Of a stretch of 37,403 nt of DNA, positions 1 through 37,403 are shown one piece after another. The position numbers were made by a program, and so were the translations under genes. The DNA is from Terriglobia bacterium (GTDB taxonomy: Bacteria; Acidobacteriota; Vicinamibacteria; Vicinamibacterales; CAVVIG01): the NCBI GenBank assembly GCA_020073005.1, contig JAIQFX010000069.1:1-37403 (forward strand), written 5' to 3'. Each line of letters begins with the position of its first letter. The first letter of the stretch is position 1. The notes beneath the pieces were generated by a model. It saw nothing but the letters and a program-made list of their open reading frames with translations. It searched no databases and was not told the DNA's origin.

Positions 1-68
1 ATCGTGATCACGCTGTTCAGGCACAAAGAGTCGCTGAACCCCGACTCGTTCACGCTGCTCAAGTGGTG

Positions 69-69
<1 letters not shown>
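1..69 (+). CDS. nuoK: NADH-quinone oxidoreductase subunit K (NuoK), C-terminal fragment
   Basis: The first 22 codons read in frame to a TGA at 67-69 and end in RHKESLNPDSFTLLKW, which matches the usual NuoK C-terminus. NuoK is a small three-helix antiporter-like subunit of the complex I membrane arm; only the cytoplasmic tail is inside the window. The stop overlaps the nuoL start (TGATG), so the two are probably translationally coupled. The 5' part lies upstream of position 1. The identification rests on a short tail plus context, but the nuoK-nuoL order is standard. Confidence 0.85.
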
Positions 70-2003
<1,934 letters not shown>

Positions 2004-2009
2004 AGATTT

Positions 2010-2097
2010 TCACCACGGAGGACACGGGGGACACGGAGGTGGGAACCTGTTGTCTAGACGGTGTTTCCTCCGTGGCCTCCGTGTCCTCTGTGGTTGA
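2010..2097. repeat. Two-armed CACGGAGGACACGG repeat between nuoL and nuoM
   Basis: Left arm 2011-2040 contains CACGGAGGACACGG units; right arm 2067-2096 (CCTCCGTGGCCTCCGTG and following) is largely its reverse complement, with a short unrelated centre. The transcript could form a long imperfect hairpin. It accounts for nearly all of the 104-bp gap between nuoL and nuoM, whereas nuoK/L and nuoM/N overlap, so it looks like an insertion into an otherwise tight operon. No T-tract follows, so it is not a standard terminator. Confidence 0.75.
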
Positions 2098-2107
2098 CAA
2101 GCTTTAG

Positions 2108-3679
2108 ATGTCCTTCCCGATTCTTTCATCGCTCATCGCGCTGCCGATCGTCGGCGCCGTCCTGCTGCTGTTCGTCCGCGGCGTGGACGAGGAGCAGACC
2201 GCGCGGCTGGCGCGGCAGGTCGCGCTCATCGTGTCGGTCCTCGTCTTCTTCGAGACGCTGCTGCTCTGGGCGCGCTTCAATCCGGCGTCGGCGGATTTCC
2301 AGTTCGTCGAGCGGCACGCGTGGATTCCCGCGTTCGGCATCAGCTACGCCATCGGCGTCGACGGCATCAGCCTGTTCCTCCTCGTCCTCACCGCGTTCCT
2401 GACGCCCATCGCGCTGCTGAGCTCGTGGGAATCGGTGCACAAGCAGATGAAGGCCTTCTGCATGTTCGTGCTCCTGCTCGAGAGCGCGATGATGGGCGTC
2501 TTCGTCTCGCTCGATCTGTTTCTCTTCTACATCTTCTGGGACGCGATGCTCGTCCCGATGTACTTCCTGATCGGCATCTGGGGCTACGACCGGCGCATCT
2601 ACGCCGCGATCAAGTTCATGCTCTACACGATGGCGGGCAGCGTCCTGATGCTCCTGGCGATTCTGGGGCTCGCGATCCTGCACTACAACGCGACCGGCAG
2701 CTACAGCTTCGATCTGCTGAAGATCTACGCGCTCAACGTCCCGCGGCCCGTGCAGTTCTGGTTCTTCCTCGCCTTCGCGCTCGCCTTCGCGATCAAAGTT
2801 CCGCTGTTCCCGTTCCACACCTGGCTGCCCGACGCGCACGTCGAGGCGCCGACCGCGGGATCCGTGATCCTCGCCGGCGTGCTGCTGAAGATGGGCACGT
2901 ACGGGCTCCTGCGCTTCGCGTTCCCGCTGTTCCCGCAGGCCGCCGAGTTCTTCGCGCCCGCGCTCGCCGTGCTCGCCGTCGTCGGCATCATCTACGGCGC
3001 GCTCGTCGCGATGGTGCAGCCGGACATGAAGAAGCTCGTCGCGTACTCGAGCGTGAGCCACCTCGGCTTCGTCGTGCTGGGCCTCGCGGCGATGAACACG
3101 CAGGGCGTGCAGGGCGCCGTGTACCAGATGCTCAACCACGGCGTCAGCACCGGCGGGCTCTTCCTGATCGTCGGCATGCTGTCGGACCGCCGGCACACGC
3201 GGCTCATCGCCGAGTTCGGCGGACTGAAGAAAGTGATGCCGCACCTGGTCGCGGCGTTTCTTCTCGTGACGCTCTCGTCGATCGGCCTGCCGGGCCTGAA
3301 CGGCTTCGTCGGCGAGTTCCTGATTCTGCTCGGCGCGTTCCGCTGGGATCCGCGCTTCGCGGCGTTCGCCGCGAGCGGCGTGATTCTGTCGGCGACCTAC
3401 ATGCTCTGGATGTTCCAGCGCGTGAACTACGGGACCGTGACCAACGAGAAGAACGCGAGCCTGCCGGACCTGCGTCCGCGCGAGTGGGTGGTGATCGTGC
3501 CGATCATCGCCGTCGCGATCCTGATGGGCGTGCTGCCGAATCTGTTCCTCGCGCCGATCGAACCGTCGGTGGAGAAACTGCTGAACCAGTTCCACCAGAG
3601 CTCGACGACGAGGATCGAAGCGAGCGTCGATCCAGTCACCGGTCACCAGTCACCACCCACCAGCGAGGCCGCGCGATGA
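2108..3679 (+). CDS. nuoM: NADH-quinone oxidoreductase subunit M (NuoM)
   Basis: Second antiporter-like subunit of complex I, 523 aa. Recognised by FAIKVPLFPFHTWLPDAHVE with the conserved Lys, by APTAGSVILAGVLLKMGTYG, by KKLVAYSSVSHLGFVVLG, and by SIGLPGLNGFVGEFL. At the helix-5 site where NuoM normally carries a glutamate (FWE, E144 in E. coli), this protein has Asp145 (FYIFWDAMLVPMYFLIG). The last 15 residues come from a CAGTCACC repeat (3631-3663) that runs into the stop. The stop overlaps the nuoN start (ATGA). No good Shine-Dalgarno is seen before ATG 2108, which directly follows the intergenic repeat. Confidence 0.96.
   Translation: MSFPILSSLIALPIVGAVLLLFVRGVDEEQTARLARQVALIVSVLVFFETLLLWARFNPASADFQFVERHAWIPAFGISYAIGVDGISLFLLVLTAFLTPIALLSSWESVHKQMKAFCMFVLLLESAMMGVFVSLDLFLFYIFWDAMLVPMYFLIGIWGYDRRIYAAIKFMLYTMAGSVLMLLAILGLAILHYNATGSYSFDLLKIYALNVPRPVQFWFFLAFALAFAIKVPLFPFHTWLPDAHVEAPTAGSVILAGVLLKMGTYGLLRFAFPLFPQAAEFFAPALAVLAVVGIIYGALVAMVQPDMKKLVAYSSVSHLGFVVLGLAAMNTQGVQGAVYQMLNHGVSTGGLFLIVGMLSDRRHTRLIAEFGGLKKVMPHLVAAFLLVTLSSIGLPGLNGFVGEFLILLGAFRWDPRFAAFAASGVILSATYMLWMFQRVNYGTVTNEKNASLPDLRPREWVVIVPIIAVAILMGVLPNLFLAPIEPSVEKLLNQFHQSSTTRIEASVDPVTGHQSPPTSEAAR
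3631..3663 (+). repeat. CAGTCACC repeat forming the NuoM C-terminus
   Basis: Degenerate CAGTCACCGGTCACCAGTCACC units encode the tail PVTGHQSPPTSEAAR of NuoM. The same word family recurs in nuoN at 4721-4770. Conserved NuoM sequence ends before it, so the repeat probably extended or replaced the original C-terminus. Confidence 0.6.
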
Positions 3680-5157
3680 CGCCGGGCGCCTTGAACGCCA
3701 TCGTTCCGATGGCCTGCGTCGCGGCCGCGGGCATCGCCGCGATGGTGGCCGAAGCGTTTCGCGAGCCGGGCGAGCGCATGCCGATCGCCGGACTGGGCGT
3801 CGTCGGTCTCCTTGGCGCGGCCATCTCCACGGTCGTGCTCTGGAATCACAACACGTCGAGCTTCGGCCTCGTGTCGGCGGACAACTTCGGCCTCTTCGTC
3901 ACGATGATCCTCGTCATCATCGGACTGCTGACGCTGGCGATCTCCGGCCCGACGATCGAGCGCGAGCGGCTGCCGGCCGGCGAGTACTACGCGCTGACGC
4001 TGTTCGCGATCGCCGGCATGATGCTCATGGCGACGGCGACGGATCTGCTCGTGATCTTCCTCGCGCTCGAAGTGCTCTCCCTCGCCGTCTACGTGCTGAC
4101 GGGCCTGCGCCGCGACTCGCCGGTCGCAAGCGAGGCCGCGTTCAAGTACTTCCTGCTCGGCGCGTTCTCGAGCGCGTTTTTCCTGTACGGCGTCGCGTTC
4201 ACCTACGGCGTGACCGGCAGCACGCACCTCGATCGGATCGGCAGCGTTATTGCCGCCGGGGCCGCGCACGAGACGATGATGCAGCGGCTCGCCGCCGGAC
4301 TGCTGATGGTCGGCTTCGCGTTCAAGGTGTCGGCGGTGCCGTTCCACATGTGGACGCCCGACGCCTACGAAGGCGCGCCTTCGTCTGTCACCGGCTTCAT
4401 GTCGACCGGTGTGAAAGCCGCGGCGTTCGCCGCGTTCGTCCGCGTGTTCCTCTCGGCGTTCGAGCCGATGCGCGCGGACTGGGGCGCCGTCCTCTGGGTC
4501 GTCGCGGCCGCGACCATGGTCCTGGGGACGGTGGTCGGCGTCGTGCAAAGCAACGTCAAGCGCATGCTCGCCTATTCGAGCATCGCGCACGCCGGCTACC
4601 TGCTGGTCGCCTTGCTCTCGGCGAACGATCTCGGCAAAGGCGCCGTGCTGTTCTACCTGCTCACGTACGCCGTCACGAATCTCGGCGCGTTCGGCGTCAT
4701 CGGGCTGCTCGAGAGCGGCGTCCAGTCACCAGCCACCAGTCAGCCATCAGCCACCAGCCAGCAGCCACCGCACGATCAAGTGAGAGACTACGCCGGGTTG
4801 TGGTACTCGCACCCGGTGCTCGCCGGCCTGATGACGGTCTTTCTACTCTCGCTCGGCGGCTTCCCGCCGATGGCGGGCTTCATCGCCAAGTGGTACGTCT
4901 TCAGCGCCGCGATGAAGTCGGGGAACAGCGGGCTCGCCATCATCGGCGTGTTGACGAGCGTCGTCTCGGTCTTCTTTTATCTGCGCATCGTCGTGATGAT
5001 GTACATGACCGAAGGCGGGCGGCCGACTGTGTTCCCGTCGGTGCCCAAGGTGGCCGGCCTCGCGCTCGTCGTGTCCGCCATCCTCATCTTCTATCTCGGC
5101 ATCCTTCCGGCCCGCGTCCTCGACTGGGCCGCCCAATCCATCGGGACGATCTTCTAG
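3676..5157 (+). CDS. nuoN: NADH-quinone oxidoreductase subunit N (NuoN)
   Basis: Third antiporter-like subunit of complex I, 493 aa, next to NuoK in the membrane arm. Seen in sequence: Glu132 in IFLALEVLSLAVYVLTG, the Lys-bearing GFAFKVSAVPFHMWTPDAYEG, and KRMLAYSSIAHAGYLL, all at the expected spacing. ATG 3676 overlaps the nuoM stop as ATGA, which fixes the start. A Ser/Thr/Gln/Pro-rich insert (about residues 349-365) encoded by CAGTCACCAGCCACC units interrupts the loop before DYAGLW. It is the last gene of the nuo run in this window; the next gene lies 200 bp downstream. Confidence 0.96.
   Translation: MTPGALNAIVPMACVAAAGIAAMVAEAFREPGERMPIAGLGVVGLLGAAISTVVLWNHNTSSFGLVSADNFGLFVTMILVIIGLLTLAISGPTIERERLPAGEYYALTLFAIAGMMLMATATDLLVIFLALEVLSLAVYVLTGLRRDSPVASEAAFKYFLLGAFSSAFFLYGVAFTYGVTGSTHLDRIGSVIAAGAAHETMMQRLAAGLLMVGFAFKVSAVPFHMWTPDAYEGAPSSVTGFMSTGVKAAAFAAFVRVFLSAFEPMRADWGAVLWVVAAATMVLGTVVGVVQSNVKRMLAYSSIAHAGYLLVALLSANDLGKGAVLFYLLTYAVTNLGAFGVIGLLESGVQSPATSQPSATSQQPPHDQVRDYAGLWYSHPVLAGLMTVFLLSLGGFPPMAGFIAKWYVFSAAMKSGNSGLAIIGVLTSVVSVFFYLRIVVMMYMTEGGRPTVFPSVPKVAGLALVVSAILIFYLGILPARVLDWAAQSIGTIF
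4721..4770 (+). repeat. CAGTCACCAGCCACCAGT repeat inside nuoN
   Basis: Five to six degenerate 7-9 bp units (CAGTCACC, AGCCACC, AGTCAGCC, ATCAGCCACC) are read in frame as SPATSQPSATSQQPP. It shares words with the repeat at the end of nuoM about 1.1 kb upstream. It falls in a predicted extramembrane loop between two conserved helices. Confidence 0.65.
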
Positions 5158-5165
5158 CTTCTTGC

Positions 5166-5224
5166 GGGGTCAGACCGGGGTCAGACCGGGGTCAGACCGG
5201 GGTCGGACCCTGTGGCAGAAATTG
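5166..5224. repeat. 12-bp GGTCnGACCGGG tandem repeat after nuoN
   Basis: Three full GGTCAGACCGGG units and a diverged fourth (GGTCGGACCC) are followed by CTGTGGCAGAAATTG. Each unit contains the short dyad GGTC-n-GACC. The same array and the same right-hand flank (CTGTGGC[A/T]GAAATTG) occur inverted inside selA at 20560-20617. A small hairpin TGGCA-GAAAT-TGCCA lies at 5213-5227. Confidence 0.8.
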
Positions 5225-5283
5225 CCATGTCCGTGGCGGCGCCCGTGGCATCGCCGCGGCAGTGGTGGCACAATCACGCGCAT

Positions 5284-5361
5284 ATGCCGCCCGTGATTCC
5301 CGAACGCAACAAGCCCTGGAAGTTCCACAAGGAACGGCTGACCGCGAGGGACACCGCGTGA
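5284..5361 (+). CDS. Possible 25-aa leader peptide or unassigned small ORF
   Basis: ATG 5284 to TGA 5361 encodes a 25-aa basic peptide containing NKPWKFHKERLTARD. Its stop overlaps the GTG start of the next gene (GTGA), the arrangement expected for translational coupling. The upstream Shine-Dalgarno is weak (GTGGTGGC) and no family is recognised. It may be chance, and it would need comparison with relatives to be accepted. Confidence 0.25.
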   Translation: MPPVIPERNKPWKFHKERLTARDTA

Positions 5362-6752
5362 ACGCGAGACGCCGGACGCGGCCGCTCTTCGCCGCGCTGG
5401 CGATCCTGCTGTGCGTCATCTCTCGCGCGTCCGCGCAGGAAGGCATTCCACCACCGGTCCGGAGCGGACCCACGCTCGGCCCGCCTCCATCCCGCTCCCG
5501 CACTCCAGTGATCACCGTCAGCGACGCGAGCATCGATCGCGTCCACGATTGGCTGGAGGCCATCGGCGATCACACGCCGGGCGAATACGACGCGGCGCTC
5601 GCGACCATCGCCTCGTGGCGGCGCGGCGACCTGCAGACGTTGTGGATCAACACGACCGTCCTGATCGTGATGATGGACGATCTACGCTCGCAGGGCTTCT
5701 CGCTTTCGGTGGGCGGCCTGACGTTCGGCAAGCAGAACGCGAACCGGTTCACGATCAAACCGGACGGGCAGCCTGAAGTGGAGATCCAGTACAGGCCGGT
5801 GCAGTTGCGGCGGCTCAAGCTCTACGCCTGCGCAGCGGTTGGCACCACGTTCTGCCCTGAGTCGCTGAAGTTTGCTGAACCTCCGCTGGGCCTCGAGAGA
5901 CTGTCCCAGCAGATGCGCCTCAACATCCTCGATGGCGCCGCGGTCGACGACGTCGAGATCCCGATTCACTGGATCATGGGCCGGCTCCTGCAGGATGACG
6001 TCATCCCGGCGGGCTCGAAGAAACCGGCCCCGGGCCGTGACGCGGAAGTCCGCGACTGGTATCGCGCCACAGCCGCGTGGATGCAGGATCGCGAGAGCCA
6101 CGACACGACGCATCTCGATCGCGCGCGCGAGCTGTTTCCGAGAGACGCCGGGATCCTGTTCCTGAGCGGCTGTCAGCGGGAGGCGCTTGCCGCGCCCCGC
6201 ATCCACGCCGCGCTCGGCGCTGCCGTCGTCCCGCCAGGCTTCGGCTTCGACATCGGTTCGGATCGCGGGGAGCTCCGCCGCGCGGAGGAGTATTTCCGCC
6301 GCGCGCTCGACGTCGATCCGGGCATGGCGGAAGGGCATCTCCATCTCGCTCGCGTCCTGCTGGCGAGAAAAGAGTACAAGGACGCCGTCGATCATCTGCG
6401 GCGGGCCTCGCCGCTGGGCGACGATCAACTCGAGTACTACCAATCGCTGTTCCTCGGCGCGGCCGAAGCCGGTCTGGCGCACGACGAGGCCGCGCGCACC
6501 GCGTACCGTCGCGCCGCCGCGCTGCGTCCCGAGGCGCAGTCGCCGTTGATCGCCCTCAGCGAGCTCGCGACCCGCCGCGGCGACCGACTTGCCGCGCTGC
6601 GCGAGCTCCAGCGCGTGTTCGCGCTGCCTCCGTACGCGCCCGAGCTGGACGATCCGTGGTGGGACTACTTCACCTCGCACGTGCGCAACGCCGAGGCGCT
6701 GGTCGAAAGGCTGCGAGCGGAGATCGCAGGTGAGGACAAGCACGATGAGTAG
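5358..6752 (+). CDS. Secreted tetratricopeptide-repeat protein, tandem paralogue 1
   Basis: 464 aa with an N-terminal signal peptide (LFAALAILLCVISRASAQ) starting at GTG 5358; GAGGG at 5346-5350 is a suitable ribosome site. The body is helical. The C-terminal half holds TPR-like units around AEEYFRRALDVDPGMAEGH and EAARTAYRRAAALRPEAQSP. Two cysteines are conserved with the next gene, including LFLSGCQ. No catalytic motif was seen and no specific function is assigned; a periplasmic scaffold is an inference. Its stop lies inside the start of the next gene, which is clearly homologous: the WYRATAAW, THLDRARELFP and LFLSGCQ segments recur in the same order. The pair arose by tandem duplication. 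Confidence 0.85.
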   Translation: MNARRRTRPLFAALAILLCVISRASAQEGIPPPVRSGPTLGPPPSRSRTPVITVSDASIDRVHDWLEAIGDHTPGEYDAALATIASWRRGDLQTLWINTTVLIVMMDDLRSQGFSLSVGGLTFGKQNANRFTIKPDGQPEVEIQYRPVQLRRLKLYACAAVGTTFCPESLKFAEPPLGLERLSQQMRLNILDGAAVDDVEIPIHWIMGRLLQDDVIPAGSKKPAPGRDAEVRDWYRATAAWMQDRESHDTTHLDRARELFPRDAGILFLSGCQREALAAPRIHAALGAAVVPPGFGFDIGSDRGELRRAEEYFRRALDVDPGMAEGHLHLARVLLARKEYKDAVDHLRRASPLGDDQLEYYQSLFLGAAEAGLAHDEAARTAYRRAAALRPEAQSPLIALSELATRRGDRLAALRELQRVFALPPYAPELDDPWWDYFTSHVRNAEALVERLRAEIAGEDKHDE

Positions 6753-8076
6753 GTGTCTTGTCCTCGTCGTCCTCTGTCTGCTCTGCGTGCCATCGCAGTC
6801 TTCCGCCGCCGATCCGCGGCTGGACCGTGTCGAGCAGTGGCTCAAGGCCGTGGCGCAGCACGAGCCCGGAATGGACGATGCGGCGACGGCGCGCGTCGGC
6901 GCGTGGACGAACGACGACTTGCGGACGCTGTGGGTCGACATCAACGTCCTCGTCCAGTTGATGAGGAATCCGCGCGGCCTCGGCTTCGTCGTCAAGGTCG
7001 AAGGGCAGTCGCGGGCGACTCCGGTGCACTTCACCACGGTGCAGCTTCACAGGATGGAAGCGTTCGCGTGCGCCGCCGCCGGGATGCTGACCGAGCAGTT
7101 GTGCGTCACGCTCAAAGCCAACACCGAGCTCGATCCCGAGCTGCTCGACCTGGCGCGCGCCGCCGCCGACGCCAGGCGCCGCGGCGACAACGACAACTAC
7201 ATCCTTCGCCGCGGGGCGCTGTTGCACACGGACATCGGGCTCATCGGCCGCGAGTCCAACGAGCCGATCGGCGGCGGCACGTCCCCTGGGCCGCAGGGCA
7301 TCCGGCTCGACGTGTCCGATGGGCGCGGCATGGGCCTCGCGCAAAGCACGGTGCACTGGGAGCTCGCGCGGATGCTGCTGGATTTTGTGATTCCGTCCGG
7401 CGAGGATCGGCCGGCACCGTCGCGCGACGCCATGGTGCGTTTCTGGTACCGCGCGACGGCGGCGTGGCGCCAGGCTCGCGAACAGCACGACACACAGCAT
7501 CTGGACCGCGCTCGTGAGCTGTTTCCCGACGACGCCGACATCCTCTTCCTGAGCGGCTGCCAGCATGAAACGTACGCGGGTTCGCCCATTCAGAACGCCG
7601 TGCGATCGACAGTTCTCCCGACCGGATTCAAGCTCGACGTCGACACCGACCGCGCCGAGCTCCGCCTGGCCGAAGGATTCTTCCGCCGGGCGCTGGCGGC
7701 GAGACCGGACTTCGCCGAGGCGCACCTGCGCCTCGGACACGTGCTGCTGCTGAGGGGCCGCGCGCCGGAGGCCGCCATCGAGCTGCAGCAGGCGATCGGA
7801 TCGGTCGAGGATGATCAGCTGCTGTATTACGCGGAGCTGTTCGCCGGAGCAGCTCATGAGGCGCAGGGCCAGTTCGACGCGGCGCGCGCGTCGTACGAGA
7901 AGGCGGCCGACCTGTACCCGACGGCGCAGTCGCCGCTCCTCGCGCTGAGCGCGCTCGCGCGGCGGCGCGGCGATCGCGCGGCGGCGTTGCGGGCGCTGCA
8001 GGAAGTCTTCGAGCTGCCGTCCGTCGATCCGGAGGAGGGTGAGCCGTGGTGGTTCTACACGGTCGCAGATGAATAG
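6745..8076 (+). CDS. Secreted tetratricopeptide-repeat protein, tandem paralogue 2
   Basis: 443 aa. ATG 6745 opens a lipid-rich signal peptide (MSRCLVLVVLCLLCVPS) and overlaps the stop of paralogue 1 by 8 bp, indicating co-translation. It shares with paralogue 1 the N-terminal RVEQWLKAV / RVHDWLEAI segment, the central WYRATAAW and QHLDRARELFP blocks, the LFLSGCQ cysteine and C-terminal TPR-like repeats. Between residues of about 150 and 200 it has a Gly-rich segment (RESNEPIGGGTSPGPQG) not seen in paralogue 1. Function unknown; export and protein-protein contacts are likely. Its stop overlaps the next start, so all three genes 5358-8995 form one unit. Confidence 0.85.
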   Translation: MSRCLVLVVLCLLCVPSQSSAADPRLDRVEQWLKAVAQHEPGMDDAATARVGAWTNDDLRTLWVDINVLVQLMRNPRGLGFVVKVEGQSRATPVHFTTVQLHRMEAFACAAAGMLTEQLCVTLKANTELDPELLDLARAAADARRRGDNDNYILRRGALLHTDIGLIGRESNEPIGGGTSPGPQGIRLDVSDGRGMGLAQSTVHWELARMLLDFVIPSGEDRPAPSRDAMVRFWYRATAAWRQAREQHDTQHLDRARELFPDDADILFLSGCQHETYAGSPIQNAVRSTVLPTGFKLDVDTDRAELRLAEGFFRRALAARPDFAEAHLRLGHVLLLRGRAPEAAIELQQAIGSVEDDQLLYYAELFAGAAHEAQGQFDAARASYEKAADLYPTAQSPLLALSALARRRGDRAAALRALQEVFELPSVDPEEGEPWWFYTVADE

Positions 8077-8995
8077 CCACGGAGATTCGGAGACTCGGAG
8101 AGGGGGAGGGAAGAAACACTCTTACCCCCGTGTCTCCGTGTCTCTGTGGCTATTTCTTTTCTCCGTGTTCTCCGCCCCCTCCCTGTTCTCCTCGTCCCAG
8201 CAGGCGCCAGCGTTTTCCTCGAAAATCGAAGCGGTCCGCGTCGATGTCCTCGCCACAGACAACGGACAGCCGATCCGCGGTCTCGCCGCCGCTGACTTCG
8301 AGATCCTGGACAACGGCGTGCCGCAGCAGGTGGACCTCGTCAGCTTCGAGCAGATTCCGCTCAACGTGATCCTCGCGCTCGACATGAGCGCCAGCGTGGC
8401 GGGCGAGCGCCTCGAAAACCTGCGCGGCGCGGGGCGGGCGCTGCTTGGCGGGCTGAAGAAAGACGATCAGTCGGCGCTCGTGACCTTCAGTCATCGCGTC
8501 GATCTCGGCGCCGGTCTCTCCACCGATGCGGCGCGCGTGCGGACCGCGCTCGACGAGGCGGTCCCCGCCGGCAACACGGCGCTGATCGACGGCGCGTACG
8601 CCGCGATCACGCTCGGCGAGGCCGACGCGGGCCGCGCGCTGCTAATCGTCTTCAGCGACGGCCTCGACACGTCGAGCTGGCTGACCGCCGAGGCCGTGCT
8701 CGACGCCGCGAAGCGATCGGACGCCGTCGTCTACGGCGTGTCGGTGCAGTCGCGCGTGAAGCCGGAGTTTCTGCGCGACCTGACGTCGTTCACCGGCGGC
8801 CGGTTGTTCGAGGTGGAAAAGACAGCGAACCTCGGGTCGATCTTTCTGAGCGTCCTGGAGGAATTCCGGCAGCGCTATCTCGTCAGCTACACGCCGCGCG
8901 GTGTCGCGAAAGACGGCTGGCACAAGCTCGACGTGCGCATCAAGAACCGGCGGGCGACGACCAAAGCGCGCCCCGGCTACCTCGCGGGGTCCTGA
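8069..8995 (+). CDS. Secreted VWFA-domain protein (acidobacterial VWFA-related type)
   Basis: 308 aa with a von Willebrand A domain. The metal-dependent adhesion site is visible: ALDMSASV (DxSxS), the Thr of ALVTFSHRVDL and IVFSDGLDTS. An N-terminal beta-rich segment (VDVLATDNGQPIRGL, FEILDNGVPQQV) matches the layout of VWFA-related proteins common in Acidobacteriota. The role is probably extracytoplasmic binding; the partner is unknown. ATG 8069 overlaps the previous stop by 8 bp. Oddity: residues about 20-36, the hydrophobic core of the signal peptide (VSVSLWLFLFSVFS), are encoded by the right arm and flank of an intergenic-type CACGGAGA repeat. GTG 8039 is an alternative start. Confidence 0.88.
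   Translation: MNSHGDSETRRGGGKKHSYPRVSVSLWLFLFSVFSAPSLFSSSQQAPAFSSKIEAVRVDVLATDNGQPIRGLAAADFEILDNGVPQQVDLVSFEQIPLNVILALDMSASVAGERLENLRGAGRALLGGLKKDDQSALVTFSHRVDLGAGLSTDAARVRTALDEAVPAGNTALIDGAYAAITLGEADAGRALLIVFSDGLDTSSWLTAEAVLDAAKRSDAVVYGVSVQSRVKPEFLRDLTSFTGGRLFEVEKTANLGSIFLSVLEEFRQRYLVSYTPRGVAKDGWHKLDVRIKNRRATTKARPGYLAGS
8074..8153. repeat. Two-armed CCACGGAGA repeat overlapping the VWFA gene start
   Basis: Left arm 8074-8106 (TAGCCACGGAGATTCGGAGA and following) and right arm about 8125-8152 (CCCCGTGTCTCCGTGTCTCT and following) are largely reverse complements, ending in GTGGCTA. Architecture and wording resemble the nuoL-nuoM element at 2010-2097. The whole element is inside the coding frame of the VWFA protein if ATG 8069 is used. 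Confidence 0.75.
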
Positions 8996-9264
8996 CCAGC
9001 CGCGTCGAGGCCGCAACAACTTCCTTACAACAGATTACAACCGGAGGCGAGTTGCCGAAATTCCGACGGCTCCGGTCTTTCGGACACCAAACTTCTGGAG
9101 ATCGGATCGACTTGCATGATCTTTCCCTCACGCGCCGCTTGCGGAGGGTCCTTTATCAGTTGATAATCCGGCCGTTTCCCTTTTCATAACGGTTTTCACG
9201 CGCTCTTCTAACTGCGTCGGCGTCGTATCCCGGGTGTCTGCTCATTCTCGAGGGAGGGCTGGAC
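8996..9264. other. Intergenic region upstream of the TonB receptor
   Basis: 269 bp without a credible gene. It is less GC-rich than its surroundings, especially 9145-9215, as expected of a promoter region. TTGATA at 9160-9165 and TCATAA at 9184-9189 (18-bp spacing) are a weak sigma-70-like candidate. A 6-bp stem CCGGAG/CTCCGG spans about 9041-9075. GAGGGAGG at 9250-9257 is a strong ribosome site for the downstream ATG. Confidence 0.4.
9160..9189 (+). promoter_or_regulatory. Candidate sigma-70 promoter for the TonB receptor
   Basis: TTGATA (9160-9165), an 18-bp gap, then TCATAA (9184-9189), in the only AT-rich part of the upstream region and about 75 bp before ATG 9265. The -10 match is imperfect, so this is a candidate only. 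Confidence 0.25.
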
Positions 9265-12243
9265 ATGGACAGGATTCGAGTTCGCGTCGTGGCGATCTTT
9301 ATTGGAGCGTTGCTTGGAGCGTGGCCCGCCGCGGCACAAGAGGGCACATCACAGATGCGCGGGCGCGTGACTGACCAGCAGGCCGGCGCGCTGCCCGGCG
9401 TGACGGTGACCGTGACGAACCAGGCCTCGGGAACGTTTCGCGAGGCGGTGAGCGGGGCGGACGGTTCGTGGTTCATGGCGGCGCTGCCGCCCGGCAGATA
9501 CCAGGTGGCCGCGGAACTTCAGGGCTTCAAGAAGTACGTGCGCCGCGACGTCACGGCCGCGGTCGGCGTCCAGGTGGCCATCGACATCCAACTCGAGATC
9601 GGCGGCGTCGAAGAGACGGTGACCGTCACGTCGGAGGCGCCGCTCATCGACGTCACGTCGAAGGAAATCGGCGGCAACATCAGCACGAAAGAGCTCGCCG
9701 AAATCCCGACCATCGCGCGCAACTTCACCTACTTCGCCGGCATGCTGCCGGGCATCGTGCCGACGGCCAACCTCGCGTCGTGGGGATCGGACACGCTGAC
9801 GGCCAACGGCGTCGACTCGCGCAACAACAGCTACCTCGTGGACGGCGCGTGGGACAACGACGACTACCTCGGGCAGAACAACGGCGCGCAGGCGCGCGTG
9901 CCGCTCGACGCCGCGCAGGAGTTCCAGGTCCTGACGGGACAGTTCGACGCGGAGTTCGGCCGGACCTCCGGTGCGATCGTCAACGCCGTGATCAAGTCCG
10001 GCACGAACGTCCTCCACGGCACGGCCTTCGAGTATTACTACAACCCGAGCACGAGGGCGAAGAACTTCTTCGAGGACCAGAACAACCTCGACAAAGCCGA
10101 CGCGCGGAAGAACGAGTTCGGCGCCTCGGTGGGCGGTCCGATCAAGCAGGACAAACTCCACTTCTTCGTCGACGTCGAGCGCGTGCAGTTGAACGAGGGG
10201 CGGACGATTCAGATTCCCGCCCGGCCGGATCTGAATTACTCGACGGTCACCGAAACGCGCGTCTGGGACACGGTCTATCGCGTGGACCATCAGATCAACG
10301 CGAACAACAGCTGGGGAGGCCGCTGGATCACCGAGTGGTCGCCGCAGACCAACCAGACCAACAACGCCGCGGTCACGTTGACGGCGGCCCAGCAGGAGTG
10401 GGATCGCGACGACACGGGCTCCATCCACTTCAACTCCGTGCTCGGGACGAACCGCGTCAACACGGTCCGTCTGTCGCTGACACGCGAAGACGACCGCTTC
10501 GCGCCCAACGGTTTCCCGGGGTGCAAGCAGAACTCAGTGTTCTTCCCGATCTGGCAGGCGACATTCGCCGACTGCGTCGCGACCAACGAGACGGCGATGC
10601 GGACCCAGGGCCCGAATCTGACCTACCTGACGTTCCAGGACGGCGTCCGGAACGCCGGCACGCACTGGATCACCGACTCGCCGGAGTTCTCCGACACGTT
10701 CAGCTGGTTCATCCCGGGCACGAAGAGCGGCGATCACGACATGAAGTTCGGGTTCCAGATGTACTACGCGGGGTGGCATTATCAGAACCACGCCCAGCTG
10801 AACGGGACGTTCGTGATCCCGTCGAACAACTCGTTCAATCCCGCTGATCCGCGCACGTACCCCGAGCGTCTGACCATTCAGGCGCCGACCGACCAGTACA
10901 TCTCGATGACGCAGTACGCCTACACGGGCTTCCTCCAGGACAAGTGGCACGTCTCGAATCGCGCGACGTTCAACCTGGGCGTGCGCTACGACATCGACTT
11001 CACGCCGCTCGATGAGACGGGCAACAAGTACTTCAGCGATCCCAGCGCCTATCCGGTCGACAAGAACAACATCTCGCCGCGCGTCGGCTTCACCTACACG
11101 ATGGACGAGGGCAAGTCGCTCATCCGGACCGGCTGGGGGCTGTTCTACGACAAGACGAACTTCGGGCTCCTGAACAGCTACGTCGTTGCCGGCGTTCAGG
11201 CGGCATCGGTCACGGCGCAGTTTCCGGCGGACGCCATCGACCCGGGTCCGCGCGCCGGCCGTTTCCCGACCGATCCGATGTTGAAGAACGGCCCGGTCGT
11301 CAACTACGCGCTGCTCAATTCGCTCTATCCGTCCGGATCGCTCGTGAGAAACACCGGCGACGTGTTCCTCGACAACCCGAGCCGGCAACAGCCGTACACG
11401 CAGCAGATCAGCGCCGGCTTCCAGCGGCAGCTCGCCGGGTCGGTGTCGGCCAGCGCCGACTACGTGCATACGATGGCGCGCGACCAGTGGCTGCTGGAGA
11501 ACCTGAACCCGGGGCTGCGCGTCAACACGACGGCGTCGGGCGCGATCAACCGCGTCGACCCGACCTTCGTCACCAACGTCTGGCAGCGGCAGAACATCGG
11601 CGAGTACACCTACGATGCGCTCAACGTGGTCCTCGAGAAGCGGGATTCCCACAACTGGAGCGCCCGCGCCTCGTACACGCTGGCGAACTCACGCGGCAAC
11701 AACAGCGGGGCCGAGACCTCGACGAACAACTACCAGCTACTGAACGACTCGAATCTCGCGGCGGGACAGGGACCGACCGACTTCGACCGTCGTCACAACC
11801 TGGTCCTCAGCGGCCGCATCGTCGAAGTGCCGGGCACGCGCGGCATGACGTTGAGCGGCACGCTGCGGCTGCTGAGCGGCACGGCGTTCACGCTGATCGA
11901 CACCAGCAGCGATCCCGATCGCAACGGCCAGTTGACCGACCCGCTGCCCGCCGGCAGCTACAGCGGCAACGGGGCGAACGCGATTACGGTCACCAACGCG
12001 GGCGGGCGCAACGGCGCCTACGGTCCCGGGTACGCGCAGCTCGACTCGCGCGTCGGCTGGCGGTTCAAGGTCGGCCCCGGCCGGACGATCGATCTGACGG
12101 CGGACGTGATCAACGTCACCAACCGCGCGAACTTCGTCAATCCGACCTCGGATCGCCGGAGCACGAACTTCCTGCTGCTGACGACGCTCTACGGCGGAGG
12201 CCAGCCGCGGCAGGCGCAGGTGGGAGTGAGGTTGGGGTTCTAG
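9265..12243 (+). CDS. TonB-dependent receptor with carboxypeptidase-regulatory-like N-terminal domain (Oar type)
   Basis: 992-aa outer-membrane protein. Signal peptide residues 1-25 (ending AWPAAAQ). A beta-sandwich of the carboxypeptidase-regulatory/CnaB type follows at about 30-110 (MRGRVTDQQAGALPGVTV, LPPGRYQVAAELQGFKKY). A plug-like segment lies at about 120-250 (VTVTSEAPLIDV, YLVDGAWDND, FGRTSGAIVNAVIKSGTN) and a long barrel extends to a terminal aromatic residue (QVGVRLGF). This is the Oar-like family that is strongly expanded in Acidobacteriota. The substrate is unknown; carbohydrates or peptides are possible. The ATG is fixed by GAGGGAGG 7 bp upstream. It is monocistronic and ends at a terminator at 12273. 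Confidence 0.93.
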   Translation: MDRIRVRVVAIFIGALLGAWPAAAQEGTSQMRGRVTDQQAGALPGVTVTVTNQASGTFREAVSGADGSWFMAALPPGRYQVAAELQGFKKYVRRDVTAAVGVQVAIDIQLEIGGVEETVTVTSEAPLIDVTSKEIGGNISTKELAEIPTIARNFTYFAGMLPGIVPTANLASWGSDTLTANGVDSRNNSYLVDGAWDNDDYLGQNNGAQARVPLDAAQEFQVLTGQFDAEFGRTSGAIVNAVIKSGTNVLHGTAFEYYYNPSTRAKNFFEDQNNLDKADARKNEFGASVGGPIKQDKLHFFVDVERVQLNEGRTIQIPARPDLNYSTVTETRVWDTVYRVDHQINANNSWGGRWITEWSPQTNQTNNAAVTLTAAQQEWDRDDTGSIHFNSVLGTNRVNTVRLSLTREDDRFAPNGFPGCKQNSVFFPIWQATFADCVATNETAMRTQGPNLTYLTFQDGVRNAGTHWITDSPEFSDTFSWFIPGTKSGDHDMKFGFQMYYAGWHYQNHAQLNGTFVIPSNNSFNPADPRTYPERLTIQAPTDQYISMTQYAYTGFLQDKWHVSNRATFNLGVRYDIDFTPLDETGNKYFSDPSAYPVDKNNISPRVGFTYTMDEGKSLIRTGWGLFYDKTNFGLLNSYVVAGVQAASVTAQFPADAIDPGPRAGRFPTDPMLKNGPVVNYALLNSLYPSGSLVRNTGDVFLDNPSRQQPYTQQISAGFQRQLAGSVSASADYVHTMARDQWLLENLNPGLRVNTTASGAINRVDPTFVTNVWQRQNIGEYTYDALNVVLEKRDSHNWSARASYTLANSRGNNSGAETSTNNYQLLNDSNLAAGQGPTDFDRRHNLVLSGRIVEVPGTRGMTLSGTLRLLSGTAFTLIDTSSDPDRNGQLTDPLPAGSYSGNGANAITVTNAGGRNGAYGPGYAQLDSRVGWRFKVGPGRTIDLTADVINVTNRANFVNPTSDRRSTNFLLLTTLYGGGQPRQAQVGVRLGF

Positions 12244-12276
12244 AAACTCAGAACTTAGAAGTCAGAAGGCAGAAGG
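12244..12276. repeat. AGAACTTAGAAGTCAGAAGGCAGAAGG spacer repeat
   Basis: Directly after the receptor stop, degenerate 7-bp units (CAGAACT, TAGAAGT, CAGAAGG, CAGAAGG) lead into the terminator stem. A very similar stretch (GTAGAAGGAAGAAGGCGGAA) follows the stop of the gene ending at 22519, also between convergent genes. Confidence 0.55.
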
Positions 12277-12311
12277 GCGGAGGCCGCGCAGGCCTTCGCC
12301 CTTTTGTCTTT
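12273..12311. terminator. Rho-independent terminator between convergent genes
   Basis: Stem 12273-12285 (AAGGGCGGAGGCC) pairs with 12291-12303 (GGCCTTCGCCCTT) through 13 base pairs with one G-T; the loop is GCGCA. On the + strand it is followed by TTGTCTTTT. It can serve the receptor gene, and read on the other strand may also act for the PQQ dehydrogenase ending at 12317. Confidence 0.85.
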
Positions 12312-12316
12312 TCGGC

Positions 12317-13894
12317 TCAGTCGAGCGCGAACACGAACAACGCGTGGCCGCCGGCAACGGCCACGTACTGTTTGTCGTTCGCGAAGTACGACATCGGTCC
12401 CGATCGAATCGCGCCGCCGGTCTGGAACTGCCAGAGCGCCTTCCCGGTCCTCGCATCCAGCGCGTAGAAATTGCCCTCGTTCGATCCGCTGAACACCAGT
12501 CCGCCCGCGGTCGCCATCACGCCCGCCCAGGTCGGCGTCGGCAGCGGAAAGTCCCACGCCTGTTTGCCCGTCCGCACGTCGATCGCGCGCACCGAGCCCC
12601 ACGATTCCTCGTCGAGCCGCTTCTCGCTGCCGCCCGTGTAGTACGTGCCGGGTTTGTACTCGACCCCGGTCTTGAAGTAGATCGATCCCATCTCCCGCAC
12701 CGGCACGTACAGCATGTTCGTCTGCGGGCTGTACGACGGGCTCGCCCAGTTGGTCGATCCCTGCAGGCTCGGATAGACGAGCGTGCCTTTCTCCGACGGC
12801 TCCATGTTCGGAATCAGAATGGGCCGTCCCTTCTCATCAAGTCCCCGCGCCCACGTCTGCTTCGCGTACGGTTGGCCGAGCAGGTACTCGCCGGTCCGGC
12901 GATCGAGCACGTAGAAGAAGCCGTTGCGATTCGCCGCGACGACGACCTGACGCGCGCGTCCGTTGATCTCGGTGTCGACGAGCACGGGGATCTGGTTCGC
13001 GTCCCAGTCGTGCACGTCGTGCGGCGTGAACTGGAACGTCCAGCGCAGCTTGCCGGTCTCGACGTCGAGCGCGACCAGAGACGACGTCCCGAAGTTGTCG
13101 CCGAGACGCGAATCGCCGTTCCAGTCCGGACCGGGATTGCCCGTGCCCCAGTAGAGCAGCTTGAGCTGCGGATCGTACGACCCGGTCAGCCACGTCGCGC
13201 CGCCGCCGTGCACCCAGCTGTCGCCGGGCCACGTGTCGCTGCCCGGCTCACCCGGCGACGGGATGGTCCAGTAGCGCCAGAGCTGCTTGCCGGTCTTCGC
13301 ATCGTAGGCATCGAGGAAGCCGCGGATGCCCGCTTCGCCGCCACTGATCCCGACGATGACTTTGTTGTCGACCACGAGCGGCGCGGCCGTGATCGCGTGG
13401 CCGCTTGGATTCTCGCCGACGTGCACCGACCAGCGCTCTATGCCGCTGCGCGCGTCGAGCGCGAAGAGATACCCGTCGAGCGTGCCGACGTAGACCATGT
13501 TGTCGAGATACGCGACGCCGCGGTTCACGCGCGGGAATCCGAGATTGAGGACGCTCGGCGCGATCGGCCGCGTCCATTCCCAGAGCGGCTTGCCGCTCTT
13601 GAGATCGAGCGCGGCGACGATCGTCGGTCCCGCCGTCACGTACATCACGCCGTTGACGACGACCGGCGTCGCTTCGAGCGAGCCGGCGCCCGGCGGTTGA
13701 TACACCCACGCCGGACGCAGCCGGCCGACCGTGGCCGGCGTGATTTGTGTCAGCGGTGAGTAGCGCTGCGCCGAGTACTGCCCGGAATACATCGGCCACT
13801 GGCCGTCCTGCGCGACCAGCGTCGCGGCGGCCGCGACTACAAGGGCAGCGATTTGCAGCGCGAGCCTTTCAGGCGAGCGTCTCATCCTTCTCAT
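12317..13894 (-). CDS. PQQ-dependent dehydrogenase (quinoprotein alcohol-dehydrogenase-like beta-propeller)
   Basis: 525 aa with a Sec signal peptide, so periplasmic. Repeated propeller words (VVVNGVMYV, LDLKSGKPLWEW, VALDVETGKLRWTF, YALDARTGKALWQF) mark an eight-bladed PQQ propeller. Residues expected at the PQQ/metal site are present: Glu in GGEAGIRG, Asn in GTGNPGPDWN and Asp in PHDVHDWDAN. The protein lacks a C-terminal haem domain, so electrons would leave through the dihaem cytochrome encoded immediately upstream (ATGA overlap at 13891-13894). The substrate is not predictable. The disulphide of adjacent cysteines typical of methanol dehydrogenase was not seen. Residues 6-12 (RSPERLA) derive from a palindromic repeat. 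Confidence 0.9.
   Translation of the reverse strand: MRRMRRSPERLALQIAALVVAAAATLVAQDGQWPMYSGQYSAQRYSPLTQITPATVGRLRPAWVYQPPGAGSLEATPVVVNGVMYVTAGPTIVAALDLKSGKPLWEWTRPIAPSVLNLGFPRVNRGVAYLDNMVYVGTLDGYLFALDARSGIERWSVHVGENPSGHAITAAPLVVDNKVIVGISGGEAGIRGFLDAYDAKTGKQLWRYWTIPSPGEPGSDTWPGDSWVHGGGATWLTGSYDPQLKLLYWGTGNPGPDWNGDSRLGDNFGTSSLVALDVETGKLRWTFQFTPHDVHDWDANQIPVLVDTEINGRARQVVVAANRNGFFYVLDRRTGEYLLGQPYAKQTWARGLDEKGRPILIPNMEPSEKGTLVYPSLQGSTNWASPSYSPQTNMLYVPVREMGSIYFKTGVEYKPGTYYTGGSEKRLDEESWGSVRAIDVRTGKQAWDFPLPTPTWAGVMATAGGLVFSGSNEGNFYALDARTGKALWQFQTGGAIRSGPMSYFANDKQYVAVAGGHALFVFALD
13861..13878. repeat. Palindromic element, CGAGCCTTTCAGGCGAGC copy 1
   Basis: Exact 18-mer also found at 25002-25019 (inverted) and 33681-33698. 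GCCT-TTC-AGGC forms the stem, and GCGAGC flanks it as a direct repeat. This copy lies in the first dozen codons of the PQQ dehydrogenase, in the n-region before the hydrophobic signal core. Confidence 0.8.
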
Positions 13895-14676
13895 CGCGCA
13901 CCTCGCAACGTCGAGAGGTACGCCACTACATCGTCGAGCTGCGGCCCCGAGAGGCGCGACTCGTATGAGGGCATCAGCGACGCGTCCGTTTCGCGATCGA
14001 CGCGCGTCAAGTCCGCCTTCTCGAGCGTGTGCACCGTGCCGCCCGCGTCGCGGATGTGGATCCAGAAGACGTCCTCGTTCACGCGAATGCCGCGGACCTC
14101 CGGACCGGACTTCGGCACGGCGCGCACGACGAGGTAGCCCGTCGGATGCGCGGCGGCCGGCTTCACGATCGACTCGCGCAGGTACGCGGGTCCGCGCCGC
14201 GCCGCGATGCCCGTCAGCTCGGGCCCGACGATGCCGCCGCGGCCGTCGATCACGTGGCAGGACCCGCATCCGGTGGACTGATAGAGCTCGGCGCCGCGCT
14301 GCGCGCTGCCAGGCACGGGACGCGGCGTTGCGCGCGAGAGCGATTGCACGTACGTGGCCGCCTGCCGCGCGTGGCGCTCGGTGAGCGGCGACCTGAACGA
14401 CGGCATGTCCGTGCCGGGTATGCCGTTGATGATGATGTCGACGATGGACCGGAGGTCCGTCGCATGCCGCAGCCGGCCGTGCAGATTCGGTCCGGTGCCG
14501 CCGTCGCCGTCGTTGCCGTGACACCAGGCGCACTGCGAGTCGAAGATCTTCTTGCCGGCGGCCAGATCGCTCGATGACGATGCGGGCGGCCGCGCTCCGC
14601 GAATCTGCGCAGCGGCATCCATCGATAGCGTCAACAGCGCGCCGGCGATCACCAGCGTCACGGACTCACGTCTCAC
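13891..14676 (-). CDS. Periplasmic dihaem cytochrome c
   Basis: 261 aa with a signal peptide ([20 protein letters not shown]). Two CxxCH haem sites, CAWCH at 49-53 and CGSCH at 137-141, give two class-I cytochrome c domains; Met91 (GTDMPSF) and the LMPSY methionine near the C-terminus are the likely axial ligands. It probably accepts electrons from the PQQ dehydrogenase whose start overlaps its stop. The start is GTG 14676, preceded by a near-ideal GGAGGTGA at 14681-14688 and a TATAAT at 14699-14704. The segment between the second haem and the C-terminus ([15 protein letters not shown]) resembles the haem-c/heme-binding regulatory tails often seen with acidobacterial oxidoreductases. Confidence 0.9.
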
Positions 14677-14680
14677 GAGA

Positions 14681-14704
14681 TCACCTCCGGAAATCTGGAT
14701 TATA
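14681..14704 (-). promoter_or_regulatory. Promoter -10 and Shine-Dalgarno of the cytochrome c / PQQ operon
   Basis: Read on the minus strand, a perfect TATAAT (14704-14699) lies 11 bp before GGAGGTGA (14688-14681) and then GTG 14676. No convincing -35 box lies 16-18 bp upstream. The leader would be very short. Confidence 0.45.
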
Positions 14705-14817
14705 GGCGGATCGGATGGGCCGTCTGGTTTTCGAAAAATACCGTGAAACGCGCGGGCTCCGCCGCTGGCGATGTGGCTAAGATGCGCGCTGTTCAATTCC
14801 ATCCACAAGGAGCCGCC

Positions 14818-16188
14818 ATGCGCATCCTGAAAGCGTCCCTGCTGGCGATGGCCCTCTGCGGCCTCGCGGTCCTCACGCCCGTGCTGCGCGCGCAGAACGC
14901 CGCGAAGAACTACCTCATCGTTGCGAAAGGGCAGAACAGTTCGAGCACGGCTGCTGTTGCGGCGCTGGCCGCGAGCCGGGGCACGGTGACGGCGCGGTTC
15001 GACGCCATCGGCGTCGTCGCGGCGTCGTCGAGCGATCCGGACTTCGCCGCGGCGCTGTCCGCGGACGGCGCCGTCCAGAGCGTGTCGGAGGATCCCGAGA
15101 TTCAGTGGCTGCCAAACGAGCGCGTGATCGAAGCCGACGTCGACGCGCTGGCGCTGCCGCCGGCGAACGCCGAGTCGTTCAGCGCGCTGCAATGGAACCT
15201 CCGCGCGATTCACGCCGATACGACCGCGGCGAACGGCGACCGCGGCGACGGCGCCACGCGCGCGCGCGTCGCCATCCTGGACAGCGGCATCGTGACGAAC
15301 CACATCGACATCGCGGCCAACCTCAACCTGGCGCTGAGCACGTCGTTCGTGCCGACCGAGCCCAACCTCAATCCGCCGCCCGGCTTCAATCACGGCACGC
15401 ACGTCGCCGGGATCGTCGCCGCGCCCATCAACGGGATCGGCGTGCAGGGCGTCGCGCCCGACGCGGAGATCGTCGCGGTCAAGGTGCTGAGCGCGGCCGG
15501 CAGCGGCGCGTTCTCGTGGGTGATCGCCGGCATCGAATACGCCTCGGGCCCGGCCGTGCACGCCGACGTCATCAACATGAGTCTCGGCGCGACCTTCGAT
15601 CGCATCAACGCCGGCGGCGGCGGCGCGGGCCCGCTCATCGCGGCGCTGAATCGCGCGGTCACTCACGCCACGCAGAACGGGACGCTCGTCGTCAGCGCCG
15701 CCGGCAACGACGGCGTGAACCTGAACTCGCGCATCTGGATCGTGCCGGCGCAGTCGGGCAACGGCATGGCCGTCAGCGCCACGGCGCCCTTCGGGTGGGC
15801 CGCGCCGGGCGGATCGTCGTCGTTCGACTTCCTGGCGTCGTACAGCAACTTCGGGCAGTCGGTGGTCAGCGTGGCGGCGCCGGGCGGCGACGCCGCGTGG
15901 CCGGGCAACGAAGTCTGCACGGTCGGACCGCTCACGCGGCCGTGCTTCGTGTTCGATCTCGTGATCAGTCCAGCGGCAATCAACAACGGGTACTTCTTCG
16001 CCGCCGGGACGTCGATGGCGACGCCGCACGTATCGGGCGTGGCCGCGCTCATCGTCGGCAAGTTCGGCCACATGAAGCCGGCGCAGCTGGCCGCGAAGAT
16101 CCAGCAGAGCGCGGACGACATCTTCAAGCCCGGGGCCGATGCCGGAAGCGGGAGGGGCCGCGTCAACGCGCTGAACGCCCTGAGGTGA
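14818..16188 (+). CDS. Secreted subtilisin-like serine protease (family S8)
   Basis: 456 aa. The signal peptide ([19 protein letters not shown]) is followed by an I9-like propeptide at about 30-105 (YLIVAKGQ) that should fold and inhibit the enzyme before autocleavage. The catalytic triad is visible: Asp155 in ILDSGI, His192 in NHGTHVAG and Ser399 in [11 protein letters not shown], with the oxyanion Asn in SAAGND. It ends soon after the catalytic domain without a C-terminal accessory domain. It is therefore a periplasmic or secreted endopeptidase. ATG 14818 has AAGGAG five bases upstream. It is divergent from the cytochrome/PQQ operon. Confidence 0.94.
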
Positions 16189-16280
16189 TTCGCGTCGCTC
16201 CTGTTTCCACGAGGCCTTTCGGGTCGTCGGGGGTCGGACAGTTCGCATAAGATGCGTCTGGCCGATTCCCCGGCCGACCC

Positions 16281-19200
16281 ATGACCCCATCGCGCCTGCG
16301 CCGCCTGCTGTCGCCCGTCGTCGAACTGCGCGACGAAGAGAGCGTCACCGCGCTCCTGATGTTCGCGTACTCGTTCCTCGCGATGAGCGGGTACAACGTC
16401 CTCAAGCCCACCACGCGATCGAAGTTCATCGACGATCTCGGCGCGAACAACCTGCCGTACGTGCAGCTCGCCGCCGGGCTGCTGATGGGATTCGTGATTC
16501 AGGGCTACACGAAGGTGATGCAGGCGCTGCCGCGCCGCTGGGTGTTTCCGGTCACGCAACTCACGATGGCCGCGTTCCTCGTGGGATTCTGGACGCTCTT
16601 CAAGACCGGCCAGAGCTGGGTCTCGGTCGTGTACTACTTCTGGGGACTGCTGGCCGGCAGCCTGCTGATCAGCCAGTTCTGGACGCTCGCCAACGACATC
16701 TACGAGCCGCGGCAGGCGAAACGCACCTTCGGGTTCATCGGCGGCGGCGCGAGCCTCGGCGGCATCGTCGGCGCCGGCCTCGCCGGCCGGCTCGCCAGGC
16801 CCGTCGGAACCGAGAACCTGCTGCTGATCGGCGCGGGCTTCCTCTTCCTCTGCTTCTTCGTCGTCTGGGCGGTCGTCAACCGCGAGCAGCCGCCTGATCG
16901 ATCCGGCGTCAACGAGAAGCGGGAAGAGGTGAGTGCGGCCGAGGGACTGCGCCTGCTGCTGCACTCGCGTCACCTGCAAATCATCGCGCTCGTGATCAGC
17001 TTCGCGGCGATCGGCGCAGGCATCATCGAACAGCAGCTCAACATGGCCGCGGGCCAGTTGATCCCGCTCAAGGACGCGCGGACGGCGTTCATCGCCGACG
17101 TCATCTTCTATTCGTCGATCGTCGGCCTGATCATTCAGATGACGCTGACGGCGCGGATGCACCGCGTGCTCGGCATCGGGTTCGCCTTGCTGATCCTGCC
17201 GTTCAGCCTCGGCACGACGGCCATCGTCATGCTGCTCAATCCCGTGCTCTGGGCGACGACGCTGGCGCGCGTCTCGGACACGGCGCTGCGGTACACCGCC
17301 GACAAGACGACGCGCGAAATCCTGTTCATGCCGCTCCCCACGGACCTGAAGTACAAGGCGAAACCGTTCGTGGACGTCGCCGTCGACCGGTTCGCGAAAG
17401 GCGCGGGCGCCGCGCTGGCGCTGCTGATTGCGATCAAGGTGTTCCACATGACGTGGTGGCAGCTGAGCTATCTCAGCCTGCCCATCTCCGTGCTCTGGGT
17501 CGTGCTCGCCGTCAGGGCCAAGCACGAATATCAGAAGACGTTCCGGAAGAGCATCGAGCGGCACGACATCGACGCGGAAGAGGTGCGCATCAACGTGGCG
17601 GACTCGACGACGGTCGAGACGCTGATCGAGGAGCTCGCGAGCCCAGACGATCGTCGCGTGATCTACGCCATCGACCTGCTCGATTCGCTGGACAAGCGCA
17701 ACCTCATCACGCCGCTGCTCCTGCACCACGAGTCGCTGCGCGTCCGCGTCAGAGCGCTGACCGCGATGGCCGCGATGAACGATGCCCGGCCCGATCTCGC
17801 CGGGCGCTGGATCCCGGCGATCGAGCGGCTGCTGACGGACGAGGATCCGGACGTGCGGACGGCGGCCGTGCGCACGCTCGCGACGCTGCGCCGCGAGGGC
17901 GCCGCCGAGTTCATGCGGCCGTACCTCGACGATCGCGACCCGCGTCTCGTGATCACCGCGGCGGTCGCCCTGGCCGACAGCGCCGAGACGGCCGATCAGG
18001 CCGCGGCCCAGCGCGCCATCGAACGGCTCGTCGAAGATCCGCGCGAGGCCTCGTCCGAGATCCGGCGCGAGGTCGCGCGGTCCCTTTCCGCGATCCGCAA
18101 TCCGCAATTCCGCAATCTCCTGATCCCGTTGCTGTATGACGCCGACGCCGACGTCGCGCTCGCGGCCATTCGCGGCGCGGGCACCATCCCCGCTGCCGGC
18201 GCGCTCCTGTGTGTCGCGCCGCTCGTGTCGCTGCTGCGCAACCGCGCGCTCAAGGCGGCGGCGCGCGACGTGCTCGTCGGCTACGGCGAGCCGATCCTCG
18301 GCGTGCTGGCGCACTTCCTCAGGGACGAAGAGGAGGATCTCTGGGTCCGGCGCCACATTCCGGCGACGCTGGCGCGCATCCCGTCGCAGGCGTCCGTGGA
18401 TCTCCTGGTCGAGCGTCTCGGCGATGCCGACGGCTTTCTCCGCTACAAGGCGATCGCCGCGCTCGAGACGCTGCTGCGGGCGCGCCCGGATCTGAAATGC
18501 GCGCGCGTGCCGGTCGAGACGCTCGCCATGAGGGAGGCGCTGCGGTCCTGCATGTACCTCAGCCTGCTCGCGAATCTTCGTCGCGCCGATCCCGACGTCA
18601 CCGCCGGGCAACTGGCGCGCGCGCTGCAGGACAAGCTCGATCGATCGAAGGACAGGATCTATCGCCTGCTGGGACTGCTGTACGGCGCGAAGGACGTGGC
18701 CGCGGCGCGGTGGGCGCTCGATCGGGGCCAGAGCCGCGCGAAGTCGAGCGCGGCGGAGTTTCTCGACAACCTGTTGAAGGGCGATCTCCGCAAGCGTGTG
18801 ATGCCCCTTCTCGAGGAGCTCCCCATCGACGAGCGCGTGCGCAAGGCGAACGTGCTGATCAAGTCGCGGCCGCGCGATCAGGCGGACACGGTCACGCAGC
18901 TCGTGCACGACGACGACCAGGTCGTCGCCGCCGCGGCGATTCACTACGTCGAAGCCCGCAAGCTCGACGCACTCGCGGGCGATCTCGAGCAGACGCTCGA
19001 GCACCGCGACGTCCGCGACTGGTACGTTTTCGAGGCCGCGTCGTGGGCGCTCGCGTCGCAGCGGATGTCGGCCGAGGAGCGGCGCGCGCGCTGGATGGAG
19101 CCGCTGCCCGCGGTCGAAGTCGTCGATCGCCTGCGCCATGTTCCGCTGTTCGCGTTCGTGTCCGTCGACGAGCTGTACCGGATCGTCGCGGTCGGCCATC

Positions 19201-19955
19201 AGGCGCGATACGAGACGGGCAACCGCATCGACGAGCCGGGCGGCGGCGCGATGCTGCGATTCCTGCTCGACGGTCGCGTCGTGCTGCGGACGGGCGATCG
19301 CACGTCGGCCACGGAAATCGCGGCGCCGGCGGCCTTCGGCTTCGACACCGTGCTCGCCGCGGCGCCGTCCGGCGATTCGCTGGTCGCCGCGGACTCCACG
19401 ATCGTGCTGGCGCTGCCGACGGAGGAATTTCTCACGCTGCTGTCGGCGAACACGCAGCTGGCCGCGGGCCTGTTCCGCATGTTGATGGCGCGGGCGACGC
19501 CGTCAGCAGCGCCGTCGCTCCTGCATCCGCGCGCCAGGGCCGAGGCGAGAGCGGCCGCGCCGGGCGGATTGCGGGCCGTGGACAAAGTGCTCGCGCTCGA
19601 GGAGGTGCCGGTGTTCGCGCGGGCGACGGCCGAGGAGCTGATCGCGCTGGCGGCGATTGCGCGCGAGGTGCCGATCGTCGAGGGCGCGGATCTGTTCGCC
19701 GAGGGCGAGCCCGCCGCCGTGCACATCGTGCTCAGCGGTTCGCTGCAGCTTCAGCGCAACGGCGGCGCCGCCGTCAGCGCCGGCTCCGGCGATGCGATTG
19801 GCGTCGTCGAGACGCTCGGCGGCGGACTGGCGGAAGCGCACGCGCGCGGCGTCGCGTCAGGATCGGCGCTGCGGATCGATCGCGACGCGTTGTTCGAGGT
19901 GCTGAGCGACCGCATCGACTTGATGCGCGGCTTGTTTGCTGCGATGAAAGCCTGA
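16281..19955 (+). CDS. Nucleotide-transporter-like (ATP/ADP translocase, Npt/TLC-type) membrane protein fused to HEAT repeats and two cNMP-binding-like domains
   Basis: 1224 aa in three parts. Residues 1 to about 420 form about 11-12 helices with the translocase-like segment LISQFWTLANDIYEPRQAKR followed by FGFIGGGASLGGIVGAGLAG, as in COG3202/TLC and related MFS proteins. Residues about 435-850 are helical HEAT-like repeats (DEDPDVRTAAVRTLATL, DRDPRLVITAAVALAD). Two cyclic-nucleotide-binding-type beta-rolls follow, about 950-1075 and 1095-1224, each with the leading helix pattern (VPLFAFVSVDELYRI; VPVFARATAEELIAL). The phosphate-binding-cassette GExA...RSA residues are not evident, so ligand binding is uncertain. 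ATG 16281 has no strong ribosome site. It looks like a membrane carrier with a regulatory or scaffold tail; true ATP/ADP exchange is unproven. Confidence 0.82.
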   Translation: MTPSRLRRLLSPVVELRDEESVTALLMFAYSFLAMSGYNVLKPTTRSKFIDDLGANNLPYVQLAAGLLMGFVIQGYTKVMQALPRRWVFPVTQLTMAAFLVGFWTLFKTGQSWVSVVYYFWGLLAGSLLISQFWTLANDIYEPRQAKRTFGFIGGGASLGGIVGAGLAGRLARPVGTENLLLIGAGFLFLCFFVVWAVVNREQPPDRSGVNEKREEVSAAEGLRLLLHSRHLQIIALVISFAAIGAGIIEQQLNMAAGQLIPLKDARTAFIADVIFYSSIVGLIIQMTLTARMHRVLGIGFALLILPFSLGTTAIVMLLNPVLWATTLARVSDTALRYTADKTTREILFMPLPTDLKYKAKPFVDVAVDRFAKGAGAALALLIAIKVFHMTWWQLSYLSLPISVLWVVLAVRAKHEYQKTFRKSIERHDIDAEEVRINVADSTTVETLIEELASPDDRRVIYAIDLLDSLDKRNLITPLLLHHESLRVRVRALTAMAAMNDARPDLAGRWIPAIERLLTDEDPDVRTAAVRTLATLRREGAAEFMRPYLDDRDPRLVITAAVALADSAETADQAAAQRAIERLVEDPREASSEIRREVARSLSAIRNPQFRNLLIPLLYDADADVALAAIRGAGTIPAAGALLCVAPLVSLLRNRALKAAARDVLVGYGEPILGVLAHFLRDEEEDLWVRRHIPATLARIPSQASVDLLVERLGDADGFLRYKAIAALETLLRARPDLKCARVPVETLAMREALRSCMYLSLLANLRRADPDVTAGQLARALQDKLDRSKDRIYRLLGLLYGAKDVAAARWALDRGQSRAKSSAAEFLDNLLKGDLRKRVMPLLEELPIDERVRKANVLIKSRPRDQADTVTQLVHDDDQVVAAAAIHYVEARKLDALAGDLEQTLEHRDVRDWYVFEAASWALASQRMSAEERRARWMEPLPAVEVVDRLRHVPLFAFVSVDELYRIVAVGHQARYETGNRIDEPGGGAMLRFLLDGRVVLRTGDRTSATEIAAPAAFGFDTVLAAAPSGDSLVAADSTIVLALPTEEFLTLLSANTQLAAGLFRMLMARATPSAAPSLLHPRARAEARAAAPGGLRAVDKVLALEEVPVFARATAEELIALAAIAREVPIVEGADLFAEGEPAAVHIVLSGSLQLQRNGGAAVSAGSGDAIGVVETLGGGLAEAHARGVASGSALRIDRDALFEVLSDRIDLMRGLFAAMKA

Positions 19956-19998
19956 AGTCTCGAGTCTGAAGTCTGAGTCTTGAGACGTCAGCCTTCAG
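19956..19998. repeat. GAAGTCTGAGTCTTGAG spacer repeat between convergent genes
   Basis: AGTCT/GAAGTCT words repeat right after the transporter stop, with GTCTCGAG and CTTGAGAC able to pair across a 14-base loop. It runs into the last codons of selA on the other strand. No T-tract is present, so its role as terminator is unclear. Confidence 0.5.
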
Positions 19999-21403
19999 AT
20001 TTCACACCTCTGATCGCGCCGGCAAGCGCACTGTCTTGGTCTGGCAGGACTGTCCGCAGGTCGAGCAGCACCTGGTCTTTTTCAATCCGCGCGATGACCG
20101 GTGGCGTCAGCCCGCGCAGCCGCGTTTCGAGCGCGTCCGGCGTCAGGCCGCGTTTCTCGATCGCGACGAGCCAGGTCGGCAGCTCGAGTCCGGGCGCGCT
20201 GCCGCCGCCGACCGCCGACGCGCCGGCCACGAGCGTCGCGCGCCAGCCGTCGGTTTGATTTAGCGCTGTCGCGAGCGCCTCCGCCCGTCCGCGCACCTCG
20301 TCGGCCGTCATCGTCAGCATCCGCTGGACCGGAATCGTGGTGCCGGCGCGGCCCGCCGCGTACTCGATCAGCGTCGCCTCGAGCGCCGCATAGGTCAGCT
20401 TGTCCACGCGCAGCGCGCGCATCAGCGGATGCGTGCGGATGCGGTCGACGAGCGCCTTGCGTCCGACGATGATGCCGGCCTGCGGTCCGCCGAGGAGCTT
20501 GTCACCGCTGAAACAGCACACGTCGGCATTTTTTGCCATCGTCTCCGCCACTGACGGTTCAATTTCAGCCACAGGGTCCGACCCCGGTCCGACCCCGGTC
20601 CGACCCGTGTCGGTCCCCAAGTGGCCGCTACCCAGATCCTCGGCGACGGGAATGTTGAACTTCTTTCCCAGAGCGACGAGATCCGCCAGCGCCGGCCGCT
20701 CGGTGAACCCTTCGATCCGGAAATTGGACGGATGGACGCGGAGGATCAGCGCGGTCCGATCACCAATCGCCGCGGCGTAATCGGCGACGCGCGTCTTGTT
20801 CGTCGTGCCGACCTCGCGCAGCACGGCCCCGGACTGCGCCATCACGTCCGGCACGCGGAACCCGCCGCCGATTTCGACGAGCTCCCCGCGCGACACGACG
20901 ACCTCGCGGCCCGCCGCCAGCGCCGCGAGCACGATCATCGTCGCCGCGGCGTTGTTGTTGACGACGACGGCCGCTTCGGCGCCGGTGAGGCGGCAGAGCA
21001 GCGCCTCGGCGTGCACGTCGCGCCGTCCGCGCTGGCCGCGCGCGAGGTCGTACTCGAGTGTCGCGTAGCCGCGCGCGATCTCGCTCACGCGATCGACCGC
21101 GGACGCCGCCAGCGGCGCGCGACCGAGATTCGTGTGCAGGATCACGCCGCTGGCGTTGATGACCGGCACGAGCGACGGCCGGAACGCCCGCGCGAGCGCC
21201 GCCGCCGCGCCGGCTTCGATGCCAGCGCCCGCGAGCGCCTCGCTCGCGAAGTCCGCGCTGCCGCCGGCGATCGCCTGCCGCACGGCGACCGCCGCTGTGC
21301 GCAGCGCGTCCACCGTCGCTTCCGCGCCGAATCGCGCTTCGAGCGCGCGAATCGCCGGCCGCTGCCGGAGTTGCTCGATGGAGGGGATGACGGTGAAGTC
21401 CAT
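19988..21403 (-). CDS. selA: L-seryl-tRNA(Sec) selenium transferase (SelA)
   Basis: 471 aa, close to the usual 460-470. A PLP enzyme that converts seryl-tRNA(Sec) to selenocysteyl-tRNA(Sec) using selenophosphate. The PLP lysine is Lys302 in FSGDKLLGGPQAGI; NLGRAPLA, NNNAAA and EDLGSGHL are also diagnostic. ATG 21403 starts MDFTVIPSIEQLR; upstream in-frame codons belong to a repeat and are not needed. Residues about 263-282 (GRTGVGPGSDPVAE) come from the 12-bp GGTCGGACCGGG array and sit between GSGHLG and the conserved EPSVAETMAKNAD. The core is intact, so the enzyme may still work. No selB, selD or tRNA-Sec is in the window. Confidence 0.95.
   Translation of the reverse strand: MDFTVIPSIEQLRQRPAIRALEARFGAEATVDALRTAAVAVRQAIAGGSADFASEALAGAGIEAGAAAALARAFRPSLVPVINASGVILHTNLGRAPLAASAVDRVSEIARGYATLEYDLARGQRGRRDVHAEALLCRLTGAEAAVVVNNNAAATMIVLAALAAGREVVVSRGELVEIGGGFRVPDVMAQSGAVLREVGTTNKTRVADYAAAIGDRTALILRVHPSNFRIEGFTERPALADLVALGKKFNIPVAEDLGSGHLGTDTGRTGVGPGSDPVAEIEPSVAETMAKNADVCCFSGDKLLGGPQAGIIVGRKALVDRIRTHPLMRALRVDKLTYAALEATLIEYAAGRAGTTIPVQRMLTMTADEVRGRAEALATALNQTDGWRATLVAGASAVGGGSAPGLELPTWLVAIEKRGLTPDALETRLRGLTPPVIARIEKDQVLLDLRTVLPDQDSALAGAIRGVKSEG
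20560..20617. repeat. 12-bp GGTCGGACCGGG array inside selA
   Basis: On the minus strand: GGGTCGGACCGGGGTCGG repeated, then ACCCTGTGGCTGAAATTG. It matches the array at 5166-5224 over about 45 bases including the unique right flank, differing mainly by A/G inside the dyad and one A/T. It keeps the selA frame open. Confidence 0.85.
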
Positions 21404-21512
21404 GTGGTTGCAGGATGGCAGGAGGGCAGAATGGCAGAATTGCAATTGCAGGATTCCCATCCTGCCATCCGTCCTGCCATCCTGCCTTCCCGCAATTCTG
21501 CAATACTATGTC
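21404..21512. repeat. Two-armed GGCAGGATGGCAGAAT repeat between selA and 21522
   Basis: Left arm about 21409-21452 (TGCAGGATGGCAGGAGGGCA and following) and right arm about 21458-21505 (CATCCTGCCATCCGTCCTGC through CGCAATTCTGCAA) are approximate reverse complements made of GGCAGGA/GGCAGAAT units. It fills the intergenic space of this divergent pair; any promoters must lie in or around it. Confidence 0.75.
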
Positions 21513-21521
21513 ACCGATCCC

Positions 21522-21935
21522 GTGTCCACCGACGCCCCGAAGTATCGTCCGCTCGAGCGCTTCTGGCCGTATGCCGATCTGCCCGAACAGCCGACCGACG
21601 AGGAGCTCGCCGCGCTCGATCCGGAATTGCACGACGCGCTGTTCGGCGCGCAGCCGCGCCCGTTCTCGGTGACGCTCGTGTTTCCGCAGCTCGACGTCCC
21701 GGATTTTCCGCGCGCGCTCGAGCTGGCGCGCGCATCGGCCGAGTTCCGGACGACGGGCGAAGGGCCGTCGCTGCGGTATCGCGCGCGGTTCCGGTCGAGC
21801 GACGCGGGCGCGCTTCACCGGCTGTATCAAATTGTCGGCGGCACCGGCGCCACCGACGTCCTCATCGACGACCGGCCCGTGCCCTACGCGCGCGAGTTGT
21901 GGCTGCCGCTCGTCTGGTGTTTGATCCGTCAATAG
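21522..21935 (+). CDS. Small conserved-looking protein of unknown function
   Basis: 137 aa if started at GTG 21522. The sequence begins with Pro/Glu-rich text (KYRPLERFWPYADLPEQPT) and ends FLIR-like hydrophobic (ELWLPLVWCLIRQ). It has no signal peptide and no recognised motif. Codon use matches neighbours, and the frame is open right up to the next gene, two bases later, so it is probably real and co-transcribed with it. The start is uncertain: no ATG is available after the repeat, and ribosome-site matching is weak. Confidence 0.65.
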   Translation: MSTDAPKYRPLERFWPYADLPEQPTDEELAALDPELHDALFGAQPRPFSVTLVFPQLDVPDFPRALELARASAEFRTTGEGPSLRYRARFRSSDAGALHRLYQIVGGTGATDVLIDDRPVPYARELWLPLVWCLIRQ

Positions 21936-21937
21936 CC

Positions 21938-22519
21938 GTGGCCCGCACCAGCATCGACAAGGACCTGACGCGGCTCGAAGGCGAGCTGAAGCAGCTCGAG
22001 GCCGAGTACAACATGTACTTCGCCGGACGGCTGCCGCGTCCGCCGTGGGAGACGCGCACGCGCGTCGAGAACCTCGTCAAGCAGTACGACCGCGCCTACA
22101 TCACCAACACCGGCGATCGGTTCCGCTTCTCGACGCTGCAACACCGCTTCGCGGCGTTCATCGACCTGTGGGACAAGGGCCTGCGCGCGAAGGAGGAAGG
22201 ACGGCCCGGTCCGCTGACGCACATGCGCGCGACGGAGCCGGAGCGGAAGAAACGGCCGGAGGATCGCATCGTCAGCGTGGCGTCGTTCCGCGATCCGGTT
22301 CGCGAGATCGACAAGCTCACCGATCTCTACGAATCGCTCGCCGAGGCGCGCCGTGAAACGGGCGGGGAAGCGCCGCCGTTCCACAAGTTCGCGGAGCTCG
22401 TGAAGAACCAGGTGGAGAAGCTGCGCGAGGCCGGGACGCCGGAGGTCGCGTTTCGCGTGGCGGTGAAGGACGGGAAGGTGAGCTTTACGGCGCGCGGCCT
22501 GAAAGGCACGGACGACTGA
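21938..22519 (+). CDS. Unassigned protein, possibly related to the MXAN_5187 C-terminal family
   Basis: 193 aa from GTG 21938, two bases after the preceding stop. Charged and helical at the N-terminus with a coiled-coil-like run (DLTRLEGELKQLEAEYN), then FRFSTLQHRFAAFIDLWDKG, a segment I associate from memory with the MXAN_5187-type C-terminal domain of Myxococcota/Acidobacteriota. The C-terminal third resembles a small alpha/beta segment (AFRVAVKDGKVSFTARG). It is cytoplasmic by lack of a signal. Function is unknown; it is likely co-expressed with the gene before it. Confidence 0.7.
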   Translation: MARTSIDKDLTRLEGELKQLEAEYNMYFAGRLPRPPWETRTRVENLVKQYDRAYITNTGDRFRFSTLQHRFAAFIDLWDKGLRAKEEGRPGPLTHMRATEPERKKRPEDRIVSVASFRDPVREIDKLTDLYESLAEARRETGGEAPPFHKFAELVKNQVEKLREAGTPEVAFRVAVKDGKVSFTARGLKGTDD

Positions 22520-22522
22520 GAA

Positions 22523-22598
22523 TGTAGAAGGAAGAAGGCGGAAAGCAAAAGGGCTGAGAGCCTTTCAGCCCTCAGCCCTCTAGCCCTTAGCCCTGGGG
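22523..22598. repeat. GAAGGAAGAAGGC / AGCCCTC spacer repeat
   Basis: GTAGAAGGAAGAAGGCGGAA is followed by a hairpin GGGCTGA-GAGCCTT-TCAGCCC and then a run of AGCCCTC, TAGCCCT, TAGCCCT units. It fills the space between two convergent genes, like the element at 12244-12276. The hairpin might terminate transcription but lacks a T-run. Confidence 0.6.
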
Positions 22599-22602
22599 AG
22601 CG

Positions 22603-22806
22603 TTAGATCTTGGTGACGTTGCCGGCCTGCGGACCTTTGGGGCCGTCAACGATCTCGAATTCCACCGCCTGACCTTCCTCGAGCGACCGGAACCCGTCGC
22701 CCTGAATGGCCGAGTAGTGGACGAAGACGTCGCTGCCTCCATCACGCTCGATGAACCCGTAACCCTTGGCGTTGTTGAACCACTTGACCTTGCCTGTGAT
22801 GCGCAT
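22603..22806 (-). CDS. Cold-shock domain protein (CspA family)
   Basis: 67 aa, exact family size. A single five-stranded OB-fold nucleic-acid chaperone. RNP1-like KGYGFIERD and RNP2-like DVFVHYSAI are both present, and [15 protein letters not shown] is the family signature. It binds single-stranded RNA/DNA and melts mRNA structure. ATG 22806 has AGGGAAGAAG a few bases upstream; an upstream in-frame ATG at 22854 would add 16 non-conserved residues and is rejected. A terminator-like hairpin lies in its probable 5' leader. Confidence 0.94.
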
Positions 22807-22851
22807 CGTTCTTCTTCCCTGCTTGCTGGGACGCGGCGAGCCGCGCCATTG

Positions 22852-22884
22852 CACAAAAAAAAAGGCCGCGAAATGCGGCCCTTT
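22852..22884 (-). terminator. Intrinsic-terminator-like hairpin in the cold-shock gene leader
   Basis: On the minus strand AAAGGGCCGC-ATTTC-GCGGCCTTTT forms about 10 pairs (one G-T) and is followed by an uninterrupted T tract (22863-22855, nine bases). It ends about 48 bases before the ATG at 22806. The only upstream sequence is the 5' end of divergent purH, so it lies inside the cold-shock transcript or blocks antisense transcription from purH. Confidence 0.7.
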
Positions 22885-22942
22885 CCCTTACGGCGCCAGG
22901 TCCGCCCGGCGTCGTTACAAATACTAACAGGACTGCCGACCC

Positions 22943-24571
22943 ATGCCAAGAGCCTTGTTGAGCGTCTCCGATAAGACCGGAATTGTCGACCTCGGGCGCG
23001 GCCTCGCCGCGCGCGGCTTCGAGCTCGTGTCGACTGGGGGAACTGCCCGCACGCTGACCGACGCCGGCCTGCCCGTGACCAACGTGTCCGACGTCACGGG
23101 CTTCCCCGAAATGATGGACGGCCGCGTAAAGACGCTGCATCCGCTGATTCACGGCGGCCTGCTGGCGCGCCGCGACCACCCGGCCGATCTCGCCGCCGCG
23201 CGCGCCCACGGCATCGGCCTCATCGACGTCGTCGTGGTCAATCTCTATCCCTTCGAAGAGACGGCGAAGAAGCCGGGCGTCGCGTTCGACGACCTCGTGG
23301 AGCAGATCGACATCGGCGGGCCGAGCATGGTGCGCGCGGCGGCCAAGAATTTCCGCGATGTGCTGGTCGTCGTCGATCCGGCGGACTACGCGCGGCTGCT
23401 CGCCGAGCTCGACGCGACGCCGGCGCTGGGATTCCGGTTCGACCTGATGCGCAAGGCGCTCGCGCACACGGGCGCGTACGACACGGCGATCAGCGCGACG
23501 CTGGCGACGATCAATCTGACCGGCGACCGCTTCGAACGATCCGACGTCGCGCGAGGCTTCAGCCGAGCGACCGCGTTGGATGACCGCATCGATCTCAGCC
23601 TCGAGAAGATCAAGGATCTCCGCTACGGCGAGAACCCGCACCAGAAGGCGGCGTGGTACAAGGTGGCGGACGTGGCGTCCGGCTTCAGCCGGACCATGAT
23701 CCTTCAGGGCAAGGAGCTCTCCTACACGAACCTCCTCGACCTCGACGCCGCGGCGCGCATCGCGCTCGAGTTCGACGAGCCCGCGGCCGTCGTCATCAAG
23801 CACACGAATCCCTGCGGCGCGGCGACCGGCGACTCGCCGGCTGACGCCTACGTTCGCGCGCGCGAGGCCGACAGCCTCGCCGCGTTCGGCGGCATCGTCT
23901 CGCTCAACCGGCCGATCGACGTCGCGACCGCGCAGGCGATCGTGTCGACGTTCATCGAGGCCGTCATCGCGCCGTCGGCCGACGCGGACGCCCTCGCGGT
24001 GCTCGCGAAGAAGACCAACATGCGCGTCGTTGTTGCCAGTTTCGGTGAGACAGGCGCAGCGCAGGCCTTCAGGCCTGCAGACGTCGAGTTCCGTTCCATT
24101 CTCGGCGCGGTGCTGGCGCAGGAGCGCGACGTCGTCGCCGAGGCGCGCGCGCCGTGGACGCCGGCGTCGCTTCCGGACGGATTGAAAGTCGTGACGAAGC
24201 GTCAGCCGAGCGCGGACGAGTGGGCGGCGCTGCGCTTCGCGTGGCGCGTGTGCGCGCACGTGAAGTCGAACACCGTGATCTTCACCGACGCGCGCCGGAC
24301 GCTCGCCGTCGGCGCTGGGCAGATGAGCCGCGTCGATGCCGTCAACGTCGCCGTGATGAAGGCGGCGGCCGCGAAAGTCTCGCTGACGGGATCCGTCGCC
24401 GCGTCCGATGCGTTCTTTCCGTTCCGCGACGGACTCGACGCTCTCGCGAAAGCCGGCGCGACCGCGGTCGTGCAGCCCGGCGGATCAGTCCGCGACGCCG
24501 AAGTCATCGCGGCGGCGGACGAGCAGGGAGTGGCGATGGTGTTTACGGGGAAGAGACACTTCAGACATTGA
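22943..24571 (+). CDS. purH: Bifunctional AICAR formyltransferase / IMP cyclohydrolase (PurH)
   Basis: 542 aa. It carries out the last two steps of de novo IMP synthesis. The N-terminal MGS-like cyclohydrolase domain (LLSVSDKTGIVDLGRGL, STGGTARTL, GFPEMMDGRVKTLHP) runs to about residue 200, and the AICAR transformylase domain follows (LRYGENPHQKAAWY, KHTNPCG with Lys286-His287). Three palindromic repeats lie in frame: residues about 203-209 (RGFSRA, at the domain junction), 245-251 (SGFSRT) and 373-379 (AFRPAD). Catalytic blocks are intact. It overlaps the convergent heptose kinase by 11 bp at the 3' end. ATG 22943 agrees with the family N-terminus. Confidence 0.96.
   Translation: MPRALLSVSDKTGIVDLGRGLAARGFELVSTGGTARTLTDAGLPVTNVSDVTGFPEMMDGRVKTLHPLIHGGLLARRDHPADLAAARAHGIGLIDVVVVNLYPFEETAKKPGVAFDDLVEQIDIGGPSMVRAAAKNFRDVLVVVDPADYARLLAELDATPALGFRFDLMRKALAHTGAYDTAISATLATINLTGDRFERSDVARGFSRATALDDRIDLSLEKIKDLRYGENPHQKAAWYKVADVASGFSRTMILQGKELSYTNLLDLDAAARIALEFDEPAAVVIKHTNPCGAATGDSPADAYVRAREADSLAAFGGIVSLNRPIDVATAQAIVSTFIEAVIAPSADADALAVLAKKTNMRVVVASFGETGAAQAFRPADVEFRSILGAVLAQERDVVAEARAPWTPASLPDGLKVVTKRQPSADEWAALRFAWRVCAHVKSNTVIFTDARRTLAVGAGQMSRVDAVNVAVMKAAAAKVSLTGSVAASDAFFPFRDGLDALAKAGATAVVQPGGSVRDAEVIAAADEQGVAMVFTGKRHFRH
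23551..23569. repeat. Palindromic element in purH, GAGGCTTCAGCCGAG
   Basis: GCGAGGCTTCAGCCGAGCG with inner stem GGCT-TC-AGCC. Arms are less complementary than in sister copies. Encodes RGFSRA at the junction of the two PurH domains. Confidence 0.65.
23677..23694. repeat. Palindromic element in purH, GTCCGGCTTCAGCCGGAC
   Basis: An 18-mer with a perfect 8-bp stem around TC. The identical 18-mer occurs inverted at 26812-26829 between genes. Encodes SGFSRT. Confidence 0.8.
24061..24078. repeat. Palindromic element in purH, GCAGGCCTTCAGGCCTGC
   Basis: A perfect 8-bp stem GCAGGCCT/AGGCCTGC around TC. Encodes QAFRPA inside the transformylase domain. The arm sequence differs from the other copies but the TTCAG centre is the same. 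Confidence 0.8.
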
Positions 24572-25559
24572 GCGCCGCACGCAGCTCGTCGCGGCTGACG
24601 GTGGCGGGTCCGAACTTCCCGACGACGATGCCGGCTGCGTGATTGGCGAGGATCGCGGCTTCGGTCAGCGTTGCGCCGGCGGCGAGCGCGAGCGCCAGCG
24701 TCGCGGCGACGGTGTCGCCCGCGCCCGTCACGTCCGCGACGTCGCGCGCGACGGCGGGGATCGATCCTTCCGCGCCATCCTCCGACACCCACATGCCCTG
24801 ATCGCCGCGCGTGATCAATACCGCGTCGCACTGCGCGCGCCTGCGGAAATCGCGTCCGGCCTCGCGCGCGTCATCGTCGGTGCGGATGCGCCGATGCGTG
24901 GCCGTCTCCGCCTCGTGATGGTTCGGCGTGACGAGCGTCGCGCCGGCGTAGAAGTCGAGATGCGGGATCTTCGGATCGATGATGAGAGGAACTGACGATC
25001 GCTCGCCTGAAAGGCTCGCGCGACGAGTCAATGCACGAACGACGTCGCGCGTGACCGTGCCCTTCAGGTAGTCGGACACCATCAGCGCCTTCGCGCCGCG
25101 GCCGAGCCGCGTCACCCGATCGACGATCGCGCGCTCGACCTCGCCTGACGCATCCGCTTCGCGCTCGTAATCGATGCGCGCCACCTGCTGATGCCGCTCC
25201 GTGACGACGCGCACCTTCTCCGTCGTCGGACGATCGCGGTCCTCGACAAGGCCGTCGACGCCGAGCCCGGCGGCCGCGAGCTCCGCGCGCACCTTGCGCG
25301 CCGCTTCGTCCGCGCCCACCAGGCCGATCAGCGACGGCCGTCCGCCCAGCGCCGCGATGTTGTGCGCGACGTTGGCCGCGCCGCCGAGCAGGAAGTACTC
25401 CGACTGAAACTGCACGACGGGCACGGGCGCCTCGGGCGACATGCGCGTCACGCGCCCGACGATGAAGCGATCGAGCATGATGTCGCCGACGACGAGCACC
25501 GGCAGGCCGGCGAAGCGCGCGACGAGATCGGACGCGCGAGAAGGGGACAGCGACAGCAT
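24561..25559 (-). CDS. D-glycero-beta-D-manno-heptose-7-phosphate kinase (HldE kinase domain, RfaE1 type)
   Basis: 332 aa, PfkB/ribokinase fold. It phosphorylates heptose-7-phosphate at C1 on the way to ADP-heptose for LPS core. Seen: GDIMLDRFIVGRV, GGAANVAHNIAALGG (substrate loop), LIIDPK, and the catalytic DVTGAGDTVAA near the C-terminus. It lacks the nucleotidyltransferase domain that E. coli HldE carries, so another gene must supply that step. An 18-bp palindrome encodes about residues 180-186 (ASLSGER) just before the conserved IDPK strand. It lies 18 bp after the O-antigen ligase stop in the same direction and overlaps convergent purH by 11 bp. Confidence 0.92.
   Translation of the reverse strand: MLSLSPSRASDLVARFAGLPVLVVGDIMLDRFIVGRVTRMSPEAPVPVVQFQSEYFLLGGAANVAHNIAALGGRPSLIGLVGADEAARKVRAELAAAGLGVDGLVEDRDRPTTEKVRVVTERHQQVARIDYEREADASGEVERAIVDRVTRLGRGAKALMVSDYLKGTVTRDVVRALTRRASLSGERSSVPLIIDPKIPHLDFYAGATLVTPNHHEAETATHRRIRTDDDAREAGRDFRRRAQCDAVLITRGDQGMWVSEDGAEGSIPAVARDVADVTGAGDTVAATLALALAAGATLTEAAILANHAAGIVVGKFGPATVSRDELRAALNV
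25002..25019. repeat. Palindromic element, CGAGCCTTTCAGGCGAGC copy 2 (inverted)
   Basis: Minus-strand copy of the exact 18-mer at 13861 and 33681. It is in frame in the heptose kinase and encodes ASLSGER before SVPLIIDPK. Confidence 0.8.
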
Positions 25560-25570
25560 GCGGGGTAGCG

Positions 25571-25586
25571 CAGCCCTTCAGGGCTG
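25571..25586. repeat. Palindromic element at the O-antigen ligase stop, CAGCCCTTCAGGGCTG
   Basis: A 6-bp stem around TTCA. Read on the minus strand as CAG CCC TGA, its loop provides the stop codon of the O-antigen ligase (25578-25580). A related imperfect copy, GCAGGCCTGACAGGCCCGC, lies at 25601-25619 and encodes the preceding residues (GLSGLRTG). Confidence 0.75.
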
Positions 25587-26795
25587 GCCGGCACCGGTCC
25601 GCAGGCCTGACAGGCCCGCGCCACGACTCACGGCGGCCGGCAGCGTGGACACGATCAGGAACAGCATCAGGATTTCGGAGTCGCCGAAGTTGTACTCGAA
25701 GAGCCCGCCGGTGAGGAGCGCGGCGACCGTGGCGAGCCCGGCGGCGGCGAGGAACGTGTGCTCGCCCGATCGGAATCGCTTCCACAGATCGCGCGCGAGC
25801 GCCACGATGAACCAGATCCAGATCGCGACGGCCGGCAGGCCGCGCTCGGCGGCGATCTGCAGCACGTTGTTGTGGAGGTGCGGGTTCACCTTGTTCACGG
25901 CGTCCGGGCCGCGGTACTCGGCGTAGAGCCGCTGGACCATGTTGGCGCCGACGCCGGTCAGCGGATGCGCCTGAACCATCCGCTCGCCGACGTGCAGCAT
26001 GGCGACGCGATCCATCGTGCTCGGATCCTTCTTGTCGAAGATCGAATTGAACCGCTGCATGACCAGCCCCGGCGCGACGGCGAAGAAGATCGCCGCGACG
26101 ACTGGCAGGATCGCGAACAGCCGGAAATCCTTGAGCGCGAACAGCAGCGCGGCCGCGACGCACACGCCGACCCACGCGCCGCGCGTCAGCGTCAGCGCCA
26201 CGGCGACGGCGAGCGCCGGGATGACGAGCGCCGCCCACGTGCGTCCGCCCTTGCCGAACAGCACGCGCGCGACGGCGACGCCGATGACGATCATCAGCAT
26301 CCCCGAGTACGTCATGTAGTGGCCGAGCGTGCCCTGCGGGCGCTGCTGCAGCACGTCATAGTGCAGGATGCCGTACTGCACGACGCCGACCACCGCGCTG
26401 ATCGCCGCGCACGACAGCACGACCGTCATCAGCGTCGACGCGCGCTCGGCCGTCACGAGCCGGTAGGTGAGCGGCACCAGCAGGAACAACACGAGCTGCT
26501 TGCAGTCGATCAGGCTGGTGCGGGGATCGAACGAGAACGCGGCGGAGACGAGCGTCGCCGCGGCGTAGATCGCGAGCGGCCAGAAAAACGACGGCGCCTC
26601 GAATCGTTCGCGGCGCACGACGAGCAGCCCGAGCCAGCACGCGATCGTCATCGTCAGGAGGATCTGGGCGGCGGCGATCGAAAACTGGACGGCGCCGGCG
26701 ATGGCAATCAACGCGACCGCGGCGATCGTCTCGAGCCGGTCGTTGTTCACGGCCGGCACCGTGTGCGGGGCGTCGAGGGCGATGGCGTCGGACAC
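25578..26795 (-). CDS. O-antigen ligase / polymerase family membrane protein (Wzy_C type)
   Basis: 405 aa, about ten to twelve predicted helices from residue 22 on. The large periplasmic loop carries the family words HPLTGVGANMVQRLYAEYRG and NPHLHNNVLQIAAERGLPA, which in WaaL-type enzymes join undecaprenyl-linked O-antigen to lipid A-core. A polymerase or another bactoprenol-linked glycan ligase is also possible. It precedes the heptose kinase in the same direction, consistent with LPS assembly. The last about 12 residues (GAGLSGLRTGAGQP) and the stop codon come from two palindromic repeats. ATG 26795 faces the divergent M3 peptidase. Confidence 0.87.
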   Translation of the reverse strand: MSDAIALDAPHTVPAVNNDRLETIAAVALIAIAGAVQFSIAAAQILLTMTIACWLGLLVVRRERFEAPSFFWPLAIYAAATLVSAAFSFDPRTSLIDCKQLVLFLLVPLTYRLVTAERASTLMTVVLSCAAISAVVGVVQYGILHYDVLQQRPQGTLGHYMTYSGMLMIVIGVAVARVLFGKGGRTWAALVIPALAVAVALTLTRGAWVGVCVAAALLFALKDFRLFAILPVVAAIFFAVAPGLVMQRFNSIFDKKDPSTMDRVAMLHVGERMVQAHPLTGVGANMVQRLYAEYRGPDAVNKVNPHLHNNVLQIAAERGLPAVAIWIWFIVALARDLWKRFRSGEHTFLAAAGLATVAALLTGGLFEYNFGDSEILMLFLIVSTLPAAVSRGAGLSGLRTGAGQP

Positions 26796-26811
26796 GCGAA
26801 TAGTTTATCCG

Positions 26812-26829
26812 GTCCGGCTGAAGCCGGAC
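26812..26829. repeat. Palindromic element, GTCCGGCTGAAGCCGGAC (inverted)
   Basis: Reverse complement of the exact 18-mer in purH at 23677-23694. It lies in the 58-bp gap between divergent O-antigen ligase and M3 peptidase genes, so both promoters must accommodate it. Confidence 0.8.
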
Positions 26830-26853
26830 ACCCAAAGGGGTATTCTCTCCAGT

Positions 26854-28896
<2,043 letters not shown>

Positions 28897-29961
28897 CGAT
28901 CGCGATCCCGGCCGCGCGCGCGACCTGCTCCGGCGTGATGCGCGTCAGGCAGCGGAAGTCGCCCGGCTCGCACACGCGCTGATCGCAGGGCCGGCAGGGC
29001 AGCTCGCCCGCATCCACCGATTCACACGCCAGCCGCTCGTCGCGCCACGGCGCGGATCGCGCCGGCAGCGTCGGTCCGTACACCCCGACAATCGGCACGC
29101 GCGTCGTCGCCGCGACGTGGAGCGGCCCGCTGTCGCCGCCGATGTAGAGCGCCGAACGGTCGAGCAGCGCGCGAAGCTCCGCGAGCGAGAATTCCCCGCA
29201 CGAGACGACGCGATCCGCCGACCCGCCTGATTCCTGAAGTCGCGCGCGGGCGCCGGCGATCACCCGCTCGGCGGCATCGCCTTCCGACGGACCCGCACTA
29301 ATGATGATGCGTCGCGCGGGATCCTCGGCCGCCAGCGCCGCGACGAGCGAAACGAAATAGTCGATCGGCCAGCGGCGGAACGGATTGCCCGCGCTCACGT
29401 GGACGACGATGAGCGCGTCGGTCGCGCGGATACCCGCGCGCGCGAGTCGTGCGTCGGCCGACGCCACCGCGGCGGGATCGGCCGTCATCTCGACGGGGAA
29501 CGACGCGCGATCCGGCGGCGCGATGCCGAGCGGCGCGAGAAGATCCCATTGGTTCTCGACGGAATGCCGCGGCCTCAGCGCTCGCGGGCGCGCCACGCGC
29601 CGCGTGTACATCCAGCCGCGCGCCGCGATTTCATAGCCGATCCGTTCGGGCGCGCCGCACAGCCACGTCAGGAGCGACGCGCGCGGTCCGCCGTGAAAAT
29701 CGATCGCGAGGTCGAAGCGCGCCGCGCGCAGCCGCCGGCCGAGCGCGAGATCGGCGAGGAGGCCGCGCACGCCTCGCGCGCGCGGTGCAACGATCACTTC
29801 ATTCAGATGCGGGTTGCGCGCGACGACCGGCGCGGCCGCCGGTTCGACGACGTAGGTGAGATGGGCGTCCGGGAATTTCTGCCGCAGCGCGCGAATGGCC
29901 GGGGTCGTGAAGACGACATCCCCGATCTCGCGCAGTCTGACGAGGAGGATGCGCGAGATCG

Positions 29962-30063
29962 ATGAATTGGGGAATTGAGTAATTGGGTCGTTGGGTAATT
30001 GCTGCGTGGGGCCCGTGTCAGCCATTACCCAATTACTCGACTACCCACTTACCCAATTCACTC
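29962..30063. repeat. Two-armed AATTGGGTAATTG repeat at the GT9 gene start
   Basis: Left arm 29964-30001 (GAATTGGGGAATTGAGTAAT and following) and right arm 30022-30061 (CATTACCCAATTACTCGACT and following) are imperfect reverse complements built from AATTGGGT units. The left arm is translated as the GT9 N-terminus; the right arm ends at the stop of the Trm112-like gene. Confidence 0.75.
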
Positions 30064-30228
30064 CTCAATAGTGGCTTCGTCGATCAGCATCACCGGGATG
30101 TCATCTTTGATCGGATACACCCGCTTGCACGTGGCGCACTTGAGCGCGGCGCCGTTCTTGACGAGCGTCACCGGCGTTTTGCAATTGGGGCACGCGAGAA
30201 TCTCGAGCAATTCAGGATCGACCGGCAT
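30058..30228 (-). CDS. Trm112-like zinc-ribbon protein (YcaR/UPF0434 family)
   Basis: 56 aa, family-typical length. Two cysteine pairs, CPNC at 13-16 and CATC at 31-34, form the zinc knuckle; PELLEILACPNC and YPIKDDIPVMLIDEA are the family signature. Trm112 proteins activate methyltransferases; YcaR-type bacterial members are often found next to LPS genes such as lpxK/kdsB, in keeping with the GT9 gene downstream. ATG 30228 fits the family start exactly. The stop at 30058-30060 abuts the repeat, and GT9 ATG 30025 is 32 bp on. Confidence 0.9.
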   Translation of the reverse strand: MPVDPELLEILACPNCKTPVTLVKNGAALKCATCKRVYPIKDDIPVMLIDEATIEE

Positions 30229-30274
30229 TCACGCAATATATGACACCTTCACGCTTTTGTGGAACAATTCGCCT

Positions 30275-32269
30275 ATGAAATCCCTGCTCGTCGCGGCGCT
30301 CTGCGCGGCTGTACCGATCGCGGCGGCGGGCCAGACCCGCGCGCCTCAAGCCGCCGCGCGACCCGGCGAAGCGTACGAGCAGTTCCTGCTCGCCCATCGT
30401 CTCGCGGAGCAGGACGACGAAGCGGGCGCGATCGCCGCCTACAAGCGCGCGATGGCGCTCGATCCGCAGGCCGCGGACATTCCCGCCGAGCTCGCCGACC
30501 TGTACCTGCAGTCGAACAAGATCCAGGACGCGAAGTCGACGGCGGAGCAGGCGATCGCGATCGAGCCGAACAATCGCGACGCGAATCGCGTGCTCGGCAT
30601 CGTCTACGCGGCGATGTCGGACACGGACCGGCAGGCCGCGCCGCGCGCGCGCGGCAGCGCGAAGCCCGACGAGAACGTCGCGAAAGCGATTCACCACCTC
30701 GAGCTCGCGGTCGATCCGCCGGTCGGCGCCGATCCGAACGCGCGCGCCACGCTGGCGCGCCTCTACCTCCGCGCGGAGTCGTACGACAAGGCGATCCCGC
30801 TGCTCGCGGATCTCGTCGCGCAGGAATCGGGCTGGCAGGACGGCCCGATGCTGCTCGCGGAGGCGTACGCGGGCGCCGGCCGCATCGGCGACGGCATCGC
30901 GTGGCTCGAGATGCACGCGGAGGACGATCCGCGGCTGCTGCCGACGCTCGGCGATTTCTACGAGCGCGAGCGCCGCTGGCCCGACGCCGCGAAGACGTAC
31001 GCGGTTGCGCTGCAGCGCGCGCCGCGCAACAACGCGCTCAAGGTCCGCTACGCGTCGGCGCTGCTCAACGCCGGCGGCCGCGACAACCTCGGCAAGGCGC
31101 GCGACGCGCTGACCGAGGTCGTGGCCGCGCGCACGCCGCCCGACACGCAGGCGCTGTATCTGCTGTCGCAGGCGCACCGGCGGCTCGGCGACTCGCCGGC
31201 GGCGGAAGCCGCCGCGCGGCGCGTCATCGCGCAGAACGACAAGAGTCCGTGGGGCTACTTCGCGCTCGCCGAGGCCCTCGACATGCGGCACGCGTACCAG
31301 ACCGTCGTCGACGACCTGGCGCCCGTCATCGCCGAGCATCGCAAGGAAGCGCTCGCGCCGGACGCGGACGAGGACACGTTCGACATCGGCCTGCTGCTGC
31401 CGCACGTCGGCTTCGCCTATCAGGAGCTCGGGCAGTACGACAAGGCGATCGCGTCCTTCGAGGACGCGCGCACGCTCGCGCCGAAGGATCCATCGATTGC
31501 CGGCTACCTGATCGAAGCCAACATCGCGGCCAAGAAGTACGGCGCCGCGATCGATCTCGCGAAGGCCGCGCTGGTCGATCATCCCGACGATCTCGGGCTC
31601 ACGCGTCTGCAGGCGCAGGCGCTCCGGCAGAGCGGGAAGGCCGATCAGGGCATCGCGCTGCTCGAGGCCGCGGTGAAGACGCACGCCGACGAGCCGATGG
31701 CGTACATCGCGCTCGCGCAGCTGTACTCCGACGCGACGCGCGGCGCCCAGGCCGTGAAAGTCCTGCAGGACGCGCAGGCGAAGTTCCCGCAGGACAACGC
31801 CATCGCGTTCGAGCTCGGGTCGGTCTTCGACAAGCAGAAGAAGTTCGCGGAATCCGAGGCCGCGTTCCGGCAGGTGCTCGCGCGCGAGCCGGACAACGCC
31901 GCCGCGTTGAATTACATCGGCTACATGCTCGCCGAGCGCGGCGAGCGGCTCGATGAGTCCGTGAACTACCTGAAGAAGGCGCTGCAGATCGATCCCGACA
32001 ACGGCTCGTACCTCGACAGCCTGGGCTGGGCCTACTTCAAGTCCGACAAGCTCGATCTGGCCGTGACCAACCTGCGCCGCGCCGCCGATCAGCTGCGCAT
32101 GAACTCCGTCATCCAGGCCCACTACGGCGAAGTGCTCTTCAAGCTCGGGCGGTACGACGAAGCGATCGCGGCGTGGAACCGCGCGCTCACCGGCGACGGC
32201 ACGGATCTCGACCGGTCCGACGTCGACAAGAAGATTCGCGCCGCGAAACAAAAGCTCAACAAGAAGTAG
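30275..32269 (+). CDS. Exported tetratricopeptide-repeat protein upstream of lolB-ispE
   Basis: 664 aa, signal peptide LVAALCAAVPIAAAGQ, then at least ten TPR units across the whole length, for example AIAAYKRAMALDPQAADIP, AIASFEDARTLAPKDPSIAG, AEAAFRQVLAREPDNAAALN and EAIAAWNRALTGD. TPR proteins of this size lie directly before lolB and ispE in many proteobacteria, which is the arrangement here. The partner is unknown; an envelope scaffold or biogenesis role is inferred. The stop at 32269 is followed after three bases by the lipoprotein start, so they are probably co-translated. The ATG has only a weak GTGGA ribosome site. Confidence 0.88.
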   Translation: MKSLLVAALCAAVPIAAAGQTRAPQAAARPGEAYEQFLLAHRLAEQDDEAGAIAAYKRAMALDPQAADIPAELADLYLQSNKIQDAKSTAEQAIAIEPNNRDANRVLGIVYAAMSDTDRQAAPRARGSAKPDENVAKAIHHLELAVDPPVGADPNARATLARLYLRAESYDKAIPLLADLVAQESGWQDGPMLLAEAYAGAGRIGDGIAWLEMHAEDDPRLLPTLGDFYERERRWPDAAKTYAVALQRAPRNNALKVRYASALLNAGGRDNLGKARDALTEVVAARTPPDTQALYLLSQAHRRLGDSPAAEAAARRVIAQNDKSPWGYFALAEALDMRHAYQTVVDDLAPVIAEHRKEALAPDADEDTFDIGLLLPHVGFAYQELGQYDKAIASFEDARTLAPKDPSIAGYLIEANIAAKKYGAAIDLAKAALVDHPDDLGLTRLQAQALRQSGKADQGIALLEAAVKTHADEPMAYIALAQLYSDATRGAQAVKVLQDAQAKFPQDNAIAFELGSVFDKQKKFAESEAAFRQVLAREPDNAAALNYIGYMLAERGERLDESVNYLKKALQIDPDNGSYLDSLGWAYFKSDKLDLAVTNLRRAADQLRMNSVIQAHYGEVLFKLGRYDEAIAAWNRALTGDGTDLDRSDVDKKIRAAKQKLNKK

Positions 32270-32272
32270 TTG

Positions 32273-33112
32273 ATGACGCGACGGGCGGCTCCGGGATTAG
32301 TCCTGCTGCTCGCGCTGGCCGCCGCCTCCTGCGGGGCGCCGCTCATGCGGCTGCCGTCCGGCCCAGGCGAGGCCGCGCCGGACACCGCCGCCGCGCTCGC
32401 CGAGGCGACGCGCGCGTGCCGGGCGATTCACACGCTCACCGCCGAAGTCGCCGTGAGCGGATCCGCGAACGGCCGGCGCGTGCGCGGACGGCTGTCGGCC
32501 GGCGTCGCGGCGCCGGGATCCGCGCGGCTCGAAGCCGTCGCGCCGTTCGGCGCGCCCATCTTCATCTTCGTCGCCAGCGGCGGCGACGCCTCGCTGCTGC
32601 TCTCGCGCGAGAACCGCGTGTTCGAGCACGGCCATCCCGACGACGTGCTCGAGGCCGCCGCCGGCGCGCCACTGAACGCCGAGGACCTGCTCCACGTGCT
32701 GACCGGGTGCGCGCCCGGCGAGCCGGTGCGCGACGGACGGCGCACGGGCAACGACTGGCGCATCGCGACGACGACGAAGGGCGACGAGCTGTACCTGCGC
32801 CGCGAGTCCGGGTCGGCGCCGTGGCGCCTGGTCGCCATCGTCCGGCGCGGCGCGGACGCGGCGTGGCGCGCCGAGTACCGCGAGCCGCAGAACGACCTGC
32901 CGCGATCGATTCATCTCGTCAGCGTCGACTCAGGCCGCGCCGGCGCGGCGTTCGACCTGCAGCTCGTGCTGTCGCAGGTCGATACCAACGTGACGCTGTC
33001 CGCCGACGTCTTCACGTTCCGCGTGCCGCCGACGGCGAAACGGATGACGCTCGACGAGCTGCGGCAGACCGGTCCGCTCGCCGCGAAATCGAATGACCCC
33101 AAAGAAGATTGA
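32273..33112 (+). CDS. Outer-membrane lipoprotein, candidate LolB
   Basis: 279 aa. Lipobox LAAASC places the acylated Cys near residue 20, so it is a lipoprotein. After it, beta-strand-rich sequence follows the LolB pattern: an IHTLTAEVAVSG strand, LEAVAPFGAPIFIFVASGGD, then LNAEDLLHVLTGCAPGEP where LolB has its G-lP-L-WL-G-p motif. Position between the TPR gene and ispE is where lolB sits in proteobacteria. LolB accepts lipoproteins from LolA and inserts them in the outer membrane. Identity by pattern and synteny only; a DUF4292-type lipoprotein with the same fold is the alternative. The 3' end overlaps ispE by 20 bp. TTG 32270 is an alternative start. Confidence 0.72.
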   Translation: MTRRAAPGLVLLLALAAASCGAPLMRLPSGPGEAAPDTAAALAEATRACRAIHTLTAEVAVSGSANGRRVRGRLSAGVAAPGSARLEAVAPFGAPIFIFVASGGDASLLLSRENRVFEHGHPDDVLEAAAGAPLNAEDLLHVLTGCAPGEPVRDGRRTGNDWRIATTTKGDELYLRRESGSAPWRLVAIVRRGADAAWRAEYREPQNDLPRSIHLVSVDSGRAGAAFDLQLVLSQVDTNVTLSADVFTFRVPPTAKRMTLDELRQTGPLAAKSNDPKED

Positions 33113-33947
33113 CCGGGTGCGCGCGCTCGCCAAGATCAACCTGACGCTGCGCGTCCTCGGCGTGCGGCGCGACGGGTACCACGCGCTCGAGACGACGTTT
33201 CAGTCGCTCGCGCTGCATGACACGCTGACGATTCGCGCGGTGCGCGGGCCGTTCCGGATCACGTGCGACGATCCCTCGTGTCCGACCGATCGCCGCAATC
33301 TCGTCTGGCGCGCGGCCGCGCGCGTCTGGCGCGCGTCCGGCCGCCGCGGCGCGCCGCGCGGCGCCGCCGTGCACATCGCCAAGCGGATTCCGATGCAGGC
33401 CGGCCTCGGCGGGGGCAGCAGCGATGCCGCGGCGGCGCTGCGCGCGCTCGGACGGCGATGGCGCGTCGGCGAATCGGAGCTGCGGAGGATTGCGGCGTCG
33501 CTCGGCGCGGACGTGCCGTACTTCTTCGAAGGCGGGACCGTGCTCGGCGTCGAGCGCGGCGATCTGTTGTTCCGCCTGTCCGATCATCCGGCCGCGTGGG
33601 TCGTCCTGGTCCTGCCGGCGTTCGGCGTCAGCACGAAGGATGCGTACGGCTGGTTCGACAAGGACAACAAAGTTGTCGGGCGAGCCTTTCAGGCGAGCCG
33701 AGGCGCGAACGACCTGCAGGCGCCCGTCGCGAGGCGGCATCCCGGAATTGCACGCCTTGTCCGCGCGCTTCGGCGCCGTGGAGCCCATTTGGCGGCGATG
33801 TCGGGGAGCGGTTCGGCCGTCTTCGGGCTGTTCCGCAGGCGGCCGCAGGCGCTCCGCGCGGCCCGGGCCCTGGCGTCAGCCTCGCGCCGGACGGCGGTCA
33901 CGCGGACCGTCGGTCGCGCGGGCTACCGTCGGCTTGTCGGAAATTGA
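33093..33947 (+). CDS. ispE: 4-diphosphocytidyl-2-C-methyl-D-erythritol kinase (IspE)
   Basis: 284 aa GHMP kinase of the MEP isoprenoid pathway. Seen: ALAKINLTLRVLG with the conserved Lys, the ATP loop PMQAGLGGGSSDAAAAL at about 99-115, GADVPYFFEGG with the catalytic Asp, and the C-terminal MSGSGSAVFGLF. ATG 33093 lies inside the lipoprotein gene, implying coupling. Residues about 197-203 (RAFQASR) are encoded by a copy of the CGAGCCTTTCAGGCGAGC palindrome, between YGWFDKDNK and the conserved NDLQ segment. That place is length-variable in the family, so function is probably kept. Confidence 0.94.
   Translation: MTPKKIDRVRALAKINLTLRVLGVRRDGYHALETTFQSLALHDTLTIRAVRGPFRITCDDPSCPTDRRNLVWRAAARVWRASGRRGAPRGAAVHIAKRIPMQAGLGGGSSDAAAALRALGRRWRVGESELRRIAASLGADVPYFFEGGTVLGVERGDLLFRLSDHPAAWVVLVLPAFGVSTKDAYGWFDKDNKVVGRAFQASRGANDLQAPVARRHPGIARLVRALRRRGAHLAAMSGSGSAVFGLFRRRPQALRAARALASASRRTAVTRTVGRAGYRRLVGN
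33681..33698. repeat. Palindromic element, CGAGCCTTTCAGGCGAGC copy 3
   Basis: Exact 18-mer also at 13861 and (inverted) 25002. In frame in ispE, encoding RAFQAS just before the conserved NDLQ segment. Confidence 0.8.
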
Positions 33948-33961
33948 GGGCATCGTATACA
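33934..33961 (+). promoter_or_regulatory. Candidate promoter for tRNA-Gln / prs
   Basis: TTGTCG (33934-33939), a 16-bp spacer, TATACA (33956-33961), overlapping the ispE stop and about 90 bp before the tRNA. A second possibility nearer the tRNA is TTTACG 34013-34018 with TACGAT 34035-34040. Both are imperfect; at least one promoter is expected before a tRNA gene. Confidence 0.3.
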
Positions 33962-34054
33962 CTTTAGGTTTGCGCCACGAGATATCCGCCACTCCTGAGG
34001 TCAGCTTCCTCATTTACGTCGACGCGGTGCCAAATACGATGCGGAGTGGGTCGT

Positions 34055-34129
34055 TGGGGCGTGGCCAAGCGGTAAGGCGCGGGACTTTGGATCCCGTATT
34101 CGAAGGTTCGAATCCTTCCGCCCCAGCCA
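34055..34129 (+). tRNA. tRNA-Gln (anticodon TTG)
   Basis: A 75-nt cloverleaf. Acceptor TGGGGCG pairs with CGCCCCA; D-arm GCC...GGC; anticodon stem CGGGA/TCCCG with loop CTTTGGA (anticodon TTG); T-arm GAAGG-TTCGAAT-CCTTC; discriminator G and encoded CCA at 34127-34129. Its location between ispE and prs is the same as in many proteobacteria. Confidence 0.97.
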
Positions 34130-34151
34130 TTTCTCTCGAGGCTGCGCGGTA

Positions 34152-35129
34152 ATGGGTGATCCCTTCATGGCGACCGGGTTCGGCGAGTTGAAGGTGTTCT
34201 CGGGCAGCGCGCATCCGGAGCTCGCGCGCGAGATCGCGGCGTTTCTCGGCTGCTCGGTCGGCCAGGCGCGCCTGCGGCCGTTCCCCGACTCGGAGATCTC
34301 GTTTCAGATCGACGAGAACATCCGCGGGACCGACGTCTTCGTCGTGCAGCCGACGTGCAAGACGCAGTCGGGCAGCGTCAACGATCACCTCGTCGAGCTG
34401 ACGGTGATGATCGACGCGTTCCGCCGGTCGTCGGCGGCGCGCATCACGGCGGTGCTGCCGTATTACGGGTACGCGAGGCAGGATCGGAAGGACAAGCCGC
34501 GCGTGCCGATTTCGGCGAAGCTCGTGGCGAACGTGCTCAGCGCGGCGGGCACGAACCGCGTGCTGACGATGGATCTGCACAAGGCGCAGATTCAGGGGTT
34601 CTTTGACATCCCGGTGGATCACTTGTTCGCGGCGCCGGTGATCATCGATTACCTGTCGCGGCTGGACTATCCGGAGCTGACGCTGGTCGCGCCCGACGCG
34701 GGCGGCGCCGAGCGCGCGCGCGCGTATGCGAAGCGGCTGGACGCCGAACTGGCCGTGATCGACAAGCGGCGCACCGACGATGGCACGGCGGAAGTGATGA
34801 ACGTGATCGGCGACGTCGCGGGCCGCACGTGCATCATCCAGGACGACATCATCGACACGGCCGGGACGATCACGAAGGCCGCCACAGCGCTCAAGGCCAA
34901 AGGGGCGGCGCGCGTGCTGGCGTGCGCGGTGCACGGCGTGCTCTCGGGCCCGGCGATCGATCGCATCGAGAAGTCGCCGATCGACAAGATGATCGTGACC
35001 AACACGATCCCGCTGTCGCCGGCGGGACAGGCGTGCGGCAAGGTGGTCGTGCTGTCGGTGGCGCGGCTGCTGGGACAGGCGATCAAGTCCATTCACGAGG
35101 AGACCTCGGTGTCCTCGTTGTTCGTGTAA
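34152..35129 (+). CDS. prs: Ribose-phosphate pyrophosphokinase (PRPP synthetase)
   Basis: 325 aa class I enzyme, making PRPP from ribose-5-phosphate and ATP for purine, pyrimidine, His and Trp synthesis. Seen: ELKVFSGSAHPELA at the N-terminus, PDSEISFQIDENIRGTDVF, the catalytic YYGYARQDRKDKPR flexible loop, the metal site MDLHKAQIQGFF and the PRPP motif IIQDDIIDTAGTI. ATG 34152 gives a five-residue extension over ATG 34167 and either may be used. It follows tRNA-Gln by 22 bp and is separated from rplY by a short AT-rich repeat. Confidence 0.96.
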   Translation: MGDPFMATGFGELKVFSGSAHPELAREIAAFLGCSVGQARLRPFPDSEISFQIDENIRGTDVFVVQPTCKTQSGSVNDHLVELTVMIDAFRRSSAARITAVLPYYGYARQDRKDKPRVPISAKLVANVLSAAGTNRVLTMDLHKAQIQGFFDIPVDHLFAAPVIIDYLSRLDYPELTLVAPDAGGAERARAYAKRLDAELAVIDKRRTDDGTAEVMNVIGDVAGRTCIIQDDIIDTAGTITKAATALKAKGAARVLACAVHGVLSGPAIDRIEKSPIDKMIVTNTIPLSPAGQACGKVVVLSVARLLGQAIKSIHEETSVSSLFV

Positions 35130-35158
35130 TGAAGAATTGAGAATTAGGAATTAAGAAT
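35130..35158. repeat. GAATTGAGAATTAGGAATTAAG spacer repeat before rplY
   Basis: Tandem 7-bp units (GAATTGA, GAATTAG, GAATTAA, GAATAT) fill the whole prs-rplY gap. The AGGA inside it is the only ribosome-site-like sequence before the rplY ATG at 35159. Confidence 0.65.
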
Positions 35159-35869
35159 ATGGAAGCGATACTGGAAGCCACGACACGAGACACGTTCGGC
35201 AAGAATGAAGCGCGGCGCACGCGCCGCGACGGCAGGGTCCCGGGCATTCTCTACGGCGGCGACAAGAACGGCGGCACGCCGATTTCGGTCGAGCCGCGCC
35301 CGCTGCTGAAGATTCTGCACTCCGAGGCGGGGCAGAACACGCTCATCGCGCTGAAGCTCGCCGGCACCGGCGACACGCGCGTCCTCATCAAGGATTTCCA
35401 GATCGACCCGATCACGCATCAGGTCCTGCACGCGGACTTCTACCGCGTCGCGATGGACAAGGTGCTGCAGGTGACGGTCCCGGTCGTCGTCAAGGGCGAG
35501 GCGCCGGGCGTCAAGCAGCAGGCGGGCGTGCTCGAGTTCATCCGCCGCGAGATCGTCGTCGAGTGCCTGCCGGCCGACATTCCCGAGAACGTCGAGATCG
35601 ACGTCAGCAACCTGATGCTGCACCAGGGCATCCGCGTCCGCGAGATTCCGACGAGCCCGAAGTGGAAGACGGTCAGCGATCCGGACTGGATGATCGTCCA
35701 CGTGATCATGCCGAAGGCCGAGGAAGTCGCGGCGCCGGCGGCGGAAGGCGCGGTCGCGGCCGCACCGACGGCGACGACACCGGCCGAGCCCGAGGTCATC
35801 AAGAAGGGCAAGAAGGAAGAGGCCGAGGGCGAGAAGAAGGAAGAGAAGAAGGAAGACAAGAAGAAGTAG
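35159..35869 (+). CDS. rplY: 50S ribosomal protein L25/Ctc (long form)
   Basis: 236 aa. N-terminal L25 domain (TRDTFGKNEARRTRRDGRVP, VLIKDFQIDPITHQVLHADF) binds 5S rRNA; the C-terminal beta domain (VPVVVKGEAPGVKQQ, VECLPADIPENVEIDV) is that of TL5/Ctc-type proteins. A low-complexity Lys/Glu tail of about 30 residues ends the protein. ATG 35159 matches the family start and is immediately preceded by an AT-rich repeat that provides AGGA. It stands two bases from the pth TTG, so the two genes are likely translated together. Confidence 0.95.
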   Translation: MEAILEATTRDTFGKNEARRTRRDGRVPGILYGGDKNGGTPISVEPRPLLKILHSEAGQNTLIALKLAGTGDTRVLIKDFQIDPITHQVLHADFYRVAMDKVLQVTVPVVVKGEAPGVKQQAGVLEFIRREIVVECLPADIPENVEIDVSNLMLHQGIRVREIPTSPKWKTVSDPDWMIVHVIMPKAEEVAAPAAEGAVAAAPTATTPAEPEVIKKGKKEEAEGEKKEEKKEDKKK

Positions 35870-35871
35870 GG

Positions 35872-36483
35872 TTGAAGGCCATCTTCGGACTCGGGAATCC
35901 CGGGCCGCGGTACGCGGGGACGCGGCACAACGTGGGGTTCGCGGTCGTCGACGAGCTGGCGCGGCGCGCGGGGGTGGCGTTCGAGTCGGCGCCGTCCGAC
36001 GCGCTGTTCGCGAAGTGGCGACGCCGGGAGGCAGGGGCTCCCGGAGCGGACAATCCCGGTGGCGGCGTCGTGCTGCTGGTGAAGCCGCTCACCTTCATGA
36101 ACGAGAGCGGACAGGCGGTCGGCGAGCTGGTCCGATATTTCAAGATCGACCTCCCCGACCTGCTGATCGTCGTCGACGAAGTGCAGCTCCCGCTCGGCAA
36201 GCTTCGCGCGCGGGCGCGCGGATCGGCCGGCGGGCACAACGGGTTGAAGTCGATCATCGCGCACCTGGGAGACGAGTTCCCGCGGCTGCGCGTCGGCGTC
36301 GGGCGCGGACCCGGGCAGCGTGATCTCGCCGATCACGTCCTCTCGCGATTCGAGCCGGACGAACGGGAAGAGGCCGAGCGCATGACGCTGCGCGCGGCCG
36401 ATGCGGCGGAAACGTTCATCACCTCCGGGATCGCCGCGGTGATGAACACGTACAACGGCGGCGATCCGGCAACAACCGAATAG
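35872..36483 (+). CDS. pth: Peptidyl-tRNA hydrolase
   Basis: 203 aa. It releases tRNA from peptidyl-tRNA that has dropped off ribosomes. Seen: FGLGNPGPRYAGTRHNVGF with the catalytic His, KPLTFMNESGQAV, the VVDEVQLPLG segment with the active-site Asp, and GSAGGHNGLKSI. The start is TTG 35872, two bases after the rplY stop; no ATG or GTG lies between that stop and the conserved block. A short Gly/Ala-rich insert (EAGAPGADNPGGG) precedes VVLLVKPLTF. It follows rplY as in most bacteria. Confidence 0.94.
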   Translation: MKAIFGLGNPGPRYAGTRHNVGFAVVDELARRAGVAFESAPSDALFAKWRRREAGAPGADNPGGGVVLLVKPLTFMNESGQAVGELVRYFKIDLPDLLIVVDEVQLPLGKLRARARGSAGGHNGLKSIIAHLGDEFPRLRVGVGRGPGQRDLADHVLSRFEPDEREEAERMTLRAADAAETFITSGIAAVMNTYNGGDPATTE

Positions 36484-36534
36484 CCCCGCGCGCGATCGAG
36501 GGGCAATTCCTTGCCGCCGAATGGCGGCCGTGAA

Positions 36535-36580
36535 GTGGGGACGGATCTCGGGACGAAATGACGCCGAGACCCGTCCCCAC
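36535..36580. promoter_or_regulatory. Strong hairpin in the rpsF leader
   Basis: GTGGGGACGG (36535-36544) pairs with CCGTCCCCAC (36571-36580) and TCTCGG (36546-36551) with CCGAGA (36564-36569), with one A-C mismatch between and loop GACGAAATGACG: 16 pairs in all. No T-tract follows. It ends 9 bases before the rpsF Shine-Dalgarno. It could be an S6:S18 autoregulatory leader or another member of the window's dyad-repeat population. Confidence 0.55.
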
Positions 36581-36603
36581 CGCATGTCCAGGAGGAGCAG
36601 CAC

Positions 36604-37053
36604 ATGTCAGATCGTCAGTACGAGCTCGTCTACATTCTTCCCCCCGACACCACCGAACAGCAGGTCGCCGAGCTGCACGAGCAGGTCGAGGGCGTCGTCT
36701 CGAAGCTGCACGGGCAGATCGAGAAGACCGAGAACTGGGGCCGCAAGCGCCTCGCCTACGAGATCGGTCACAACAAGGAGGGCGTCTACGTCCTCGACGT
36801 GATCAACGGGTCGGGCGAGTTGATGAAGGAGCTGGATCGCCGCCTGAAGGTGATGGACCAGGTGATCCGGCACATGATCGTCCGCGTGGACGAGGAAAAG
36901 AAAGTCGTCGAGCGCACGCGCACCAAGCGCCAGTCCGAATCGGAGCGGCGCCGCGTCAAGCGCGGCCTGCCGCCGACGCGCCAGCCCGGCGAAGGCCGGT
37001 CGATGGAGACCGAGGACGCCGACGACGATCGCTTTGACGGGGTGGAGGTGTAG
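36604..37053 (+). CDS. rpsF: 30S ribosomal protein S6
   Basis: 149 aa. S6 fold [31 protein letters not shown] and [15 protein letters not shown] match the family; it pairs with S18 on 16S rRNA. A charged C-terminal extension of about 45 residues ([18 protein letters not shown], ending in an acidic stretch) is longer than in E. coli. ATG 36604 has AGGAGGA at 36590-36596. It is first in the rpsF-rpsR-rplI operon, with rpsR two bases after. Confidence 0.96.
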
Positions 37054-37055
37054 CC

Positions 37056-37361
37056 ATGGCATTCGGACAAGGACGATCGGGCGGCGGCGGCCGCGGCCGC
37101 GACAAGGACAAGAAGGCCGGCGACAAGGAAAAGGGGCAGCGCCGCACGCTGTTCCGCCGCCGCAAGGTCTGCAAGTTCTGCGCGGACAAGATCGACGACA
37201 TCAACTACAAGGACGTCAAGCTGATCGGGCCCTTCGTGCCCGAGCGCGGGAAGATCCTGCCGCGGCGCATCTCGGGCACGTGCGCGATGCACCAGCGCAA
37301 GCTCCAGACGGCGATCAAGCGCGCGCGCCAGATCGCGCTGATTCCCTACGTGACGGACTGA
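37056..37361 (+). CDS. rpsR: 30S ribosomal protein S18
   Basis: 101 aa. A Gly/Lys-rich N-terminal tail of about 30 residues precedes the conserved core: [39 protein letters not shown] and [13 protein letters not shown]. CxxC plus the later Cys are the zinc-type S18 residues (CKFC and TCAMH). It binds as a heterodimer with S6, encoded directly upstream. Overlap is avoided by two bases, which suggests coupled translation. Confidence 0.96.
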
Positions 37362-37371
37362 GGTCAACATC

Positions 37372-37403
37372 ATGGAAGTCATTCTCAGAGAACACGTCGA
37401 CAA
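37372..37403 (+). CDS. rplI: 50S ribosomal protein L9, N-terminal fragment
   Basis: ATG 37372 begins MEVILREHVD, the usual L9 N-terminus, ten bases after the rpsR stop. AGGT upstream (37361-37364) may serve as ribosome site. Only ten complete codons are inside the window. rplI commonly follows rpsF-rpsR. Confidence 0.85.
   Translation, partial: MEVILREHVD

Follow-up and report, generated by a model that had tools for sequence, protein, structure and literature searches.

An NTT-HEAT-cNBD fusion protein in Acidobacteriota and its possible link to exported Fam20-like kinases

The fusion gene and its parts

The window, by which we mean the whole 37,403-nt stretch of DNA that was analyzed, carries an open reading frame on the forward strand (16281–19955) that starts with ATG, has no internal stops and encodes 1224 amino acids. 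The open frame and a gene-like codon-position GC (0.71/0.46/0.90) ruled out a chance ORF. One chain holds an NTT (ATP/ADP translocase) domain, then HEAT repeats, then cNBDs, and this is the order that defines an NTT-HEAT-cNBD fusion. The features are as follows, with the evidence in parentheses.

16281–19955, + strand: NTT-HEAT-cNBD-cNBD fusion, 1224 aa, whole gene (ORF, codon-position GC, Pfam, model)
16317–17570, + strand: membrane half, residues 13–430, NTT fold with 12 helices (TLC/MFS_1, profile, VIA)
17604–19091, + strand: HEAT solenoid, about residues 442–937, taken as cytoplasmic (HEAT_2 at 4.5e-21, helical repeats in the model)
19110–19493, + strand: first cNBD-type roll, about residues 944–1071, non-canonical phosphate-binding cassette (Foldseek matches to tandem CNB domains, model, 15 orthologues)
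19575–19952, + strand: second cNBD-type roll, about residues 1099–1224, non-canonical phosphate-binding cassette (Pfam cNMP_binding at 1134–1209, model to residue 1212, cassette region)

Pfam matches over the cut-off were HEAT_2 (75.4 bits), MFS_1 (56.1), TLC (PF03219; 52.6 against a cut-off of 21) and cNMP_binding (41.8, in two stretches). One relative is 87% identical across residues 1–1223, and 14 further relatives are 46–60% identical over almost the full length. In the AlphaFold model (residues 13–1212, pLDDT 79.4, pTM 0.58) there are 12 long helices, a solenoid built of helical repeats, and a pair of beta-rolls. The original prediction was of a transporter-like half fused to a HEAT solenoid and two rolls, and the ORF, Pfam, relatives, AlphaFold and fold searches all agree with it. 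The neighbors of the gene in the window include a SelA gene, and there is a subtilase gene next door.

The membrane half and the tail

In the VIA fold search, the membrane half aligned to AtNTT1 with bound ATP (9j3l_A) at Z 41.6 and 2.4 Å over 410 residues, compared with Z 30.7 for the best non-NTT fold in the list. Foldseek also matched NTT, and a profile with 12 relatives found CpNTT1 at 3.9e-44 and AtNTT1 at 5.5e-40. We rejected a non-transport MFS-like scaffold, the fold that would have spoken against a transporter, because the solved ATP/ADP translocators stand above all other MFS structures among the matches listed. The NCBIfam model TIGR00769 scored below its cut-off (50.8 bits against 387.2), so we assign the protein no more narrowly than to the wider NTT family.

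Two of the four charged residues that are critical in AtNTT1 (K155, E245, E385 and K527) are kept, as read off printed sequence alignments: E385 corresponds to E250 and K527 to K373, while K155 is replaced by Q62 and E245 by L123. Shifting the numbering of the printed AtNTT1 chain by 84 fits all four residues and places K155 in FLKTW. At the K527-equivalent position, Asp is present in 16 of 25 other relatives, so substrates may vary. R148, E346, K361 and D365 are conserved in 37–40 of 40 relatives. The membrane half has the NTT fold, with adenine nucleotide transport as its putative activity.

For the tail, Foldseek matched the tandem CNB domains of PKG and PKA-R. The canonical phosphate-binding cassette of a cNBD is Gly-Glu...Arg. 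It was found in neither roll of the 1224-aa protein in the cassette regions examined, as had been predicted, and fewer than half of 15 orthologues have an Arg near the cassette position. Because the canonical cassette with its Glu and Arg does not occur, we use the term cNBD-type fold rather than cNMP binder, and canonical cAMP/cGMP binding by this protein looks unlikely from its sequence. A cAMP-type gate is suggested for the fusion tail in PMC5381601; we dropped the canonical form of such a gate because neither roll shows the usual pattern in its cassette region. We infer a sensing or docking role for the tail.

Gene neighborhoods and co-occurrence in relatives

There are no genes for Fam20-like kinases, PPP phosphatases or the kinase-like group A1 in the window. 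The same genome contains four Fam20-like matches and a paralogue of the fusion, on contig C122, which is on the same strand as an exported PPP gene and overlaps it by 1 base. Among the Acidobacteriota, at least 46 of 150 listed NTT domains are within 10 kb of an exported Fam20-like kinase, PPP phosphatase or A1 gene (the adjacency counts are lower bounds, taken from the NTT positions listed), and the other 104 have none of the three at that distance. Several neighborhoods of an NTT with a kinase or phosphatase are a single operon. Five genomes (G320, G315, G319, G314 and G282) have a long-form orthologue with both rolls, 47–50% identical in the NTT domain, and downstream of it, in the same orientation, a Fam20-like gene whose catalytic residues are intact. 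A PPP gene comes after these two in G320, and in G314 the long form itself is split across two frames. In G282 the Fam20-like gene spans L073 9211–10041 and a PPP gene spans L073 10049–11170. Same-strand neighborhoods were seen under 12 family labels for Fam20-like or PPP genes and 8 for A1. Operons were read from six-frame ORFs, the gene caller being unreliable at some high-GC loci, and loci L047 and L057 are one locus present twice.

The profile of the neighboring kinases matches the FAM20A, FAM20B and FAM20C structures at 1e-9 to 6e-6. We recounted catalytic residues in 43 kinase domains, which are all 39 Fam20-like proteins and four more. The Asp-Asn-Asp set (catalytic Asp, Asn and metal-binding Asp) is intact in 35, one has a gap there, and seven are without a catalytic residue, six of these forming one subgroup near NTT genes. 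Alignment A8 holds 24 of the 39 proteins, picked by hand with no fixed rule, and its invariance is thereby favored. Pfam Fam20C matches two of these 24 at E up to 0.05 (best 0.004), PI3_PI4_kinase matches 14 and HipA_2 matches 13. "Fam20-like" denotes resemblance here, not family membership.

The PPP profile finds 2z72, listed as a bacterial protein-tyrosine-phosphatase, at E 7.8e-55, and the metal-site motifs are present in alignment A3. For group A1/A7, 3 of 16 match HipA_2, with a best E of 0.0023. The A1 profile had no meaningful match in the PDB and no convincing one to the Fam20-like profile (hhalign to A8, probability 6%), so we call A1 kinase-like only. An AlphaFold model of an A1-type protein, from five rows, reached a pLDDT of only 37. 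With a crude rule, signal peptides are predicted for 32/37 Fam20-like, 18/19 PPP and 16/20 A1 proteins compared with 175/464 others; with a stricter rule the counts are 25/37, 15/19, 13/20 and 138/464. Second fragments of one match were left out (2 of 52 A1 rows and 9 of 68 PPP rows), and "long" PPP matches are those over 800 bp, a cut chosen post hoc.

NTT is present in 79 of 199 Acidobacteriota genomes, including all 36 that have a Fam20-like kinase. At least 28 of the 110 Fam20-like matches in these genomes are within 10 kb of a listed NTT, where 1.5 would be expected. The search profiles were built from the NTT neighborhoods of these same 199 genomes and from named loci. A second test used 162 genomes, of which 144 were new; all belong to the same order, and every genome in both sets is from one phylum. 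Of the 144 further genomes, 56 have the kinase, and 48 of these also have NTT (odds ratio 12; p 3e-10, a p-value that ignores finer relatedness, as the genomes are not independent). Stratified by family, the odds ratio is 15.6, with the family labels of 5 of the 162 genomes (G278, G280, G293, G303 and G304, all without kinase and without NTT) filled in from handle order. Two control families of our own choice, each with its own threshold (1e-8 and 1e-15), had no significant link to NTT: HipA_C (odds ratio 0.6, p 0.11) and SelA (1.8, p 0.13). We accordingly dropped a link between NTT and its window neighbor SelA.

Many genomes have one partner only. In the phylum set, 43 of the 79 NTT genomes are without a Fam20-like kinase and 31 are without both this kinase and A1. 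In the order set, the kinase is missing from 32 of 90 NTT genomes; conversely, NTT is missing from 8 of 66 kinase genomes, two of which are more than 90% complete. Adjacency of kinase and NTT in the further genomes is limited to eight genomes. A tblastn search of plasmids gave three distant MFS matches (25–26% identity) whose neighbors name no Fam20-like kinase, and a Fam20-like query against plasmids found nothing. The third MFS match has a histidine kinase and a glutamate 5-kinase nearby.

Proposed function and known systems

We believe, at roughly even odds (about 0.5), that the protein is an inner-membrane NTT-type exchanger that moves ATP out and ADP in, feeds periplasmic kinases, and is gated or docked by its tail. 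The periplasm is generally regarded as lacking ATP. The exchanger would give cytoplasmic ATP to the periplasm and take ADP back, the exported ATP would feed the exported Fam20/PI4K/HipA-like kinases, and the exported PPP phosphatases would remove the marks that these kinases set. The HEAT solenoid and the two degenerate rolls may act as a gate for the exchanger or dock it to a partner in the cytoplasm, which would keep ATP from being lost freely. The window copy would presumably act as the neighborhoods of its orthologues suggest. The original prediction had argued that a free-living bacterium must use such a carrier differently from parasites; the neighborhoods and co-occurrence support this and point to the feeding of exported kinases, and its interpretation as a whole is partly supported.

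An unlikely alternative, though the one we take most seriously, is that the NTT carries something else (NAD, another nucleotide, or a glycan or lipid precursor) and that the kinases are nearby through a shared envelope pathway. The loss of K155 and E245 fits this, as do the precedent of PamNTT4, which transports NAD, and the Omp85-type and BON-domain genes near several copies. However, a kinase that is exported and keeps its catalytic residues ought to require a nucleotide outside, and among the gene groups examined no membrane carrier other than the NTT is repeatedly found next to the kinase. We are more doubtful about nucleotide salvage, in which the NTT would take up nucleotides or ADP prepared by the exported PPP proteins, acting as nucleotidases or Ap4A-type hydrolases. 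Parasite NTTs do work as importers, according to PMC5381601, and diadenosine tetraphosphatases are within reach of the PPP profile (E about 1e-6), but that profile is far nearer to the 2z72 phosphatase and salvage leaves the kinase-NTT link unexplained.

It seems improbable that the membrane half has lost transport and serves as a sensor or scaffold, with intracellular signaling through its HEAT-cNBD tail. The tail is long, and some copies adjoin response-regulator, histidine-kinase, FHA/PP2C-type or STAS-type genes (named by eye), but the fold fits ATP-bound AtNTT1 along its length and the conservation of R148, E346, K361 and D365 also speaks against a lost carrier. We give very little credence to shared ancestry and genome size as the only source of the kinase link, with gene groups persisting together without joint function. 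Presence and absence do track lineages in these related genomes, and few of the new genomes have the adjacency, but adjacency exceeds chance, the association holds within families, same-strand neighborhoods span many family labels, and both control families are without a significant link.

If the exchanger reading is true, some bacteria have a dedicated ATP supply for phosphorylation outside the cytoplasm, as the Golgi Fam20 kinases have in animals, and an NTT works outward. We tentatively see a bacterial counterpart of animal Golgi phosphorylation, in which purposeful ATP export through a HEAT-cNBD gate would serve periplasmic Fam20-like kinases and PPP phosphatases.

The fusion architecture was published by Major, Embley and Williams in 2017 (PMC5381601), who, in the parts seen, assigned no function and left the role of NTT fusions in free-living bacteria open. 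Their table has three Acidobacteria sequences, and they describe a doubled cNBD for Bacilli and oomycetes. The domain order here is identical, whereas the doubled cNBD is in Acidobacteriota and its rolls are without the usual cassette. The same parts of that paper make no mention of a gene-context link to kinases or phosphatases; this link is the new part, and a testable claim. A literature search on NTT/HEAT/cNBD transporters retrieved nothing, a weak result as it also missed PMC5381601.

With AtNTT1 and Chlamydia pneumoniae NTT1 (9j3l, 9j3m, 9j3n) the protein shares the fold over the whole membrane half and the K527 and E385 equivalents, but identity is 18–19%, K155 and E245 are lost, and a large tail is added. 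SLC9C1, which is in the Foldseek list, is likewise a membrane exchanger-type protein with a C-terminal cNBD. It has another transport fold, a single cNBD and a voltage sensor. The neighboring kinases match the animal Fam20 secretory-pathway kinases by profile (FAM20A in both lobes) and have signal peptides by the crude rule. Unlike FAM20A, FAM20B and FAM20C, they are bacterial and shorter, with few Pfam Fam20C matches. A kinase without catalytic residues sits beside some of the intact kinases, recalling the pair of the pseudokinase FAM20A and FAM20C.

Membrane half and architecture of the fusion protein

The window gene is genuine, has 1224 codons and lies between a co-directional subtilase gene and a convergent SelA gene.

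16281-19955, forward strand: NTT-HEAT fusion gene with two cNBD-type rolls
12317-14661: PQQ-type dehydrogenase gene, with a second gene adjoining

Pfam matches above cut-off are MFS_1 and TLC (first third of the protein), HEAT repeats (middle) and cNMP_binding in two stretches. Over residues 1-1223 the protein shares 87% identity with its closest relative, and the locus of that relative also has a SelA-family gene (neighbour cluster c38) downstream. The 13 loci of relatives in named genomes are all from Acidobacteria or Vicinamibacterales, from which we take the host to be an acidobacterium of the Vicinamibacterales; the window is contig C169 of a 5.86 Mb assembly. The PQQ-type dehydrogenase gene and its neighbour belong to clusters c9 and c10, which recur near other orthologues, and the c10 member of locus L057 has CxxCH motifs by eye.

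Major, Embley and Williams (PMC5381601) describe NTT-HEAT and NTT-HEAT-cNBD fusions from free-living bacteria, three Acidobacteria sequences among them. They infer a single origin, report doubled cNBDs for Bacilli and oomycetes, and propose cAMP control while leaving the function of the fusion open. The window protein is therefore a member of this published architecture, which is known.

The original prediction was that the membrane half is nucleotide-transporter-like, as opposed to a non-transport MFS-like scaffold. We modelled residues 13-1212 with AlphaFold (alignment of 21 rows; pLDDT 79.4, pTM 0.58). Foldseek ranked AtNTT1 and Chlamydia NTT1 at the top (E 6e-10 to 2e-9), followed by regulatory cyclic-nucleotide domains of PKG and PKA at about 2e-7 and by SLC9C1, an exchanger. 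With VIA-align, AtNTT1 with ATP scored Z 41.6 (rmsd 2.4, 410 residues), whereas LacY, the best non-NTT, scored Z 30.7. A profile from 13 NTT domains of the phylum matched CpNTT1 at 3.9e-44 and AtNTT1 at 5.5e-40. We are therefore firm that the membrane half is an NTT and more than a generic MFS protein, in line with the prediction.

K155, E245 and K527 of AtNTT1 are important for binding or transport (PMC3306366) and E385 is a fourth such residue (PMC10654386). Along the printed alignments, the places of K155, E245, E385 and K527 are Q62, L123, E250 and K373 in the window protein. Position 250 is E or D and position 373 is K or R in 15/15 focal-type proteins; K155 and E245 are not conserved, and the K527 place is Asp in 16 of 25 other relatives. 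W134, R148, G160, G298, P307, E346, K361 and D365 are conserved in 37-40 of 40 proteins. The NTT half is a putative ATP carrier. The Glu-Arg pair is absent from the cassette region of both rolls of the window protein, which bears out the suggestion that they lack the usual phosphate-binding residues.

Exported kinases and phosphatases near NTT genes

Twenty regions around NTT matches were chosen by hand before any hypothesis existed. When the called genes of 34 loci were clustered, only NTT proteins outnumbered cluster c1, which has 20 members in 10 loci. Its members are PPP phosphatases, kinase-like proteins or fusions of the two, and most of them begin like a signal peptide. A profile of 12 kinase domains matched FAM20A/B/C at 6e-11 to 7e-8 (PI4K2 at about 1e-4), and one of 24 domains, three from the window's own genome, matched them at 1e-9 to 6e-6. 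Pfam assigned PI3_PI4_kinase to 14, HipA_2 to 13 and Fam20C to 2 of the 24 single kinases; NCBIfam TIGR03843 matches 24/24, under its cut-off in the single member with a score shown. By a crude rule, 32/37 Fam20-like proteins have a signal peptide versus 175/464 other genes. The PPP profile matches 2z72 (E 7.8e-55).

A second exported group, A1, is only putatively kinase in nature; it precedes NTT genes in several genomes and often adjoins an Omp85-type gene. At L047, L040, L041, L044, L053 and L063, A1 carries HDD-x-R..N and DFGS-like motifs and adjoins an Omp85-type barrel gene near an NTT. L083, L084, L086, L087, L088, L061, L062 and L065 encode PPP phosphatases fused to Fam20-like domains, most with a signal-peptide-like start.

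Gene order around NTT genes in relatives, read from six-frame ORFs (G, genomes; arrows, order of genes)
G320: long NTT -> Fam20-like -> PPP, one strand
G315, G319: long NTT -> Fam20-like
G314: long NTT -> Fam20-like; the long form shifts frame ahead of the rolls
G282: long NTT -> Fam20-like after 35 bp; PPP convergent
G088: Fam20-like, PPP, NTT-HEAT
G116: two long NTTs, A1, two Fam20-like and PPP within 14 kb
G072, G170, G146: NTT flanked on both sides by Fam20-like genes
G033, G069, G072, G082, G113, G152, G161, G170: PPP-Fam20 fusions near NTT
G062, G125, G014, G005, G051, G104, G196, G095: A1 adjoining NTT, same strand

The NTT domains in the first four rows share 47-50% identity with that of the window, and the two rolls can be aligned as well; Pfam finds TLC, HEAT and two cNMP stretches in the long forms of G282 and G320. 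The long form at L044 (8992-12707) lies in two frames (733 and 505 aa), and that of G314 (L100) is also divided between two frames; natural fission, decay and assembly error are alternatives here.

At L036-L039, L043, L045, L050 and L051, a long NTT-HEAT-cNBD gene stands head to head, some 40-210 bp away, with an NTT-HEAT paralogue that is shorter, at about 920-945 aa, and the new genomes of the order set hold 24 NTT-domain pairs less than 400 bp apart. The long and short proteins may form a heteromer, or the genes may have a common promoter region. At L058, L059 and L064, NTT-HEAT genes adjoin genes for a small STAS-like protein and for one of FHA/GAF/PP2C type; at L061 and L067 an NTT-HEAT-cNBD gene is followed by response-regulator and histidine-kinase genes and then PPP (neighbours named by eye at all these loci).

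Shared presence across genomes

Among 199 genomes of the phylum, 79 have an NTT, including 36/36 with Fam20-like kinases (hypergeometric 7.5e-18), 32/35 with A1, 40/49 with PPP and 29/29 with long PPP matches. Fam20-like kinases are missing from 43 of the 79 NTT genomes, and both Fam20-like and A1 from 31. Counting NTTs among the matches listed, at least 28/110 Fam20-like hits (15 genomes) lie within 10 kb of an NTT versus 1.5 expected by chance, as do at least 15/50 A1 hits (14 genomes) and at least 17/59 PPP hits (16 genomes). Of the 150 NTT domains listed, 46 have a Fam20-like, A1 or PPP neighbour within 10 kb and 104 do not.

Across 162 genomes of the window's order (NTT in 90, Fam20-like in 66), 58 have both, 8 the kinase only, 32 the NTT only and 64 neither (OR 14.5, p 1.5e-12). 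Removing the 18 first-set genomes leaves 48, 8, 29 and 59 (OR 12.2, p 2.7e-10). Genomes at least 90% complete with at most 5% contamination give 38, 2, 22 and 38, the two kinase-only exceptions being G248 and G259, where the kinase match is partial. A Mantel-Haenszel test with family as stratum gives OR 15.6 (p 4.6e-9). Controls against NTT across these 162 genomes gave OR 0.6 (p 0.11) for HipA_C, a kinase of related type in 63 genomes, and OR 1.8 (p 0.13) for SelA, in 126. Counting NTTs among the matches listed, the new order genomes have only 9 kinase-NTT pairs at most 10 kb apart; they come from G282, from six members of family f6 and from G260, which has two next to a broken NTT. The link in the order is thus mainly one of shared presence and less one of adjacency.

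Proposed ATP supply and the comparison with animal Fam20

In our view NTT genes are strongly linked, within this phylum, with those for exported Fam20-like kinases and for PPP phosphatases, and this link is new as far as searched. No paper joining NTT to exported kinases was among the titles listed from the open-licence literature, and in two Fam20 papers (PMC7948968, PMC5865150) "prokaryot" is absent and "bacteri" has a single occurrence, among the references.

ATP/ADP exchange is the activity of NTTs (PMC5381601, PMC3306366, PMC10654386). A bacterium that makes ATP would have a gradient available to drive it outward, and an exported kinase would require ATP outside; the NTT could supply it to extracytoplasmic phosphorylation, with the exported phosphatase as partner. 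Because NTT and kinase pair repeatedly, together with an exported phosphatase, the pairing is most simply read as ATP supply of this kind. We put ATP export, a predicted transport, at about even odds as the best explanation. A 12-helix protein has both termini on one side, the cytoplasm in MFS folds, so the HEAT-cNBD tail would be in position to gate the exchanger.

No called gene of the window matched the kinase or phosphatase profiles. A second NTT-HEAT gene of the window genome, on contig C122, overlaps, as called, by a single base with a co-directional gene for an exported PPP phosphatase. For the window's own copy, we infer the ATP-supply role through its orthologues and the four kinase hits that its genome has.

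Three residues, the catalytic Asp (D185), an Asn five positions further on (N190) and the DFG-type Asp (D203), are invariant across the 24 aligned kinases, and 35/43 kinase domains retain all three. Kinases encoded immediately after a long-form NTT (L071, L072, L073, L099, L100) have them intact. One fragment is without the Asn and one domain has a gap there. Six Fam20-like domains of one subgroup (L058_7, L059_5, L083_10, L084_4, L085_1, L087_7) are missing the catalytic Asp and Asn, and five of them share a locus with intact kinase copies (L058, L059, L083, L084, L085). These six are possible pseudokinase partners, and such bacterial pairs of catalytic-residue-less and intact Fam20-like copies resemble the animal pseudokinase FAM20A beside FAM20C.
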